A stretch of DNA of 64,000 nucleotides, from contig NZ_SMKA01000010.1 in NCBI RefSeq assembly GCF_004348455.1, positions 1 through 64,000 on the forward strand, given 5' to 3'. Within the stretch, counting starts at the first letter, position 1; every line of letters starts with the position of its first letter. Shown here one piece after another: positions 1-64,000 of this stretch. The notes beneath the pieces are model-generated. The model ran no database searches. It saw nothing but the letters and a program-made list of their open reading frames with translations, and was not told the origin of the DNA. A program made the translations under genes and the position numbers. This stretch comes from Kribbella albertanoniae (lineage in GTDB: Bacteria > Actinomycetota > Actinomycetes > Propionibacteriales > Kribbellaceae).

Positions 1-487
1 GTTCTGGGCCCGTTTCGAAGGCGTACCGGAGAGTCCCCGTGGTGTACTCCACGCGGATGCCGTCCAGGTGACCTTCGCCGAGGACGTCAGGCCGCTGAAC
101 GTGAACAACCAGCGCGGTCTCCGATTTCCCAGCGATCTCGGCGTCGACCGCGAGCCTGACCTCGCCGTCGAAAGGCCCGTTGCCGAACGCCCAGCCGGCC
201 TTGCTGCCCGCCGACATCAGATCGGGAACGAGCAGCGCACCCCCATTTTCGAGATTACGGGCACCGATCAGCTCAACCGCAGTGATCCTGACCGGCTCCG
301 AGCCACCGTTCTGCAGCGGACGCATAATGCCGACTGTCGCATCAACCGACTCGCCGACCGGGGCACAGAGCTTGCTCCCCAGCCCGCTGTCACCCAACGG
401 CCCATCACCATGCCGTACGCCGAAGAACCGACCCCCTGCTGCCACCAGCAGCACCGCCAAACCCACCACAAGAATCCGCGTACGCAT
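1..487 (-). CDS. Secreted or membrane-anchored hypothetical protein, 3' end cut by window
   Basis: An open frame runs leftward from an ATG at 485-487 off the left edge, giving at least 162 codons. The N-terminus MRTRILVVGLAVLLVAAGG is a short positively charged plus hydrophobic segment, so the protein is probably exported or membrane-anchored. The rest is polar with no recognised motif. A coding call is favoured over the overlapping plus-strand frames because this frame has the signal-like start and natural composition throughout. The function is unknown and the C-terminus is not visible. Confidence 0.65.
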   Translation of the reverse strand, partial: MRTRILVVGLAVLLVAAGGRFFGVRHGDGPLGDSGLGSKLCAPVGESVDATVGIMRPLQNGGSEPVRITAVELIGARNLENGGALLVPDLMSAGSKAGWAFGNGPFDGEVRLAVDAEIAGKSETALVVHVQRPDVLGEGHLDGIRVEYTTGTLRYAFETGPE

Positions 488-556
488 CTGCCCCCAGGCT
501 TCGAAACCCCATTATCCGGGCCGAGGGCCACGACGGTTACCTGGCGCGTGTTCCGG

Positions 557-1411
557 CTATCGCCGTACCGGGGTCAGGAAGCGTTCGATCTCGTCGGCGA
601 CCGGTCCCGGGATCTCCAGTTGTGGTGAGTGGGCGCCGTCGTCCAGCAGGCGGAGGTGTGCGTTCGCGATTTTCTCCGTGTAGGCCTCGGCGACCTCGAA
701 CGGGACCACGACGTCATGTTTGCCCCACAGCACCAGCGTGCGCTGCGTGATGCCGGCGATCCGGTCCGCCAGATCGAGGTCCTCGCCGTCCCGGACGGCC
801 TGGGTCATCGCGTTGACGTGGTCGAAGCGTTTGTCCATCTCGTTGAGCATGTGCTGAACGACGAAGCCCGGCAGCTTGGGCTTCCGGTAGTAGACCCGGT
901 CCAGTACGGCGTCGAAATCCTCGACCGTCTTCATCCGCGCACCGAAACCCGCGTAGATCGAGCGGGTGTCCTTGCCCGCGCCCGGCGCATTCACCAGGAT
1001 CAGGCTGGCTACCTGCTCCGGATACCGAAGCGCATAAGCCGCTGCCGTGTGGCCGCCCATCGAGTTACCGCCAAGGTGGAACCGATCCAGCCCCAGTACG
1101 CCGAACAACCCGCGCAAGGCCTCAACGTGCCCCCGGACGCTGTAGTCACGATCAGCGGCCTGCTCGTTGTCACCGTGCCCCGCGAGATCCGGCAGGATCA
1201 CCCGAAACTTGCCCGTCAGCCGGGCAGCACTGCCCAGAAACGAGTTCTTGTCGTCAGCAAGCCCATGCAGCAACACCAACGGCTCACCAGAGCCGCCTTC
1301 GTAGTAATGGAACGTATAACCGTCAACGGCTACCCGCCGTTGGTGCACACAGCCACGCAACTGGGTGAGCCGAGTAGCAGCACTCATAACAAGCGAGGCT
1401 GGACCGAGCAT
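557..1411 (-). CDS. Alpha/beta hydrolase
   Basis: The 284-aa product is a complete alpha/beta-hydrolase fold protein. LVLLHGLADD (about residues 46-55) forms the oxyanion region and GGNSMGGH (about 113-120) is the nucleophile elbow with catalytic Ser. WGKHDVVVP near residue 230 supplies the acid and GAHSPQLE near 260 the catalytic His. It is probably a cytoplasmic esterase, lyase or hydrolase of unknown substrate. The ATG at 1411 has a GGGAGA ribosome site 7 nt upstream. It is divergent from the genes beyond 2 kb and has no evident operon partner. Confidence 0.9.
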   Translation of the reverse strand: MLGPASLVMSAATRLTQLRGCVHQRRVAVDGYTFHYYEGGSGEPLVLLHGLADDKNSFLGSAARLTGKFRVILPDLAGHGDNEQAADRDYSVRGHVEALRGLFGVLGLDRFHLGGNSMGGHTAAAYALRYPEQVASLILVNAPGAGKDTRSIYAGFGARMKTVEDFDAVLDRVYYRKPKLPGFVVQHMLNEMDKRFDHVNAMTQAVRDGEDLDLADRIAGITQRTLVLWGKHDVVVPFEVAEAYTEKIANAHLRLLDDGAHSPQLEIPGPVADEIERFLTPVRR

Positions 1412-1591
1412 GGTGGCAATCTCCCGTCACACGGATGCGCGTACCAACCACACATAGCGGACAGCATCCCGCCCCCACCAGCCCATCCGCCACACCTGCC
1501 TGAACGCCGCCCAGATCCGCCCCAAAAAGACATCTCCCAGTGCCCGGCCAACCATGGTGGCCGGCGACGAGCGGACCGGAGGCAGCGTCCT

Positions 1592-1675
1592 TTAGGCGAG
1601 GCCCTTGAGGAGTTGGCGGGCCATGACGATGCGTTGGACCTGGTTGGTGCCTTCGTAGATTTGGGTGATTTTGGC
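1592..1675 (-). pseudogene. Fossil C-terminal tail of an acyl-CoA dehydrogenase
   Basis: In one minus-strand frame the translation reads KITQIYEGTNQVQRIVMARQ followed by LLKGLA and a stop. This is the near-invariant C-terminal end of short-chain acyl-CoA dehydrogenases. Homology stops abruptly just right of 1675 and no other part of the enzyme is nearby, so only about 27 residues remain. It marks an old deletion or rearrangement between the hydrolase at 557-1411 and the secreted protein at 2285. Confidence 0.75.
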
Positions 1676-2006
1676 GGTGCAGACGGGGCGAATCGGCGAT
1701 ATCTGTCGATTCGCCCCGTGACCTGCAGCTTTGCCCTCGAAAGTTGGCGGCCTTGACCAGCCTTTCGCGGTGGTCCACGGAGCAGAAACGGAGCAGACAA
1801 CCAGCTCGAATGTTGGCTAAGGCCGCACCCAGTCGGTACAGACGGTGCCTTTTGGGCGCAGGCCGCGGTCTGCGAGTGGGACCATCGCGCAGGCCGTCGC
1901 CATTGCAAACAGTTGGCCTAGGCCACCGGCACATCGTCAAGGCCGCGGACGAGATGGGCGACCCGACGTTCCCTCCTCGCCCCGAGCCAATGGCGAGGCC
2001 AGGCGC

Positions 2007-2228
2007 ATGGCATTCGCAGTGTTCTACGTCCTGTTGGGATGGCTGTCGCTGATCGTCGCAAGCGGAATCCTCGCGCTGCTGATCGGCGTAGCCGCCCGAG
2101 TCTTCTTCGGTGCTGCGAACATCAGAAGTGTCTCGGTACCTCCATCCCTTTGGCATCGCCAGCGAGCCAATCTTGTGATCCCGGCGACATCGATCTGTCC
2201 ACCAGTCCGCGCCACCGGTCGACGCTGA
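2007..2228 (+). CDS. Possible small membrane protein
   Basis: A 73-codon frame starts MAFAVFYVLLGWLSLIVASG and continues with ILALLIGVAARVFFG, which would be one or two transmembrane helices. The remaining tail is basic and low in complexity. No convincing ribosome site is visible and the C-terminal half does not look like a natural protein, so this may be a remnant. No family was recognised. Confidence 0.25.
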   Translation: MAFAVFYVLLGWLSLIVASGILALLIGVAARVFFGAANIRSVSVPPSLWHRQRANLVIPATSICPPVRATGRR

Positions 2229-2284
2229 TCCAGCGCAGCCTTCGTTCACGTACTGGTACACAACGGACCATCAAGGTTAGGGAA

Positions 2285-2872
2285 ATGACTGTGAAGAAGA
2301 TCAATGGCATTCTTGCGGGAATCATTGGCGGTGCGACGCTTGTCTCCGCCCTGGGTGCCGTGCCGGCACAGGCAGCCACTTCGGCCGGAGGCGAGGATCT
2401 GCCGACCAATATCCTGTCATTCTCGTCTAGCACAGGCATCAAACTACTGACGGCCGAAAAGGATCTCAACGGGGATTTCGCCGCTGGCGTGACAATCAGG
2501 GACGACGCGACGCCGGGCCGCGACGACCTGGCGACCACTCCGCTGAACCAGAAGTGGACTGCCTTCAGGGTCGGCAAAGGTCACGTCATCTGCACCCTCA
2601 GCATCGGCGGGGACCTCGCATTTGCCTGCCTGGATATCGTCAACAACTCGACCGCCTCGGGTGCAAATGTAGGTATTCGACCGTTTGACGGCTCACCGTC
2701 GCAGCAATGGCAGGTAATTGCGGCAGATCCCAAGCGACCGCGGGCCAAGTTCCTTCGGAACGTCAACAGCGGCAAAGTGATGCAGGTAGTCGGAATCGGA
2801 ATCCGTCAGCAGCCGTTGGACGTCGATAACAATTCCTTCACGCAGAGCTGGTTCCCCAACGCGCTACGCTGA
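2285..2872 (+). CDS. Secreted beta-trefoil-like (ricin-type) protein
   Basis: The 195-aa protein has a Sec signal peptide (MTVKKINGILAGIIGGATLV, cleavage after AQA near residue 31). The mature domain contains NQKW and SQQW, the Q-x-W type repeats of ricin-B/beta-trefoil folds, and two Cys that could pair (CTL, CLD). A third repeat ends in TQSW. Such domains usually bind carbohydrate, but no catalytic module is attached. The ATG at 2285 is preceded by AAGG in the leader. It belongs to a group of small exported proteins in this window (25527, 29069, 36992). The fold call is an inference from motif spacing. Confidence 0.75.
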   Translation: MTVKKINGILAGIIGGATLVSALGAVPAQAATSAGGEDLPTNILSFSSSTGIKLLTAEKDLNGDFAAGVTIRDDATPGRDDLATTPLNQKWTAFRVGKGHVICTLSIGGDLAFACLDIVNNSTASGANVGIRPFDGSPSQQWQVIAADPKRPRAKFLRNVNSGKVMQVVGIGIRQQPLDVDNNSFTQSWFPNALR

Positions 2873-2880
2873 ATGCACGC

Positions 2881-2912
2881 GTGGCCTTCCCTGATCAGCG
2901 AGGGAAGGCCAC
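2881..2912. terminator. Hairpin terminator after the secreted protein gene
   Basis: The arms GTGGCCTTCCCT and AGGGAAGGCCAC pair perfectly over 12 bp around an 8-nt loop, starting 8 nt after the stop codon at 2872. There is no U-tract, as is usual for actinobacterial intrinsic terminators. Confidence 0.8.
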
Positions 2913-3704
2913 ATAGCGCTGTACCCAATGCGCCAGCGACGGGCGATCCACTTGCTCCCATTCGCAACGCGCTGCGAAATGCAACCAGGACGAGAAACTG
3001 CCTCAGCCAACCTCTACCTCTGCCCCGCGCCCGGCCGGGCCATCGACATCTCGCTCACCTCGGTTGACGGCACCCCTCGCGCCGGTGACGCGGCTAGCCT
3101 CGGCTTCCTTGGCATCGCGTACGGATGTAGCGAACATCCCCTGTCGCGGCGCTGACGCTGGATCGTGAAGTTGCCGTCGTGCAGGACGCCGACCTTGATG
3201 GAGCGGTTGTTCCGGGCACGGCAGCGACTACCACCGTGTCATCGGCGGGCTGAACGGGCGCAGATCTTCAGACGACGCCATGCATGCAGATCCTTGTCCC
3301 CCTTCAGAACCAGTCTGTCGGGTAGCTCTGAGGTTGGACCACGACTGCAGTCGTGGTCACTGGGAACGATACTGAACTCCAGGCTCGAGGTGCGCGCAGC
3401 AGGGGCGCTGAGTCTCAAACTGTCGTGCACTGACTCGCCCCACCGATCGACCTGGCATCGAGGTGCTGATTCCGGGACCTCAACCTGGAGGGGGTGGCCG
3501 AAGGCCCTCGGAACGCTTCGGAGTGACAGGTCCTACTAATGACCACAACCCCGTTGACCAGAGCTGACACTGCGCGACCGCTCGGCGAACCCGCAGGCAT
3601 CGCGACTCAGCTAATTTCGTGGTGCCCGCATCTGTGATCTTGTTGGCTAGGGGCACCGAACTGTCAGAGCCGCTGGTGTTCGTTAGCTGTAGCAAGGAGC
3701 TGGA
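2913..3704. other. Gene-poor stretch with a perfect palindrome
   Basis: No convincing coding frame is seen on either strand over about 790 bases. Several short frames with natural-looking fragments suggest decayed coding DNA, but none was recognised. The one clear structure is a 22-bp perfect palindrome at 3337-3358 (half-site GACCACGACTG). The ribosome site and start of the methyltransferase gene lie at the right end. Confidence 0.5.
3337..3358. repeat. 22-bp perfect palindrome without spacer
   Basis: The half-site GACCACGACTG is followed directly by its reverse complement, centred on CTGCAG. With no loop it is a poor terminator and more like a protein-binding dyad or the footprint of a mobile sequence. 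It lies about 350 bp upstream of the methyltransferase at 3705. Confidence 0.5.
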
Positions 3705-4496
3705 GTGAAGGACATCGTCGTCGACCCTGGCGCCCACAATCGGGCGGCCTGGGACAAGTATGTTCAAGAGGGCAACGAGTGGTCGAGGCCGGTGAGTGCC
3801 GCGGACATCGAGGCTGCTCGCAGGGGCGACTGGTCAATCGTTCTCGTCGGGCGCAAGCCAGTCGATCGCTCGTGGCTACCGACGGACCTGAGCGGCAAGG
3901 ATGTGTTGTGCCTAGCCTCGGGCGGTGGCCAGCAAGGTCCGATCCTTGCCGCCGCAGGGGCGCGGGTCACCGTGTTCGACAACTCACCACTCCAACTCGG
4001 CCAGGACCAGATGGTGGCGGCGCGCGATGGCCTCGAACTGCGCACCGTCCTGGGCGACATGCGCAACCTCAGCGCCTTCGGCGACGCAGCATTCGACGTT
4101 GTATTCCACCCGGTCTCGAATCTGTTTGCGCCCGACTTGGCACCGGTGTGGCGCGAGTGCTTCCGCGTCCTGCGGCCGGGGGGCACTCTCCTCGCGGGCT
4201 TCCTCAACCCTGATGTGTACTTGTTCGACCACGAGGCCCTCGATGAGCGCGGCGAACTGGTCGTCGTCCACACGCTGCCCTACAGCGACGTCACGCAGTA
4301 CTCCCCTGAGGAACGCGCCACGAAGTTCGGCGTGGATGCCCCTCTTGAATATAGTCACAGCCTTACCGACCAGATCGGCGGGCAGCTCGCCGCGGGGTTC
4401 GTCCTGACCGGCTTCACAGAAGCACCGCACCAATCCAACGGATCCGCCAAATACATGTCACACTATTTCGCGACGCTAGCGGTCAAGCCCGGCTGA
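3705..4496 (+). CDS. Class I SAM-dependent methyltransferase
   Basis: The 263-aa protein has the Methyltransf_11-type Rossmann core. Motif I is VLCLASGGGQQG (about residues 66-77), the acidic strand end VFDNS follows, and FRVLRPGGTLLAGF is the post-core strand. The N-terminal WDKYVQEGNEWSRPV is typical of a subgroup of small-molecule methyltransferases. GTG at 3705 is chosen because AAGGAG sits at 3694-3699 with 5-nt spacing. It is monocistronic, and the substrate cannot be deduced. Confidence 0.9.
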   Translation: MKDIVVDPGAHNRAAWDKYVQEGNEWSRPVSAADIEAARRGDWSIVLVGRKPVDRSWLPTDLSGKDVLCLASGGGQQGPILAAAGARVTVFDNSPLQLGQDQMVAARDGLELRTVLGDMRNLSAFGDAAFDVVFHPVSNLFAPDLAPVWRECFRVLRPGGTLLAGFLNPDVYLFDHEALDERGELVVVHTLPYSDVTQYSPEERATKFGVDAPLEYSHSLTDQIGGQLAAGFVLTGFTEAPHQSNGSAKYMSHYFATLAVKPG

Positions 4497-4687
4497 CCCA
4501 GCCGCGGCGCACGCCGGCAGCCATGCACAATGAACTGTCATTCGAAGATTGGCCACAGGGTTATTTGGTATGGTGGCCGCTTCGAGGCCCAGGCAAACTC
4601 GAACTCGAACGACAGGCGGCCCCGTGGCGAACTCCGGGGCCAGTTCGCCGCCCGGCCGTGACACCCGTCGCATGTTCGACATCACCA

Positions 4688-5233
4688 CTAGCTCTGGCGC
4701 TCCTTGCGCATCAGGGCGGCCAACCAGGTGACGCCATCCAGCACGGGAACCTGCAGCCGCTCGGCCACGCGGTACCCCATCGACAGGCGAAGGGATTCAC
4801 TCGGCGGTGTGCACATGGCTTCAAACCGCTGGTACCCAGAGGCGGTTGCTGCGGTTTCTGTCACCTGCGCCAGCAGCCTGCCAAATCCGCGATGAGCCCA
4901 TCTCGGGTCGACGTAGGTCGCCCGCATCGTCGCCGTGTCCGGGTCAACACTCAACCCGTGACTGCTTGTCGAGCCGGGCGGGTGGAAGGTCCCGCGGGCA
5001 GTCCATCCACTGCCGCCGACGAGTACTCCGTCGACCTCCAGGACATAATAGGTACCATCCTCGATCAGCTCTGTCTCGACGTGATACAGCTGAGTCGAGC
5101 GCCCCGCCGACAGCTGGGCAGCCGTGTAGTACTCAGGCAAGACCGCGCCGACAGCCCGCTCGGCCAGAACATGGATGGCCGGCAGATCAATCGGCCCAGC
5201 AGGCCGCACTACTAGCCGCGCTGAACTCTTCAT
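4688..5233 (-). CDS. GNAT-family N-acetyltransferase
   Basis: The 181-aa product has one GNAT domain. ATMRATYVDPRWAHRGFGRLL (about residues 100-120) is strand 4 plus the acetyl-CoA pyrophosphate loop, and the late strand contains SMGYRVAERL. The N-terminus VVRPAGPIDLPAIHVL is the usual GNAT beta1-alpha1. It is convergent with the methyltransferase at 3705 and divergent from the gene pair starting near 5.5 kb. The substrate is unknown. Confidence 0.85.
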   Translation of the reverse strand: MKSSARLVVRPAGPIDLPAIHVLAERAVGAVLPEYYTAAQLSAGRSTQLYHVETELIEDGTYYVLEVDGVLVGGSGWTARGTFHPPGSTSSHGLSVDPDTATMRATYVDPRWAHRGFGRLLAQVTETAATASGYQRFEAMCTPPSESLRLSMGYRVAERLQVPVLDGVTWLAALMRKERQS

Positions 5234-5339
5234 GCCATCAGTACGTCGTCAACTAGTTGCCTGGTTCTCCGTGCGAGTTGATCATTCGCGCACCCTCTGA
5301 CAGCCAACCACGGTGGCGGTGACGAATACAACCCTAGGC

Positions 5340-5377
5340 ATAGGCGACCGGACCCGCCGCTCTAGGTATCTACTACC
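5340..5377 (+). promoter_or_regulatory. TAGGTA-type element upstream of the membrane gene pair
   Basis: Reading toward the gene at 5533, this is ATAGGCG at 5340-5346, then CTAGGTA at 5362-5368 (22 bp start to start), then TCTAC and TACC at 5374-5377. The 16-mer CTAGGTATCTACTACC is identical to the element at 17621-17636 on the opposite strand. Five other copies of the pattern occur in this window, all intergenic. Confidence 0.65.
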
Positions 5378-5532
5378 GATGCGCGGACCGTGGACAGGCG
5401 CTTGGCTGGGGCCGGGGGCAATTACTGGTCACTTTGTGCCTGAAGGGGCTTGTCGATATGGAAGCGGCTGCCGGTACAACAAACGCGGCAGCCAGTGTCC
5501 TCGACGGGAGCTCGCCGAGCGGAAGGAATGAG

Positions 5533-6102
5533 ATGAAACTAGCTGGGCTCGCCGGAGCCACGTCGGGGGTTGTGGGCATCGTCGCCGGTCTGGTGATGGT
5601 CGTCTACCCAGCGAAGGTCGACAGCGATTCGTACAGCTATCCCTTTGAAGCCACAGGCTTCACCATCACCCAGGTTGCGCTGACTATCCGCGACGTGGGT
5701 CTGACGCTGCTGGTCGCCGCGCTGTGGACCGCCGTCGGGCGCTCTGTGGTCGGCCGAATCGGCGTGATGGCGAGTGCGCTCGCGATGCTGTCACTCGCGG
5801 CTCTCGAAGTCGTGTCGATCGTGGTCAAGGACGAGGACTCGGTCGGGGCCTACTACGGTATGGCGTCCTTCGCGATCGGGCTGTTCATGATCCTCGCCGG
5901 AGTCGCCGTACTGCGTGCGAAAACCTGGTCCGACTGGCGGCGTTATCTCCCGCTGGCGACGGGGATCTACGTCTTCGTCCCGATGACGCCGGGCATCCTG
6001 GCCGGGTTCGTGGTCGAGCAGCTGGTGATCGCCGGCTGGATGGCCGTCTTCGCCCTCCTGGGCTGGTCACTGGTCCGCACGTCCACCCGGAGGACAACAT
6101 GA
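5533..6102 (+). CDS. Membrane protein, first of a coupled pair
   Basis: The 189-aa product (start MKLAGLAGATSGVVGIVAGL) has about five to six hydrophobic helices, separated by short polar loops such as KVDSDSYSYPFEAT and VKDEDSVG. The ATG at 5533 is chosen for the GGAAGG ribosome site at 5521-5526. An in-frame ATG at 5458 would add 25 non-hydrophobic residues. The stop overlaps the next gene by 4 bp (ATGA), so the two are translationally coupled. A TAGGTA element lies at 5340-5377. The function is unknown. Confidence 0.75.
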   Translation: MKLAGLAGATSGVVGIVAGLVMVVYPAKVDSDSYSYPFEATGFTITQVALTIRDVGLTLLVAALWTAVGRSVVGRIGVMASALAMLSLAALEVVSIVVKDEDSVGAYYGMASFAIGLFMILAGVAVLRAKTWSDWRRYLPLATGIYVFVPMTPGILAGFVVEQLVIAGWMAVFALLGWSLVRTSTRRTT

Positions 6103-6668
6103 CTCTGCAACTCAACGTCCCCACTTCACAGGTGACCGCCGTACGATCGGTTGCTCTGGGAGCTTTGCTGGGGCTCACTTGGGCTGCCGGTCTGCGCGGG
6201 TGGATGACCCACGTCGCCGGCGACGAATCGCGCTACACCTGGATCGGAACCTTCGTCTGCCTGCTGCTGCCAGGGTTGTTGACCGGCGGCCTGCTCGGAC
6301 TGGCCCAGCATCTCCGCCAATCCGAGCAACGACCGCCCTGGGCCCGCTGGCTGATCTGTTCGCCTCTGCTGTTCCCGGTCGGCGTTCTTGCCATTCCGGG
6401 CGCCATTCCGCATCTCCTGAGGACTGGCGAAGGCAGCTCATCCATCGCCGTGGTTCTGCTCGCAATGCTCGGAGCCTATGCACTGGCCGGTCGCGGCCCG
6501 AAATGGTGGCGCATCGTCTGCGGCGTCATCGGCTTCGCCCTGGTCCCAGCCATGCTCGCGGGCACTCTGAGTACGCCGAAGAACGCCTGGGGCGGAATCC
6601 TCTTCGCCTGCATGTACGTCCTTCTCGCCCTCGCCTGCACGATCCCTCTGCACCTCCGCGAACAGTGA
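6099..6668 (+). CDS. Membrane protein, second of a coupled pair
   Basis: The 189-aa integral membrane protein starts in the ATGA overlap with the upstream gene. The helices include ALGALLGLTWAAGLRGW, TFVCLLLPGLLTGGLLGLA, LFPVGVLAIPGAIPHLL and AWGGILFACMYVLLALAC, six in all. No catalytic or transport signature was recognised. The two proteins are the same length and coupled, so they may form a heteromeric membrane complex, which is inference. Confidence 0.75.
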   Translation: MTLQLNVPTSQVTAVRSVALGALLGLTWAAGLRGWMTHVAGDESRYTWIGTFVCLLLPGLLTGGLLGLAQHLRQSEQRPPWARWLICSPLLFPVGVLAIPGAIPHLLRTGEGSSSIAVVLLAMLGAYALAGRGPKWWRIVCGVIGFALVPAMLAGTLSTPKNAWGGILFACMYVLLALACTIPLHLREQ

Positions 6669-6674
6669 GTGGCC

Positions 6675-6704
6675 AAGCGGTCGCCAGAATGTTGGCGACC
6701 GCTT
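6675..6704. terminator. Bidirectional hairpin terminator
   Basis: AAGCGGTCGCCA and TGGCGACCGCTT form a perfect 12-bp stem with a 6-nt loop. It lies between the converging stops at 6668 and 6724 and can serve both transcripts. Confidence 0.85.
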
Positions 6705-6723
6705 GACCCGCCCGTAGCCGAGG

Positions 6724-8184
6724 TCAGCGGTCGGCGGCGGCGATCTCCGCGACCACGCGGTCCGCGGACTCGAGCGCGCCGTTCATCCAGGCGATCCACA
6801 GCGAGGTATGCTCGCCGGCGAAGTGCACGCGGCTCTCCGCCCGCCGCATCGCCGGGAACATCCAGTACAGGTCGCCCGGCTGGACCCAGCCGGTGACACC
6901 GCCGGCCCAGGGATCGTCCTGCCAGACCTTGCTGGCGACCGCGAGCTCCTGGCCCTTGAACCCAGGCAGCAGATCGGTGAACTGCTCCCGCTTCGTCTCG
7001 ATCCGTCGATACTCGCCCCGCGACGCGTAGTCGATCGCGTCCGTGTCGAGCATGTAGGCGTGGATCATGCCGAGCTTCGAGTCCTGCTGCTGCGAACTGG
7101 TGTTCCAGATCCGGCCGGTCGGCTGGTCGCTGGCGACCAGGTTGAGTCCGCCGAGCGGCCCGAGCGGGTCCTGGGTCCAGAAGCGGGATTTGGTCTGGAA
7201 GTAGATCCTTGCCGCCGGCACGTATTTCAGCCCGTGGATCGCATCGAGCTTGCTGTCCGAGAACCCGGCCGAGAGCTTGACCTTGCGCAACGGCGGGAAC
7301 GGCATCGCGCAGACCACGCGATCGGCTTCGATCTCGCGCTGACCGCTGCGATCGCGGTAGGTGACTCGCACGCCCTGGTGCTTCGACGCGATCCGGACCA
7401 CCTGGCTGCGGTACTTGATCCGCCCTCCGAGGGCCGTGGCGAACGCCTTCGGCAGCTTGTCGTTACCGCCCTTGATGCTGGTCACCTTGCTGCCCGAAGC
7501 AACTAACTCCTCGGCGAATACAGCCAAGGCGTTGATCCGTCCGAGCTGCCCTTCCTGAGCGAAGAACCAATCCACCCACCCCTGCGACGCCCCCTGCTTG
7601 CGCATGTACTGCGCGAACGTCAGCCCGTCCAGCTCGTTGGTCGAGGCGAATCCAGCCGGCCAGTTCGGAGCATGCACATCGCCCAGCTTCTCGAAGCCGG
7701 ACTCGATGTACTGGTGGAAGAACCCGAACGGGTTGGCCCGCTCGGCAGCCGTCATCCCCTTGATAGGCCAGGGTTGACCGGCCGGCGGCGCCAGAAATCG
7801 CTGCCCCTCGATGAAGAACGATCGCTGACCGGCGTCGTACGGGACCAGCTCGAGACCGAAGTGCTTCACGTAGCGGTTCGTGTATTCATGCGTGTCGAAG
7901 ATCCGGATCGCGCCCATCTCGGCGTGACCACCCTTCTGGAAGGGCTCCCGGACCGTGAGAACCCTGCCCCCGGGCCGATCCTGCGCCTCGAGCACCGTCA
8001 CGTCGTACCCGGCCTTCATCAGCTGATACGCCGAACTGAGGCCGGCGAGCCCCGCCCCCAGCACCAGGATCCGCTTGCACCGCCCCGCCGACGCCGTACC
8101 GGCCGACGCGGTGATCGGGACCGCGGCCGCAGTCGCAACCGCCCCCGTAGTCTGCAGAAACTTCCGACGATTGATGCTTGCCAT
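6724..8184 (-). CDS. Tat-exported flavin-containing amine oxidase
   Basis: The 486-aa protein oxidises amines or L-amino acids with FAD. A twin-arginine leader (NRRKFLQTTGA) precedes the Rossmann fingerprint ILVLGAGLAGLSSAY and the amine-oxidase motif EAQDRPGGR. The C-terminal FAD contact is HFAGEHTSLW followed by NGALESADRV. The start ATG at 8184 is chosen because it puts the Tat motif at residues 4-10 and GGAAAGG lies upstream. A longer frame to 8352 adds unlikely residues. Length and leader match secreted L-amino-acid oxidase/monoamine oxidase relatives. It is divergent from the hydrolase at 8342. Confidence 0.93.
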   Translation of the reverse strand: MASINRRKFLQTTGAVATAAAVPITASAGTASAGRCKRILVLGAGLAGLSSAYQLMKAGYDVTVLEAQDRPGGRVLTVREPFQKGGHAEMGAIRIFDTHEYTNRYVKHFGLELVPYDAGQRSFFIEGQRFLAPPAGQPWPIKGMTAAERANPFGFFHQYIESGFEKLGDVHAPNWPAGFASTNELDGLTFAQYMRKQGASQGWVDWFFAQEGQLGRINALAVFAEELVASGSKVTSIKGGNDKLPKAFATALGGRIKYRSQVVRIASKHQGVRVTYRDRSGQREIEADRVVCAMPFPPLRKVKLSAGFSDSKLDAIHGLKYVPAARIYFQTKSRFWTQDPLGPLGGLNLVASDQPTGRIWNTSSQQQDSKLGMIHAYMLDTDAIDYASRGEYRRIETKREQFTDLLPGFKGQELAVASKVWQDDPWAGGVTGWVQPGDLYWMFPAMRRAESRVHFAGEHTSLWIAWMNGALESADRVVAEIAAADR

Positions 8185-8341
8185 CACTAGACCTTTCCAC
8201 CGCAATTCCTTGTCCTGCAGCCAGTACGGCGACTTGGTGCAAAACGGTTTGCGCGTGGTCGGCACGTGCTTGGCGGTCATGCGAACCGCCCACACCTCCA
8301 GGTGCGTACTGGTGAGAATCCGAATCAGCTGGAGGATCTTG

Positions 8342-9136
8342 ATGGAGCTCAACTATCGAACGGCTGGAGCCGGCGCTGAGTCTGAACCAGTCCTACTCAT
8401 CCATGGTGGCGCGGAGGACGCTGACTTACTCACTCCGCAGGCAGAAGCGATCGCTGCGCAGAGCCGCCGAGTCATCTGGTACGACCGCCGCGGCACGGGG
8501 CGAAGCCCGCGCACCGACTGGCCTGGTTCGGGAGCCGACCAGCACGCCGATGATGCAGCCGAGCTACTACAGCAGGTGGCTGATCGGCCTGCGCAGATCC
8601 TCGGATTCAGCTCAGGAGGGGTGATCGCGCTCGCCCTGGCTGCGCGGCACCCGGAGGTAGTAGCGGAGGCGGTCGCCTGGGAGCCACCTGTGATGACCGT
8701 TCTGCCGGACGGCCTCACCATGCACGAAGGCATCATGGCTCCGGTAGAGGCGTACCTGACGGAGCATCCCGCCGACTGGGAAGGAGCATGCGTCGTATTG
8801 CTGGCGGCGTTGAGTGACGGCGCTGCGGATCCGGAATCGCCGCAAGTACGACGATTCCTGCGGAATGCGGAAGCGATGGTGCGCGACGACGGGCAGCTGA
8901 TCACTCGTCGTGAATTCACCTCACACGACCTGCGAGCTGCCCGAGTGACCATCGCCACCAGCAAGGCGACTGCGCCATTCCTGGCTGCCATCGCCCAGCG
9001 TCTGGCCACCCTGGCGAACACCGAAGTCGAGCATGTCCCGGAGGCCACCGACCATGAGGTCTACCTCACCGATCCGGAGGTGTTCGCCAGGTGGCTTCGT
9101 CCACCGCGACGGACTCAGTCCGGCCGAACCGGGTGA
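8342..9136 (+). CDS. Alpha/beta hydrolase
   Basis: The 264-aa alpha/beta-hydrolase has LLIHGGAED (oxyanion region), YDRRGTGRS, the nucleophile elbow LGFSSGGVIA with catalytic Ser, and a late His in ATDHEVYL. ATG at 8342 is chosen for the CTGGAGG ribosome site at 8330-8336. The last 22 bp overlap the convergent FAD oxidase gene. It is probably a small-molecule esterase or peroxidase-like hydrolase. Confidence 0.88.
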   Translation: MELNYRTAGAGAESEPVLLIHGGAEDADLLTPQAEAIAAQSRRVIWYDRRGTGRSPRTDWPGSGADQHADDAAELLQQVADRPAQILGFSSGGVIALALAARHPEVVAEAVAWEPPVMTVLPDGLTMHEGIMAPVEAYLTEHPADWEGACVVLLAALSDGAADPESPQVRRFLRNAEAMVRDDGQLITRREFTSHDLRAARVTIATSKATAPFLAAIAQRLATLANTEVEHVPEATDHEVYLTDPEVFARWLRPPRRTQSGRTG

Positions 9137-10500
9137 TTGCTGCGAATCACTCCGAGGGGATCGACGCGCTGTTTGATCGTGCTCAGGCGTGCCTGCACGT
9201 CGGGCGGGTAGAGCTCGCCGCTCGGTTCGCCCGAAGCGAAGTTGGGTAGCTGACGGCCGGTGATCCACTGCGCCATCTGCGTCTGAACGGCCTCGATGCC
9301 TGCGGCAACCGGTACAGCCATCTCCGGTGCCGCTACGAAGCCACCGAACAAGAGCAGATACGGCTCCTCGATATGGCCCGCTGCCCCGTTCGCCTCGTCC
9401 GCCCGGGTGAACTCGCCGCCCAGATGACGCACCTCGAAAGCGAACAGTGGCGAAGCCGTCCCGGGCTCGGCGACCTTGAGCAACGCATCGATTGCCTCTT
9501 CGTCGAACCCAGACAGCAGCACGACCTTCAGCAGACCGGGCATCGGGTCGTCCGGCTCTTGCGCGATCGATCCCAACTCGCTCAACGGGACGACTGCTAC
9601 CGAATCAGCGGCCGGCTCGGCAACGGCCCGCAGTGGCGCGAGGAGGTTCTCTGCCTCATCCCGACCACCAAGATACGTCGAGTCGACAGCAACAAACCAC
9701 CGCCCGCGGACAGGCTCTGGAACGAACGGGACGTCGGGGAAGTTCAGCAGCCACGCCCACAGTGTGAGTTCGTCGGGCGCATCGGCGGTCACCTCGGCGA
9801 ACGCCCTCAACACATCGCGCGCATGCTCTACCGGCCACATGAGCCGCCCACCGTAAATCTCGTCGATGAAAACGAGACCGATCTCCATCGCGACAACGAT
9901 GCCGAAGTCACCGCCGCCACCGCGCAGCGCCCAGAACAACTCCGGATCCGACTCTCGGGTGACGCGGCGCAGATCTCCCTGCGGATCCACGAGTTCGACC
10001 GCACGAATGTGGTTCGCAGCCTGTCCGTAGCGGCGCCCGAACCAGCTGATACCGCCGCCGAGCGTGTATCCGACCACGGTCGTATCCCCAGAACTGCCCG
10101 GCAAACCGCTCAGAGCGGTGCCGCTGAGAGCGCTGTTCAGATCTCGCCACCGTACGCCGGCCTCGACGCGTGCGACGCCGTCCCCGAGGTTGACCTCGAG
10201 ACCGGTCATCCCCCCGGTGCGCAGCAGAATCGTCCCGCTCAACGCAGGCGTGGCCCCATGACCAACTGGCTGGGCAGAGACCGCCAAGCCATGCCGGCCG
10301 GCGAACTTGACTGCGGCAACGATGTCGTCGGCACCTTTGACGTGCACCACCGCCGCCGGCCGCTGATCGGCCAGCAGATGCCAGGCCAGCCTCTCGGTGT
10401 CCCACTCCGCGTCACCTGCTACGACAACTCGCCCAGCAACCTGCCGACGCAGTACCTCGACCAATTGCGGCGCCAGAGTGGCGATTTCCTTGCTTTCCAC
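9115..10500 (-). CDS. FAD-linked oxidase, berberine-bridge-enzyme (BBE) type
   Basis: The 461-aa protein has the FAD_binding_4 (PCMH) fold in its N-terminal half. VGHGATPAL is the His-containing FAD loop, and ARVEAGVRWRDL, YTLGGGISWFGRRYG and ALRGGGGDFGIVVAMEI follow. The C-terminal BBE tail is RVDPLGVIRSNHPV. Such enzymes oxidise alcohols, sugars or alkaloid-like substrates. GTG at 10500 has a GAGGGGG ribosome site. A TAGGTA element at 10584-10620 points at this gene. It is divergent from the efflux pump at 10740. Confidence 0.9.
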   Translation of the reverse strand: MESKEIATLAPQLVEVLRRQVAGRVVVAGDAEWDTERLAWHLLADQRPAAVVHVKGADDIVAAVKFAGRHGLAVSAQPVGHGATPALSGTILLRTGGMTGLEVNLGDGVARVEAGVRWRDLNSALSGTALSGLPGSSGDTTVVGYTLGGGISWFGRRYGQAANHIRAVELVDPQGDLRRVTRESDPELFWALRGGGGDFGIVVAMEIGLVFIDEIYGGRLMWPVEHARDVLRAFAEVTADAPDELTLWAWLLNFPDVPFVPEPVRGRWFVAVDSTYLGGRDEAENLLAPLRAVAEPAADSVAVVPLSELGSIAQEPDDPMPGLLKVVLLSGFDEEAIDALLKVAEPGTASPLFAFEVRHLGGEFTRADEANGAAGHIEEPYLLLFGGFVAAPEMAVPVAAGIEAVQTQMAQWITGRQLPNFASGEPSGELYPPDVQARLSTIKQRVDPLGVIRSNHPVRPD

Positions 10501-10583
10501 CGGTCCCCCTCAGGAGTTCATCTCCGAGCACCCCGGTCAGGGCGCGATGCCAGTTCTACGTACTGCGCAGAACGATCCGCATC

Positions 10584-10620
10584 GGTAGGAACTACCCAAG
10601 CCAGGCTTCCCCCTACCTAC
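10584..10620 (-). promoter_or_regulatory. TAGGTA-type element upstream of the BBE oxidase
   Basis: On the minus strand it reads GTAGGTA, N14, TTGGGTA, GTTCC, TACC, with 21 bp between the two half-sites (plus-strand TACCCAA at 10593 and TACCTAC at 10614). The TACC end faces the oxidase start at 10500, 84 bp away. It is one of six copies with the same architecture. Confidence 0.6.
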
Positions 10621-10697
10621 TGCGGTGGCGCCGGGAACCGACCTGAGGCCGCTACGCGTATCGGGTGCGAAAGCTGACCGGCCGGTCGATGCCTACT

Positions 10698-10716
10698 GTG
10701 ACCGGCCTTCGGTCAC
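10698..10716. repeat. Short inverted repeat upstream of the efflux pump
   Basis: GTGACCG, 5 nt, CGGTCAC forms a perfect 7-bp dyad 24 bp before the pump start codon. It could be an operator for a repressor of the pump or a small mRNA hairpin. No TetR/MarR gene is adjacent. Confidence 0.4.
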
Positions 10717-10739
10717 CGACCCAAGAGGGGATCTTCACC

Positions 10740-12272
10740 ATGTCAAGAGACGTCATCAGAGCCGATCCGCCGGAGCGACGGCCGCCGGACATGGTCGCCG
10801 AATCGCCCCGACACGGCCATCGGAATCTCGGCCTCGCACTAGCGGTGATCAGCGTTGCCCAGCTGATGATGGTGCTCGACGGCACGGTCGTCAACATCGC
10901 GTTGCCACATATCCAGAAGGACCTCGGCTTCAGCAACGAATCCCTGACCTGGGTGATCACGGCCTACACGCTTGCCTTCGGCGGTCTGCTTCTTCTCGGT
11001 GGCCGGATCGGCGACGTCATCGGCCGCCGCAAGGTGTTCACGTTCGGTGTCGCGCTGTTCGGCGTCGCCTCTTTCCTCGGCGGCATCGCCCAGAACGAGA
11101 CGCTGCTGCTCGCCAGCAGAATCCTGCAGGGTGTCGGTGCCGCAGCAACCTCGCCGAACGCGCTCGCCCTCATCACCACCACCTTCCCAGCTGGCAAGGA
11201 GCGCAACCGCGCCATGGGCGTGTACGCCGCAATATCGGGCGCCGGCGCGGCCATCGGTCTCATCCTCGGTGGCCTACTGACCGAGGCATCCTGGCGCTGG
11301 ACCTTCTTCATCAACACCCCCATCGGCCTGATCGTGGCGCTGCTCGCCATCCGGTACCTCGGTGAGTCGGACCGCCAGCACGGCAAGTTCGATCTGTGGG
11401 GTGCCGCCACCGCAACTCTCGGCCTCACTGCACTGGTCTACGGCCTGACCAATGCCGCGCGGGAAGGTTGGGGCGACCCGGCCACCGTGGCCTTGATCGC
11501 GGGCGGCCTGGCCTTGATCGCTGTCTTCCTCGTCATCGAAGCCCGCTCGAGGCACGCACTGATGCCTCTCCGGATCCTTGCCAACAGAACCCGCGGGGTC
11601 AGCTTCCTCGCGATGCTGACCGTCGGTGCAGCCATGTTCGCAATGTTCTACTTCCTTTGTCTCTTCGTGCAGAACGTCATGGGCTACAGCGCACTGAAGA
11701 CCGGCTTCGCCTTCCTGCCGTTCAGCGTCGGCATCATCGTGGCCGCGCAGGTCGCATCGACCCTGATCGCCCGGATTGATCCACGGTGGATCGCCGGCGG
11801 AGGAAGCATCCTGATGGCAACTGGCCTCTTCGGCTTCAGCAGGCTCGAGGTCGACTCCGTCTACTTGACGTTCCTGCTGCCGACCATCCTCGTCATGGCG
11901 TTCGGCATGGGGCTGATCTGGGTCACACTGACGTTGACCGCGGTCAGCGGCGTCGCGAATGAGGACTCGGGGGTCGGTTCGGCGGTCTTCAACACGGTCC
12001 AGCAGATCGGTGGTGCAGTCGGCCTAGCACTGCTGGGCAGCATCTCCACAAACGCGATCCGGGACAAGTTCACCGAACTGGGCCCCGGTCTGGCACAGGC
12101 CACACAGGCATCGCCTGACCAGGCCCAGCAGCTTCAGGCGCAGGCCACGGCTGTCGCCACCACGCACGGATTCACGACCGCATTCCTGGTGTCGGCGTAC
12201 ATCGCTCTCGGCGCCGCAGTGATCACACTCATCGGCCTCTCGGTCAAGCACAAGGAGCTCGGCAGGGTCTGA
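10740..12272 (+). CDS. MFS drug efflux transporter, DHA2 (EmrB/QacA) type
   Basis: The 510-aa protein has about 14 hydrophobic helices. The DHA2 signature VLDGTVVNIALPHIQ is in TM1 and the loop 2-3 motif GGRIGDVIGRRKVF follows. It exports drugs or metabolites by proton antiport in the inner membrane. ATG at 10740 is chosen for AAGAGGGG upstream and to remove 25 non-membrane residues of a longer frame. A strong terminator follows the gene. The neighbouring glycosyltransferase may act with it in self-resistance, which is inference. Confidence 0.92.
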   Translation: MSRDVIRADPPERRPPDMVAESPRHGHRNLGLALAVISVAQLMMVLDGTVVNIALPHIQKDLGFSNESLTWVITAYTLAFGGLLLLGGRIGDVIGRRKVFTFGVALFGVASFLGGIAQNETLLLASRILQGVGAAATSPNALALITTTFPAGKERNRAMGVYAAISGAGAAIGLILGGLLTEASWRWTFFINTPIGLIVALLAIRYLGESDRQHGKFDLWGAATATLGLTALVYGLTNAAREGWGDPATVALIAGGLALIAVFLVIEARSRHALMPLRILANRTRGVSFLAMLTVGAAMFAMFYFLCLFVQNVMGYSALKTGFAFLPFSVGIIVAAQVASTLIARIDPRWIAGGGSILMATGLFGFSRLEVDSVYLTFLLPTILVMAFGMGLIWVTLTLTAVSGVANEDSGVGSAVFNTVQQIGGAVGLALLGSISTNAIRDKFTELGPGLAQATQASPDQAQQLQAQATAVATTHGFTTAFLVSAYIALGAAVITLIGLSVKHKELGRV

Positions 12273-12292
12273 GCTCAGGAAGCAGCAACACG

Positions 12293-12330
12293 AAGGGCCC
12301 TCCCGCTGTGATACCAGCGGGAGGGCCCTT
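12293..12330. terminator. Strong bidirectional hairpin terminator
   Basis: AAGGGCCCTCCCGCT and AGCGGGAGGGCCCTT pair perfectly over 15 bp with an 8-nt loop, between the converging stops at 12272 and 12351. Confidence 0.9.
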
Positions 12331-12350
12331 CGCAGCTGCCGACGATTCGG

Positions 12351-13637
12351 CTACTTCTCTTGCACCTGCCTCTGAGCGCGCTCGACCAGGTCGATCGCTA
12401 GGCCGGCGCCGCCCTGCTCCTTGTACTCCGCCGCCAACCGAGCGGCAGCCGTCCCGTAGCTGGGCTCGTCAAGCAGCGCCCGGACAGCCTTGCGGATGTT
12501 GAATTCGGAGGGCTTGGCTGACTTCAGATCGATTCCAGCGCCTGACCAGGCCACGCGTGCCGCAACCTCGGGCTTGTCCTCGGTTCGGCCGGCGATCACC
12601 AATGGCACTCCATGCCTCAGAGCATCATTCACGCCGCCGTAGCCACCATTCGTCACGACCACATCAGCGATCGGCAGAAGCCTGTCGTACGGCAGATACG
12701 ACGCTATGCGAGCGTTGTCCGGCAACTTGGTCTGAAGCGATCTCCCGCCGGCAGAGCCGAGGGTGGCGACTACTAGAACGTCTTCGCCGGCCAGGGCGCG
12801 GAGCGTGGGCAGCAGCAAGTCTTCGAAGTCGGCGTTAGCGACGGTGCCCTGCGTCACGTGCACCACCGGGCGCTTGCTGCTCTCGACCTCGGGCCACCAA
12901 TCAGGAGCGTCGACTGAGCTGCTTCCACCGACCAGTGCACCGATGAAATGGACCGCCGCGGGCAGATCGCTCCGTGGGTACTCCAGTCCGGGAACGCCGA
13001 CCTGGAGGTGTAGCCACTGAGACGTCCAGGAGGACATCAAATCTTCGGGAGTTGGCGGCAGGCCGACCTGTTGGCGGATCTGGTTGCGGTAGGCGTTGAT
13101 ATCACGCATCAGCACCGTGTTCAGCAGAGCGCCCAACGCTCGGTTCCGCAATCTGCTGAGAGCAGTCGCAGACGGCCCCAGGCCTGGCCCGAAAGGCGCG
13201 GTGTCTCGGCTTGGCAACGCCAGGGGCGTGATGCCGATCGTTGCCCACGGCACGTTGTCGAGCTCTCCGGCGAGGCGCGCCCCGGTCAGGCCACCATCGC
13301 TGATGATCAGGTCCGGTCGCCGGTCGGTGATCAGTGTCCTGAGGTCGGCAACTTGACCAACCGCCGGGCTAATGAAGAGTTCTTTCATATCCCACTTCAA
13401 CTTGGCTGTACCCCGTTTGGCTGCGCGGTCGGGATAGGCCTCGTCGAGCGGCCGGTCATCGCGATCGAGCTCTGGGCTCATCCCGATGAACTCGGCTCCC
13501 GCAGCCTCGACCACGTCGGCGAAGCGTTGCCCGGTGTACCACCGAATCCGATGGCCGCGCCGAGCGGCCTCACGCACCAGGGGCCGGAACGGGTTCACAT
13601 GTCCAGCCAGCGGATAAGTCGCGACCAGAATTTCCAT
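12351..13637 (-). CDS. GT1-family glycosyltransferase (macrolide/natural-product type)
   Basis: The 428-aa protein is a GT-B fold UDP-sugar transferase. The N-terminal acceptor domain starts EILVATYPLAGHVNPFRPLV with the conserved GHV His. The C-terminal donor motif is VVTNGGYGGVNDALRHGVPL followed by DKPEVAARV. Family members glycosylate macrolides, terpenes or flavonoids, often to inactivate antibiotics. ATG at 13637 has GAAGG upstream. The SnoaL-like gene ends 37 bp upstream on the same strand, so the two are likely one transcript. Confidence 0.9.
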   Translation of the reverse strand: MEILVATYPLAGHVNPFRPLVREAARRGHRIRWYTGQRFADVVEAAGAEFIGMSPELDRDDRPLDEAYPDRAAKRGTAKLKWDMKELFISPAVGQVADLRTLITDRRPDLIISDGGLTGARLAGELDNVPWATIGITPLALPSRDTAPFGPGLGPSATALSRLRNRALGALLNTVLMRDINAYRNQIRQQVGLPPTPEDLMSSWTSQWLHLQVGVPGLEYPRSDLPAAVHFIGALVGGSSSVDAPDWWPEVESSKRPVVHVTQGTVANADFEDLLLPTLRALAGEDVLVVATLGSAGGRSLQTKLPDNARIASYLPYDRLLPIADVVVTNGGYGGVNDALRHGVPLVIAGRTEDKPEVAARVAWSGAGIDLKSAKPSEFNIRKAVRALLDEPSYGTAAARLAAEYKEQGGAGLAIDLVERAQRQVQEK

Positions 13638-13674
13638 TGCATACCTTCGATTGTTCAGGGCAGCACGCTGCCGG

Positions 13675-14139
13675 TCAGTCTTCGAGGCCACGGGCGAGCC
13701 GCGCGCAGTGATCGAACGGAATCTGCCTCACGAGTGGGTCGGCGTGCCGATGCACGATCTGCCACCTGTCGCCGACGCGGCGAAAGACCAGCGTGACGCG
13801 AAGCGACCAATCCTGGTCCGGGAAGCCGCCGACCTCGCCGTGCTGGCGCTCGACCGCCACCAGCACCGCCAGGTCACCGGAGAAGTACGACTGCTCGAGA
13901 TCGAGCACTGCCTCACCGGATGCGAAGAACCGGCTGGTCGCTGTCGCACCAGCCTCGCTGTACACGTACCCATGGGTGGTTTCGCCGCCGTACGGCGCCA
14001 TCAGGGTGTAGTCGTCAGAGTGATCGAACAGCGCGAGATAGTGGTGGATGTCGCCGCGAATCCAAGCGTCCGCGGCCTCGTCCATCCGCCGCACCAACTC
14101 ATCGATCGCTGAGTCTGTGATCTGAGATTCGCTTGCCAT
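13675..14139 (-). CDS. SnoaL-like / NTF2-fold protein
   Basis: The 154-aa protein fits the ketosteroid-isomerase-like NTF2 cone. The N-terminal helix is AIDELVRRMDEAADAWIRGD, then YLALFDHSDDYTLMAPYGGE, and the late strands LRVTLVFRRVGDRWQIVHRHAD have the typical W-x-I-V-H-x-H end. ATG at 14139 has AAGGGG upstream. It may be an enzyme or a binding partner for the glycosyltransferase pathway downstream. The reaction cannot be read from the sequence. Confidence 0.8.
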   Translation of the reverse strand: MASESQITDSAIDELVRRMDEAADAWIRGDIHHYLALFDHSDDYTLMAPYGGETTHGYVYSEAGATATSRFFASGEAVLDLEQSYFSGDLAVLVAVERQHGEVGGFPDQDWSLRVTLVFRRVGDRWQIVHRHADPLVRQIPFDHCARLARGLED

Positions 14140-14308
14140 CGACGCCCCTTGGAGCAACCAACACTGCCGCGCGGATTCCTTGTCTCCGCGCCTGATACCA
14201 CTCTGTACGTTCGCACCCGCGCATCCGGTTCAGGAGCATTGGCAGGGCAAGTCATCCAACGGGCGACCGCCTCGAACCGATCGACCGTCGGCGCTCGTAT
14301 TTCTCAGT

Positions 14309-15361
14309 ATGCAGATGCAAGACGCCGTAGACCTGTGGGTACCGAAGCCCGGTTACTTGAACACCGCCGCTTACGGCCTCCCTCCGAGAACGAGTTGGGA
14401 GGCGCTGGTCTCAGCCCAAGAGGACTGGCTTGTCGGCGAGGGCGGATGGGAGACATGGGCGGCCAGCACGGAGCCATGCCGAGACTCATTCGCCCGACTC
14501 ATCGGCGTGCCGGCATCCGACGTGTTCAGCGCAAGCACCGTCTCAGCCGCAGTCGGCCTCCTCGCTGCCAGCGCCCCGGACAACTCCCGCGTGCTCATCC
14601 CTGACATGGAGTTCACCTCAGTCAGCTTCCCTTGGGTGGTCCACGGGCATCGAGGCATCGAAGTGGTGACTGTTCCCCTGGAGAAGCTCATCGACTCGAT
14701 CGATTCGAGTATCGACATCGTCGCCTTCAGTCTCGTCCAGTCGGCTACCGGAGTGGTCACGGACCTTGCCGAGGTCGCAGCGGCCGCGGCTGCTGCCAGT
14801 GCTCTGGTGATCGTCGACGCTTCACAGGCGGTTGGCTGGCTGCCTTTCAATGCGCTGCTCGCAGATGCAGTGATCAGCACCACCTACAAGTGGCTCATGT
14901 CGCCTCGCGGTGCCACCTTCGGCTATCTGTCCCCCCGGCTACAGGAGCGCTGTCTACCGTTACATGCGGGCTGGACCAGCGGTCGGGATGTCTCAGCCTC
15001 CTTTTATGGCTTGCCGATGGACCTCACCCCGGACGCGCGGCGCTTCGACCAGTCCGCAGCATGGTTCAGCCACGTCGCGACTGCCCCAACACTCGCACTC
15101 CTCGAAGAGATCGGTATTCAGCCGATCCACGATCACGATGTGGCACTCGCCAACACCTTCCGTGCCGGGCTGGGCCTCGAGCCATCCGACTCCGCCATCG
15201 TCAGCCTGAGAGCACCAGGGGTCGATCACCGGCTGGCTGCGGCCGGGATCCGCGCCTCAGCGCGCAACGGCAGCGCTCGCCTTGCCTTCCACCTCTACAC
15301 AACCCCGGCGGACGTCGACCTCGCCCTGAACGCTTTGGCCGGCCTGCACCTGCCGATCTAG
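14309..15361 (+). CDS. Aminotransferase class V (cysteine desulfurase-like) PLP enzyme
   Basis: The 350-aa PLP fold-type I protein has VIVDASQAVGWLPF carrying the PLP-binding Asp and STTYKWLMSPRG with the Schiff-base Lys. The N-terminus GYLNTAAYGLPPR is the usual class V opening. Length suits small class V aminotransferases, so isopenicillin-epimerase or desulfurase-like chemistry is possible. The ATG at 14309 is the first in a cluster (14309, 14315), and no strong ribosome site separates them. It is divergent from the SnoaL-like gene. Confidence 0.85.
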   Translation: MQMQDAVDLWVPKPGYLNTAAYGLPPRTSWEALVSAQEDWLVGEGGWETWAASTEPCRDSFARLIGVPASDVFSASTVSAAVGLLAASAPDNSRVLIPDMEFTSVSFPWVVHGHRGIEVVTVPLEKLIDSIDSSIDIVAFSLVQSATGVVTDLAEVAAAAAAASALVIVDASQAVGWLPFNALLADAVISTTYKWLMSPRGATFGYLSPRLQERCLPLHAGWTSGRDVSASFYGLPMDLTPDARRFDQSAAWFSHVATAPTLALLEEIGIQPIHDHDVALANTFRAGLGLEPSDSAIVSLRAPGVDHRLAAAGIRASARNGSARLAFHLYTTPADVDLALNALAGLHLPI

Positions 15362-15501
15362 CGAGCGCCTGGCAAGTCATCCAGCCGATATCGTCAGCTG
15401 GTGACCAGGTGACCCGGCGGTGTCGAACCGAGGCCGACGACAAACGCGTACAGGTAGTGACAGGAACAGTAGGACGAACGAGCGGTAAGGCAGAAACGAT
15501 C

Positions 15502-16152
15502 ATGGGTGAGGAATCAGGTTCCCTGAACCGGCACGATGGTTCAGCACCGGATAGTTCAGTCCTGCACGGATCCCCGGGATTAGAGCGGATCCTGCGCGAG
15601 AAGGCAGTCTGGGCGGTACCTCCAACTGACCTCGAGGAGCGCATTCGGAAACAGCTCGCCGCATTCCCGCCAGCCGACGACGACTCATCCGCGCTCCCGC
15701 AACGGCCACGACGCGGCTTCCTCACCCGCGGCAGGCTGACGCTGGCCGCGTCTGTAGGCCTGGTCGCTGCCGCAGGCGGCGTCGGACTGGCCGCGCTGCA
15801 AGGTGGTGGCACTGCACACAGCAATCTCGCCGGCACCCCACTCGCACCGAATGCGAGAGCCGAGGTCGGCGTCCGCGACACCTCTTCCGGCGTCGAGATC
15901 AGGCTCAAGGTCGACGGCCTACCGGGCGCACCGGCCGGCAGCTACTACCAGGGATGGGTCAAGGGCTCTCAAGGCACCATCACCATCGGCACCTTCCACC
16001 TGCGCAAGGGCTCGGACGATGTCGTGCTCTGGTCCGGGGTCGATCTGCGGACCTATCCGACGATTACGGTCACCGTCCAGTCAGAGACTGCAGGACCCGC
16101 CTCATCCGGCCGGGTAGTCCTCACCGGGCAGGCGCCTGCAGCCTTCCGCTGA
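15502..16152 (+). CDS. Anti-sigma-K (RskA) C-terminal domain protein, orphan
   Basis: The 216-aa protein has a cytoplasmic N-terminus of about 75 residues, one transmembrane helix (LTLAASVGLVAAAGGVGLAA), and an extracytoplasmic domain with QGWVKGSQGTITIGTFHLRK. That last segment matches the RskA C-terminal fold. The usual N-terminal anti-sigma domain with its zinc-type His/Cys motif is missing, and only a linker-like KAVWAVPPTDLEERI remains. No sigma gene is adjacent. The last 32 bp overlap the convergent decarboxylase gene. Confidence 0.8.
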   Translation: MGEESGSLNRHDGSAPDSSVLHGSPGLERILREKAVWAVPPTDLEERIRKQLAAFPPADDDSSALPQRPRRGFLTRGRLTLAASVGLVAAAGGVGLAALQGGGTAHSNLAGTPLAPNARAEVGVRDTSSGVEIRLKVDGLPGAPAGSYYQGWVKGSQGTITIGTFHLRKGSDDVVLWSGVDLRTYPTITVTVQSETAGPASSGRVVLTGQAPAAFR

Positions 16153-17584
16153 CGCCAACCGGACGTACAGCCGGGCTTGAATGGCGAAGGATCGCCGCGA
16201 CTGCCTCCTCGATGCGGGCGGCGTCTACGCGGTGATGGAGGATGCACATCCTGATCATCATGCGCCCATCGATCCTCGTGCTGGACAGGTGGACGCGACC
16301 TTCAGCATTCACCGCGGCCAGCAAGACAGCTGTCCGCTCATCGACCGCCGCATCGTCGCCGGCCATGCGGAAGACGACAGTCGAAAGGACCGGTGGGGAG
16401 TGCACAGCGAGCTGGGGTTGCGCGACGAGAACGGCGTACACCTGCTCGGCCAGGTCGAGTTTCTCCTCCAAAGCAACACGGAAAGCCGACACTCCATGAA
16501 GATGGAGCGGTAGCCAGACACGCAGACCGCGGAAGTCGCGCGTGAGGTCGATGCTGTAGTCAGCGAAATCCGGCAGATCGCTGCCCCGAAGGTCCTGCAG
16601 GTAGGGGGCAGCGTCAGCAGCATGCGCCTGCCGGAGCAGCTCACTATCGCGAACCAGCAGGCAACCTGTCCCCATGGCCACAAACAGACTCTTGTGAGGG
16701 TCTAGGACGATAGAGTCCGCAAGCTCGATCCCACTCATCCGTTCGCGACCCCGGCCTGTCAGCTGGAAGAACCCTCCATAGGCAGCATCGACATGCAGCC
16801 AAAGATCCTGCGTGGCAGCGACGTCGGCCAGGTCCCGGATCGGATCGATCGTGCCCGCATTCGTCGTGCCGGCACTCGCCGCTACGAAGAACGGCCGCAT
16901 GCCTCTCCTCTGATCTGCCGAGATGGCCGACCGAAGTGCTGTGACATCCATCCGAAGGTGTTCATCAACCGGCACGACCCGAAGGTTGTCGCGCCGGAAG
17001 CCGGCGAGCAAAGCAGCCTTGACCACGCACCCGTGGGTCTGCTCCGTGACATAGATGATCCCGCTAACTGAAGAGCCACGCAGCTTGGCTACTCGCGCGG
17101 TGATCAGCGCGGAGAGCGTAGCTGTGGAGCCGCCCGTGGTGAAGACACCCATTGCTTCCGGTGGCAGGTAGAACAAATCGGCGATCCAGCGCAGGACACT
17201 ACTCTCCATTGCGACCAGGCCAGGTGCCGGAACGGCTTGACCAGTGAAGCGGCTGAGAACTCCCGCGATCAGGTCTGCCACTGCGGACGTGACCAGACCG
17301 CTGCTGGGCACGTAGGCGAGGAGCCCACCGCTGGCAACGTTGATCCCCTTGGACGCCGCACGGTCGACGGTAGCTAGGAGTTCCCCGAGCGGACGGCCGT
17401 GCTCCGGCGGTGGTCGCCGCACACCGGTACTGCGCAGCATCAACGGAACATCGACGAAATCGGTCACCGGCTCGGTGGGCAGACGATCGACCACCGCGAT
17501 CAGGTACTCGGTGACCTCGTTGAGGACGCTGCGGAGGTCGCTTCCGCTCAGGTCAAAACCGGCAGGCAAATCTACTTCGTGCAT
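16121..17584 (-). CDS. Group II PLP-dependent amino-acid decarboxylase
   Basis: The 487-aa protein has the aromatic-L-amino-acid/glutamate decarboxylase signature. TTGGSTATLSALITAR binds PLP phosphate, HVDAAYGGFFQL holds the PLP-ring Asp, and VLDPHKSLF carries the Schiff-base Lys. Known relatives make tryptamine, tyramine, phenethylamine or diaminobutyrate products. ATG at 17584 is preferred to an in-frame TTG at 17590. A TAGGTA element at 17621-17658 lies 37 bp upstream and points at this gene. Confidence 0.9.
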   Translation of the reverse strand: MHEVDLPAGFDLSGSDLRSVLNEVTEYLIAVVDRLPTEPVTDFVDVPLMLRSTGVRRPPPEHGRPLGELLATVDRAASKGINVASGGLLAYVPSSGLVTSAVADLIAGVLSRFTGQAVPAPGLVAMESSVLRWIADLFYLPPEAMGVFTTGGSTATLSALITARVAKLRGSSVSGIIYVTEQTHGCVVKAALLAGFRRDNLRVVPVDEHLRMDVTALRSAISADQRRGMRPFFVAASAGTTNAGTIDPIRDLADVAATQDLWLHVDAAYGGFFQLTGRGRERMSGIELADSIVLDPHKSLFVAMGTGCLLVRDSELLRQAHAADAAPYLQDLRGSDLPDFADYSIDLTRDFRGLRVWLPLHLHGVSAFRVALEEKLDLAEQVYAVLVAQPQLAVHSPPVLSTVVFRMAGDDAAVDERTAVLLAAVNAEGRVHLSSTRIDGRMMIRMCILHHRVDAARIEEAVAAILRHSSPAVRPVGVSGRLQAPAR

Positions 17585-17620
17585 AACCAAAGGACATCCG
17601 ACGAACTCGGATCAATCTTC

Positions 17621-17658
17621 GGTAGTAGATACCTAGGATTCGGTAACTCAATACCTAG
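17621..17658 (-). promoter_or_regulatory. TAGGTA-type element between decarboxylase and LAL regulator
   Basis: On the minus strand it reads CTAGGTA, N15, CTAGGTA, TCTAC, TACC. The half-sites start 22 bp apart, and the last 16 bases are identical to the element at 5362-5377. The TACC end faces the decarboxylase. The element also sits 27 bp before the LAL start at 17685, so one protein could affect both. Confidence 0.7.
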
Positions 17659-17684
17659 TTTCCTCTGAGATGGGATACTGAAGT

Positions 17685-20234
17685 GTGGACACCAGGCTGC
17701 TCGAGCGCTCGGACCAGCTGGACATGCTCCTGAAGGCGACGGCCGGCGGCGGTTCGGTCGTGCTCGTCAGCGGCGAAGCCGGTGTCGGAAAGACGGCGCT
17801 GGTCGATGCGTTCGTCTCTCGGACTAAGGCACGCATCCACCGAGGCGCGTGTGACGATCTCTTGATGCAGCCCGCCTTTGGCGGTTTGCGAGAGGCGCTG
17901 GGCGCGGGCCTGCAGGGCGGGACCAGCATGGACGAGTTGCTTGCCGTAGTCAACAAACTACTGACCCAAGTTCGGCAGACCGCGCTGGTGATCGAGGATG
18001 TTCACTGGGCGGACGACGCCACGCTGGACGTATTGCGCTACCTGACGCGTCGAGTTGCCAACTCCAATCTGGTAGTCCTGCTGACCTATCGCGATGACGG
18101 GCTCGATGTCCGCCATCCGCTCCGTCAGCTACTGAGCGCGATGGCGACCGTTCCGCAACTGCGGGTCGAACTGAAGCCGCTATCACCGGCGGCTGTCTCT
18201 GAAATGGCAGCCGGCACGAGGTGGGAGCCACACGAACTCCACGAGCTAACTGGCGGAAATCCGTTCTTCGTCACCGAGATACTGGCTGGTAACGAGGTTT
18301 TGTCAGCTCCAGTCGTTGACGTGGTCCTGGCGAGAGTCCAGAAACTCGACGATGAAGGCATCGACCTGTTAGAACAGTTGGCGGTCATGCCGACGGGGGC
18401 GACACATGCCTTCATCAACGACTCGTTCGACAGAGCCCACGACCTGCTGGTGGATGCCGAGCGGCGCGGCCTGCTGGTCGATCGGCGCGATGGCGTCGCC
18501 TTTCGGCATGAGATTGCCCGCCGGGCCGTCGAGCAGAGCATCGTGCCGTCCCGACGCCGGTTGCTAAACCAGAACGTGCTCGACTGGCTGCTGAAGCAAC
18601 CGGAGCTCAGGCCGGCCGCCGTCTTGCAGTACGCCGTAGAAGCCGGTGACATCGACAAGCTGCTGCGGTTTGCCCCCCTGGCCGCAGCCGAGGCAACCAA
18701 CGCTGGCGCGCATCGACAGGCCTTGATCGCCTTCGAGGCATTGATGCCCCACGTCGAAGGGCTCAGCCCTGACGAGCGGGCCCAGTGCTACGACGACCAC
18801 GCTTGGGAGCTCCACCTGGCCGGCCGGTTTCTCGAGGCGATCGAGGTCGGCGAGCAAGCGATCGCCTTGCGGGAAGCAGTCGGGCACGACATCGCGCATG
18901 CGCGGTCATTGATCAGGCAGGCTCGGCATCTCTATGTTGCCGGCGAACTGCTGAAGACAACCCAGGTTGTGGAACGCGCAGTCTTCGTCGCACGGTCCGC
19001 CGGCTCGCTGGCCGAGGCCGCTGCTGCCGAAACCTTGCTCGCGATCGTGTCCGTGACAGGGCATCAGGGCGACGCAGCCACGCTTCTGGATCGCGCCTCG
19101 GAGACCTCCGCCACATCCGGGATCGTCGAACTGCAAGCAGTCTGCGCATCATTCCGGGGCGTTCACCGGACCATGCGAGGCGACGCCGGCGGCCTGGCCG
19201 ACATGAGGTCGGCAGTCGATCTGGCCTCGAGCCACGGTGATTCCCAGACTGCTCTTCGCGTGCGCGTCAACCTCCTGGAGACGGCATACCTGCTGCACGA
19301 CTGGCGAGACCTGGCTGAGGAGTTCGAGAAGGCAGCGGAGTTCGGCAGCAGGCACGGCTACTGGCACAACGTCTTCGTGGTCGAGGCGCACCGTGCGATG
19401 CTCGAGATTCGTCAAGGGCACTGGGCTGTTGCGGAACGTCGGCTCCAGCGACTCACCGACTCGAGCGATGGCTCCGCCCAGCCGGCGCTTTACACGATAC
19501 CGACGTTGGGTCGCCTGCTGGCGAGGCGCGGCGATCCGGGCGCTGAACAGCTTCTGTCGGACATTTGGGGGCGAGCCTTGGTTCTGCATTCGCTGCCCGG
19601 ATCGGTGCATGCAGCCGCTGCCTACCTGGAGTGGGCCTGGCTGAACGATCGTCAGGACGTCGCAGCTCGAATCCGTGACGCGCTGCTAAGCGAGCTCCCT
19701 GCAGCGACCGCTCCAATCTTCACGGAGCTGCGCCGCTATCTCGCACGTGCGCGAGTCCCGCTGGAGCCTGCGGTCGACGAGGCGGCACCTGAGGACGGGT
19801 TTACACTGGCGCTCCGGGGGAGATCAGCCGCAGCAGCAGACTACTGGGCCCGCCTCGGCGATCAGTACGAGCAGGCGCTGGAACTGGCCGAGTTGGATGA
19901 CGACTCTGCCCGACGGGCTCTCGGCATCCTAGAAGGCCTCGGCGCCATGAAGCCAGCGGCCAGGCTCCGTGCCGTTTTGAAGTCACGCGGCGTCGAGGGG
20001 CTACCGTCAGGATTCCGGCCGCGGAACCGCGAAAACCCGGCCAATCTCACGGAACGCCAACTCGATATCGTCCGCCACCTCGTCAAGGGGATGACGAACG
20101 CGCAGATCGCCGAAGAGCTCGTCCTGTCAGTTCGCACCGTTGAGCACCACGTCGCTGCGATCCTCCAGAAGCTCGGTGCGCCGAACCGCCGAACCGCCGT
20201 CGAAATCGCCACGCGGCTCGGCATCGCTGGCTAG
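17685..20234 (+). CDS. LAL-family LuxR transcriptional regulator
   Basis: The 849-aa regulator has an N-terminal AAA/NACHT-like ATPase with Walker A SGEAGVGKTAL (about residues 29-39) and Walker B LVIEDVHWADD (about 101-111). A long TPR-like helical middle and a C-terminal LuxR HTH follow (NLTERQLDIVRHLVKGMTNA and SVRTVEHHVAAILQKLG, residues about 785-845). LAL proteins activate secondary-metabolism or uptake genes in response to a ligand. GTG at 17685 starts the protein at MDTRLLERSDQ. Codon 229 (18369-18371) is a TTA, so bldA-type control is possible. Confidence 0.93.
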   Translation: MDTRLLERSDQLDMLLKATAGGGSVVLVSGEAGVGKTALVDAFVSRTKARIHRGACDDLLMQPAFGGLREALGAGLQGGTSMDELLAVVNKLLTQVRQTALVIEDVHWADDATLDVLRYLTRRVANSNLVVLLTYRDDGLDVRHPLRQLLSAMATVPQLRVELKPLSPAAVSEMAAGTRWEPHELHELTGGNPFFVTEILAGNEVLSAPVVDVVLARVQKLDDEGIDLLEQLAVMPTGATHAFINDSFDRAHDLLVDAERRGLLVDRRDGVAFRHEIARRAVEQSIVPSRRRLLNQNVLDWLLKQPELRPAAVLQYAVEAGDIDKLLRFAPLAAAEATNAGAHRQALIAFEALMPHVEGLSPDERAQCYDDHAWELHLAGRFLEAIEVGEQAIALREAVGHDIAHARSLIRQARHLYVAGELLKTTQVVERAVFVARSAGSLAEAAAAETLLAIVSVTGHQGDAATLLDRASETSATSGIVELQAVCASFRGVHRTMRGDAGGLADMRSAVDLASSHGDSQTALRVRVNLLETAYLLHDWRDLAEEFEKAAEFGSRHGYWHNVFVVEAHRAMLEIRQGHWAVAERRLQRLTDSSDGSAQPALYTIPTLGRLLARRGDPGAEQLLSDIWGRALVLHSLPGSVHAAAAYLEWAWLNDRQDVAARIRDALLSELPAATAPIFTELRRYLARARVPLEPAVDEAAPEDGFTLALRGRSAAAADYWARLGDQYEQALELAELDDDSARRALGILEGLGAMKPAARLRAVLKSRGVEGLPSGFRPRNRENPANLTERQLDIVRHLVKGMTNAQIAEELVLSVRTVEHHVAAILQKLGAPNRRTAVEIATRLGIAG

Positions 20235-20264
20235 CTCCGATCAAACAGTGAGGGAGCTGAGATC

Positions 20265-21262
20265 TCATCTGGTCTCAGCGACAGGTCCAGCGTCAGTGTC
20301 GTCCGTGGACCGCCGCTCCCAGGGAGCGACCTGCCGATTCTGCGAATCACTCGTGATACCGATGGTCCTCGCAGCCGCCGCAGCTTCCTTGCGGTTGCGG
20401 ACAGCGAGACGGCCAAAGACAGCAGAGACATGGTTGTCGACCGTCCGTACCGACAGTACGAGCTGCTCCGCGATCTCGGTATTCGTCAGACCGCCGCACA
20501 GCAATCGGAGCACGCCCAGCTGCCGGTCGGTCAGCCCAGCTGGATTCTGCTGAGAGTGAGGCCTCGACCGCGGGATACGGCTGACGCCGAGCCAGAGCCG
20601 CCGCCGGAGCTGCCCTCAATTCAGTAAGGATCTTCAGACCTTCGACGGTCGCACCACAGTCACCGGACTCGATGAGCTCGAGCGCTCGCTCGTACTGATC
20701 GCCGATCCTGGCCCACGCGGCAGCCGCTGCTAGCCAGTCGCCCCGAAGCCCTGCCTGGAGGCCGATCGGGCCACCATCGAGCCGTGGCACCTCGATCCCG
20801 GACCTGGCGAGGTATCGCAGCAACTCACTAAAGGCTGGAACCGCAAGCGGATGCGGCCGCGAGACGAGGTCGACATGGATGGAACGCGCCACATCCGTGC
20901 GTCCGTTGAACCAGGCCCACTCGAAATACGCAGTCGCTGCCAGCGCAACACCGGTGAGCGACCGCTGCTCGCGAGCCCGATCCCATGCGGCAGTGAGCAC
21001 TCACTTCGCGTCCGAGCCTCCTGTGCATGCGAGGAGCCGCCCTGGGCCCGCGGTACTGAGCACCGCCAGTCTTCCAACGTCAGTTGAGCTGACCAGCCGG
21101 CGCAGCACCTCTTCAGCCTGTGACCACCGTCCGCGACGTCGATCCAGCCTCGCCGCTGAGCAACACGCCTGCACTAGATCCCGACCGAGCCGCTGCCACC
21201 ACGTCGAGCAGAGTGCGCAGGACATCGTCCCGCTCGAGCGAGATCTCCCTTGTGGTTCCCAC
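20265..21262 (-). pseudogene. Fossil LAL regulator, internally deleted and frameshifted
   Basis: Three pieces in different frames reconstruct a LAL protein. An N-terminus (ISLERDDVLRTLLDVVAAAR then GVLLSGEAG) lies at about 21130-21262. It joins out of frame, inside the Walker A codons, to late helical-repeat sequence (RLDRRRGRWSQAEEVLRRL), so the ATPase core and most of the middle are gone. The C-terminal region (GVALAATAYFEWAWFNGR) continues to about 20500. There the LuxR HTH ([33 protein letters not shown]) resumes in another frame. It is convergent with the intact LAL at 17685 and non-functional. Confidence 0.85.
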
Positions 21263-21415
21263 TGGCACCCCGTCTCCACGCGACGGCGCCCCCGAGGCAC
21301 CGGCCAACTGCTCCCATAATCCCGTCAGCACGTGATCTTGTCGACAAAGTTCTGCGCTTTGAGTCGGCCATGGTGCGACTTCGGCGACAGTTGCGTCGGT
21401 GGGAGACCTGCGCCC

Positions 21416-21731
21416 ATCAGCCTCGGTGTTCGCACCGCGGTCGTCAAAGGCGTTGCAGCCCACATCCTCACCCTCAACGGGCGGTCTTGCCTATCGATTC
21501 GAGGCCGACAGCAACAAGCCCTCCACAGTCACCTGCCTAGGTGACTGCCTCACGACGTGGCCACCTGGTCTCAGCGACGGCTCAAAGGTACGTCTGTCCA
21601 GTGGTGTCGACCCGAAGCTCGTCAGCACAGTCAAGCGCAGCGATGGATTGCTCCAGGTGACGCTCGACGGATGGCCGCTCTATCTGTTCGAGGACGACAA
21701 GGCCGACGGCAAGCTTGTCATCAAGAAGTAG
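21416..21731 (+). pseudogene. Fossil Lipoprotein_15 (secreted repeat) gene
   Basis: One frame gives ISLGVRTAVVKGVAAHILTL and then shifts. The next frame gives GLAYRFEADSNKPSTVTCLG, DCLTTWPPGL and LLQVTLDGWPLYLFEDDK, ending VIKK and a stop. It aligns along its length with the intact lipoprotein at 35138-35689, including the C-x3-C-x3-W core and the VIKK tail. The signal peptide, one reading-frame step and the segment before the tail are missing. Confidence 0.8.
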
Positions 21732-21911
21732 GCCACGCGCCACGCAGAACAGCGTCGATGATGCGCGGCGCGTGGCGCGCCGTATCGCCATCTTGGTGGC
21801 CAATCCCCTGAGCTGCCTCCACGGCCCAGGGTTCTCGGTGTTCAAACGGAGATCCAAGGGACGTCCGCCGGACGTAAGCGTTAGCGACACCCACGAGCTT
21901 GGAGGATGCAG

Positions 21912-22760
21912 ATGAGGCTTGCGTGGTTTGTGACGATCGGTCTATCGGCTGCAGTTGCCGCTATGAGCGCACCCCCAGCATCAGGCACCACGGACCGGGA
22001 CGGCAAAGTCGCGTTCACGTCGCTCACCGGCACCGGTCCTCGGATCGCAACGGTCGGAACTGACGGCACAGGTCTAGCCGTCACAGGCGTGGCGGGTTTC
22101 GACCCTACCTGGTCCCCAGATGGCTCCTTGCTGGCGTTCAGCCGTATCACCAACGCGACGACATATCAGACCGATCTGTTCATCACGCGGGCGGACGGTA
22201 CAGGCATCCGCCGGCTAACCGAATCTGGGGGTTCCGCGCCCGAGTGGTCACGAGACGGCTCAAAGATCGCCTTCAGCCGGGGACCGAAGCTTCTCGTGAT
22301 AAACGCCAGCGGCACCGACGAACGCTTGGTGTATGACAACGCGGACCAAGATGCCAGCTGGTCTGCGGATAGCTCGCGGATCGCGTTCGCAGATCGCCAA
22401 GGCGGCCTGTTCACGGCGAACGTCGACGGAACGGAACTGCGGCGACTCGCGGCCGGACCGAGTGAGCGACCGGCTTTCTCCCCTAACGGCCAGAGAGTCG
22501 CCTTCGTGAATCCTGCTGTCGCACCATCGTCGATCGTCGTCGTCGCAGCCGACGGCACCGACCTGCAACGAGTTCCCATCGGAATGAGCGTTACCGATCT
22601 GGACTGGACTCCGGACGGCACGCAGTGGGTACTCCAAGGTCAGACACACCAGTCGTTCCTCTACACCGTGAACACCGACGGCACCGGCCTCCGGCGGCTG
22701 ACGAGTTCGTCGACCGGCGAGTCATCTCCCGATGTCACCGATGTCAGAAAGGACGGCTGA
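21912..22760 (+). CDS. Secreted TolB/WD40-like beta-propeller protein
   Basis: The 282-aa protein has a signal peptide (MRLAWFVTIGLSAAVAAMSA) followed by at least five propeller repeats of the TolB type. Examples are DPTWSPDGSLLAFSRI, APEWSRDGSKIAFSR, DASWSADSSRIAFAD, RPAFSPNGQRVAFVN and DLDWTPDGTQWVL. ATG at 21912 has GGAGG at 21901-21905; an ATG at 21906 is too close. It ends in a TGATG overlap with the next secreted gene. It is probably an extracytoplasmic scaffold, since no enzyme motif is visible. Confidence 0.85.
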   Translation: MRLAWFVTIGLSAAVAAMSAPPASGTTDRDGKVAFTSLTGTGPRIATVGTDGTGLAVTGVAGFDPTWSPDGSLLAFSRITNATTYQTDLFITRADGTGIRRLTESGGSAPEWSRDGSKIAFSRGPKLLVINASGTDERLVYDNADQDASWSADSSRIAFADRQGGLFTANVDGTELRRLAAGPSERPAFSPNGQRVAFVNPAVAPSSIVVVAADGTDLQRVPIGMSVTDLDWTPDGTQWVLQGQTHQSFLYTVNTDGTGLRRLTSSSTGESSPDVTDVRKDG

Positions 22761-23203
22761 TGACCAGACGAAGTAAGGCCATGCTCACCGCTCTGATCAG
22801 CTTGAGTGCACTGATGTACGCACCAGTTACAGCTGCCGCAAATAGCGCGCCGCTGTGCCGAACCGATCTCTCCACACAAGCATCGGGAACCGTGATCAGG
22901 ACCTGCCTCGAACAGCAAGGTCGCTTCCGCCGAGCTGTCTCGACGGTCTTCAACGGGAGCACCCAGCGCGTCCTGCTTGGTCGGCTCGACGCATTCATCT
23001 CGTACCCGAACTACGGCGAGTCGAAGTGCGGCCCCATCGTGGGCGAGCCAGGGCAGGTCCTAACCTGTACCACTCCCTGGGTTCCGCCAACGTTGATGCC
23101 GCACTCGGACGGCATCGTTCATACCTTCGTCACCGTGTTCCAATCACCTGGCGAGCACTTCATACACCGAGTCCCCCTCCCAACCGTGGCGCCGGCTCGC
23201 TGA
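22760..23203 (+). CDS. Small secreted hypothetical protein
   Basis: The 147-aa protein has a Sec signal (MLTALISLSALMYAPVTAAA) and four Cys in the mature part (PLCRTD, RTCLEQ, SKCGP, LTCTTP) that could form two disulfides. It is translationally coupled to the beta-propeller gene by a TGATG overlap, so the two likely act together outside the cell. No family was recognised. Confidence 0.75.
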   Translation: MTRRSKAMLTALISLSALMYAPVTAAANSAPLCRTDLSTQASGTVIRTCLEQQGRFRRAVSTVFNGSTQRVLLGRLDAFISYPNYGESKCGPIVGEPGQVLTCTTPWVPPTLMPHSDGIVHTFVTVFQSPGEHFIHRVPLPTVAPAR

Positions 23204-23230
23204 TGGTTCGTTCATTGCTCGGGCGACGCG

Positions 23231-23623
23231 TTGGCTAGAGCACCGTTCCAGGTCCAAGTCCTCGCCTTCCGTAGGAGCCCTGACGACATGTGGGCGTTCG
23301 GCCTATTGCGCCGCTCGGACGATGAAGCCTGGCAAGGTATCGCCGGCCGCGGAGAGTACGGCGAGAAGCCCTTCGAAGCAGCCATGCGTGAGACCGAGGA
23401 GGAAGCGGGCTGGCGAGCGAGCCAGGTGACACTGTTCGATCTGGACACCTTTGACTGCGTCCGAGCAGACTGCCTCGGAGCACGAACTCAGTGGCCTGCA
23501 GAGCTGTACGTTGTGCCCCAGTATTACTTCGCAATCGACGCCGGCCGCCGCATCGTCAAATCGAAGGTGGGAAGGACATATCAGATTCAGAGGACGAAAC
23601 CGGCGGCGTTTCAGTCGCGATGA
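23231..23623 (+). CDS. NUDIX hydrolase
   Basis: The 130-aa protein contains a full NUDIX box, GRGEYGEKPFEAAMRETEEE followed by AGW, matching G-x5-E-x7-RE-U-x-EE-x-G-U. It hydrolyses nucleoside-diphosphate-X substrates with Mg2+. The start is the TTG at 23231, and no ATG lies between it and the upstream stop. The C-terminus (KVGRTYQIQRTKPAAF) looks unlike the usual final helix, so the gene may be truncated or frameshifted near 23560. Confidence 0.75.
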   Translation: MARAPFQVQVLAFRRSPDDMWAFGLLRRSDDEAWQGIAGRGEYGEKPFEAAMRETEEEAGWRASQVTLFDLDTFDCVRADCLGARTQWPAELYVVPQYYFAIDAGRRIVKSKVGRTYQIQRTKPAAFQSR

Positions 23624-23633
23624 GTCTGTTGCA

Positions 23634-24012
23634 ATGCTGTCACGCCCGCTCGGCGGCGTCCTTTCGTCGTTGGGCAAGGCGGGCTGGATTCATTCCGTTC
23701 CGGTCCACTTCCTGTACGTCGCCGAGGCGATTCGGATCCTTGTCGGCATCGACGCCGTGAAGACTCGCACCGTCGTACGAACCGGGCAGGCGACGCTGCG
23801 CGTCGAGGCAACCGATGGTCCTCGTCAGTGTCTCGGGCGCGGTCGACGTTCTCCAGCCTCCGCCGATGACGGATCTAGCCGCGTTGGACGAGCGCTATTC
23901 GCGCGCAGATTTCGCTTCAAGTCGGGACGATTCAGCCTTTGCCAGCGCAACAATGCTGTCGCTGCGGCCCCAACGGTGGATCGGTTGGGCCGATTGGGAC
24001 GGATGGGACAAG
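23634..24012 (+). pseudogene. Frameshifted pyridoxamine-phosphate-oxidase-like (PPOX) gene
   Basis: The first frame from ATG 23634 reads LGKAGWIHSVPVHFLYVAEA and IRILVGIDAVKTRTVVRTGQ, the start of a PPOX/F420-type split-barrel protein. At about 23815 the homology moves to another frame, VSGAVDVLQPPPMTDLAALD and PQRWIGWADWDGW, the end of the same family. A single indel near VEATDG separates them. Both halves are otherwise well preserved, so decay is recent or the indel is a sequencing error. Confidence 0.8.
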
Positions 24013-24109
24013 TCGGCTGCCTCATCAGTCGGACGAGTAGACCTATCCACTCATCGCAACGGTCGGTTGACCCGGGCGGTGAACTCTGGGCGCTGCCGCC
24101 TACTCGTCA

Positions 24110-24423
24110 CCGCAACAGCTGACGGTCGCGACCACCACACTGATCGTGGCCCTGCCTGGCAGCTCCATTGCAGCGGATCCCATCGACATCCGACATGTCT
24201 CGACATCGAGCGCCGGGCCATTGATCTCTGGCAACGGCCGCTTCCTCGTCGCCCAACTGCAGACAAGCATCAACGGGTCCCAGGAATGATTGAGCTGCAT
24301 GATCAGCTCACCCGCCAGGACGAGACCATCACACCGGACGGCTTCCAGACGACCAGCCGGCCGGCAATGCCATCCAACGGGAACCTGGTCGCATGGCGCC
24401 GCGTCGGAGGCCGGCACCGGTAG
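24110..24423 (+). pseudogene. Remnant of a secreted beta-propeller protein
   Basis: The frame starting at 24119 reads TVATTTLIVALPGSSIAA (signal-like), then SAGPLISGNGRFLVAQLQTS, ending GSQE and a stop. The next frame continues IELHDQLTRQDETITPDGF and RPAMPSNGNLVAWRRVG. The two pieces together look like the opening of an actinobacterial TolB-type propeller, with one frameshift at about 24287. No ATG or ribosome site fits, and the rest is absent. Confidence 0.5.
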
Positions 24424-25526
24424 CCAGACCCACGTGGTCGATCGATCGCGAAAGGGTCCACGACATTCAAATCACCGGTACGGCGAGCGACCCCGAGTCC
24501 CAGCGGATGCGAACCTGCCACACCGGTTAGCAACGACACCCCGTAGACGTCCGTGGCTCTGCATCTCGATACAGCTGAGTGCGCCTTACCTCCCAACTGT
24601 CGGAGGAGGCCGCTTGTCTTCCGGACGGGCAGCAAGGAGCAGGCGTTGGATCTGGTGACTCACCAGCGATAGACCCGCCGGCGCAGACCGCGGTTAGGGC
24701 ACTGACTGCCACCCGGCACCGCTGCGGTGCAACGTAGCCGGATCAGCAACTCCTAACCCTCGGCCAAGATGATGATCGGCGACACGATGTGCTGGTCGAA
24801 CCCGTCCCGGAAGGTCTGCGGATGGGACTGAACAGGACCTACCGATCGCACAGGACCTCGGTGACCCGACGTTCCGGGTGATTCGTGCACGATGTCAACA
24901 CCCCTCAGGAATCTTGTCCTCGGTACGACGACAAGATCCCAGGTTCAGCTGGGCGGGGTCGGCCGTCGCTCCTCGGCGATCCAGAGTCACCGACATCGGT
25001 GAACCACCGCACATCAGGCGTGAGCAGTCTGTTGAGGCCACGATCGATCTCCGGAATCATCCCGCAGAACGGACTCCCGGCAAGGGCTCGGCTCACCGCC
25101 CGTTAGATGAGCCTTCATGAAGTCCCTTCGGACAGCTCAATCATGCGCGGCCGCCGCCGGTCCGAAAGGTGGAGGGAGGACCGGCGACGGCCGCCAGTGC
25201 GACCGACTCAATAACCGCAGCTGGGGGGTCTGCGGGAGCACAGTGCACATCCTCCGCCGCGACCGGCGGTGTAGACCGGCTCATTCCGCGGCGGCGGTGT
25301 CACAAGTACGCACTGACAAGGGCAACTGGATCAGCCGTCGCCAAGATTCGTCCGCCGACCATTCCTAAACAAGGCGTTTGCAGCCAACAGACGCAGCGAT
25401 ACCCCAAGGAGTCGAACCGGTATCTGGAAATGACGGACGAACCAACCAGGATCTGTCGACGTAATGACTCTTGACACCTCATACCCCGCGTGTCAACCAC
25501 ACCGAATTTGTCGAAGGAGATAGCAA
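24424..25526. other. Gene-poor decayed stretch
   Basis: About 1.1 kb without a convincing gene. A short minus-strand segment (about 24757-24815) reads TFRDGFDQHIVSPIIILAEG before a stop and resembles a protein C-terminus, but its family was not recognised. The ribosome site AAGGAG at 25514-25519 belongs to the secreted protein gene at 25527. Confidence 0.45.
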
Positions 25527-26093
25527 ATGTTTTCTCGTAGGTCGGTCCGGGGAGCATCAATCGTCGCCGCCGCGGCCGCACTTGGGACCGCGGCGCTTGC
25601 CATGCCGACCCAGGCTCAGGCTGCGGACTCGTTCTTCCACCTCACCAACGACAACAGCAGGCTGGTCATCGCCCCCAAGACTGTGAGCGAGGGCTCGCAA
25701 CTGGTCCAGAAGACGGTCAAATCCATCAGTCAGCGTCAGTGGCGACAGGTGTTGAATTCTGACGGCTCCGTTACCTACGTGCTTCGAGCGAAGATCTTCG
25801 CTGCCAACGGTGCGGCCCTCAACGGGTGCCTCGATCTGTCGAGCGATGCCAACGCGAGCCTCCAGCGGGCAGGCGCCGTTCTTGTCGTCAGGGTGTGTGA
25901 CTTTACACTGTCCCAGAAATGGCAGCGCAAATTTCAATCCGGCGACGGAACCTTCGTCCTTCAGAACAAACTGTCACTCATGAATATCGACGTGGACAAC
26001 AACCGACCGAACCGGTTGGGCGCTGTCATCATCCAGAATGATGTGCCCGAAACCAGCCAAGACTGGCGCCGAACCAACTTCGTCACAGGCTGA
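25527..26093 (+). CDS. Secreted beta-trefoil-like protein
   Basis: The 188-aa protein has a signal peptide ending AMPTQAQA (residues about 25-32). Three repeats follow, each ending in a Q-x-W-type motif: QRQWRQV, SQKWQRKF and SQDWRRTN. Two Cys (GCLDLS, RVCDFT) sit at the position of the conserved disulfide of ricin-like repeats. AAGGAG lies 7 nt before ATG 25527. The gene sits about 150 bp upstream of, and in the same direction as, the LAL regulator at 26245, an arrangement partly repeated at 29069/30139. Confidence 0.8.
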   Translation: MFSRRSVRGASIVAAAAALGTAALAMPTQAQAADSFFHLTNDNSRLVIAPKTVSEGSQLVQKTVKSISQRQWRQVLNSDGSVTYVLRAKIFAANGAALNGCLDLSSDANASLQRAGAVLVVRVCDFTLSQKWQRKFQSGDGTFVLQNKLSLMNIDVDNNRPNRLGAVIIQNDVPETSQDWRRTNFVTG

Positions 26094-26244
26094 CGGCTAA
26101 TCGTCGGCTGTGGACAGCGGTCAGAACGTGGCCCGCTTTGGCCGCATCCACAGTGGCGAACAAGACATGGCGCGCCACACCTGGGCGGCTTAGCGGCCGG
26201 TATGGAATGGTGTTGGCCGCGGGTCACCGGCATGATGAATCCTG

Positions 26245-28815
26245 ATGCGACCGACCGTGGAACTGCTTGAGCGCGATCAGCCGATGGCTGACCTGATGGC
26301 TGCAGCCATCGCCGAGCACAGCTCCTTGATCTTGCTCCCTGGTGAGGCGGGTATAGGCAAGACGAGCATCGTGCACAGCTTCCTCAACCAACTGCCTGAG
26401 GAGGTAGACGCATACGTCGGAGCCTGTGACGACCTGTTGGCTCCACCAACCTTAGGACCACTGCGCGAGGCATTCCGCGGTCACGGCGGAGACCTCGAGG
26501 AGGCGCTTGCCGGCCAATCCATCGACAGAGTGTTCGACGAGCTGACCGCGATGTTCACCGGGCCAAGCCTGCACGTACTGGTCATCGAAGACGTCCACTG
26601 GGCCGACGATGTCACTGTCGACGTACTTCGGCACCTGGCCCGCCGCCTGGATCGGATTCGCGCGCTGATTCTGCTGACCTACCGTCCTGACGCGGTCGAG
26701 TCTCGAGGCGCTTTGAGAGCACTCCTCGGCGAGTCGGGTCGGCACATCACCCGAATCAAGCTCGGCCCGCTCTCGGCAGCAGGGGTTGAGACTCTCGCAG
26801 CGGGCTCGGGACACGATGCGCAGGAGGTCCATGCCCTCACCAAGGGCAATCCGTTCTACGTCACCGAGATTCTCTCCGGCCCGCTCGGCGTCGTTCCGGC
26901 CACGGTGGTCGACGCGGTGCTCGGCCGCTTTGCACAGCTGAGCGACGATGGCATACGAGCTCTCGAACTGCTCTCTGTAGTCCCGTCTCACCTGCAGTTG
27001 AGCATCGCCGAAGGGCTGCTCGGACCAGAAATCGAGGCCCTCGACGACGCCGAGCGGGTTGGCCTCGTGGTGTTGTTTCCGGACGGAATCGGGTTCCGGC
27101 ACGAGATCGCACGGCGAGCCATCGAGCAGCAGCTGCCCGGCATGCGGCGGCGCGCGCTCAACGCGTCACTTGTCGACGCCCTCCTGGCGGAGTCAGATCC
27201 CGACCTTCCGCGGGTGATTCACCACGCCGTGGCCGCAAGAGACGTCCCGACGATCCTCAAGTACGGTCCAGCGGTCGCTAGGGCCGCATCAGCCGCGGGA
27301 TCGCATCATGAGGCGGCAGCAACGTTCGGCGCTGTCATGCCGCACGCCGATCAGCTACCACTGGGAGAACGTGCTTCACTCCTGGACGACTACGCTTGGG
27401 AGCTTCATATCGCGCATCGATTCTTCGATGCTGTACAGGTCGGCGGCGAAGCAATCAGGTTGAGCAAGCAGGTTGGCCGGCCGGCGGAGCTCGCCGAGAC
27501 ACTGCTGCGAGTCTCCCGCAGCCACTACTTAGCCGGCGATACCCAGAAGGCGATGGCCGGGATCGAGCGGGCCGGCGAGCTCGCCGAGGGCGCTGGTTCG
27601 AGGGAGGCACTCGCCTCGATCTCGGCATATCGGTCGATGATCATCACCCTGGCCAGGCAGGGACATGCACCGGCCGAACTCCGCCAGGCCAGGAAGCTGG
27701 CACTCGAGGTCGGCCGCACCGATCTGGCCGCGTTGTGCCTCAACTATCTCGGTGTTACCTACGCATACGACGGAAATCCGGATGGACTGGAATGCATCCG
27801 CGACAGTCTGAAATCGGCGCTCGATTCTGGCGACCACGAATCGGCAGCTCGGGCATACACCAGCCTCGCAGCAGTGCTCTTCAGGGAAGACCGATTAGCA
27901 GAGCTCGCAAGCTGCTTAGCCGACGGCCTGACGTTCGTCGCGAACCACGGGATCTGGTCACATGCCTACGATCTCGAAGTCCATCAAGCACAGTTGGACC
28001 TTCGTCTGGGCATGATGGACGCTGCCGAGGACCGGCTCCGTCAGTTGATGGATGCTCCCGACGATCCGGGAATGTTCGCCGTCTACAGCATGCCCGTGCT
28101 CGGCCGAATTCTCGCGCGACGCGGCCTCCTCACCGACGCCGAGACGCTCCTCACCAGTGCATGGCGCCGCGCCTGGGCACAGGAATCACTGATTGGAATC
28201 CTGTACTCCGGGCTCGGTGGAGCGGAGTGGGCTTGGCTGAGCCAACGCAAAGAAGCGGCCGAGACGATCTATCTCAGAGCCATGGAGCGACCGGTTCCCG
28301 ACGGCCTGAGGCACATCATGGGCGAGATCTTCTTCTATCTGAGCAAGGCAGGCTTGCAGGTCGAGCCCTTCGAAGGTTGTCCGGAGGTATACACGGCAGC
28401 CATCACGGGAGACTGGGAGCGCGCGGCCGAACTGACGGAGAACACCTACGAGCATGCCCTCTTCGAGGCAACGTCCAGTGATGTCGATCGCGCTATGGCT
28501 GCCATCTGGAAACTCGATGACCTGGGCGCAAGGCCAGCCGCCGATCTGGCCAGGGCCGACTTGAGGAGGCTCGGCGTCACCCGCCTTCCACGTCGAAGCC
28601 CGGTACACACCAGAGCCAATCCTGTCGGCCTCACAGATCGACAGCTCGATGTCCTGCGACTACTCGCCAGCGCCAGGACCAACGCCGACATCGCGACTGA
28701 GTTGGTTCTGTCCCGGCGTACTGTCGATCATCATGTATCGGCAATCCTCCGCACACTCGGAGTATCGAGCCGGCGTGAGGCGGCCAAAATCGCAGCGTCA
28801 CTCGGCCTGGACTGA
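26245..28815 (+). CDS. LAL-family LuxR transcriptional regulator
   Basis: The 856-aa protein has the same architecture as the LAL at 17685. Walker A is PGEAGIGKTSI (about 32-42), Walker B is LVIEDVHWADD, TPR-like helices fill the middle, and the C-terminal HTH is GLTDRQLDVLRLLASARTNA / SRRTVDHHVSAILRTLG. At least four TTA codons are present (26452, 27529, near 27895 and near 27915), more than in its neighbours. The last 18 bp overlap a small convergent gene. The target is unknown, and the adjacent secreted protein is a candidate. Confidence 0.92.
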   Translation: MRPTVELLERDQPMADLMAAAIAEHSSLILLPGEAGIGKTSIVHSFLNQLPEEVDAYVGACDDLLAPPTLGPLREAFRGHGGDLEEALAGQSIDRVFDELTAMFTGPSLHVLVIEDVHWADDVTVDVLRHLARRLDRIRALILLTYRPDAVESRGALRALLGESGRHITRIKLGPLSAAGVETLAAGSGHDAQEVHALTKGNPFYVTEILSGPLGVVPATVVDAVLGRFAQLSDDGIRALELLSVVPSHLQLSIAEGLLGPEIEALDDAERVGLVVLFPDGIGFRHEIARRAIEQQLPGMRRRALNASLVDALLAESDPDLPRVIHHAVAARDVPTILKYGPAVARAASAAGSHHEAAATFGAVMPHADQLPLGERASLLDDYAWELHIAHRFFDAVQVGGEAIRLSKQVGRPAELAETLLRVSRSHYLAGDTQKAMAGIERAGELAEGAGSREALASISAYRSMIITLARQGHAPAELRQARKLALEVGRTDLAALCLNYLGVTYAYDGNPDGLECIRDSLKSALDSGDHESAARAYTSLAAVLFREDRLAELASCLADGLTFVANHGIWSHAYDLEVHQAQLDLRLGMMDAAEDRLRQLMDAPDDPGMFAVYSMPVLGRILARRGLLTDAETLLTSAWRRAWAQESLIGILYSGLGGAEWAWLSQRKEAAETIYLRAMERPVPDGLRHIMGEIFFYLSKAGLQVEPFEGCPEVYTAAITGDWERAAELTENTYEHALFEATSSDVDRAMAAIWKLDDLGARPAADLARADLRRLGVTRLPRRSPVHTRANPVGLTDRQLDVLRLLASARTNADIATELVLSRRTVDHHVSAILRTLGVSSRREAAKIAASLGLD

Positions 28816-28977
28816 GAACTCCTCGGCGAAGTGATGCGGCGACTGGCAAGTCGTCCGGATATGCAGCACTGGACCAGTCGTGCAGTACAGGACAAACCGA
28901 TCGACGACGGTCGCCGGCCCACCGCATTCCGGGCAGACCGGCTGCACGAGGGCCTTGCTGGCCAAGTCATCTGCCAT
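28798..28977 (-). CDS. Small Cys-rich (zinc-ribbon-like) protein
   Basis: The 59-aa protein starts MADDLASKALVQPVCPECGG and has CPEC plus later single Cys (LYCTT, TTCQSP) and two His near the C-terminus (SPHHFAEE). This suggests a small metal-binding knuckle, as in common uncharacterised actinobacterial proteins. GGAGAGG lies 4 nt upstream of ATG 28977. It is convergent with and overlaps the LAL gene by 18 bp. Confidence 0.7.
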   Translation of the reverse strand: MADDLASKALVQPVCPECGGPATVVDRFVLYCTTGPVLHIRTTCQSPHHFAEEFSVQAE

Positions 28978-29068
28978 CAGCCTCTCCGATCCGACGGTCG
29001 CGAGCTTGCAGAGACATACGCGGCCGACGTTAGATCGGTTCTCGTTCACTACGTCCCGAGGAGCGCGG

Positions 29069-29704
29069 CTAGCCCGCAACCACCTGTACGAAGGTCGAGC
29101 CGTATAACTGTCCCGTCAGTCGTTTCTGGAATGGCTGTAACGTGATTGCGTCACCGGTCTGCGTAAACACCAGATTCGTGAACAAGTTGACGAAATGGGT
29201 CGAGTTGCCGCTCGCGGTCACCACTTTCCAGCGCTGGCTCTTCGTCCCGTCACAGGTCCGCAGTACCACGCGAGCACCCATCGGGTCCCGTCCGTCCGGA
29301 TCAACTGCCGGCGTCCTCTCACGATCCTCCTCGATATCGGCACACGTCTCGGTTGCACGATTGACGATGCTTCTGGCACCCGGCTCGAGGCTTGACACGA
29401 TCGCCCACTGTCGGTCTCTCGGCGTGTTGGGGTCCCCGACCGTCGCCCCAGAGAACCGCCGATCCGGCACGAATGCCGGCACGAACGTGAGGGGCGAGTT
29501 GGACCTGCGGTCCGACGGGGCGAACTGGACCTTGTCGGCTCCCACGCCGATCTGGTAGGTCCTAAAGAAGATCGCAGTCGTCGATGCCGATGCAACTCTG
29601 GCGTCTGGGGTCGCGCCGGCTAGACCCGGAGCCGCAACTAGCGACACCGCGCACAGACCGACGACCGCGGCTGCACGTCGGGAGAGAACCTTCGATCGGA
29701 GCAT
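29069..29704 (-). CDS. Secreted beta-trefoil-like protein
   Basis: The 211-aa protein has a signal peptide (SRRAAAVVGLCAVSLVAAPG, cleavage near AGA) and repeats ending DRQWAIV and SQRWKVV, with paired Cys (ETCADIE, RTCDGT). It resembles the proteins at 2285 and 25527 in size and motif order. ATG at 29704 has AAAGGAA 6 nt upstream. It is divergent from the LAL regulator at 30139, and the strong hairpin at 29953-29991 lies between them. Confidence 0.8.
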   Translation of the reverse strand: MLRSKVLSRRAAAVVGLCAVSLVAAPGLAGATPDARVASASTTAIFFRTYQIGVGADKVQFAPSDRRSNSPLTFVPAFVPDRRFSGATVGDPNTPRDRQWAIVSSLEPGARSIVNRATETCADIEEDRERTPAVDPDGRDPMGARVVLRTCDGTKSQRWKVVTASGNSTHFVNLFTNLVFTQTGDAITLQPFQKRLTGQLYGSTFVQVVAG

Positions 29705-29952
29705 GGTCGTTCCTTTGCAGAAAGTAGTCGGACTTACAGCTCAGTACGCCGCCGCTACTTCAACCGGTTCCGCAGCGCGCGCAATAGTCACCCGCTCGTT
29801 GCCCCGGTCTGTCACTGAACCGATTCCGTGGATGGTGCGTACTGATGTACGGAGGCACGGCGACCCGCGCGCATGGCCGATGACTTGGCCTCACGAGTTG
29901 TCAGGCCCCCGCAGCGCGCGGAGCGGTCGTCAGGGACTCGGGTCTCCACTGC

Positions 29953-29991
29953 TGCTCCCGGGCGAGGCTCCTCAAGACTCGCCCGGGAGCA
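29953..29991. terminator. Strong hairpin in a divergent intergenic region
   Basis: TGCTCCCGGGCGAG and CTCGCCCGGGAGCA form a perfect 14-bp stem with an 11-nt loop. No gene ends here: the flanking genes at 29704 and 30139 both start outward. It is therefore an attenuator in the LAL leader, the terminator of an unseen short transcript, or the scar of a lost gene. Confidence 0.65.
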
Positions 29992-30138
29992 CCTACCAAC
30001 GGAACGGGCCGGGTTCAGTCGGCTATCCCCAATTCCGAATGCCAAACGCTTGCATGATTGCCTGACTGGGACGGGATGTCTCGCTAGACTTTCGCCGGGC
30101 ACTCGCTGCGCGTGTTGGACTATCGGGGCGGCTATTTC

Positions 30139-32730
30139 ATGGGTCTGTCGGCTGGCAATCTACTGCTCGAGCGGGAACATCAGCTCGAGGTCATGACGCG
30201 CGCCTTGGCCGCAGCCACGACGGGAGACGGCCGCTGCCTGCTAATTTCAGGAGAGGCCGGCGTCGGTAAGACCAGTCTGGTTGAGCGATTCATTCAATCC
30301 GTCGGCCCGGAGGTCAGGGTTTTGAGGGGAGCCTGCGACGATCTCTACGTCACCCGTCCGCTGGGTGCCTTCCGCGACGCGATGCGTGGCATGAGCGGGC
30401 CGTTGGCAACTGCTCTTGAATCTGCTGACCAGGAAGCCATTCTGAACGGCCTCGATGCCGAGTTCAGCGGACCTGATCGCGTGGTGTTGTTGCTCGAAGA
30501 CGTCCACTGGGCGGACGAGGCAACGATCGACCTGCTTCACTATCTGCTACGGCGGCTGAATCGCTGGCCACTCCTGATGCTGCTAACACTCCGGCCGGAG
30601 GATCTTTCTCGGCGGCAGGCTCTCCGCCGGCTGTTGGCCGTCGCTGTCGGCGACGCCGTGCACCGAGTCTCGCTAGACCCTTTGTCGTCCGCTGCCGTGG
30701 AGACGCTCGCTGCCGGATCCGGTTGGCGGCCACTGGACCTGGCGAAGCTGACAGGTGGAAACCCGTTCTACGTGACCGAGGTGCTGGCTGCGCCGCGTGA
30801 AGGTGTGCCGTTGTCGGTTCGCGATGTCGTCCTCGCCCGGGTAGCTCACCTTGATCCGGAGTCCATCGCCGTACTCGAACAGCTGTCGGTCATTCCGATG
30901 TCGATCGACACCGGTTTGGCTAGCGACCTACTGGGTGGCCGTCTGGAATTGGCCACCGCTGCTGAGAGCCTCGGCATGCTCGTCATACAAACCACACACG
31001 GCAGTCACACCATCGCGTTTCGGCATGAATTGGCCCGCCGCGCGGTCGAAAGCAGCCTCTCCGCGCTCCGACGTCGGCGTCTGAACCAGAGGGTTCTAGA
31101 CACCATGCTGGCATCTAGGACGCAGCCTGAGCTGGCCCGGCTGGTCCACCACGCGGTTGAGGCCGGCGCCATCGACAGGATCATCGAATTCGCGCCGGCG
31201 GCTGGATACGAGGCAGCCGAGGCCGGGTCGCATGACCAGGCCCTGATGCATTTCGAACTAGCGCTGCGCCACGCCGGATCGCTCAGCGAGCACGAAGTCA
31301 CTGAACTGCTCAGCGCCCACTGTTGGCAGCTGTACTTGGCTGGCCACTACTCGCAAGCAGTCTCAGTAGGCAAGGAGGCCGTCGAGCGTCTGCAGACGGC
31401 GGGAGACTCAATCAAGCTGGCAGAGGCGTTCGTCCGCCTCTCTCGTTGTCAGTACCTCGACGGTGACACCGATGGCGCGATCGAATCCGCAGACCGGGCC
31501 GTTGACGAGGCTGGGCGGACACCATCGCTCAGTGCCCAAGCAGCTGCTGTAACCGAGCAGAGCATCGTCGGAGTCTTGGCCGGCGTGGAGGGCGAGCAGG
31601 CCATCGCACGTCTGAGAGCAGCCCATGCAGTGGCCATAGAAGCTCGGCGAGATGACCTTGCGGCATTGAGCCTGAACTATCTCGGCGTCACCCTATGCAA
31701 TATCGGGGACCTCGACGGGCTGCGATACCTTCACCAGAGTCTGGCTGTAGCGACGGCGGCCAAAGCACACGAAGCCACGGGCCGGGCGTACATCAATCTC
31801 AGCCAGATGCTCTACCGGCTCGAGCGCTGGGACGAGCTGACGCAGATCATCGAGACTGGCCTCGAGTACACGCACGAACATGCACTTTGGGGCAACCTGA
31901 TGGATATCGAGTTGCATCGGGCAATGTTACTCGTACGCCGAGGCCAGTGGCAGGCTGCACAGTCGATCTACGCGAGAGCCCACATCGAGCTCTCCGACCC
32001 CGGACGCCAGAACCTCTATCTCCTGATGTTCGAGGCACGCCTTCTCGTCCGGAGCGGCCACCCAGAGGCTGAAGCGCGGCTGCGACTAGTTCGATCTGAG
32101 GCCGCGCGGCAGCAGTCGCCGGTAGGCATCTCGTACGCAGGCATCGCCACGCTCGAGTGGTGCTGGCTGCATGAGCACTCGGAGCAGGCAAGGCGGGCGT
32201 GGGCGGAACTCAATGACCTGAAAATCGGGCACGTTGCCATCCCGCTGCTTCGGCAGGCCAAGCGGCTCATGGACCTCATCGAGGGAGTAACTCCCGACGA
32301 TTGGTCAGAAGCTGCCGAGCGTTGGCGGCGGCTCAATGCAGATTACGACGAGGCGCTCGAGCTTGCCTCCTCCGGACTCCCTGGACCGACTACGGAGGCG
32401 TACCACATCTTTGCCGGCCTCGGCGCTGACCTGGCCGCACGTCGGGTACGCAGGCGATTGCGCATGCTCGGTGTCGCGAGCCTTCCGCGCGCCCAAGCCC
32501 CAGAGACTCGAGCCAACCCCGCGGGCCTGACCTCGCGTGAGCAGCACATTGCGACACTGGTTGCGGGCGGCATGACAAACTCGGACATCGCTGACGAGCT
32601 AGTCGTCTCGGTGCGGACCGTCGACCATCATGTGGCAGCAATCCTCCGCAAGCTCTCGGTGAGCTCGCGCCGCCACGTCGCTCAACGTGCCCACGACCTC
32701 GGGATCAGCCTGGATAACGATCCGCAGTAG
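30139..32730 (+). CDS. LAL-family LuxR transcriptional regulator
   Basis: The protein is about 863 aa. Walker A is SGEAGVGKTSL (about 37-47), Walker B is LLLEDVHWADE, a long helical-repeat middle follows, and the LuxR HTH is GLTSREQHIATLVAGGMTNS / SVRTVDHHVAAILRKLS. ATG at 30139 is chosen because it places MGLSAGNLLLEREHQL like its paralogs. A GTG at 30112 would add nine residues. A TTA codon occurs at 31927. A tiny secreted peptide gene follows on the opposite strand. Confidence 0.92.
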   Translation: MGLSAGNLLLEREHQLEVMTRALAAATTGDGRCLLISGEAGVGKTSLVERFIQSVGPEVRVLRGACDDLYVTRPLGAFRDAMRGMSGPLATALESADQEAILNGLDAEFSGPDRVVLLLEDVHWADEATIDLLHYLLRRLNRWPLLMLLTLRPEDLSRRQALRRLLAVAVGDAVHRVSLDPLSSAAVETLAAGSGWRPLDLAKLTGGNPFYVTEVLAAPREGVPLSVRDVVLARVAHLDPESIAVLEQLSVIPMSIDTGLASDLLGGRLELATAAESLGMLVIQTTHGSHTIAFRHELARRAVESSLSALRRRRLNQRVLDTMLASRTQPELARLVHHAVEAGAIDRIIEFAPAAGYEAAEAGSHDQALMHFELALRHAGSLSEHEVTELLSAHCWQLYLAGHYSQAVSVGKEAVERLQTAGDSIKLAEAFVRLSRCQYLDGDTDGAIESADRAVDEAGRTPSLSAQAAAVTEQSIVGVLAGVEGEQAIARLRAAHAVAIEARRDDLAALSLNYLGVTLCNIGDLDGLRYLHQSLAVATAAKAHEATGRAYINLSQMLYRLERWDELTQIIETGLEYTHEHALWGNLMDIELHRAMLLVRRGQWQAAQSIYARAHIELSDPGRQNLYLLMFEARLLVRSGHPEAEARLRLVRSEAARQQSPVGISYAGIATLEWCWLHEHSEQARRAWAELNDLKIGHVAIPLLRQAKRLMDLIEGVTPDDWSEAAERWRRLNADYDEALELASSGLPGPTTEAYHIFAGLGADLAARRVRRRLRMLGVASLPRAQAPETRANPAGLTSREQHIATLVAGGMTNSDIADELVVSVRTVDHHVAAILRKLSVSSRRHVAQRAHDLGISLDNDPQ

Positions 32731-32789
32731 AGCCCGAGCTCGCCGAGCATGGCCACGACAAACGGATCGACGGTCGGCTGGTCTTGAGC

Positions 32790-32978
32790 TTAGGGCCTCG
32801 GGCAAGCGTTCTGCTCGAAGTCGTGACATTCATCAAAGATGTCCCCCGCAAGGATTCGCCCATGCTCATCGCTCACGGAGAGGGCTGTCGCGGCTTGACT
32901 TGTAACGGACGAGGTAAGCACGGCAACCGAACATGCGAGTACTACGCTCGAGATCGTAGCCTTGAAAGTAGGACGCAT
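32790..32978 (-). CDS. Small secreted peptide
   Basis: The 62-aa product starts with a clear Sec signal (KATISSVVLACSVAVLTSSV, cleavage near SQA). It leaves a mature peptide of about 33 residues with two Cys (DECHDF, NACPRP) able to form one disulfide. A strong ribosome site AAGGGAG lies upstream of ATG 32978. No family was recognised. It may be a genuine secreted peptide or the surviving head of a beta-trefoil-like gene. Confidence 0.6.
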   Translation of the reverse strand: MRPTFKATISSVVLACSVAVLTSSVTSQAATALSVSDEHGRILAGDIFDECHDFEQNACPRP

Positions 32979-33092
32979 TTCTCACTCCCTTGAATTGAAA
33001 CAGCAGCCATCGCCTCGATTACTGCCCAACACTCACCATGGACACGCATTGAGAAGATGAGGAACCCCTCAGTCACAGCAGCCACCGACACA

Positions 33093-33338
33093 TTAGGAGC
33101 CTCGACGGACCACCACAGCGAAGGTAGGGAGGCTGACGGTTGGGCGTTCAGTCCACCGGTCGACCTCGGCCAGCTCTAGGGACCATGCAGCCAGTTCACC
33201 ACCTGACACCAGGCCGTCCGCCACCATCTGCTGCCGGGCTGCGGCACGCTCGGCCATCATGCGATACCGCAGAAGTTCCGAGTCGCTCAGCCGCAGCGCG
33301 TAGTTTATCGAGCTCGCTCCAATCGTTGCCACACGCAC
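33093..33338 (-). pseudogene. Methyltransferase remnant with the catalytic core deleted in frame
   Basis: A GTG-started frame reads NYALRLSDSELLRYRMMAER, the typical N-terminus of a class of SAM methyltransferases. Within a few residues it passes into QQMVADGLVSGGELAAWSLE and VDRWTERPTVSLPTFAVVVR, the C-terminus of the same class. The whole Rossmann core with the SAM-binding glycine motif, about 180-200 residues, is missing although the frame is kept. The product cannot methylate. Confidence 0.65.
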
Positions 33339-33802
33339 CCTGCCCGAAGGCGGACCTGCCAGTTCAATGGTCAAACCCAATACGCTCGCACTGCCGACAT
33401 CGGTTCGCCGGCTCTGTCGGGGTTGTCTCCCTGACCATTGATCAGGCGAGACAGACGCCAGGCACAACTGCGTGATGGGAGACCGGCGCTGCCTCATCTA
33501 TGCTGTGTGCGCAGTCCGAGGCACCATTCGGTTCTCATGGAACAGGAGCCTTAGGTCGTGTTAGAGCCGATGAGTCTGTCCTGGCCAGCATCGAACGCAG
33601 AGCGCACGAAGGAAGGTGCTACAGGAGCCCAGAGCCCGACCAGGCCCCGACTGGAAAGCATCGGCCACCCCGCGCTGAACGCCGCCATTCGCCACCATCG
33701 CGCTTCCTTTAGAACCGGCTCTGCATGATCGAGCTCCTTCGTAGCGAGACGGCATTTGCCCAGTAGCGACTACGACCGGCGGGGCTATCTGGTTCTTCCG
33801 AG
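33339..33802. other. Intergenic stretch without recognised gene
   Basis: No coding frame with natural composition or a ribosome site was found on either strand. The short frames here are antisense or low-complexity. Confidence 0.45.
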
Positions 33803-35092
33803 TTACGGCCGCGGATTGCTTCCGGACACCTCGACCGTCGTCGCGGACTCGTCCAACGCCTGCAGGCTGGTTATTCGACGCCTCCGAGGTGGGCCTGCCG
33901 CGGCGTTCCCTACAGCCAGGATCAGTCCGAGGCAGAACACGCCCGCCCAGAGGGCTCCTGTCCCAAACTGGTCGGCAACGAGACCGCCCACGGCCGGGCC
34001 GACGAACATCGCGCCGGTGAGGCCAAAGGCAAAGACGCCCAGATAGCGGGCTCGGGCATCGACCGGAGATAGCTCCACAGCCACAGCGGAGTTGGCCACG
34101 GTCATGAGCATCTCGCCAAGAGTCCAGACTGCAACAGTCAGCGCGTAGCCCCACAACGAGTCTACGAAGACAGCCGAGCCGAAACCGCAGCCGGCCAGAA
34201 GAACGGACACAGCCAACACGTGTTCACGACGAAACTGTCTGGTGACCTTCGGCAGGAAGAGCTGTCCTGCGACGATCAGAGCCATGTTCACCACGATGAC
34301 CTGTCCGTACGCCGTGACGTCCAGACCGTCATCGATGACCGAGACGGGCAGGATCTTGTTCGTCTCGATCATCGCCCAGCCCAGCAGGGTCAGACCGACG
34401 AAGATCATGAAGGTCCGATCTCGGAGAACCACCCCCAGACCGATCGGCTCAGATTGCTCCACCGGCGAGCTCGGCCTGGTTTCGGGCACCTTCACGGCGA
34501 GCAGGATGCTTGAGCACAGCAAGACACCGGCGTTCACTGCGAACAAGAGCATTGGCTCCGCCCTGACCAGGAATCCGGCCAGAACGGCTGCAATACCTGA
34601 GCCCAGGTTGAACGCCCAGTAGTTCAAGTTCAAGGCGCGAACGCGATCATCCGGCCTCACCACATCGATGATCGAGGCGGTGAACGCAGGCCTGACCATT
34701 CCCTGGAAGACCCCGAGGACCATGGCGATGCCGAGGATCAACAACTGGCTCGTCGCCAAGCCGAGAGAGAACATCGCCAGCGCAGCCAGAACAGAACCGC
34801 TCAAGGTGACCGGTCGCCGGCCCCACCTGTCCGCGAGTACGCCACCAGGCAGAGCCCCCAACGCCGTACCGATTCCACCCAGACCAACGACGAGTCCGGC
34901 GTACGAGGCGTCGAAGCCGCGAACCGCCAGGAGATACACGCCGAGGTACAACTGCGCGACAGCCCCTGTGCGGTTGATCAGCGATGCCGTCCACAAGTAC
35001 CAGAATGTCCGCGGCAGACCGCCTGCAGCGTCCGTCAGCCAGCGGCTCACAGGCCGACCGCGTGATCTGGAATCCTGGAGACGCGAATCCAC
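33803..35092 (-). CDS. MFS transporter
   Basis: The 429-aa protein has about 12 hydrophobic helices. The loop 2-3 signature GVLADRWGRRPVTLSGSV is present, and GQGMVRPAF-like sequence (FQGMVRPAFTASIID) follows. It resembles small-drug or metabolite exporters. GTG at 35092 has GAGG 5 nt upstream, and an internal GTG at 35050 is the alternative. It lies 45 bp downstream of the Lipoprotein_15 gene on the same strand. Confidence 0.88.
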   Translation of the reverse strand: MDSRLQDSRSRGRPVSRWLTDAAGGLPRTFWYLWTASLINRTGAVAQLYLGVYLLAVRGFDASYAGLVVGLGGIGTALGALPGGVLADRWGRRPVTLSGSVLAALAMFSLGLATSQLLILGIAMVLGVFQGMVRPAFTASIIDVVRPDDRVRALNLNYWAFNLGSGIAAVLAGFLVRAEPMLLFAVNAGVLLCSSILLAVKVPETRPSSPVEQSEPIGLGVVLRDRTFMIFVGLTLLGWAMIETNKILPVSVIDDGLDVTAYGQVIVVNMALIVAGQLFLPKVTRQFRREHVLAVSVLLAGCGFGSAVFVDSLWGYALTVAVWTLGEMLMTVANSAVAVELSPVDARARYLGVFAFGLTGAMFVGPAVGGLVADQFGTGALWAGVFCLGLILAVGNAAAGPPRRRRITSLQALDESATTVEVSGSNPRP

Positions 35093-35137
35093 GAATCCTC
35101 ACCGCGATCACTAGTCAGCCGCCAGGCGTCGATTGCG

Positions 35138-35689
35138 TCAGCTCTTCTTGATGACAGGCTTGCTGTCGGGCCTGATGACAGACCAGTTGCCGCCAACTCC
35201 TTCTCCCTTGGTGTCGGTTGCCGACTTGTCTTGCTTGAAGCGGTACAGCGGCCAGCCACCAAGAGTCACCTGAACAAGCCCATCCTTGCGTTTCACTGTT
35301 CCAACAAGGGATCTGTCGATCCCAGTCGCCTGGATCGGCGAGCCATCGGTCAACGCTGCGGGCCAGGTCTCCAGGCAGTCATACAGGCACCTGACCTCCG
35401 ATGGCTTGTGCGCATCGCCTTCGAACCGATATGCCGTCCAACCGTTAAGCGTGACGATCTGCGCCTGAGTTCCCTTGAACGTGGTGGTCTTCACTGCCAA
35501 CGAGATTGGACCAGGCTTGACAGTTGCACCATCATCTGACGCCGGAGAAGCGGGCTCCGTGTTACCTGTGGAAGGTGCGCTGGAGGGCGACGCCCCTGTC
35601 GTCGCGCCAGATCCGGCCTCTGTCGATGCGCTACAGGCTGCCAGGCTCAACATCGCCACGACGCTCAGGGCGCGCGCTGTCTGCTTCAT
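35138..35689 (-). CDS. Lipoprotein_15 (COG4315-type) secreted repeat lipoprotein
   Basis: The 183-aa protein has a lipobox (LSLAAC at residues about 14-19), then a Ser/Thr/Pro-rich linker and a two-part repeat. The first part is LNGWTAYRFEGDAHKP with CLYDCLETWPAAL, and the second is VTLGGWPLYRFKQDK ending in a short tail VIKK. This is the Pfam Lipoprotein_15 pattern, whose biochemical role is not settled. It is anchored outside the membrane. A second copy is at 40273 and a fossil at 21416. A GAGG-type ribosome site precedes ATG 35689. Confidence 0.88.
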   Translation of the reverse strand: MKQTARALSVVAMLSLAACSASTEAGSGATTGASPSSAPSTGNTEPASPASDDGATVKPGPISLAVKTTTFKGTQAQIVTLNGWTAYRFEGDAHKPSEVRCLYDCLETWPAALTDGSPIQATGIDRSLVGTVKRKDGLVQVTLGGWPLYRFKQDKSATDTKGEGVGGNWSVIRPDSKPVIKKS

Positions 35690-35868
35690 TTCTCAGGTCC
35701 TCTTCTTCGCTCACCGCGTTCGGCGGCGACCTATCGCAACGGAGCCGGCATGAGCATGCCGACAACTACCGCTACGACGACGGCCACCCGTTCGGTTCTT
35801 CGCGTATAGCCCTGTGTCGCTGGGGCAGCCGCTTAGAGCAGAGACACAAGACTGGCGCGACTCGTTGA

Positions 35869-36957
35869 TCATCTGCCAAGGCTGACAGTCCCAAGCTCGA
35901 CCAGGTAGCGGGTTAGTTCTAGCCTCTGGCCCACCAGTTGCTCCAGCTCCTCCGTCATTGGCTCAGCCATTCGGTTAAGGGGCAGTGACGCGAAAGCGCT
36001 TCGCAGCATCAGAGCGCTGTCGAGTCCGGTCCGCACGTCGTCTGTGGTGATGTTGCTGCATCCCTCGCTGACGAGCCCGGCGTGGTAGCGATCTATCAGG
36101 AGCTCGCGGAGTTCGGCGAGCTCGGCGACGGTCAGCTCGCCGGAGTGGGCGCGGCCGATCAGCAGCTGACCAAGGTCGTCGCCAGCGGCGACCATTCCGC
36201 CAGGCGACCAATCGATCCCGACGAAGGTGTCGGAGGCGTCGGTCGGTATGAGTAGGTTCTGCGGGCAAGCGTCGCCATGACTCATCAGGTGCGGGCGACC
36301 GGCCAACTCCTGGAGTACCTGCGGGATTCTCGACGCCAGTTCCTCCAGGTCGTGGCGAAGGTTCGAGCCAGCCAACAGCGGGTGCTCCCAGGTGGTTGGG
36401 TCGAGCAGCGGGGGCAACGCGAACTGCTCGACGAACCCGCTGACCATCATGCTGGTGAACCGGCCTGGAGTCCTGTCGATTGCTGCCGGCAGGGTGTCGT
36501 TTCTGGTCAGCCTGACGTTCAAGCGGCCGAGCAACTGCGCCGCGGCCCCGTACCGTTCGCGGTCCCACGCTGATTCCGTCGTGCGTACGTCTTCCATCAC
36601 CATCACGAGATGGTCGTCGTCGAGCAGATCGACACCGTAGAGCTCTGGCAGCCGCAGCCCGGTCGGCAGCGAGTAGGTAAGTCCGTCAATGTAGACATCC
36701 GCCTCGTAGCGCCAGAGGTCGCCTCTCACGGCCAGGGTCTGGAACTCGGCTGGCAGCAACGCGAGCTGCGGCCAGAGTCGATACGACCGCAGCACCTTGA
36801 CGAACAACGACTTGTCACCGAATCGCACCCGGTACAGTCCGGCGGTGGTTGGCGAGTTAGCTGCGTACCTGACCTCCTCAAGGGTCCAGTCGTGGTCGCC
36901 GAGCGCGAGCAAGCTTTGCAAGCTCGAACCCAGCCGATAGGTCAGTTCCGGATCCAC
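35869..36957 (-). CDS. Aminoglycoside-phosphotransferase-like kinase (APH fold)
   Basis: The 362-aa protein has the choline/aminoglycoside kinase signatures. HLMSHGDACPQNLLIP carries the catalytic Asp and metal-binding Asn, and FVGIDWSPGG is the DFG-equivalent. The N-lobe strand LFVKVLRSY supplies the ATP-binding Lys. GTG at 36957 has GAGGGAG upstream; a longer frame would add an unrelated head. It is the last gene of the tight run 42077-35869. It could phosphorylate a drug, sugar or metabolite. Confidence 0.85.
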   Translation of the reverse strand: MDPELTYRLGSSLQSLLALGDHDWTLEEVRYAANSPTTAGLYRVRFGDKSLFVKVLRSYRLWPQLALLPAEFQTLAVRGDLWRYEADVYIDGLTYSLPTGLRLPELYGVDLLDDDHLVMVMEDVRTTESAWDRERYGAAAQLLGRLNVRLTRNDTLPAAIDRTPGRFTSMMVSGFVEQFALPPLLDPTTWEHPLLAGSNLRHDLEELASRIPQVLQELAGRPHLMSHGDACPQNLLIPTDASDTFVGIDWSPGGMVAAGDDLGQLLIGRAHSGELTVAELAELRELLIDRYHAGLVSEGCSNITTDDVRTGLDSALMLRSAFASLPLNRMAEPMTEELEQLVGQRLELTRYLVELGTVSLGR

Positions 36958-36991
36958 AATCTCCCTCGTTTCGCCCGAGCGCCGACATATT

Positions 36992-37552
36992 TCAGCTGCG
37001 AACAGTCCGCCAGCGCGACACGTCGCCGTACTCGCCAGCCTCGGCCGCACTCAACTGGTGGAGTACCTGAGCCACCGCAGTACCTGTCGTTGGTACCGGC
37101 GTACGGGCGGTGAACGTGCTCCACGGCCTCAACGGCCCGGGTGTCTGCTCGCCACTTGGCAGCGGCCACTTCCACCCGTTGACATAGGCGAATGCACAGT
37201 CGACCAAGATCAAGGCCTGAGCGTCGAATTGCCCATCATCCGCCAAGCACTTGCCCGTGCCGACGTTGACGATCTGTGTGCCATCGAACGGGTGATCCGC
37301 CGGGAATGGATGTGGCCGCATTTGCCACAGCTGATACTTGCCGACGGCTCCGGGGACTGCCCTGGCCAGCTTCACTGTCGCACTGACAGGATCGGCCTCC
37401 ATCACCCAGGTAGCGTTGTCACGGGAAAGTCCCTCATTGACCAGGAGCACAGCCACGCGCTCGTCCGCCGCCGTTGCGGGCACGGCACACACCATAGGTG
37501 TCAGCACAGCAAGCGATACGCCCGCCGCAACTGACCGCCACGATCTCTTCAT
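36992..37552 (-). CDS. Secreted beta-trefoil-like protein
   Basis: The 186-aa protein has a signal peptide (VAAGVSLAVLTPMVCAVPAT, cleavage near AADE). The mature part contains YQLWQM, IVNVGTGKCLADDGQFDAQA and LVDCAFAYVNGWKW, a ricin-type repeat with a Cys pair. It is 34-bp spaced from genes on both sides in the long minus-strand run. It is the fourth member of this small secreted group in the window. Confidence 0.72.
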   Translation of the reverse strand: MKRSWRSVAAGVSLAVLTPMVCAVPATAADERVAVLLVNEGLSRDNATWVMEADPVSATVKLARAVPGAVGKYQLWQMRPHPFPADHPFDGTQIVNVGTGKCLADDGQFDAQALILVDCAFAYVNGWKWPLPSGEQTPGPLRPWSTFTARTPVPTTGTAVAQVLHQLSAAEAGEYGDVSRWRTVRS

Positions 37553-37586
37553 CCTTCTCCTCAGGTCCAGATCATCGATTGCGTAC

Positions 37587-38525
37587 CTAGCAAGCGGGTT
37601 CTTCCGCCGGTGCTGGATTGCTCCCTTCGTCCGCTAGCTGGCCGACGGGGACGGCACCTCTGACGCTGATGCTGACAGCGCCGTAGGTGAAGCCGAGGTG
37701 TTCGTTCAGGCGACGCATGTTCGCGTTGCCAGCCTGGGTCCAGGTGTAGATCTCGGTGATGCCGTGTGCCGCAGCCCATGCCATACTGGTTCGCTTGAGG
37801 GTGGAGGCGACCGATCGACCGCGCCACTCTCTCCGCACTCCCGTGTAGGCAACCTCCGCTCGATGCGGCAGATCCGAGTCCAGCATCAGGCCAGCAACGC
37901 CGACCACCTTGCCGTCAGCGACCGCGACGAACATCGCCGCAGGCTCATTGATCCACTCGCATTCCCAATCTTCGAGCGACACCTGGAGAAGACTTGGCAC
38001 ATCCATGTCAGGGAAGGTCGCAACCGCGACCTGCGAGTATGCGGCCTGCCACAGCTCCGGGCGGTCGGCGACTGCAACAATCTCGTACCCCTGCGGTGGG
38101 GTCGGCTGCGCCTCAACACCGATCATCCGCACCTGCTCGATCTGGCGATCCGTTTCAACGAAACCAAATCGTTCGGCGAACGCCAGTGATCCCTCGTCTC
38201 CTACCCCTGAACCGGCTCTGCTGTAGCCGTGATCCACGGCGTGATCGACCAATGCCTCGAGCAACTCAGTACCGACCCCGCGACGGCGCCACTCAGGTAG
38301 AACGCGCGGGGCGAGAAACGCCCGCTCTGCTTCCTCAGACCGGTCTGCCAAGCCGCTGCCAAACACCTGGCCCTCCGACTCCGCGAGCACGAGAAGTCGT
38401 TCGGGAGTAGCCATTTCTTGCAGGTCCGCTGTACTGGGGCAGCGTTCGTTGGGATGTACGACCATCCGCACCCAGCGCCACGCCTGATAGTCGGCGTCAG
38501 ATCGCACTTCCCTGATTGTCAGCAT
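37587..38525 (-). CDS. Tandem-domain GNAT acetyltransferase
   Basis: The 312-aa protein has two GNAT domains. The first (residues about 1-145) carries APRVLPEWRRRGVGTELLEA as its acetyl-CoA loop. The second (about 150-300) carries YTGVRREWRGRSVASTLKRT and then NMRRLNEHLGFTYG. Tandem GNATs include mycothiol synthase and aminoglycoside acetyltransferases, but this sequence does not allow assignment. ATG at 38525 is the natural start (MLTIREVRSDADY). Confidence 0.88.
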   Translation of the reverse strand: MLTIREVRSDADYQAWRWVRMVVHPNERCPSTADLQEMATPERLLVLAESEGQVFGSGLADRSEEAERAFLAPRVLPEWRRRGVGTELLEALVDHAVDHGYSRAGSGVGDEGSLAFAERFGFVETDRQIEQVRMIGVEAQPTPPQGYEIVAVADRPELWQAAYSQVAVATFPDMDVPSLLQVSLEDWECEWINEPAAMFVAVADGKVVGVAGLMLDSDLPHRAEVAYTGVRREWRGRSVASTLKRTSMAWAAAHGITEIYTWTQAGNANMRRLNEHLGFTYGAVSISVRGAVPVGQLADEGSNPAPAEEPAC

Positions 38526-38551
38526 CACTTGGCTCCGAAGGTCCGTCGCCC

Positions 38552-39205
38552 CTAGGCCAAGGGAAAAGTGACGGTCAACGGTGCGCTCTGGCCTGATAGT
38601 TGCCCGTCCACCCCAACCGCTCGCACGGTCAGCGAATGCGTGCTGCCGGGCTCGACACACTCGTTGTTGATGAGGTGTGCTGCGGTGAGCTGAGTGCCTA
38701 CTGCGCCTGCCACGAACGACGATCCTGAGTAGAGCGAGTAGGTAACTGCTCCACTGTCCGGTACTGCATCCCACGCGATGCTCTGGAGACGACCAGCAGA
38801 GATGACTGCGCGTAGGTTTCCCGGCGTCGGGGGTGCTGGTACCGACCAAGACAGCGTGGTGAAACCGATGAGCGCTGGTTCCGAACGGTTGCCGGCCGGA
38901 TCAACAGCCCGCACGCTGGCCTGGTACGACGTACCTGCGTCGAAACCGCCGAACAACTGGCTGGTCCCCAACGCGATCGCCTCCCAGCCCCCCGATGCGA
39001 CGCGGACGTCGTACCGCACCGGACCCGAGTCATCGGTCGACGGCTGCCAGTCGAAGGTCACCGTTGTCGCGGTGAGCTGACTGACCTTCAGATCCGACGG
39101 CATCGTCGGCGGCCTGGTGTCCGGTTCGGCCCAAGCAGGACCAGTCGTCAGGGCCAGGCTTGTCACGGTGATGATTGCGACGAGCAGAGAGCGTGGGGCG
39201 GACAT
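38552..39205 (-). CDS. Secreted fibronectin type III protein
   Basis: The 217-aa protein has a signal peptide (LLVAIITVTSLALTTGPAWA) followed by two Fn3 domains. The first contains PPTMPSDLKVSQLTATTVTF, YDVRVASGGW and YQASVRAVDPAGNRSEPA. The second contains PTPGNLRAVISAGRLQSIAW and SLTVRAVGVDGQLSG. ATG at 39205 is chosen for GGAGG 4 nt upstream. Its role is probably cell-surface or carbohydrate contact. It lies in the exported-protein operon, 67 bp after the binding-protein gene. Confidence 0.85.
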   Translation of the reverse strand: MSAPRSLLVAIITVTSLALTTGPAWAEPDTRPPTMPSDLKVSQLTATTVTFDWQPSTDDSGPVRYDVRVASGGWEAIALGTSQLFGGFDAGTSYQASVRAVDPAGNRSEPALIGFTTLSWSVPAPPTPGNLRAVISAGRLQSIAWDAVPDSGAVTYSLYSGSSFVAGAVGTQLTAAHLINNECVEPGSTHSLTVRAVGVDGQLSGQSAPLTVTFPLA

Positions 39206-39272
39206 ACAACCTCCAATGGCCGAACGGTGCCCGATCACCTGCAATACGCAGGCGAACCATGAAGTGGTTCAC

Positions 39273-40247
39273 TCACTTCTTCATCAGTGCCGCGATCGCA
39301 TCGTCGAGGACCTGCTTGGCGGAACCGGCGCCGCCAGACTGCCAATAGTTCTTGACAAAGAACACACGATTGCTCTGCACTGCTCTGAGGCGCTTCCACA
39401 ACTCGTTGCTGGTCATAAAGCCCGTATCTGCCTGCCGCTGCTCGAGAAAGATGATGTCGGCGTCCAGCAAGTCGAGCCGCTCGAGGCTAACGGCGAACGA
39501 TTGGTAGGCATCGACCTTCTGTGCGCGCTGCGCTGCGGGCCTGATGAGACCCAACTCGTCGACGACATTCGTGCCCAGGTTCCGCTTGTACATCGACACG
39601 GCTACATTGTCGTTCGTGACCTTGCCAACCGTCACTTCCAATCCGTCGACCACCTCGGGATGCTCCGTCCGGAAGTCAGCGACCTTATCGTCGTAGCTTG
39701 TGATGTAGGCCTCCGCCATGGACTGCAGATTCAGCACTCCTGCAGTGGCTCGTAAGGACGAGCGCCAGTCGTCGAATGACCTCCGCCCATCTGGAACGGT
39801 GTAGACGACAACAGGGGCAATCGCCTCGAGCTTGGTGATCACCTCGTCGGTGGTCTGATCCTTGGCCAGCAGGAACGCGTCCGGTTTGAGTGCTCCAACC
39901 GCCTCATACTTCGGCTCGAACGCCTCGCCGATGGCAGACACTCCGGCCTCGGTCGCCTTCGCGACCATGACTGGCGACAGACTGGGATCCTTCCGAAAGT
40001 ACTCAAGGCCAAACGCGCCAGCAACCTCGGTCAGGTCAGCGTCCAATGCGATCAGGTTGTCGAAGGTGATCCAATCCACCACGAGGCGCTCGGGCCGGAC
40101 AGGAATGCGTACAGACTTCCCTGTCGCCGATGCGACCTCGCGCACCGAGGAGGACTGTCCTTCGGACGGCTGCGCACCGGCGCCACATCCGATTGTCGTC
40201 AGGGATACCAGCAAAGCGGCTGAGACAAGCCGCGGATTGAACCCCAC
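39273..40247 (-). CDS. Siderophore/iron-type ABC substrate-binding lipoprotein
   Basis: The 324-aa protein is a FecB/BtuF-type (class III) binding protein. The lipobox LVSLTTIGC lies at residues about 12-20, and the domain begins RIPVRPERLVVDWITFDNLI. KPDAFLLAKDQTTDEVITKL and LEAIAPVVVY are typical of the fold. GTG at 40247 is chosen for GGAGG upstream and because it starts just before the signal. No permease or ATPase gene is nearby, so it either uses a remote transporter or only captures its ligand. Confidence 0.85.
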   Translation of the reverse strand: MGFNPRLVSAALLVSLTTIGCGAGAQPSEGQSSSVREVASATGKSVRIPVRPERLVVDWITFDNLIALDADLTEVAGAFGLEYFRKDPSLSPVMVAKATEAGVSAIGEAFEPKYEAVGALKPDAFLLAKDQTTDEVITKLEAIAPVVVYTVPDGRRSFDDWRSSLRATAGVLNLQSMAEAYITSYDDKVADFRTEHPEVVDGLEVTVGKVTNDNVAVSMYKRNLGTNVVDELGLIRPAAQRAQKVDAYQSFAVSLERLDLLDADIIFLEQRQADTGFMTSNELWKRLRAVQSNRVFFVKNYWQSGGAGSAKQVLDDAIAALMKK

Positions 40248-40272
40248 TACTGCTGCCTCCAATTGCGGATGG

Positions 40273-40947
40273 TCAGGGTGTACTCGCAACGGCCTTCTTG
40301 CCCTCGGGGCTGATCGCGTGCCAAGTCCCCTTGAGCCCCTCGCCTAGAACGTCGCCTGGCTTCTGGTCCTTGGCAAACCGATAGAGGGGCCAGCCGCCCA
40401 AGGTCGCCTGCACATCCTTGTCTCGACGAACGACAGTGCCGAGCTTGGACTGCTCGACGCCAGCGCCGGCAACGGGCGCACCGTCGCGAACGTAGACAGG
40501 CTTCCACGCAGACAGACAAGTCTTGGTGTTGCACACCGACACCGGTGGATCCGTGCCGTCCAGAGTCGACAAGTAGAGCGTGAAGCCCTCAGCATCGACC
40601 GCCGTCGGTCCGAGCTTCGTCGTGCCGCCCTTGACAACAACGGCTCTCTCCGTCCCATCGTCGCCGGGAGGAGTGGTACCGGGTGCCTCTGTCGGCGGCA
40701 AAGCACCAGTGCCGACCGATGGCTCGCCAGGCGACTCGGAACCTGGTACGGCCGATGGCGGTCCAGACGGCTCAGCCGATGGCTGCCCAGAGGGAGCGAT
40801 CGTTGGTTCATCAGATGCCCCGACGGCGGGAGGCGCCACCACTGGTACAGGCGCGCTTGTCACCACGTCGCCGACGACCGGGCTGAAGCACGTCACAGCT
40901 ACTGTTGCCCCGATCACCCAAAGCATAGTGGGCAGGCTTTTGAACAC
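40273..40947 (-). CDS. Lipoprotein_15 secreted repeat protein
   Basis: The 224-aa protein starts at GTG 40947 with a hydrophobic leader (MLWVIGATVAVTCFSPVVG). A long Pro/Ser/Glu linker precedes a two-part repeat: AEGFTLYLSTLDGTDPP with CNTKTCLSAWKP, and ATLGGWPLYRFAKDQKPGDV ending GEGLKGTWHAISPEG. It parallels the lipoprotein at 35138. It is 12 bp downstream of the Rieske gene, so the two are almost certainly co-transcribed. A role in extracytoplasmic redox or metal handling is inferred from that pairing. Confidence 0.85.
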   Translation of the reverse strand: MFKSLPTMLWVIGATVAVTCFSPVVGDVVTSAPVPVVAPPAVGASDEPTIAPSGQPSAEPSGPPSAVPGSESPGEPSVGTGALPPTEAPGTTPPGDDGTERAVVVKGGTTKLGPTAVDAEGFTLYLSTLDGTDPPVSVCNTKTCLSAWKPVYVRDGAPVAGAGVEQSKLGTVVRRDKDVQATLGGWPLYRFAKDQKPGDVLGEGLKGTWHAISPEGKKAVASTP

Positions 40948-40959
40948 GTCAGGTCCTCG

Positions 40960-41433
40960 CTACGCCTGGTAGACAGCGCCGTTGCGCTCCACAACGGCCA
41001 CAGACGGGAGTGGCTTCTTCGCGGGCCCAGCGACCCGTTCGCCACTGGCCGCGTCGAACTTGCTCTTGTGACAGGGACAGTTGATCGTTCCGCCCGTCAC
41101 ATCGGTCACAGCACATCCCTGATGAGTGCAGACCGCGGAGAACGCAGCGATCTTGCCGCTGCCGTCCTTGGTGAGCACAACCTTCTGCTCCTTGAGCACC
41201 ACGCCACCGCCGGCCGGGATGTCCGCGACCTGGGCGAGCGGCGGATCGGTCGGCACCTCCGACCCTGCGCTCGGGCTCTCTGGCTGAGGCGACGAGACCC
41301 GCGGTTGCGGTTGCGTCGCCACTGGCGGGGCCTCCTGCTTGATCACACATCCGGTCAGTGCCGTGGTTGTCGCCACTGCACCGCCTGCCAACAGAACTGT
41401 CCGGCGCTCGACAGCGGACACTGGCTTGGTCAT
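40960..41433 (-). CDS. Rieske [2Fe-2S] lipoprotein
   Basis: The 157-aa protein has a twin-arginine-like leader (VERRTVLLAGGAVAT) merging into a lipobox (TALTGC). A Pro-rich linker and a Rieske domain follow. The two cluster-binding boxes are CTHQGCAV and CPCHKSKFDAASG, giving the Cys-X-His ... Cys-X2-His ligand set. It carries one electron on the outer face of the membrane. ATG at 41433 has TAGGAGC upstream. The small size fits the stand-alone arsenite-oxidase/Qcr-like family seen in actinobacteria. Confidence 0.93.
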   Translation of the reverse strand: MTKPVSAVERRTVLLAGGAVATTTALTGCVIKQEAPPVATQPQPRVSSPQPESPSAGSEVPTDPPLAQVADIPAGGGVVLKEQKVVLTKDGSGKIAAFSAVCTHQGCAVTDVTGGTINCPCHKSKFDAASGERVAGPAKKPLPSVAVVERNGAVYQA

Positions 41434-41459
41434 TCGATTTGCTCCTAGTCGCGAGATTG

Positions 41460-42077
41460 TCAACGCAGCGGTACGCCGGATTGCGTGAAGTACCACAATC
41501 CGGCCGTCGCCCAGGCCCCGATCAGCAGGGCGAACAGCAGGCCACCGGCAGCAGGCAAGGCCCAGCCCGGCAGCGCTTTGGACCGAAGTACGAGCATCTT
41601 GGTGGTAAAAGCGCCATAGAAGGCGCACCCAAAGAGGGAGTGGAGCGCGGCTCGGGCACCGACTGTGCTGTAGCCCAGGCTCCATAGACAGTGGTAGGCC
41701 ACTGGGAGCGTGGCTAGGAAGGCGATCGACCCACTCCACCGATGCCACAGCGGCAGTACTTTAGGCATCTTTCTTGCGGCAGGCAGCCGACCCCACATCC
41801 ACGCCGCCGAGACGAGTTGGAAGATGCCGAGCAGCACTCCCGCAGTGGCGAGCCACACCTTCATCGGAGTCATCTCCGTGAAGCCGATCAACAGCGCCAG
41901 CGGTCGCCCGGTGGGGACGTGTGTCCGGCCATAGATTCCAAGCGACAGCGCCACTAAGGCCCCGGCGACAGCGAACACCAGCAGCAGGCCGGCCCCAGAC
42001 CTTCCAGCTGGCTGGTTAGGGCCCTTATCCGGCTCAGTCAGCGCCATCTCGATGGTTGCATCAGCATCCGCGTCCAT
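41460..42077 (-). CDS. Multi-helix membrane protein, possible haem-b carrier (DUF6529-like)
   Basis: The 205-aa protein has five hydrophobic segments. Conserved-looking His lie in or near helices (PLWHRWSGSIAFLATL, PVAYHCLWSLGYS, ALHSLFGCAFYGAF), a pattern seen in cytochrome-b561/ferric-reductase-like proteins. The similarity to DUF6529 is from memory of such neighbourhoods and not proven. It is the first gene of the run and lies 26 bp before the Rieske gene. It is a good candidate to pass electrons to it. ATG 42077 is preferred to GTG 42095. Confidence 0.7.
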   Translation of the reverse strand: MDADADATIEMALTEPDKGPNQPAGRSGAGLLLVFAVAGALVALSLGIYGRTHVPTGRPLALLIGFTEMTPMKVWLATAGVLLGIFQLVSAAWMWGRLPAARKMPKVLPLWHRWSGSIAFLATLPVAYHCLWSLGYSTVGARAALHSLFGCAFYGAFTTKMLVLRSKALPGWALPAAGGLLFALLIGAWATAGLWYFTQSGVPLR

Positions 42078-42346
42078 TGCCTCGCTGCCCTCCACGACGA
42101 AACGTCATAACGTGGCTCAGTACGCAGCCCGCACCCCACCCGGTTCACACGGCGAGATCGCGGAGGCTAAGAGAGGCCGACGAGTCCTTGGACCAAGAGG
42201 TTGGGCTGCTATCCGATGACGAGACACTGGCTGCCGAGTGGAACGCTCCCCAACCCACCAATCACGCCTGGCTCCGATACCCGACAACACCCAAGCCTGA
42301 CACTGCCGGGCAGCCTGGCTAGAGGGAGACTTCCAGTGTGATCTCA

Positions 42347-42796
42347 TCACGCAGCGGGAATCCCGTAGTCGCCAACCTCCGGGATGGTCGGCTTCACCTT
42401 GCGAGACTGGTCCACGGCTCCGGCGGCAACCGCGACCATCCGCAGACCACGTCGTTGGTAGAACCGGAGGGCGTCGACGTTGTCGTTGGTAGTGACGAGC
42501 CACAACCGCCGCTCGGCGGCCTTCCGGGCGATCTCGGTCGCCGCGGCCAGCAGCGCCGCGCCGACTCCCGTCCGGCGCTCGGCTGCCTGCAGGGTAACCA
42601 CCTCGAAATCGTCGCCCTGTATGCCGTAGGTGAGCAGGCCGTCGATCTCACCATTCCGCTCGACAATCAGCCCCGGCAAGGTCGTTGCGTCGAAGGTGAT
42701 GCCGTGGACCACGACCGTCGTACCGCTGCCGGCCAGGTCGAGGAACTGCGCGACCGCTCGTTCATCGCCCGGAGCGATCGCGCGGACCTCGATCAT
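42347..42796 (-). CDS. GNAT acetyltransferase with frameshifted C-terminus
   Basis: The 149-aa protein has the GNAT core ERRTGVGAALLAAATEIARK and TTNDNVDALRFYQRRGLRMV. The frame stops at GDYGIPAA, but one base shift restores PLRDEITLEVSL and a stop at 42319-42321, the normal end of this subfamily. One extra C in the CCCGCT run explains it. The lost tail is the final beta strand, so activity may be reduced. The start overlaps the 43-aa gene by 4 bp. Confidence 0.85.
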   Translation of the reverse strand: MIEVRAIAPGDERAVAQFLDLAGSGTTVVVHGITFDATTLPGLIVERNGEIDGLLTYGIQGDDFEVVTLQAAERRTGVGAALLAAATEIARKAAERRLWLVTTNDNVDALRFYQRRGLRMVAVAAGAVDQSRKVKPTIPEVGDYGIPAA

Positions 42797-42924
42797 GAGC
42801 GCGGGTAGCCGATTACGGCCAGGTCCTCGGCCAGGTCGGACAGGATCCGCCTGCGGTTCAGTGACGTCACGCCGGACTCGATCAGCGCGTAATCATGGCG
42901 AATCGACTCGATGTCGAGCTTCAC
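42793..42924 (-). CDS. 43-aa protein coupled between methyltransferase and GNAT
   Basis: GTG at 42924 overlaps the methyltransferase stop (GTGA), and the stop overlaps the GNAT start (ATGA). The product starts MKLDIESIRHDYALIESGVT and ends AVIGYPRS, a charged, helical, soluble small protein. Double 4-bp overlaps are a strong sign of a real translated gene. No family was recognised. Confidence 0.7.
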   Translation of the reverse strand: MKLDIESIRHDYALIESGVTSLNRRRILSDLAEDLAVIGYPRS

Positions 42925-43724
42925 TCGAATTGCCTCCGAGCCTGCAGTGCGTAGGTGAGCGGCATGTCCTGCCCGCCGATCCGCAGTCGGTACTTGCCGT
43001 CGTCGCCACGGGTCATCACGTCGGACCGGTGCTCCTGCGACTCTGCGACGTAGTCGGTGAGGCTCTCGATGATCAGCCCGGACCGCGCCGCCGCCGTGAC
43101 GATCTCACCGAGCCCATGCGGGAAGGCGACATAGTCCTGCGACACCGAGGCGCCGCCCGCATAGCTGTCTTCCCATCGATCAACGTGTGGCGCGGCTCCG
43201 GTCAACGGCTCACCAAACACCAACGGATCTACAGAGTCGACGGCTAGCGAGATTGGATGCAGCTCAACCAACACCAGCCGTCCTCCTGGCCGAAGTGCCC
43301 GCCACGCCCCGCCGAACCACGCGTCCAGGTCACCAATCCAGCACAAAGCGCCGTACGACGCGAACACCACATCGAATTGCCCGTCCAACGACTCCGGCAG
43401 TCTCTGCGCATCTGCCTCCACGAACGTTGCCGGCAGCCCTGCACGCAGGGCCAGCTCGCGAGCCAGCGCAATCGCGGCCGGCGAGAAATCGACTCCGGTC
43501 ACCCGGGCACCTCGCCGCGCCCAATCCAAAGAGTCCAACCCGAAATGGCACTGCAGATGAAGGAGGTCGACGCCGTCTACAGCCCCGACCTCGTCAATAC
43601 AGATCTCGCCCAGTACCGACTTGCCAGCCAGAAAGCCTTCAACATCGTAGTAGTCACTGGTCGCCTCGGAGTGAGCGGTCACCAACTGCTCCCAAAGCGC
43701 CCTATTCAGCTCGATATCACTCAC
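42921..43724 (-). CDS. SAM-dependent methyltransferase
   Basis: The 267-aa class I methyltransferase has VDLLHLQCHFGLDSLDWARR (motif I variant), VTGVDFSPAAIALARELA, FVEADAQRLPESL and FDVVFASYGALCW. GGAWRALRPGGRLVLVE completes the core. GTG at 43724 has GGAGG 7 nt upstream. It heads a three-gene coupled operon with the 43-aa protein and the GNAT, and lies 49 bp downstream of the ECF sigma gene. The substrate is unknown. Confidence 0.9.
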   Translation of the reverse strand: MSDIELNRALWEQLVTAHSEATSDYYDVEGFLAGKSVLGEICIDEVGAVDGVDLLHLQCHFGLDSLDWARRGARVTGVDFSPAAIALARELALRAGLPATFVEADAQRLPESLDGQFDVVFASYGALCWIGDLDAWFGGAWRALRPGGRLVLVELHPISLAVDSVDPLVFGEPLTGAAPHVDRWEDSYAGGASVSQDYVAFPHGLGEIVTAAARSGLIIESLTDYVAESQEHRSDVMTRGDDGKYRLRIGGQDMPLTYALQARRQFE

Positions 43725-43773
43725 GGTGGGTCCTCCGCTCGTTCGTGAACTCAATGTAGGCATCCGATCTTGG

Positions 43774-44325
43774 TCAAGAGCTAGCGTCCAGCGGATCGGA
43801 GTCACGGAGGTGATCCAGCAACTCCTTGAGGCGGCGTTGTGCTCTGGCCGTCCGGCTCTTAACGGTGCCGAGGGCAACGTCCAGGACCTTGGCGATCTCG
43901 CTCTGCGAGTACCCGTCGAAATAGGCGAGCTGCAGAACCCGCCGCTCGTCCGGATGAAGCTTCTCCAGCGCTTCACGAACCTGCCAGGCCTGCCAGGCGT
44001 CCTCCAACGAGGGGTTGTCCGCCTGCAACGCCTCCGCCTCCCACGACACGTCCAGCGACAGATTCTTCGCCGAACGGTGTTCACGGCGATAGACGTCGAT
44101 GGCGGCACGCCTCGTGATGGCGTAAAGCCACGGTTTCAGCTCCCGGCTCGGGTCGAACTTGGCCGCCCCTTGCCATGCCTGGACGAAGGCGCGCTGGACG
44201 GCGTCGGCCGCGTACTCACGATCGCCCAGCATGCTGAAGGCAGTCGCGAACATCGGGCCGGCGTACAGGCGGTACATGTCGGTCAGAGCAGTTTGATCGC
44301 CGCGATGAAATCTCTCACCCAGCAT
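43774..44325 (-). CDS. ECF sigma factor
   Basis: The 183-aa sigma-70 family ECF protein has region 2 with DAVQRAFVQAWQGAAKFDPS and KPWLYAITRRAAIDVYRREH. Region 4 has EALEKLHPDERRVLQLAYFD and SQSEIAKVLDVALGTVKSRT. ATG at 44325 (MLGERFHRGD) is chosen; an upstream GTG at 44349 with GAGG is possible. No anti-sigma gene is adjacent. A TAGGTA element lies upstream at 44501-44537. The protein at 48685 is a close paralog. Confidence 0.92.
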   Translation of the reverse strand: MLGERFHRGDQTALTDMYRLYAGPMFATAFSMLGDREYAADAVQRAFVQAWQGAAKFDPSRELKPWLYAITRRAAIDVYRREHRSAKNLSLDVSWEAEALQADNPSLEDAWQAWQVREALEKLHPDERRVLQLAYFDGYSQSEIAKVLDVALGTVKSRTARAQRRLKELLDHLRDSDPLDASS

Positions 44326-44500
44326 CGATGTATCCCCAGTAGTCGGCACTACACACCTCACGAAGCAGCTACCGGCCCGCACCGGACACCGCGATCCCTC
44401 GTCGGAACTTCGCGGCCAGGACCACCGCGGGCATCCATGCCTGCCCGACCCCAGCCCACTGTCCATGCAAGGTTGGCGGTCAGCCGCGCCCTTCAACATC

Positions 44501-44537
44501 GGTAGCACCTACCTATCTGAAGGCAGGACCTACCTAG
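44501..44537 (-). promoter_or_regulatory. TAGGTA-type element upstream of ECF sigma gene 1
   Basis: On the minus strand it reads CTAGGTA, N14, ATAGGTA, GGTGC, TACC, with half-sites 21 bp apart. The plus-strand positions are GGTA 44501, TACCTAT 44510 and TACCTAG 44531. The TACC end faces the sigma gene about 175 bp away. The segment TACCTATCTGAAG is identical to that in the element at 49378, upstream of the paralogous sigma gene. Confidence 0.7.
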
Positions 44538-44625
44538 ATACCTGTGCCAGGTGAGCCCGTGGGGCTGCAGGGAACCGACGATGAACGGGCTTGCGTAGCG
44601 CTACCTGACAAGTAAGGGGGCAGAC

Positions 44626-44739
44626 ATGGGGCTTTGGCTAGCGCTGTGCGGTAGGTCGGTCGAGGCTGACCCAGCGATCGACCGAGCCCTGCACTTTTGT
44701 TGGGCGGACTACTCCACGACCCTTGAGGCGACCGGATGA
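44626..44739 (+). CDS. 37-aa protein coupled to the membrane protein gene
   Basis: ATG at 44626 has a strong AAGGGGG ribosome site at 44614-44620, and the stop overlaps the next ATG (ATGA at 44736-44739). The product starts MGLWLALCGRSVEADPAIDR and is not clearly membrane-bound. It is either a true small protein or a translated leader controlling the downstream gene. Confidence 0.6.
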   Translation: MGLWLALCGRSVEADPAIDRALHFCWADYSTTLEATG

Positions 44740-45434
44740 CACTTCTGATTGTCGCGGTCGCGCTCCGGCTCGCATGCATCGGTACCTACGCAATTGCGAC
44801 GTACCGACGCACCGCCAGCCCTAACCTCGTCAGTTGGAGCTTCTGGATGCTGACACCGCTCATCGCCGGGGTTGCTCAGCACTTCGACGGGCGTGGCGCC
44901 GCTGCCTGGCTCAGCATTTCGTACGCGGTCGGGCCGGCACTGATCCTGGTCATTGGCCTGACCCGGGGTCACAGCTCAGTCCGTCTTACCAGAGCCGACG
45001 TCGTCTGCGCGGTCTGCGCAGGAGGTGGACTCATGCTGTGGCAGATAACGGACTCCCCACTCTGGGCCATCTGCTTCAGCATTCTCACCGACATCACTGC
45101 CGCACTGCCGACAATCATCAAGGCGTATCGGCAGCCGCTGACAGAGCCGCTCCAAGCCTACGCACTCTCGATCCTGGCTGCAGTCGTGGCCCTTGCAGGC
45201 CTCGGGGACTGGCGCCTCACGAGTATCGCCTTCGCCCTCTGCGTTCTCTGCTTGGATCTCGTCATCCTAGCCACCGCTCTCGTTCGCCGATCTGACTGGT
45301 CAAGCCAGGAACGCGACCGTGCCGGTGGACTTAGATCCAAGTCCACCGAGCCTGACGTACTGCCGCCGACACATTCCACGACCTTGGAGGCAGAGTGGCG
45401 GTTCCAGATCAGCGGTCGACGTCCGAGAACATGA
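44736..45434 (+). CDS. PQ-loop/SWEET-like membrane protein
   Basis: The 232-aa protein has about seven hydrophobic helices. TYRRTASPNLVSWSFWMLTP and ITDITAALPTIIKAYRQPLT resemble the paired PQ-loop repeats of SWEET-type transporters. The polar C-terminal tail of about 45 residues overlaps the next gene by 40 bp. It is coupled to the 37-aa gene upstream. Transport of a small solute is possible but unproven. Confidence 0.7.
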   Translation: MTLLIVAVALRLACIGTYAIATYRRTASPNLVSWSFWMLTPLIAGVAQHFDGRGAAAWLSISYAVGPALILVIGLTRGHSSVRLTRADVVCAVCAGGGLMLWQITDSPLWAICFSILTDITAALPTIIKAYRQPLTEPLQAYALSILAAVVALAGLGDWRLTSIAFALCVLCLDLVILATALVRRSDWSSQERDRAGGLRSKSTEPDVLPPTHSTTLEAEWRFQISGRRPRT

Positions 45435-46384
45435 CGAGCTGGCGGGAGACCGTCGTACCAGGCGCAGGTGAGCCCACCGCGCTGGCTTGGGGACCAGACG
45501 GCCTGCTATCCGTAGGGTGGCACACGGCGGAGGATGGCGAGGTTGTCTATGTCTACGACCCGGCCGGGCACATCATCGGGGATCTCGAGCCTGACGGACT
45601 CGTGCACGCGCTCGCATGGTCGCCGGAGGGCAGACTAACGGTCGCCGGCGGGGATGATGGTGCGGGACGGGGCTTCGCCACCCACTATGACCCGAGCGGT
45701 CGAGTCGAGCATTGTGTTCTCCCGCCATCAATTGAGCGGATCCTGTCTGCAAGCTGGGGTGCCGACCGTCAGTTGGCGTTGGGCGGCGAGATCGTCGACA
45801 CAACGGGAGGCGTCGTCTTAGTCCTCGACGAGGACTTCCATCAGGAGGCGGTCGAGATGGCGGTGTTCGGACAGGGGGTTCGGTCGATCAGTTGGTCAAC
45901 GGATGGCCTCCTAGCGGCAGGTGTCCATGATCCAGGTCAGGGACGAATAGGTGTCCATCTCTGGAACCGCGGCTGCTATGGCGCTCCCGCCGGGCAATTC
46001 GAAGCCTCTTCGCCATATCCTCAGATCTCGCTTGCATGGTCGCCCGACGGCATCCTTGCCTGGGGATGGAACCAACAGGACGATGACGGACGACAGTCGG
46101 CCGTGCTCGCGACGTGGGATCTTCGGACCGGCAGTGGCCCGAATACAGCGGACAAGTACGAAGGCTGGCTCGACACGCTCGCTTGGTCCCCGGATGGCAG
46201 GCTTGCGACTGGTGGCTGGCGGTCGCAGCCACAGGGATCCGGCGTGTCCGTCAGAGAGCCCGGTGGCGTCACTCTGACTCACCTAAGAAACTTCCCAGCC
46301 CGCCTCGTGAGTTGGGCGCCGGACGAGCGACTCGCCGTCGCGAGCTCGGGAGCAGATCTGTCGATATTCCGACCAAGCACTTAG
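45395..46384 (+). CDS. WD40-like beta-propeller protein
   Basis: The 329-aa protein has no signal peptide, so it is likely cytoplasmic. It has about seven propeller blades marked by LAWGPDGLLSVG, LAWSPEGRLTVAG, ISWSTDGLLAAG, LAWSPDGILAWG, LAWSPDGRLATGG and VSWAPDERLAVAS. GTG at 45395 has GGAGG upstream; an ATG at 45431 is the alternative. It is coupled to the membrane protein by a 40-bp overlap and may be its partner. No enzyme motif is seen. Confidence 0.8.
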   Translation: MAVPDQRSTSENMTSWRETVVPGAGEPTALAWGPDGLLSVGWHTAEDGEVVYVYDPAGHIIGDLEPDGLVHALAWSPEGRLTVAGGDDGAGRGFATHYDPSGRVEHCVLPPSIERILSASWGADRQLALGGEIVDTTGGVVLVLDEDFHQEAVEMAVFGQGVRSISWSTDGLLAAGVHDPGQGRIGVHLWNRGCYGAPAGQFEASSPYPQISLAWSPDGILAWGWNQQDDDGRQSAVLATWDLRTGSGPNTADKYEGWLDTLAWSPDGRLATGGWRSQPQGSGVSVREPGGVTLTHLRNFPARLVSWAPDERLAVASSGADLSIFRPST

Positions 46385-46487
46385 CGACCACTGCTGCCGA
46401 CGCGGCGAGTCTGCCATCAGGGGACCAAGCCGTTCCCGGCGGGATAGGTCAGTCTCGCGTTCGAGCGGCCAAGCCTAGCGACGCCCG

Positions 46488-46524
46488 ATAGGTACCCGGC
46501 CCTTTGAGATAGGTAGTCAGTACC
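46488..46524 (+). promoter_or_regulatory. TAGGTA-type element upstream of the secreted hydrolase
   Basis: ATAGGTA at 46488, N14, ATAGGTA at 46509, GTCAG, TACC at 46521-46524. The half-sites are exactly 21 bp apart. It ends 36 bp before the ATG at 46561, a spacing that suits a promoter or operator. It is the clearest copy of the six. Confidence 0.72.
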
Positions 46525-46560
46525 GAAGTCTGTCCGCTCGCGCCGAAGGAGGATGCTTGA

Positions 46561-47751
46561 ATGAGATTCAAGCATCCGAAGCGCGCCTGGACGACTGGGC
46601 TAATTGCGCTACTTACCCTGACGGCTTCCGGCGCCGGTACAGCCGCCAGCGCGGTGGCCGACGGAACGATGAACCACGGGTCGGCCACCCCTGGGCCTGT
46701 CGTTTCCAACCGCAACGCTGGTCCCGGTCAGCTCCTGAAGTCCGAGCGCCTGCCCAAGACGCTGTGGCTGCCGAACACGGCGAAGGCGTATCGGATTCAC
46801 TACGGCTCCACGAGCCATGACGGGCGAAGGATCGCTGTGTCGGGGGCGGTATTCATCCCGCGGGGGAACGCGCCGAAGGCCGGTTGGCCAGTGGTCAGCT
46901 GGGCGCACGGCACGGTGGGTGTCGCAGATGTTTGCGCCAACTCGCGTTCGGGCCGTTCCCAACGTGACACCGAGTTCCTGCAGAGTTGGCTGGCCGCCGG
47001 CTATGCGATCGTCGCCACTGACTACGAGGGCTTGGGAACACACGGCGAACACGCCTACCTCAACGGCAATTCTGAGGCGTACGGCGTGATCGACATCGTG
47101 CGGGCGGCACAGCAGCTTCACGAGCCACTCAGCGAAGCCTGGCTATCAGTTGGGCAGTCGCAAGGAGCTCAGGCCACGCTCTTCACCGGCGCCACCGTAC
47201 GACGCTACGCACCGGAGCTCGACTACCGAGGGAGCGTCGGCACCGCGCCGACGACTCAGTGGCGCCTCACTGCGTCAGTAGCAAAGCCATTCGATCCTGA
47301 AACACCTGCTAATCCATCAGTGCTGCTGATCCTCGCAGGCCTTCGAACGACGCACCCTGACTTCGACCCGGCCGGCTACCTCACCCCGTTTGGTCAGCAA
47401 CTGCTGGCCGCAGCGATGGACACCACTTGCTTCACCGCGATCGCCCAACAGTTGGCTGGCAGGCCCAGCACGGACGTGTTCGCCGTCGACGCGGCGGAGG
47501 AAGCGCGTCTGCTGGATCTCCTGGAGAGTGACGCAGAGATTCCGATCGTCCGTCACAGCGATCCGGTGTTCCTTGGACAAGGAACGGCTGACCTTACCTC
47601 ATACCCACCGGCGACCGCACTAACCGCCGAGAAGCTTCGTGCCGTCGGCAACGACGTGACCTTCAAGTTCTACCAAGGAGCCGATCACGGAGGCGTGATG
47701 GCAGCAGCCAAGGCCGACATCCTCGCCTGGGCAGCAGACCGCATGCGCTGA
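46561..47751 (+). CDS. Secreted lipase-type alpha/beta hydrolase (LIP family)
   Basis: The 396-aa protein has a Sec signal (TTGLIALLTLTASGAGTAAS) and the secretory-lipase layout. VVSWAHGTVGVADVCANSR forms the oxyanion region, YAIVATDYEGLGTHGEHAYL follows, and WLSVGQSQGAQATLF is the nucleophile elbow. A late ADHGGVM supplies the catalytic His. ATG at 46561 has AAGGAGG upstream. Substrates would be acylglycerols or other esters outside the cell. It is preceded by a TAGGTA element. Confidence 0.9.
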   Translation: MRFKHPKRAWTTGLIALLTLTASGAGTAASAVADGTMNHGSATPGPVVSNRNAGPGQLLKSERLPKTLWLPNTAKAYRIHYGSTSHDGRRIAVSGAVFIPRGNAPKAGWPVVSWAHGTVGVADVCANSRSGRSQRDTEFLQSWLAAGYAIVATDYEGLGTHGEHAYLNGNSEAYGVIDIVRAAQQLHEPLSEAWLSVGQSQGAQATLFTGATVRRYAPELDYRGSVGTAPTTQWRLTASVAKPFDPETPANPSVLLILAGLRTTHPDFDPAGYLTPFGQQLLAAAMDTTCFTAIAQQLAGRPSTDVFAVDAAEEARLLDLLESDAEIPIVRHSDPVFLGQGTADLTSYPPATALTAEKLRAVGNDVTFKFYQGADHGGVMAAAKADILAWAADRMR

Positions 47752-47844
47752 GCACGTTGCCTCATAGATGGCTCTGCGGCACCAGCATCCTGGCGCCGCG
47801 CGGCCATCACGTCTGATCCATGTCACCCGGAGCTGATTCCTCAG

Positions 47845-48258
47845 ATGTTCAGTCATGTCGAGCTGAACGTCTCTGACCTCTCAAGGTCAGTGACGTTCTA
47901 CCGGACGACGCTTGCCCCCTTGGGATTCCTGGAGGCAGACAGCAGTCAGGTATACGCCCGGCTCACCAATGGCCGCGATGCCGTCGTCGTACTCTGCCCG
48001 GTCGAGCCGGCCCACGCGGCCTCGGGCTATCACCGCCACGCGATCGGCCTCAGCCACTTCGCGATCGCTGTTGCCAGCAAGCAACTCGTCGACGACATGG
48101 CTGCACACCTCGATCATCTCTCCGTAGATTTGCTCGGCGACGGCCCTATCGAACTCGGCTACCGGCGCGGCTACTACACCCTCGCCTTCGAGGATCCCGA
48201 CCGAATCATGATCGAGATCGTCCATCACGACCCCCATTACTTCGCTCCGACGCGGTAA
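47845..48258 (+). CDS. VOC-superfamily (glyoxalase/bleomycin-resistance) protein
   Basis: The 137-aa protein has two beta-alpha-beta3 halves. FSHVELNVSDLSRSVTFYRT starts the fold with the first metal-ligand His, GLSHFAIAVASKQLVDD carries the second, and YTLAFEDPDRIMIEIVHH supplies the final Glu. It is a single-domain metal-dependent enzyme or a binding protein for an antibiotic. ATG at 47845 is the natural start. Confidence 0.88.
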   Translation: MFSHVELNVSDLSRSVTFYRTTLAPLGFLEADSSQVYARLTNGRDAVVVLCPVEPAHAASGYHRHAIGLSHFAIAVASKQLVDDMAAHLDHLSVDLLGDGPIELGYRRGYYTLAFEDPDRIMIEIVHHDPHYFAPTR

Positions 48259-48404
48259 CAATGGGCCCCACCAGAACAGACCCAGGGCGCCACAAGTAGC
48301 ACCCTTGGAGCACCCAAGTAGGGATCCAGAAGCAACAGACTCCACGGCGATGCGCGCCATGCCAACCACCGACTGACTTGATGACTCCGAGAGATGCTTG
48401 GTTG

Positions 48405-48658
48405 TTACTGGTCGACCTCGACGAACCACAGAGTCGTCTCAGGCACGCGGCCGCCAGCAGAACGGTTTGCTTGTCACCGCTGAGCGCGAGAGCGTGGACA
48501 AGCGCTGTGAACCCAGAGGGCGACGCGACCTCTTCACGGGTCCAGGCTCTGCCGAGGGGACTCGCACCCAACGAGCGGCTCTCCTCGAGTTCGAATTCGT
48601 CCCAGGCCTCCAGATACGACTTGTGGACCTTCACGCGCGGAGCTATCAGCGATGTCAT
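48405..48658 (-). pseudogene. Truncated, frameshifted GNAT remnant
   Basis: The frame from ATG 48658 reads MTSLIAPRVKVHKSYLEAWD and SPSGFTALVHALAL, the opening of a GNAT subfamily. Then the frame is lost, and VPETTLWFVEVDQ appears in a different frame before a stop. The acetyl-CoA-binding half is absent. GGGGG upstream of the ATG may be its old ribosome site. Confidence 0.6.
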
Positions 48659-48684
48659 CAAACCCCCGAATCAAATCCAGGTCA

Positions 48685-49260
48685 TCAGCATGCCTTGCGC
48701 GCTGTCGACTCGACCTCTCGCAGGTGCGAGAGCAGCTCAGCGAGGCGACGCTGTGCCCGGGCCGTCCTGCTCTTCACTGTGCCTAGCGCGACGTTCAGGA
48801 GCCTGGCGATCTCGCTCTGGGAGAAGCCATCGAAGTAGGCGAGCTGAATCACCCGTCGCTCGTCGGGATGGAGCTTGTCCAAGGCTTCGCGGACCTGCCA
48901 CGCCTGCCAGGTGTCCTCGATCGAGGCGATGGTGGCGTGTTGCATCTCGGCTTCCCAGGAAACATCCAGCGAGACATTCGCCAACGCTCGGCGCTCGCGC
49001 CTATATACGTCCACAGCGGCACGTCGGGTAATCGCGTAGAGCCAAGGCTTCAACTCACGGGCCGGGTCGAACCCACCGGCTCCTTGCCAAGCCTGGACGA
49101 ACGCCCTCTGGACAGCGTCGGAAGCCAGCTCTCGGTCGCCCAGCATGTTGTACGCCGCTACATACATCAAGCGCCCGAACTGTCCGTAGAGTTCGGGCAG
49201 AGCGCTGAGGTCCCCACGATGGAATCGCTCCCCCAGCTCCGAATCCACGCTAATCAACAT
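48685..49260 (-). CDS. ECF sigma factor, paralog of the one at 43774
   Basis: The 191-aa protein has region 2 DAVQRAFVQAWQGAGGFDPA and KPWLYAITRRAAVDVYRRER, and region 4 EALDKLHPDERRVIQLAYFD and SQSEIARLLNVALGTVKSRT. Long stretches are identical to the first sigma factor, so the promoters they read probably overlap. ATG at 49260 has GAGGTG upstream; a GTG at 49269 is also possible. No anti-sigma gene is adjacent. A TAGGTA element lies 108 bp upstream. Confidence 0.92.
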   Translation of the reverse strand: MLISVDSELGERFHRGDLSALPELYGQFGRLMYVAAYNMLGDRELASDAVQRAFVQAWQGAGGFDPARELKPWLYAITRRAAVDVYRRERRALANVSLDVSWEAEMQHATIASIEDTWQAWQVREALDKLHPDERRVIQLAYFDGFSQSEIARLLNVALGTVKSRTARAQRRLAELLSHLREVESTARKAC

Positions 49261-49368
49261 CTCACGCACCTCGTGGGTGGATGCCGACCGCAGTCGACAA
49301 CCGCCCCTCCCTCGTAATGTGCCATCAGGTCAATACCAGAGTCGGTGCGATAGCGACTGCGGAGCATC

Positions 49369-49405
49369 GGTGTGCGGTACCTATCTGAAGCATCCGGATA
49401 CCTAT
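49369..49405 (-). promoter_or_regulatory. TAGGTA-type element upstream of ECF sigma gene 2
   Basis: On the minus strand it reads ATAGGTA, N14, ATAGGTA, CCGCA, CACC, with half-sites 21 bp apart (plus-strand TACCTAT at 49378 and 49399). The TACC position has one mismatch. It faces the sigma gene at 49260. Confidence 0.68.
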
Positions 49406-49475
49406 GCGTCCGCCGTACAAGCAGCAGGAACGGTCCTGGAGTGTCCAGTGGACTCGACTGGATCACCTTGCCTGG

Positions 49476-50441
49476 TCACAGCTCAGGCGATGGGCCTCGC
49501 TCCATCTCAAGCGGTACATCGCCAGCCGGGCGCTCGCGAGTTCGGCGGCGCCGCGGACGCGATCGGTAATCAGCCAGGGGACGAGTGAGGAGCAGCTCGT
49601 CATGTAGGCGTTGAAGGCCGTCGTGTCTCATCCTCAACGTGGCGGGCGAGAAGGCCCGCGGTAGGTCGACGGCTTGGACTCGCCGGAAGGCCTTGGCGAG
49701 GTCAGGGAGAATCTCAATGGCCCTCTGTCGTGCAGCCTCGTTCTCCGACACGACGACAACCACGGTGTCAGCGACCGCACGGGCCCCGAGGATTCGCGCC
49801 TGGTCCGCCGATAGCAGGGCGCCACACAACGGGATGCCGGCCCATCGGCCGCCGCTCAGTCGGCTGACGTTCTCAATGGCGAACGCATCCAGCGGGTCGT
49901 CAACCAGTACCGGCGACGCCTCGCCCGCCAGAAGCTCGAGTTGCTCGGCGATACCAATGACGCTTCCTGACCGGCGATGGATTTGCGTGTCCGGCGAGGT
50001 TGTGTAGTAGACCGCACCACTGCTCCGTCGTACGCCGGTGAAGCCCACGATCTGCAGGCGGTGGTCCCTTGCCGGAAGCATCAGTTGATCGCGAAAACGG
50101 TCCACTAACCTGCCGTCCGCGCCTAGGACTCCGAGACCTGCATTCCGGATTGTCGTGAGGTCGAACCCGGTCGCCCGCAGGTGATCTACCAGCCGCGACC
50201 GCGAGTCAGGCGCATACCCGACCAGCCACCTCGATTCAGTGTCCAGCTGTGCAAGCGCGCCGCCGCGTTCGAGGTAATTGCGCGGCCAGCTTTTCTTGTC
50301 TCTGAACAGTTCCCGACGATAGAACCTGGTGGCTGCGTGACTCACCTCGAGCAACTGTCGCAGCCGAGCAGCCGTTGGCACTGCATTTGGATCGGGGATC
50401 CGCGACCCCAATCCCTTCTTCCACGCCTCGATGTGATCCAC
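49476..50441 (-). CDS. DnaG/toprim-like primase fragment of a mobile element
   Basis: The 321-aa protein carries the DnaG core N-terminal subdomain (ATRFYRRELFRDKKSWPRNY, YLERGGALAQLD, WLVGYAPDSRSRLVDHLRAT, DQLMLPARDHRLQIVGFTGV). A toprim region follows, with PVLVDDPLDAFAIENV and VVVVVSENEAA. The zinc-binding N-domain is absent. GTG 50441 is the first start, but the same frame stays open back to the PPC stop at 50538 and reads naturally. The true start may be non-standard or lost. Such proteins are typical of actinobacterial conjugative elements. Confidence 0.75.
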   Translation of the reverse strand: MDHIEAWKKGLGSRIPDPNAVPTAARLRQLLEVSHAATRFYRRELFRDKKSWPRNYLERGGALAQLDTESRWLVGYAPDSRSRLVDHLRATGFDLTTIRNAGLGVLGADGRLVDRFRDQLMLPARDHRLQIVGFTGVRRSSGAVYYTTSPDTQIHRRSGSVIGIAEQLELLAGEASPVLVDDPLDAFAIENVSRLSGGRWAGIPLCGALLSADQARILGARAVADTVVVVVSENEAARQRAIEILPDLAKAFRRVQAVDLPRAFSPATLRMRHDGLQRLHDELLLTRPLADYRSRPRRRRTRERPAGDVPLEMERGPSPEL

Positions 50442-50537
50442 GGTCCGACGTTCGCCGGACGGCGACTTCTTCAGAACCCAGCTTCGCTGATCCAGGAGTC
50501 GGTGATTGGAGCCTTGTAGCCATGGGCAACCAATTGT

Positions 50538-50993
50538 TCAGAACCTGAGCAACGGCACGCCGTACAAGTCTGTCTCCGGCCTTCGCGAGAAGTTGGGTGA
50601 GCGGATCTCGACGACGTACATCTCGGTCAGGAACTGGATCTTGGCACCCACCAGGTGACTCGTGTGAGCAGTGGCCGACTGGGCCTTCAGCCCGACCGAT
50701 GCATGGATGTGCGGCAGGACGTTGCCGGACGCGTCGTCGTACGCGAGAGTCCCCGCACCGACCGCCTCAACGTTCTCCAGATGCACCGAACTCCAGACCG
50801 GGGCGTTGGGGTTCTCGAGCTTCTCGCAGGTGCCGACGAGTTGGACCTCGCGCATGCCGGCAATGAACATCGGGATGAAGCCCTGGCGTACTTCGTGCTG
50901 GACGCAGAACTCAGCCAGTGCGGTGTAGAAGTCGTCGCCGTGGTCGAAGTGGACCGCGAAGGTTCGGCCCATGGTCAGTTCAGCGGCGCGCAA
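50538..50993 (-). CDS. PPC/DUF296 domain protein
   Basis: The 151-aa protein has the plant-and-prokaryote-conserved (PPC) fold. GRTFAVHFDHGDDFYTALAE, QGFIPMFIAGMREVQLVG and LPHIHASVGLKAQSATAHTS are present, and it ends DLYGVPLLRF. These proteins form trimers, and some bind DNA-associated partners or nucleotides. A TTG at 50993 is chosen because AAGGAG lies 6 nt upstream; an ATG at 50972 also exists. It overlaps the XRE regulator gene by 14 bp. Confidence 0.85.
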   Translation of the reverse strand: MRAAELTMGRTFAVHFDHGDDFYTALAEFCVQHEVRQGFIPMFIAGMREVQLVGTCEKLENPNAPVWSSVHLENVEAVGAGTLAYDDASGNVLPHIHASVGLKAQSATAHTSHLVGAKIQFLTEMYVVEIRSPNFSRRPETDLYGVPLLRF

Positions 50994-52416
50994 AGTCGTC
51001 TCCTTCGAGTAGGTCGATGTATGCAACGTAGCGAATGGCGGTGTTCAGACCGCGCGTGGACAGGAGGCGGCTGCTCGGGTGGGCGATGTCGTCGACACCG
51101 ACGGCTGCCAGCTCGACGCATCGCTTTCTGAACCAGCCCCAAGGGATGTCGAGGTGGCTGGCCAGGAAGGCCAGGCGACTCACCGGAGTCGACTGAGAGG
51201 TCAGAGATTCACCGACGACCTGGTCGGCGAGTTTGCGGTAGGTGGACAGTCGCGATGGAGGCGCGCTCGCTTCGACGCACCACAGCCCAGGGCTGCCAAT
51301 CCAGTTGGCCACGATCGCCTGGTTGGCCAGGACGAAGCCCTCGACCTCGGAATGCTCCGGCTCCACGCTGAGTTCGACTCGGATTCCGAAGGCCTCCATC
51401 AGCGCCATCGCGAGCAGCAGCATCACCCGCTCGTATCGCGGCGATGCCCTGACCTCGCTCTCCGGGATGCAGAACCCGCGACGCAGGTTCGTGAATCTGC
51501 GCGAGGTACGTCGGAGGTAGTCGAACTTGTGCGTCCAGAGCAGCCAGTTCGCAGCTTCCTCACCGCGCTGCTCCCGAGTCCAGAACAGCGGTTCGTCCTC
51601 GATCTGGTCCAGGTGCCGCAAGACGTGACGCGAGCAGAATCGCGATCCCAGCCACTGGCTCGCGAGAGGATTGAGCGTCGGGACCTCCTCCACCGCGGCC
51701 TGGGAAGCCAGCGACTTCTCGTGATGCGCGACGTACGCCTGACTTCGCACGAGCTGAGCATCATCGGCAAGCAACGACGTGTCGGCATTCATGGTTGCCC
51801 AGATGATGCCGACCGTCATGTCGTCGACGATGTTCGCCAGAGGCACGGCCTGCTGACCTGTACGACGCTCTGCCCGGTCGACGAAGCGCCGGCCGTCGGC
51901 CACGTACTGGCGGCTGTCCTGATCGACCGCGACCACAAGCGCACGCCGATCCGGCCGCCTGAGAGCAGTCAGAGCCTCCTCATCCGGATCGATCAGGAGC
52001 ACATCACGACCGACGCGATCGGCGGCCCAGTAGTGACCAGCAATCTCAACCCCGAGGTACGACCGGCCGGCCGGAACCTTCACACACTCGGTCGTACCCG
52101 ATGCAGTCCGTGGCTGCGCCAGTGTCAGCAGGTCCACGGGTTTCAGCGCTACCGGAGCCACCTTGACCGGAGGATGGAAACCCAAGTCTTGTGGGCGCGC
52201 CACCCCGAAGACCTTGCAGAATGCGTTCCGGACATCCGAGCGCGGCCAGTAGTAAAAGCCGCACTCGTAGTCGGAGATGTTCTTCGCCGCCACCAGCGCC
52301 TCGCGACCAGTAGCGTGCAGAACAGCCTCGTTGATCTTGTCCGCCACCATCTGCTGCGTCATCGACCCACGCGCCTTCCGCAGGGTCTGGTTCGGCTTCC
52401 GCTTAGCGTCGGTCAC
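50980..52416 (-). CDS. XRE-type HTH regulator with long C-terminal domain
   Basis: The 478-aa protein begins with a helix-turn-helix segment (NQTLRKARGSMTQQMVADKI and NISDYECGFYYWPRSDVRNA) of the kind found in actinobacterial mobile-element regulators. The remainder is a large helical region without recognised catalytic motif. It sits in an overlapping minus-strand operon 52768-50538, by 14 bp on both sides. It is probably a control gene of the element. Confidence 0.75.
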   Translation of the reverse strand: MTDAKRKPNQTLRKARGSMTQQMVADKINEAVLHATGREALVAAKNISDYECGFYYWPRSDVRNAFCKVFGVARPQDLGFHPPVKVAPVALKPVDLLTLAQPRTASGTTECVKVPAGRSYLGVEIAGHYWAADRVGRDVLLIDPDEEALTALRRPDRRALVVAVDQDSRQYVADGRRFVDRAERRTGQQAVPLANIVDDMTVGIIWATMNADTSLLADDAQLVRSQAYVAHHEKSLASQAAVEEVPTLNPLASQWLGSRFCSRHVLRHLDQIEDEPLFWTREQRGEEAANWLLWTHKFDYLRRTSRRFTNLRRGFCIPESEVRASPRYERVMLLLAMALMEAFGIRVELSVEPEHSEVEGFVLANQAIVANWIGSPGLWCVEASAPPSRLSTYRKLADQVVGESLTSQSTPVSRLAFLASHLDIPWGWFRKRCVELAAVGVDDIAHPSSRLLSTRGLNTAIRYVAYIDLLEGDDFARR

Positions 52417-52768
52417 GGTCCACTCCGGTCAGCACCGGCAACTCGTAATGATCCCGATCAGTCCGTACGGCGTCACGCCGGTCAACACCGACGTACGCCG
52501 TGGCCAGCGCGTAGCCGCCAGGCCGATCCAGGAGCTGAATCCGGACACCCGCCACGAAGGCTCGCGGAGCACCGCGGCGACGCCCGACGATGACCAACCG
52601 GCCGCCTCCGAGCCGACCGGTGTGCTCATGGATCCAGCGCTCAGCCAGGCTGCGGACGGTCGCCTTCGGCGGTCGGCTGAAGACGTTCGTCCCCGATGCA
52701 ACCACCGTCCAGCGCCCGTCGCTCTCGCGCGTCGCGATCTCGAACGCGTACATCCTTCTGCCTCGCAT
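52403..52768 (-). CDS. Small hypothetical protein of the mobile region
   Basis: The 121-aa basic protein starts MRGRRMYAFEIATRESDGRW, then ATVRSLAERWIHEHTGRLGG. ATG at 52768 has AGGAGGGG directly upstream. It heads the operon with the XRE regulator and PPC genes and overlaps the former by 14 bp. No family was recognised. Confidence 0.7.
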   Translation of the reverse strand: MRGRRMYAFEIATRESDGRWTVVASGTNVFSRPPKATVRSLAERWIHEHTGRLGGGRLVIVGRRRGAPRAFVAGVRIQLLDRPGGYALATAYVGVDRRDAVRTDRDHYELPVLTGVDRDRR

Positions 52769-52833
52769 GACCCCTCCTAGGGTTCTTGCAAGCAGGATGT
52801 ACCGGGAGCGCCGTACAGCATCACCACACACTC

Positions 52834-52882
52834 GGACATCTCCGGGATGTCCTCATTGCGCTCAAAATGTCCTGAAATGTCT
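52834..52882 (+). promoter_or_regulatory. ATGTC repeat operator upstream of HTH/PLD regulator 1
   Basis: An inverted repeat GGACATC-N5-GATGTCC (52834-52852) is followed by a direct repeat AAATGTCC TG AAATGTCT (52865-52882) with 10-bp period. TTAGGTTAG directly after could be a -10 region and leaves a leader of only a few bases before the GTG at 52896. The same boxes occur before the paralogous regulator at 59334. Confidence 0.65.
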
Positions 52883-52895
52883 TAGGTTAGACCTC

Positions 52896-53639
52896 GTGGC
52901 TAACGAACGACTGCGAGCAGCGATGGCTGAGCACGGCCTCACCCATCATGCACTGGCCGAGGAGCTCGGAGTCAACGTCAAAACCGTCGAGCGCTGGGTC
53001 GGCGAAGGCAAGCTTCCCTTCGCGCGCAATCGGCACGCCCTGGCCATCCGGCTCGGCCACGCCGAGTCGTACCTGTGGCCGGACGCACTCACCCGCGATC
53101 GGGCAGCCGCCGTTTCCGAGAGCGAGGTCGTCAAGGTCTACCCACGCCGATCCGACGTGTCCGGCGATGAGTGGCGCCAGCTCTTCGACTCGGGCACGAA
53201 TGAGCTCGGAGTGCTCGTCTACGCTGGACTCTTCCTCGCCGAGGACGCCGGCTTCCAGCGGATCATCCGGAAGAAGGCCAAGGCCGGCGCCCGGATCAGA
53301 ATCCTCCTAGGCGACCCCTCAGCACCCAACGTCACCGAACGCGGTCGAGAAGAAGGCATCGGCGACACGCTCGGAGCCAAGATCCGGAACACCATTGCCG
53401 TGTACGGCGACGTTCCCAAACTGGCCGGCGTCGAGTTCCGAATGCATCGCACCGTGCTCTACAACTCGATCTACCGCGCCGACGACCGGCTGTTCGTGAA
53501 CACCCACATCTACGGCCTGCCCGCGGCCCAGGCCCCGGTCTGGCACCTGCGAAGGATCCCCGGCGGCGAACTGGCGAACCACTACCTCGAGAGCTTCGAG
53601 CGAGTCTGGGACGAAGCAACCCCGATGACGGAGGCCTGA
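52896..53639 (+). CDS. HTH regulator with PLD-like C-terminal domain (DUF5919-like)
   Basis: The 247-aa protein starts ANERLRAAMAEHGLTHHALA, then EELGVNVKTVERWVGEGKLP, an XRE-type HTH. The C-terminal domain contains VYPRRSDVSGDEWRQLFDSG, AGARIRILLGDP and VEFRMHRTVLYNSIYRADDR, ending near HIYGLPAAQAPVWHL, a phospholipase-D-like nucleotide-sensor fold. GTG at 52896 is preceded by ATGTC operator-like repeats. The stop overlaps the NUDIX start (TGATG). The paralog is at 58609. Confidence 0.82.
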   Translation: MANERLRAAMAEHGLTHHALAEELGVNVKTVERWVGEGKLPFARNRHALAIRLGHAESYLWPDALTRDRAAAVSESEVVKVYPRRSDVSGDEWRQLFDSGTNELGVLVYAGLFLAEDAGFQRIIRKKAKAGARIRILLGDPSAPNVTERGREEGIGDTLGAKIRNTIAVYGDVPKLAGVEFRMHRTVLYNSIYRADDRLFVNTHIYGLPAAQAPVWHLRRIPGGELANHYLESFERVWDEATPMTEA

Positions 53640-54115
53640 TGTCTCGCAGAATCGACTACTACGACGACCCCAACGCTCCTGCTGCCAACAGCATGGTTCC
53701 GTCGGTCAACGTCGTCATCGAGAACGATGCTGGCGAGATCCTCCTGATCGAACGCTCCGACAACTGCAACTGGGCAGTCCCCGGCGGCGCGATCGACCTC
53801 GGTGAGTCCATGGCCCAGGCCGCCGTACGGGAGACCAAGGAAGAGACCGGCATCGACTGCGAGATCGTCGACGTCATCGGCATCTTCACCGACCCGAAGC
53901 ACATCATCCTGTACACGAGCAACAACGAAGCCCGCCAGGAGTTCTCCATCCTCCTCAGAGCCCGCTCGACCGGCGGCGAGCCCACCCCCAGCAGCGAAAG
54001 CACCCGAGTCCACTGGGTAGACCGCGAGGCCCTCGAGAACCTACAGATGGACCGCTCGATGCGCCGCCGAATCAACCACTATCTCAAGCCGGGCGCGACT
54101 CTGTACTTCGATTAG
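53639..54115 (+). CDS. NUDIX hydrolase of the mobile region
   Basis: The 158-aa protein has the NUDIX box GGAIDLGESMAQAAVRETKE with ETGI and a second conserved segment EFSILLRARSTGGEP. It is coupled to the HTH/PLD regulator by TGATG. NUDIX genes next to regulators occur in actinomycete integrative elements, and the Pif protein of pSAM2 is an example. A role in transfer immunity or nucleotide signalling is therefore possible but inferred. Confidence 0.88.
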   Translation: MSRRIDYYDDPNAPAANSMVPSVNVVIENDAGEILLIERSDNCNWAVPGGAIDLGESMAQAAVRETKEETGIDCEIVDVIGIFTDPKHIILYTSNNEARQEFSILLRARSTGGEPTPSSESTRVHWVDREALENLQMDRSMRRRINHYLKPGATLYFD

Positions 54116-54657
54116 TCGCCGAGCCGCCGTCGAATGTTGAACGCGGACTTCCGCAGCAGGGGCGCCGACCGAGCAACCGCCCGATGCACAACGTGAGTGC
54201 TCGAGTACCTCATCATGATCTCGCTCAGACGTTCCTCAACCTCGACGCGGCACCCATCCGGATCGGTCGTAACGTCGCAGTACGTCAAAGCGTCCAGCAG
54301 GTCCGGGTCCGGGAGCGAGAACTCGTCCGCCAAGTCAGAGATCCCGCGTTCGTCGGCCTCGACCAGCGCCCCGGTGTGATGCGCGACCAAGCGGCAGACC
54401 ATGTCATCCACCACCAGCACGTCCCTCAGGTACCGCGCGCCATCCAGCGGATGGAAACCGGTCGACCGCACCACCGACGAGTACCCAATATCGTGCAGCC
54501 AAGCAGCAACCTCAACCACTGGCGTCCGCTCCCCCAGCACACCCCACAACTCATGAGCTCGCTCCCCCACACCCTGCGTGTGAGCCCACCGGCGTGGCAG
54601 CTGATCCCGGAGCAACCGCTCCGCCACCGCCTTCGCTTCCTCAACGTCGATCACCAT
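54112..54657 (-). CDS. HD-domain phosphohydrolase
   Basis: The 181-aa protein has the metal-binding HD motif VEVAAWLHDIGYSSVV, an upstream His in PRRWAHTQGVGERAH, and a later HHTGALVEA with final Asp in ALTYCDVTTDPDG. It is probably a metal-dependent phosphohydrolase for a nucleotide. It is convergent with and overlaps the NUDIX gene by 4 bp. Three neighbouring genes (HTH/PLD, NUDIX, HD) may be a functional set. Confidence 0.85.
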   Translation of the reverse strand: MVIDVEEAKAVAERLLRDQLPRRWAHTQGVGERAHELWGVLGERTPVVEVAAWLHDIGYSSVVRSTGFHPLDGARYLRDVLVVDDMVCRLVAHHTGALVEADERGISDLADEFSLPDPDLLDALTYCDVTTDPDGCRVEVEERLSEIMMRYSSTHVVHRAVARSAPLLRKSAFNIRRRLGD

Positions 54658-54788
54658 TCGACAGTACGTCGGCGGCTCGGGACACCGTCACCACACCGAC
54701 AGAAATCTTCAGACATTCTGGAACCCATCGGCAGATACCTGCTAACTCCAGCAACACCCGGGGCGGCACCAGTTCGGGGGTTACCTCG

Positions 54789-55130
54789 ATGTATGTCCTG
54801 CTGTGGGAACTGACTGCGGCAGGGCTCGCCATGGGACTGTGGCTGATCTGGCCGTCGGCGCGGTACGGGTGCGCCACCACTCAAGGCAAGCATGACGTGC
54901 TACAGCTTTCGTGGTGTTTAAGGATGTCTGGCGTCGCCCCGCCAGTACGGCGTCGGCAGACAAGTGTAGGGAAGATCTTCGCTGTTCCTTCTGGCCCTGT
55001 CGCGGCCACCGACATCAGTGGGCTTCTGCCGCTGAAGCGGCCTGCTGCGACGCGGGCGCCCCCACTAGTAGCCTCGATACGCGAGCTTGACCGGACGCGG
55101 GTACCGCAGTCGGCTCGTTCCGGCGAGTGA
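54789..55130 (+). CDS. Possible small protein with one membrane helix
   Basis: A 113-codon frame from ATG 54789 starts MYVLLWELTAAGLAMGLWLI, a single hydrophobic segment. A polar, low-complexity tail follows. The ribosome site is weak (GGGGG 9 nt upstream). It could be spurious. No other gene is evident between 54658 and 55167. Confidence 0.25.
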   Translation: MYVLLWELTAAGLAMGLWLIWPSARYGCATTQGKHDVLQLSWCLRMSGVAPPVRRRQTSVGKIFAVPSGPVAATDISGLLPLKRPAATRAPPLVASIRELDRTRVPQSARSGE

Positions 55131-55167
55131 CGCAGTGCTTCACTGCGCCGACGAAGCTCTGCGGGTC

Positions 55168-55359
55168 CTACCCGATGACCGAGTCCAGGAATTGCCAAGC
55201 CTTCACGAAGGAGGCGCCGCCCGTGAGAACCGCGAGAGGGACGGACTCTGTCGCAAGGTACAGCAGCCCGCCTGCGGCGGCGCCGACCAGCATCGCGATC
55301 AGGCAGATCAGGGCGTGGCGGGTGGTCAAGACGGCTGCCTTGTCTGACTGCTTGGGCAT
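55168..55359 (-). CDS. Small two-helix membrane protein
   Basis: The 63-aa protein starts MPKQSDKAAVLTTRHALICL and contains two hydrophobic segments (ALICLIAMLVGAAAGGLLYL and SVPLAVLTGGASFVKAW). ATG at 55359 has GGAGG 8 nt upstream. The compact hairpin topology is common in mobile-element accessory genes. The function is unknown. Confidence 0.7.
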   Translation of the reverse strand: MPKQSDKAAVLTTRHALICLIAMLVGAAAGGLLYLATESVPLAVLTGGASFVKAWQFLDSVIG

Positions 55360-55617
55360 TGGGGTGTCCTCCCTGTCGGTCGCTTCATCAGCGCACCCAG
55401 GTCCTATGCAGTCCAATCCGCAATCTGCCCCCTGTGGTCTGGAAGGCCAGAGTCGTTCAGGAAGATCAGCAGAAAAGTCCAGGTTCTGGGGACAATCCGG
55501 GACGAGGGGTGCATATAACCCTGGCGAGTGGGGCGGTTCCGCCATCTGCCGCCTCGGTCGAACTCGGGTGAGACGTCGCCCGGGGTGCCCCCTCGGACCA
55601 GGTACATGGAGCAAGCG

Positions 55618-56538
55618 ATGACCCACTCAGCGCCACCTGAACCGGAGCACCCTGACGGGGTCATCAGCAGGCCGAGCAGTGTTCTCAGGAGTAGTACCGA
55701 CACGACGGACAACGATCTGAAACCCCGCCTCGCTGACTTCGCTCCGGGATCACCCGACGCCTTCTTGGCCTTCGACTGGCGGGTGCTCGACGACCTGGCT
55801 TCTGTACCGATCGAACCGGACGAGACCGAGGCAGAGGCGGCCGCCCGTCGAGCGATCGACATCCAACTGCTGGCCTTCCTGACCGACGGCAGGCTCACCG
55901 GCGACGACCTTCAGACCTGCTACAAGAAGGTCTGCCGACGACTGTCGGCCCACGCGTATCAAGTGCTGGTCGGCTGGGCCAAGACTGGACAGATCTTCAC
56001 CAAGTGCGGAACGTCGATGACGCCGATCATGCACCCGCATCCCGGTTGGTCGAACGAAGACATTGACATGGTCGTCAAGGACACCGTGATCGAAACCGCG
56101 AGGACCTTCAAGACTGCAGGCCTGCGCGCCTGGGACCCAGACGGCGGCCGTAGTCCGCAGTCATTCTTCATCGAGCACTGCACCCAGAACTTTCCTCGGA
56201 TCTACAACCGGTGGCTCAAGGAACACATCATCAGCGCCGAGCTCCACCACCTGGGAGACGATGAGCCGGGATTCGACCAGCTTCCCGGGCAGGCACCGGA
56301 CCCTGTCGATGTGGCGGCCTGCCACGACCAGATCGACAGAGCGATCAGCGAGCTGAAGGATCCGCAGTTGCGCGAGTTCGTCGGCCTCCAGGCAGTCGGC
56401 TACGAGCCAGCTGAGGCAAGGAACCTGGCTGGGCTGACCCGTAAAGCCGAGTCGTACCGACTGGCCAAGTACCGGCGCCACCTCGAGGGTGACAGTCCAC
56501 CATCGCCCGCCTCTGCCGATTCCGACGACCGGGCTTAG
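55618..56538 (+). CDS. Divergent sigma-70-like protein of the mobile region
   Basis: In the 306-aa protein, AYQVLVGWAKTGQIFTKCGT, DMVVKDTVIETARTFKTAGL and GGRSPQSFFIEHCTQNFPRI with YNRWLKEH resemble region 2 of an unusual sigma-like family from actinomycete plasmids. The C-terminal LKDPQLREFVGLQAVGYEPA with RNLAGLTRKAESYRL resembles region 4. ATG at 55618 is chosen for GGAG 6-9 nt upstream; an ATG at 55606 is possible. It lies 10 bp before the chimeric gene at 56549, so the two are one operon. Promoter recognition is inferred. Confidence 0.65.
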   Translation: MTHSAPPEPEHPDGVISRPSSVLRSSTDTTDNDLKPRLADFAPGSPDAFLAFDWRVLDDLASVPIEPDETEAEAAARRAIDIQLLAFLTDGRLTGDDLQTCYKKVCRRLSAHAYQVLVGWAKTGQIFTKCGTSMTPIMHPHPGWSNEDIDMVVKDTVIETARTFKTAGLRAWDPDGGRSPQSFFIEHCTQNFPRIYNRWLKEHIISAELHHLGDDEPGFDQLPGQAPDPVDVAACHDQIDRAISELKDPQLREFVGLQAVGYEPAEARNLAGLTRKAESYRLAKYRRHLEGDSPPSPASADSDDRA

Positions 56539-56548
56539 GGAGAAAGAC

Positions 56549-58051
56549 ATGAACCACCGTGACGAGCAGAAGAAGACCTGCACCGTCGACCCACGGCCAG
56601 ATGCCCGGCAGTCAGGTTCCGAGTTTGATCAGCTTCTGGAAGCTTCGAGTCTCGGTGCCCCCGCGGTGCTGCGGCACGAGGCGATGACACCGGATTCGTT
56701 CTTCGTAGAGCTCGATGCCGTGCTGGACGAGGACTACGCGCGGGAGACGAAGGAACAGCCATCAGCGCAGGTTCCTGAAGGCGATGTCGACGACGCTTTG
56801 CTCCGTCTCATCGAACGCGGCGCGCAGCCGGTTGACTGGCCTTCGTCAACGGATCCGAATGGGGTGAGCTCTCGACCAACGTGGACCTACCCCAGCGGAA
56901 GCTACTCACTCGGCACGTGCCTGCTCCCAGACCATGAAACCGACTTCGCTGGCGAGCAGCTGATTCGTCTCTGGTATCTCCCCGCCGCGGAGTCGCGAGT
57001 CGTCGTCTCGTTCGTCGAGTACGGGCGGCCGAGCCAAGTACGAGCACTCCTAGCTGCGCTGCAGGTCACAAACAATGATCCCGTCCCGCGCTCTCCTGAG
57101 TCCCCCGTGGTGACCGCGAATTCCTTTGAAGCGACCTGGAATCTGAACCTCTTCTCGTATCTCCGAGAAGACGTCGCTCGCTCGATGGTGTCGTTCGGAC
57201 TTGCCGACAAAGTTCGCTTCGAACCCATCATCTGGGCCTGCTTGGCCGCGACCACAACCGTGCACATCAGCGATGAAGTTGAACTTCACCTTCACCTTCA
57301 CTCTTCGCGAGTGAGCGATGACCCCGCTCAAACGAAATGGTGGAACTTCTTCCGGTGCGCTCCGCGCACACCCCCGGAGCTAGTCGCCGGACCCACGCGC
57401 TTGGCTCTCGAAAGAGGCCGGCACCAAAAACGACCTCGGTGGCGAATGAGTCCTCCCGGAGCAATCCGGGCACCAGAAGCGCAGATACTTAGGGACACCG
57501 CGCTGCAACTTCCCGCTGCGTCTGGACTGGACCGCGTGTTCCGGACACTCGTTGTGCCCACGTTAGGCAGAGAAGCCGTCAAACCGCTCGCTGCAGTTGT
57601 CAAGGCCGATACCTCGGGCGTACGCAATCCGCGGCCGGAGCCAAGTCCGGACGGGATGAGACGGGCCGAGCTCGTCGATCGCGCTCAGGCAGGTGACGTC
57701 GGTGCCTTCGGTGAGCTCTACGACGAGTACTCGCTCACCGTCTATCGCTACATATACGCTCGGGTGTCGTCATCGGCACTCGCCGAGGACCTGACCAGCG
57801 AGACGTTCGTCCGGGCGCTGCGTGCGCTGGACTCCTTCCGCTGGCAGGGCCGGGATTTCGGCGCCTGGCTGGTGACGATCGCCCGGAACCTGATCACCGA
57901 CCACTACAAGTCCGGCCGGGTCCGGCTCGAGGTGGTCACGGACGAGATCGAGACGCACGACCGGCAGACCGAGGGGCCGGAGGTCGACGTACTGGCCGCC
58001 GCCACCGCCGAGGTACTGCGGGACGCCGTCGCCAGCTTGCCCGAGAGATAA
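56549..58051 (+). CDS. Chimeric protein: unknown N-terminus fused to half an ECF sigma factor
   Basis: The N-terminal 360 or so residues of the 500-aa protein are not recognised. From about residue 370 the sequence becomes a BldN/ShbA-like ECF sigma factor: ELVDRAQAGDVGAFGELYDE, VYRYIYARVSSSALAEDLTS, FRWQGRDFGAWLVTIARNLI and ADHYK-like TDHYKSGRVRLEV. It stops at RDAVASLPER, just where region 4 should begin, so the DNA-binding part for -35 is absent. ATG at 56549 has GGGAGAAAG upstream. It is either a domain fusion or the product of a recombination inside a sigma gene. Confidence 0.75.
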   Translation: MNHRDEQKKTCTVDPRPDARQSGSEFDQLLEASSLGAPAVLRHEAMTPDSFFVELDAVLDEDYARETKEQPSAQVPEGDVDDALLRLIERGAQPVDWPSSTDPNGVSSRPTWTYPSGSYSLGTCLLPDHETDFAGEQLIRLWYLPAAESRVVVSFVEYGRPSQVRALLAALQVTNNDPVPRSPESPVVTANSFEATWNLNLFSYLREDVARSMVSFGLADKVRFEPIIWACLAATTTVHISDEVELHLHLHSSRVSDDPAQTKWWNFFRCAPRTPPELVAGPTRLALERGRHQKRPRWRMSPPGAIRAPEAQILRDTALQLPAASGLDRVFRTLVVPTLGREAVKPLAAVVKADTSGVRNPRPEPSPDGMRRAELVDRAQAGDVGAFGELYDEYSLTVYRYIYARVSSSALAEDLTSETFVRALRALDSFRWQGRDFGAWLVTIARNLITDHYKSGRVRLEVVTDEIETHDRQTEGPEVDVLAAATAEVLRDAVASLPER

Positions 58052-58163
58052 CGCGACTGCCGTGACACCTGGTCGGCTTCGTAGCGGCTAACCGAACAGC
58101 ATCCACCGTAGGTGACGCCGGCTATCGGCGGGCCTATGCTCCTGGTCGGGACGAGGGAATCAG

Positions 58164-58646
58164 ATGTCCCAGGCAAACAGTCTCCGCCGGCGCGCTACAG
58201 AGCGGCGACGAGTGAAGGACTTGGAGATGACGCTAGCGGGCTACGTCACAGCCCAGGAGCAGGATCGTCGTGCTTGGTCGAAACCGGCGGTCCTATCGAG
58301 TGATCACGCTTCTGGTTGCAGCAATCGCCGTGTCAGGTACCTGATGGGCGACCACTCGGAGCGCGGAAGAGGACCGAGAAGGAGAGCCGGGAGCGAACGG
58401 CACAGATTTACGCCAACTGTTTGTCGAGCGGTCGGGGGGTACCTTGACGCCCGGATTGAAACGGTCTCTTCCAGGGAGCAGGTAGAGGCACTCGCCGGCA
58501 AGGTCGCTGCCAGCATCTTGGATTGGGAGAAGGCATGGCAGGCGGAGGTCATAGCTCTGGATCTGTATGAGAAGCAGGTTGATCTTGTTTTTGCCTACGG
58601 CATTGATCTCAGCCCAAAGGCGCTGGAGCGGCCATCGACCAGATAG
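58164..58646 (+). CDS. Hypothetical protein, possibly frameshifted
   Basis: The 160-codon frame has GAGGGA 6 nt before ATG 58164. The N-terminal 40 and C-terminal 70 residues look natural (RIETVSSREQVEALAGKVAA, ILDWEKAWQAEVIALDLYEK), but the middle is Arg-rich. In another frame that middle gives a membrane-helix-like RRSYRVITLLVAAIAVSG. A membrane protein broken by two indels is therefore possible. It overlaps the convergent regulator gene by 38 bp. Confidence 0.4.
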   Translation: MSQANSLRRRATERRRVKDLEMTLAGYVTAQEQDRRAWSKPAVLSSDHASGCSNRRVRYLMGDHSERGRGPRRRAGSERHRFTPTVCRAVGGYLDARIETVSSREQVEALAGKVAASILDWEKAWQAEVIALDLYEKQVDLVFAYGIDLSPKALERPSTR

Positions 58647-59334
58647 TTTCCAGGCTTGTCTCGTAGGCATCGAAGATTTCGCTGCTCTCGGTGCGGCGAT
58701 AGTGGAAGAGCGGCGACTCCGCAGCTGGTACGCCGTACGCGTGCTGGTTGACGATGAGGTCGTCGTCCGCGCGGTAGAGCGAGCTGTAGACCACGTCACG
58801 ATGCAGCCGAAGCTGGAACCGATCGAACCGTAGCAACGGCTTCACGAGGCGTAGCGTTCCACGGAGCTGGTCTGCGACGGCTTCATCGGCTTCCGCGGAT
58901 TCATTGTTCGGAAGCGCAAGCGCGAACCTCATGCGAACACCCTCGGCACACTTGCGCTCGAACAGCTGGATGATCTGGGAGTCGTCCAACAGGAACGACG
59001 CGCTGAAGGTCAGCAGATCTACCCGAGACCTCGCTCCATCGAAGAGCGCAAGCCAGTCCTGCGACTTCAACAGGTCTCGCCGCGGATAGACAGCTGCGAG
59101 CTCAGACGGCCGATCCCCCATCCGAACCGACGAGTTGAGCTCCGGCCACACGACGTTGACGTCAACGCCGAGCAACCGTTCCAGCGACGCGCGCCGCCCG
59201 GGATGCGGTACCTGACCGCGCATCCAGTTGCGGACCGTCTTGGGATCCACGGACAGTTCGACTGACAGGTCGAGCTCGGTGAGGCCAGCGTCGTACATCG
59301 CGCGCCGGAGCACCTCGTTCACTCGGATCGCCAT
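58609..59334 (-). CDS. HTH regulator with PLD-like C-terminal domain, second copy
   Basis: The 241-aa protein starts MAIRVNEVLRRAMYDAGLTE, with HTH VDPKTVRNWMRGQVPHPGRR. The C-terminal domain AVYPRRDLLKSQDWLALFDG, LRLHRDVVYSSLYRADDDLI and QHAYGVPAAESPLFHY matches the protein at 52896 along its length. ATG at 59334 is preceded by two pairs of ATGTC boxes. A nucleotide or DNA-damage signal could be sensed, but that is inference. Confidence 0.82.
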   Translation of the reverse strand: MAIRVNEVLRRAMYDAGLTELDLSVELSVDPKTVRNWMRGQVPHPGRRASLERLLGVDVNVVWPELNSSVRMGDRPSELAAVYPRRDLLKSQDWLALFDGARSRVDLLTFSASFLLDDSQIIQLFERKCAEGVRMRFALALPNNESAEADEAVADQLRGTLRLVKPLLRFDRFQLRLHRDVVYSSLYRADDDLIVNQHAYGVPAAESPLFHYRRTESSEIFDAYETSLETIWSMAAPAPLG

Positions 59335-59349
59335 CCCAACCCACGGCTA

Positions 59350-59401
59350 GATGTCGGTAAATGTCTGATCGGACAGTACCACGAAATGTCCGTAAATGTC
59401 C
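59350..59401 (-). promoter_or_regulatory. ATGTC repeat operator near HTH/PLD regulator 2
   Basis: ATGTC boxes occur at 59351, 59361, 59386 and 59396: two pairs with 10-bp period, the pairs 35 bp apart. The second pair is AAATGTCC GT AAATGTCC, nearly identical to the pair at 52865. It lies between the regulator start (59334) and the rightward small-gene operon (59500) and could control both. Confidence 0.65.
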
Positions 59402-59499
59402 GTGGATAGGGTTCTCCTGTCCGTGCCGTCGCCACCAGTCTTGAGGCACGCTCGACAGCGACGTCGAGCCGTCCGCAAACTGATGAAGGAGTGCCCAGG

Positions 59500-59685
59500 G
59501 TGGGCGACACGACGGCATCTGAACGGCAGCGAGTCCGAGTCTGGTTCGGCGAGTTCCCCATCGTCGACCAGACGACGACAGCAAAGGCCGCAACGGCGTT
59601 CGCACAGGGGATGGGCCGCCGGTTCGCCGGCCTGCGGGTCACCATCGAGGACGCAGACCACCACCGCCCAGGCGTGGCCCTGTGA
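59500..59685 (+). CDS. Small mobile-element protein
   Basis: The 61-aa protein starts VGDTTASERQRVRVWFGEFP and continues FAQGMGRRFAGLRVTIEDAD, similar to short uncharacterised proteins of actinomycete integrative elements. GTG at 59500 has AAGGAG 8 nt upstream. The stop overlaps the next GTG (GTGA). Confidence 0.65.
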   Translation: MGDTTASERQRVRVWFGEFPIVDQTTTAKAATAFAQGMGRRFAGLRVTIEDADHHRPGVAL

Positions 59686-59780
59686 TCGCCGAGAACTGGG
59701 CCCTCGTGATCACGGCCTGCACCCTCGCCGTACTCATGATCTGCGATGTCCTGCATGACCTGGGCCGGGGGCGGCTGTGA
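59682..59780 (+). CDS. 32-aa membrane peptide
   Basis: GTG at 59682 overlaps the upstream stop, and the TGA at 59778-59780 overlaps the next GTG, both by 4 bp. The product MIAENWALVITACTLAVLMI continues with a short basic tail, a single transmembrane helix. The double coupling supports a real gene despite its size. Confidence 0.6.
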   Translation: MIAENWALVITACTLAVLMICDVLHDLGRGRL

Positions 59781-60061
59781 TTCGCCGCGGAGAGCTGTAC
59801 TCCTACCGAGACCCGTCCGGCTCAGGCAGCTCCGGCACAGTCGCGCAGGTCGTTGAATTCCCGCCGAATATTGCGGGGCAGCAATGGGTGGTAGCCAACT
59901 GGCTCGGTAAGCATCCGCACATCACCATCTGGCCGAGCATCGCTGACCTTCTGGAAGTCCACGGTCATCTCGGCGCGTCCGACGTCGTATGGCTCGACCC
60001 CGACCCGTTCGAACCGGCTGACGGCTCGGAGCTTCTCGACGCCTGTTCGCAGCAGACCTAG
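59777..60061 (+). CDS. Small hypothetical protein of the mobile region
   Basis: The 94-aa soluble protein starts MIRRGELYSYRDPSGSGSSG, then AGQQWVVANWLGKHPHITIW and SDVVWLDPDPFEPADGSE. It is coupled to the 32-aa membrane gene by GTGA. No family was recognised. The hairpin at 60158-60197 ends the operon. Confidence 0.65.
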   Translation: MIRRGELYSYRDPSGSGSSGTVAQVVEFPPNIAGQQWVVANWLGKHPHITIWPSIADLLEVHGHLGASDVVWLDPDPFEPADGSELLDACSQQT

Positions 60062-60157
60062 ACCGGCGTGGCTGACGTGCCGAGAGGCGGTCTCCGCGTC
60101 GGTCACGCCCTCCAACTCCAGCGCACGCCTCTCCGTGCCTTGGAGCTACGGGGAAAC

Positions 60158-60197
60158 AGGTTCCTGCCGCTGCCTCCCCTGTCGGTGGCAGGAACCT
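60158..60197. terminator. Hairpin after the small-gene operon
   Basis: AGGTTCCTGCC and GGCAGGAACCT form a perfect 11-bp stem with an 18-nt loop, about 100 bp after the stop at 60061. Confidence 0.7.
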
Positions 60198-60233
60198 CAC
60201 CCTACAAACCTACTAACTTCGATCGGAACTTCA

Positions 60234-60452
60234 GTGGTCTTGCGAACCATCACTCCCAGACGGCGACGCCTCCGGCTTCTTTACGCCCTGCGCTGGCCCT
60301 GGGAGCTCGGCTACACCACCGGTTGGAACAACGGGATCGAGACGGCCGTACATGACATCGAGTTCCTCCTTGCTGCCAACGGCACCAAGAGCATTGCGAC
60401 TGCGGATCTTCATGCGCTGATAGCCAAACTCCAACGCGAACTCTTGGCCTGA
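60234..60452 (+). CDS. Small hypothetical protein
   Basis: The 72-aa frame from GTG 60234 starts VVLRTITPRRRRLRLLYALR, then WELGYTTGWNNGIETAVHDI. The Arg-rich start plus helical C-terminus is typical of small element genes. The ribosome site is weak. It is convergent with the Xis-like gene, 6 bp apart. Confidence 0.45.
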   Translation: MVLRTITPRRRRLRLLYALRWPWELGYTTGWNNGIETAVHDIEFLLAANGTKSIATADLHALIAKLQRELLA

Positions 60453-60458
60453 GTGCAT

Positions 60459-60671
60459 TTACTCCCAGCGGTCGTCATGATCGTGATATTCGAGACTCGC
60501 GTACCACTCGGTCACCTCGCGAGCGCGGTATCTGATGTGCCGCCCGACTCGACGGCCTGGTGGCCCGTAGCCGTGGGTCCGCCATCGGTAGAGCGTCCGC
60601 TTGGGCACCTGGAGGTACTCCGCCACCTGATCGATGTCCCACAGCGGGTCAGTATCAGGCTGTGTCGTCAT
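60459..60671 (-). CDS. AlpA/excisionase-like HTH protein
   Basis: The 70-aa protein is a MerR-type winged helix of the excisionase family: DPLWDIDQVAEYLQVPKRTL, then YRWRTHGYGPPGRRVGRHIR and VTEWYASLEYHD. It is expected to bend DNA and direct excision by the element's integrase, which is not in this window. ATG at 60671 has GGGAGG 6 nt upstream. It overlaps the upstream gene by 17 bp. Confidence 0.85.
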   Translation of the reverse strand: MTTQPDTDPLWDIDQVAEYLQVPKRTLYRWRTHGYGPPGRRVGRHIRYRAREVTEWYASLEYHDHDDRWE

Positions 60672-61008
60672 GCTGAACCTCCCAGCCTCGAGCCCTCGGT
60701 TGGTCAACCGCCTGCCGCTCGCGCTCTGCCCTGACCATCCGCCGGACCTCGCGCTGCGAGATGCCGAGAATCTCCGCGGCTGCTTCGGCCGATCCGCACA
60801 CCTTGGCGAGCAAAGTCGTCTCCGTCTCTGAAGTCAACTCGGCGGCAGCGATTCGCTCGTCGTGGCGTTCCATCGCCTGCGCCTTCGCCTCGACTGCTCG
60901 CTTCACGTTGCTGTGGGCCAAGACGGTGCGTGCGGTCGCGGCTTCGATCCTCGCTTGACGCTCGCGCGCACGTCGCAGCGCCGCCGCCCGATCGCTGGCG
61001 CCCATCAT
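60655..61008 (-). CDS. Small coiled-coil protein with HTH-like end
   Basis: The 117-aa protein is a long Ala/Arg/Glu-rich helix (RAAALRRARERQARIEAATA, KAQAMERHDERIAAAEL) followed by VCGSAEAAAEILGISQREVR, which resembles a small HTH. ATG at 61008 overlaps the preceding stop by one base. It is probably a regulatory or partition-type accessory protein, and no family was assigned. Confidence 0.65.
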   Translation of the reverse strand: MMGASDRAAALRRARERQARIEAATARTVLAHSNVKRAVEAKAQAMERHDERIAAAELTSETETTLLAKVCGSAEAAAEILGISQREVRRMVRAERERQAVDQPRARGWEVQHDDTA

Positions 61009-61580
61009 CACCACCCAGGCCCAGGCTGATCGAACGGCGGGGCGGCTTCGCGCGTCGGATCCGACGAGACCGCCGTACTGTGCTGGCGCATGTAGGCGCG
61101 TGTCGAGGCGACGACCTGCTTGGCCGCATCGGTCACGCGCGCGCTCGCCTCGTCCGCGTACTTCTCCGGCGCGTCGGGTCTCAAGTACCACGCCCACTGG
61201 GCGATAAAGCCGAGCGACTCGTCGTTGCTGATCCCGTGATGCACCAGTACGACGTACGCGAAGATCTCGGCCTCGACCTCGCGCAAGCCGTGAGAATCCT
61301 CGAAAACTGAGAACGGACCGCGGAGGCTGCCAGCCGCATGCAGGTGCACGTGTCCGACCTCGTGCGCCAGCCGGGTCATCGCAGCGACCCCACGCAGATG
61401 GGCGGCGAGGACGACCTCGTTTGCCTGATAGTCGGTGAACGCATCCAGCGAACCACCCGTCGGCTTGATCGCTACACGGAATCCTCTGACCTCCGCCTCC
61501 CGAACGAGTGCCGTCCAGAGGCCAGCATCCGCCCCGGGCGGTGCACTCACGGGGTTGCGAAACTTCCTGTCATTGCTCAT
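61008..61580 (-). CDS. HExxH metallopeptidase-like protein
   Basis: The 190-aa protein contains MTRLAHEVGHVHLHAAG, the zinc HEVGH motif of ImmA/IrrE- and ArdC-type peptidases, followed by FEDSHGLREVEAEIFAYVVL with a downstream Glu. Such proteins cleave regulators or counter host defence in conjugative elements. ATG at 61580 has GAGGAGG upstream. It is 19 bp downstream of the large gene at 61600. Confidence 0.82.
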   Translation of the reverse strand: MSNDRKFRNPVSAPPGADAGLWTALVREAEVRGFRVAIKPTGGSLDAFTDYQANEVVLAAHLRGVAAMTRLAHEVGHVHLHAAGSLRGPFSVFEDSHGLREVEAEIFAYVVLVHHGISNDESLGFIAQWAWYLRPDAPEKYADEASARVTDAAKQVVASTRAYMRQHSTAVSSDPTREAAPPFDQPGPGW

Positions 61581-61599
61581 AGCAACCTCCTCGGGTCGG

Positions 61600-62916
61600 T
61601 TATCGATCCAGATCGACAGGCTGTTGGCCCGGCTCGGCAGCGTCGGGAATTTCGAGGTACGGCGCCGGCTCGCGTGATGATTCGCGCCGAGCTGGCCTCG
61701 CCTCGTGTGACGTGCCGGCCAACCGGCGCGCGAAGCGCGATGCAACGGCCAAGTGGTCGACGCTCCAGGCCAAGGACATGGTCAGCTCGGCGAAGAAGGC
61801 CGGCTGGTTGGTGCGCAGCCACCGAGCGTTCAGCAACCGCGTCTCCGTTGGCGGACGGAGGTACCTGAGATCGGTCCTGATCAGTTCCTCGCGGGGAACG
61901 AACAGGCGTCCTTGCGCGACCAGCGCCGAGACAGCCCTTTGCTGCCGTCGACCGACTTGCTCCGCCGACCAGACGAGTTCGTCCACAGCGTCCAGGAGGC
62001 GGTAGGCCGCCGTTCGCCCTGGTACCAGCGCGCCAGGTTCCAGCAGCCGACCATCAGGCCGTACGACGCGGTCCAGCGCCGCCCGAAGTTCCAGGAACGC
62101 TGCTTCGCTGGGTGTTCCGGTGAATCCGTTCAGGTCGGACAGCCGTCGTCGCCAAGACTGCGCGACTCGCAGGGCACCGGCCTCTGCCGCTCGAACCGCC
62201 TGCTTGAGGACGTTCAGGTCGAGCACTTGTCGCGCGTCCAGTTCGGTAGACGACGACGCGGCAACCATGTCAGCCAGGTGCCACACATATCCACAGATCG
62301 TTCGCACCTGTGCTGTAGCGGCCCGCAAGTCGCGGGTCAGCAGTGCATCCAGCGCGACCGTGTCTTCAGCTCGCTCCCAACGCGCCGCGTGTCGAGAAAT
62401 GATCGAGACGTCGTCGTCGGCTGCGGCCGGTGCACCAACGGACAGCCGTCCGAGATCTCCTAACCCGCCGCGGCGCACATCCGACGTCGCCAGCTTCTCG
62501 AGTGCAGCCAGCATTCTCACCAGGCGGCGGCGCTCGGCAGTTCTAGATCGTGTGTTGCTCATCGCCGTGTCGGCACCGATCAGCGCAATCGCTGCAACCT
62601 CTGCTCTCGCCGACGTCAGATTCGTCGGGTCATCCAGTACGCGGGCGTTCACAGCGTCTTGGGTCGCTAGCAGATCGCCGCCGGCGCCAATAGCCTGAGC
62701 CAGCCGCCCCAGCGGACGATCGGACTGTCCGACGGATTCGCCGTACAGCCTCGCTGCGCGGAGATCGTGCCGCAGCCACCGCAGATGATTGGCAGTCGCG
62801 GCGACCACAGCCTTCCAGTCATCGACAGCCTCAGAACGGTTCTTGTACTTGGTTTGCGCCGCTTCCACGGCTATCCGCCGGGCGACGCGCAGAAGGTCCT
62901 CATACGTCGCGCGCAT
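61600..62916 (-). CDS. Large helical protein of the conjugative region
   Basis: The 438-aa, Ala/Arg-rich, almost wholly helical protein starts MRATYEDLLRVARRIAVEAA and later has DLNVLKQAVRAAEAGALRVA. No signal peptide, membrane segment or catalytic motif is visible. It lies next to a relaxase gene, where such cytoplasmic helical proteins are common. ATG at 62916 overlaps the next upstream gene by 17 bp. The function is unknown. Confidence 0.7.
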   Translation of the reverse strand: MRATYEDLLRVARRIAVEAAQTKYKNRSEAVDDWKAVVAATANHLRWLRHDLRAARLYGESVGQSDRPLGRLAQAIGAGGDLLATQDAVNARVLDDPTNLTSARAEVAAIALIGADTAMSNTRSRTAERRRLVRMLAALEKLATSDVRRGGLGDLGRLSVGAPAAADDDVSIISRHAARWERAEDTVALDALLTRDLRAATAQVRTICGYVWHLADMVAASSSTELDARQVLDLNVLKQAVRAAEAGALRVAQSWRRRLSDLNGFTGTPSEAAFLELRAALDRVVRPDGRLLEPGALVPGRTAAYRLLDAVDELVWSAEQVGRRQQRAVSALVAQGRLFVPREELIRTDLRYLRPPTETRLLNARWLRTNQPAFFAELTMSLAWSVDHLAVASRFARRLAGTSHEARPARRESSREPAPYLEIPDAAEPGQQPVDLDR

Positions 62917-63238
62917 CGCGCACCATCCGAATGTCTGCAGCTGCCGTCCGGAGCGCGTCGCCAAGCGCCAGGCGCCAGCTGACCTCCTCGATGGCGACGT
63001 CCAGTTCATCGGCAGCTCGCGCCGCCTCTTCGAGCAGAGTGACGGGGTCGCCGTCCAAGCTGCCCTCGTACGGTCCGTACGGCAGGATCTCCAGCAGTTC
63101 ACACAGCCGAAACCTGCTGAAGGCGGTCATCGCCCACCGACCATCAGCGGTGCGGGCTTCCATCGCTTCGACGATCGCCTCGGCTCGCTTCACCAGCTCG
63201 CAGATCTGTTGCCGTGCTTGATCATTGCCAGTGCTCAT
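62900..63238 (-). CDS. Small helical protein of the conjugative region
   Basis: The 112-aa protein starts MSTGNDQARQQICELVKRAE, then FRLCELLEILPYGPYEGSLD and AARAADELDVAIEEVSWRLA. It is coupled by a 17-bp overlap to the 438-aa gene and is divergent from the relaxase. No family was recognised. Confidence 0.7.
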   Translation of the reverse strand: MSTGNDQARQQICELVKRAEAIVEAMEARTADGRWAMTAFSRFRLCELLEILPYGPYEGSLDGDPVTLLEEAARAADELDVAIEEVSWRLALGDALRTAAADIRMVRDARDV

Positions 63239-63364
63239 TTCGTCTTCCTCCGTTGTAGTCCTGGCTTCCTGATCCAGGACCGATCGCCTGAATCACTGCC
63301 TCTCAACGGATGCCGAGGACAACTTTTTGCTCGAGGCGACAGGGTCAGCACCGGCACACTTCTT

Positions 63365-63403
63365 GCATCCGAGGAGCGCTCTGTCGCGGAAGCGACAAGA
63401 TGC
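63365..63403. repeat. Nested inverted repeats upstream of the relaxase
   Basis: TGTCGC-GGAA-GCGACA (63382-63397) is a perfect 6-bp hairpin, flanked by GCATC (63365) and GATGC (63399). It lies about 85 bp before the relaxase start, where oriT structures of MobF systems are often found. No known nic site could be recognised. Confidence 0.3.
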
Positions 63404-63483
63404 GATCTCGCAGCGCCCGCGCGTTGAGCCGACATGCAGCGAAGGCAGCCGACGTTTACGGGCGGTTCCGGAGGTGCGCCGAC

Positions 63484-64000
63484 ATGCTGAGCATCCACAG
63501 GCTCACGGCCGGCGACGGCTACAAATACCTCCTGCGCCACATCGCTTCCGCAGATATCGACGGACGCATGGCCACCCCATTGACGGCGTACTACACAGCC
63601 TCCGGCTACCCGCCTGGCCGTTGGATGGGGTCCGGACTCGCCGGTCTTGGCGACGGCCAGCTTGTGCCGGGAAGCGAGGCCACCGAGTCACAGATCGAGA
63701 CACTCTTCGGCCGCGCCCAGGACCCTCTGACCGGCCGTACGCTCGGGCAGCCGTACCGGGTCTACAAGAGTCCGACAGCACGCATCGACGAGCAGGTCCG
63801 TGCCCTCGACCCCGGCCTGAACGAGAGCGATCGACGTACCGCAGTCGACCAGATCCGCAGGACCGAGATGCGGAAGAGGTCGCAGCAAGCAGTCGCCGGC
63901 TTCGACCTCACCTTCTCCCCCGTGAAGTCAGTTTCGGCGCTGTGGGTGACCTCGGACGTCGGTGTGCAGGAGCAGATCATTGCCGCACATCACGAAGCAG
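63484..64000 (+). CDS. TrwC/MobF-type relaxase, 3' end beyond the window
   Basis: From ATG 63484, 172 codons are visible: MLSIHRLTAGDGYKYLLRHI, then YYTASGYPPGRWMGSGLAGL and VAGFDLTFSPVKSVSALWVT. This is the N-terminal TrwC relaxase domain with its catalytic-Tyr region near the start. The family nicks oriT and pilots single-stranded DNA in conjugation, and often carries a RecD-like helicase that would lie to the right. Its presence identifies the right part of the window as a conjugative element. Confidence 0.92.
   Translation, partial: MLSIHRLTAGDGYKYLLRHIASADIDGRMATPLTAYYTASGYPPGRWMGSGLAGLGDGQLVPGSEATESQIETLFGRAQDPLTGRTLGQPYRVYKSPTARIDEQVRALDPGLNESDRRTAVDQIRRTEMRKRSQQAVAGFDLTFSPVKSVSALWVTSDVGVQEQIIAAHHEA

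Follow-up and report, generated by a model that had tools for sequence, protein, structure and literature searches.

A recently captured piece of host bldN in a gene of an apparently undescribed, sigma-like operon family of actinomycete mobile elements

Introduction

How does a gene in a mobile region come to end in the front half of a sigma factor, and what could such a hybrid do? The question is raised by Kribbella albertanoniae (RefSeq assembly GCF_004348455.1), in which positions 1 to 64,000 of contig NZ_SMKA01000010.1, the stretch of DNA analyzed here and referred to as the window, carry two neighboring genes on the plus strand: a gene at 55618-56538 (306 aa; gene 1) and a hybrid open reading frame at 56549-58051 (500 aa; gene 2). 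Below we trace where the parts of gene 2 came from, place both genes in an operon family and weigh what the present hybrid may be.

Results

The open reading frame of gene 2 is real: it begins with an ATG at 56549, preceded by GGGAGAAAG, ends with a TAA at 58049-58051, and joins three segments that we call the SSLG tag, the middle part and the captured bldN piece. The tag (56618-56758, plus strand; residues ~24-70, 'EFDQLLEASSLGAPAVLRHEAMTP') has three predicted helices. The middle part (56780-57256, plus strand; residues ~78-236) is common to a gene pair in another genome, G009, whose gene 2 aligns to it at 35% identity (E-value 2.4e-8; alignments A2 and A7 were also made) and has lost the tag signature; it is apparently common to a Nonomuraea gene 2 as well. 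The last 138 residues are those of a BldN-family ECF sigma factor with region 2 complete and region 4 missing. Pfam Sigma70_r2 (PF04542) matches residues 390-456 (E-value 8e-19), no Pfam match to Sigma-70 region 4 was found in gene 2, and the NCBIfam model of the BldN family (TIGR02952; profile positions 1-123) matches residues 375-497 with an E-value of 2.8e-35 and a score of 121.7 bits, below its cut-off of 206.45. A preliminary description of this DNA had said that the protein contains sigma region 2 and ends just inside region 4, which these matches bear out; its label, BldN/ShbA-like, can be narrowed to BldN, as the NCBIfam ShbA match is far weaker (E-value 4.6e-14).

The same description had suggested looking for an intact sigma homologue elsewhere in the genome, and one is present. 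An intact bldN homologue, with hem-type genes alongside and an rsbN-like gene with a DUF5667 domain following it, lies on contig C238 and shares 97% protein identity with the tail of gene 2. At the DNA level, 57634-58066 matches this bldN over 433 bp at 98%, which by sequence comparison is far beyond chance. Within the match, 57634-58044 (plus strand) is a copy with 3 differences in 411 bp, two of them synonymous and one G to S; it holds the complete sigma region 2 (Sigma70_r2 at ~57716-57916) and the linker, and its exact stretches in common with the C238 gene measure 201 and 179 bp. The right end of the copy is frayed (58045-58066, plus strand), with 4 substitutions and 1 inserted base, five changes clustered in 58045-58062 that create the stop codon. 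Homology to bldN continues about 15 bp beyond that stop, to 58066; the lack of region 4 therefore reflects the limit of the copied piece, and not the stop codon alone. Among solved structures, the chain closest to the bldN-derived part is 6dxo_A, the BldN of the RsbN-BldN complex.

Each of the 38 genomes of the genus has one bldN, which in other species is 85-95% identical to the copy; the next species stands at about 95%, against 3/411 differences for the bldN on C238. A second bldN fragment at such identity occurs, among these 38 genomes, in the window genome only. Given so few differences and the distance to other species, the bldN piece derives, and recently, from the same species or a sister strain; by these comparisons the source of the gene 2 tail is the host's own bldN or that of a sister strain. 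The same bldN fusion was sought in other genomes of the genus, in plasmids and in viral contigs, and none was found, leaving the BldN hybrid a single case.

Queried with the 3' part of bldN together with its downstream genes, the genome yielded no more than the native locus and a further match of 27 bp. The missing half of the sigma gene, which the preliminary description had named as evidence for simple disruption if found at the far end of the element, was thus not found. With bldN intact on C238 and the missing half nowhere else, the piece in gene 2 is a copied fragment and not the product of an element inserting into bldN: the recombination with a host sigma gene that had been suggested did occur, but as copying of a fragment rather than as disruption.

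The 27-bp match lies inside gene 2 as well. At 57298-57324 (plus strand), ~310 bp upstream of the bldN copy, 26/27 bp are identical, with the reading frame kept, to a stretch early in the rsbN-like anti-sigma gene downstream of bldN; the piece also matches rsbN throughout the genus. Each of the two pieces stands in its own original reading frame and the fusion is in frame, while their order is swapped relative to the native operon. The 309 bp between them (57325-57633, plus strand) are open in the frame of gene 2 only, the chance of which from composition alone is about 11-22%; a search for their source in the own genome and in the genus found none. That one gene holds two pieces of a single operon, their order swapped, points to capture by end joining, as do the sharp ends and the clustering of errors at the right junction. 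In Streptomyces ambofaciens, repaired breaks were found to contain inserted host fragments measuring between 30 bp and 18.8 kb, and the scars of nonhomologous end joining in Streptomyces show microhomology or added bases (PMC5869714). The window resembles that system in that host fragments, from 30 bp upward, were stuffed into break sites there; it differs in that the breaks were induced with I-SceI, whereas the event in the window is read from sequence alone.

As a separate observation, hardly any variation within the genus, even at synonymous sites, is seen where the rsbN-like gene begins and in the ~50 nt preceding it (L009 9380-9510, L052-L065). This pattern suggests an embedded DNA or RNA element, and the 27-bp piece in the window derives from the end of the near-invariant stretch.

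Genes 1 and 2 are, as profile searches place them, a member of a widespread actinomycete operon carried on plasmids and mobile elements. A scan of contigs queried only with gene 1 of the window found no matches; the weakly homologous pair in G009 was the lead to wider profile searches, and the family emerged with profiles only. Relatives of gene 1 were found by profile search in 14/394 genomes sampled across the class, in 33/393 Streptomyces genomes at an E-value of 1e-20, and in 51 plasmid records, including those of M. abscessus, M. marinum, Prescottella, Rhodococcus and Corynebacterium. Judged by Pfam, NCBIfam, PHROGs, PADLOC and open-access papers, this SSLG operon family is apparently undescribed, and no relevant paper on the SSLG motif turned up in a search of the open-access literature. 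Gene 1 and gene 2 typically overlap by 4 nt in the relatives; in the window they are separated by 10 bp.

Gene 2 of the relatives starts with a conserved tag of ~45 aa, 'DDFDaLLeaSSLGaPxxrxlRxrTP'. An HMM of the tag built without the window finds the window's gene 2 at an E-value of 6.5e-8 among 8,941 ORFs, in which every tag-positive ORF adjoins a gene 1 (92/92); in this count overlapping loci are entered separately, and the ORFs come mostly from loci retrieved through gene 1, so that the survey covered these loci rather than whole genomes. The tag is present in 92 of the 112 loci bearing gene 1, some of which overlap. The predicted structure of the tag has helices at 19-32, 38-46 and 49-69 at low overall confidence (mean pLDDT 74, pTM 0.38), and a comparison of the tag with the known anti-sigma domains in Pfam gave no match.

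Several copies of the operon deserve mention for their setting. On pMM23 of M. marinum, a mycobacterial plasmid with mercury genes, a sigma-like/SSLG pair (L163, 3791-5049) is annotated as a 'Fis family transcriptional regulator' and a hypothetical protein. Streptomyces copies L125 (genome G711) and L120 (genome G232) lie near contig or chromosome ends, and in G711 the largest contig has one copy towards each end, some 7 kb inward, an arrangement like that of terminal inverted repeats.

We accept gene 1, from profile comparison and modeling, as sigma-70-like with a predicted sigma role, its product comprising putative sigma-2-like and sigma-4-like helical domains. The window copy alone matches neither Pfam nor NCBIfam. 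A profile of 36 relatives (A6) matches ECF sigma factors in the PDB, the best being CnrH (4cxf; residues 113-185, E-value 5e-10), the relative L050 passes Pfam Sigma70_r4_2, and homologues in plasmid records are named 'sigma factor-like helix-turn-helix DNA-binding protein' or 'sigma-70 family'. In the AlphaFold model of gene 1 (pLDDT 79.6), the top Foldseek and VIA matches are sigma factors, covering residues 60-292 at low Z-scores of 6-8.7 (best Foldseek E-value 0.018), and residues 65-201 superpose on region 2 of sigmaE with a Z-score of 8.7 and an rmsd of 2.0 over 93 residues, where a Z-score of 13 is advised for helical models. We attribute these modest scores to the small helical domains. 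The assignment of region 4 is firm and that of region 2, which leans on the model, is probable. The profile match and the placement of the model on sigma-2 and sigma-4 thus agree with the earlier remark that the gene upstream of the hybrid is sigma-like. No match to gene 1 was found in a phage collection or in PHROGs, and PADLOC models of anti-phage defence matched neither gene 1 nor gene 2 of the window. A two-subunit sigma factor of the SigO/RsoA type, with region 2 supplied by gene 2, was also considered and is unlikely, as gene 1 seemingly has a region 2 of its own and most gene 2 tails are not sigma-related.

Behind the tag, the tails of gene 2 differ widely from locus to locus, and comprise SsgA (PF04686), XRE-DUF5753, Crp/cNMP, DtxR, MarR, HAD, GNAT, LuxR, HTH_17, acyl carrier protein (ACP) and TPR domains and, in the Streptomyces relative L135, a whole ECF sigma factor; relatives free of a tail are genes of 54-57 aa. 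Among gene 2 tails in Streptomyces, developmental proteins of the SsgA type are found in many. On plasmid pRHL3 of Rhodococcus jostii RHA1, an SSLG tag is fused to an acyl carrier protein domain beside a sigma-like gene (L164, 4671-5264). In 80 pairs of gene 2 whose gene 1 proteins are at least 40% identical, the tails show no similarity; L135, with its ECF sigma tail, and L136, with a Crp tail, have gene 1 proteins that are 72% identical. Unlike tails beside similar gene 1 proteins indicate that tail exchange is a property of the family, of which the BldN tail in the window is one instance. For L135 and L146, the own genome was tested for a recent paralogue of the tail and none was seen; fresh capture is therefore seen in the window only, and the host is not established as the general source of tails.

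The surrounding mobile region looks to be decaying. It carries on the minus strand a primase-like gene near its left part (49476-50441; PHROG DNA primase, E-value 2.3e-17), an excisionase-like HTH_17 gene (60459-60707) and a gene for an ImmA/IrrE-type peptidase (61008-61745; Peptidase_M78, E-value 6.9e-6). Just past the window end lies a TrwC/MobF-type relaxase-helicase gene without the N-terminal catalytic part (L066 234-3110, contig 64234-67110), which starts at TrwC profile position 190. The region of genes 1 and 2 is also flanked by two genes of the HTH plus DUF5919-like type in opposite orientation (52590-53639, plus strand; 58609-59334, minus strand), whose proteins are 34% identical; no DNA repeat was found between these two genes.

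Discussion

The account that we favor reads gene 1 as an ECF-like sigma factor and gene 2 as an exchangeable domain behind a short helical SSLG tag, on a mobile operon. The tag would bind the gene 1 sigma factor much as a short anti-sigma segment does, an analogy drawn from its position, the gene overlap and its size, and the tail would serve as an input or output domain of that sigma factor. In the window, a double-strand break in gene 2 may have been healed by end joining, with copied bldN and rsbN pieces stuffed in that replaced the original rear end of the gene. If the hybrid is made, its BldN region 2 could contact core RNA polymerase or the host RsbN, and it could not read the -35 element. 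Taken jointly, family membership, capture and the sigma/partner relation seem to us somewhat probable. The frayed right end, the 309 bp for which no source was found, the tag signature lost in G009 and the decaying element speak against this account, and all are compatible with an inert scar. The likelihoods given below concern the function of the present hybrid and overlap with that of the joint account.

With the element decaying, its relaxase lacking the N-terminal part, an inert scar is about as likely as a working hybrid. The reading by which chance capture brought pieces of bldN and rsbN into a decaying element, leaving a pseudogene-like hybrid of no selected function, is a substantial one, if less than evenly likely: the hybrid is a single case, with a frayed end that brings a stop and a stretch for which no source was found, the relaxase is truncated, and an open frame there is only mildly unlikely by chance. 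However, the hybrid is fused in frame, each captured piece is still read in its original frame, and the gene 2 family routinely changes tails while remaining functional-looking; two of the three early changes are synonymous, which are too few to test.

More tentatively, SSLG operons may be a mobile platform that captures regulator domains of the host, often developmental ones, behind a sigma-bound tag, with the bldN capture caught soon after the event. We regard this broader reading as possible, though on the unlikely side; were it true, the element would wire its own sigma factor to host signals.

The decoy or takeover role that had first been proposed, in which BldN region 2 of the hybrid binds core polymerase or sequesters RsbN and so shifts development in favor of the element, is an unlikely one. 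Region 2 is complete, the closest solved chain comes from the RsbN-BldN complex, and in that structure region 2 contacts RsbN (PMC7406223; the text of the paper interchanges both names); the SsgA-type tails in Streptomyces are developmental, and the whole ECF sigma factor of L135 keeps a sigma-related role open. Yet the anti-sigma factor contacts region 4 too in that structure, and the hybrid has no region 4, while tails that include enzymes, an ACP or nothing at all follow no common decoy logic.

That the fusion is a chimera of assembly or sequencing, with reads of bldN joined to gene 2, is improbable. The genome is a draft of 593 contigs, and an assembler could be misled by the exact stretches of 201 and 179 bp, but the copy differs from bldN both internally and at its right end and has an extra piece upstream, whereas a chimera should match bldN exactly. 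Simple disruption, an element having inserted into bldN and split it, would explain why the fragment stops sharply inside the gene and is effectively ruled out by the intact bldN on C238 and the lack of any other 3' half in the genome.

The favored sigma/partner account can be set beside known systems. Operons of ECF sigma and anti-sigma factors (CnrH-CnrY, class II; BldN-RsbN, class III) resemble the SSLG operon in having a sigma-like gene followed by a usually overlapping partner gene, whose product has a short start, in the SSLG operon predicted to be helical, and a variable end domain; CnrY, the anti-sigma factor of CnrH, consists of two helices (PMC7406223). Unlike those partners, the tag has no sequence relation to Pfam anti-sigma domains, and the SSLG tails are soluble regulators, enzymes and carriers more than membrane sensors, with sigma binding putative. 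Compared with the BldN-family ECF sigma factors (TIGR02952), gene 2 carries in its last 138 residues a near-identical copy of the host BldN up to region 4, but with region 4 absent and its score under the family cut-off it is not a BldN sigma factor. The SsgA-like proteins (SALPs), a common gene 2 tail in Streptomyces that appears in plasmid annotation as 'SsgA family sporulation/cell division regulator', differ in that the domain there lies behind an SSLG tag and further intervening sequence; they are absent from the window.

If the tag is a sigma-binding segment, these operons would form a large, apparently undescribed family of sigma factors and partners on actinobacterial plasmids, among them those of Streptomyces, Mycobacteroides, Prescottella, Rhodococcus and Corynebacterium, in which the working domain of the partner is exchanged unusually freely. 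The captured piece of bldN, a developmental sigma-factor gene of the host, is near-identical to its source and its capture hence recent, which makes the mode of tail acquisition directly testable. Even on the inert reading, the window documents, within a single gene, capture of DNA from two places of one operon; if the sigma/partner account is true, the SSLG operon would be a natural kit for linking one sigma factor to many inputs.
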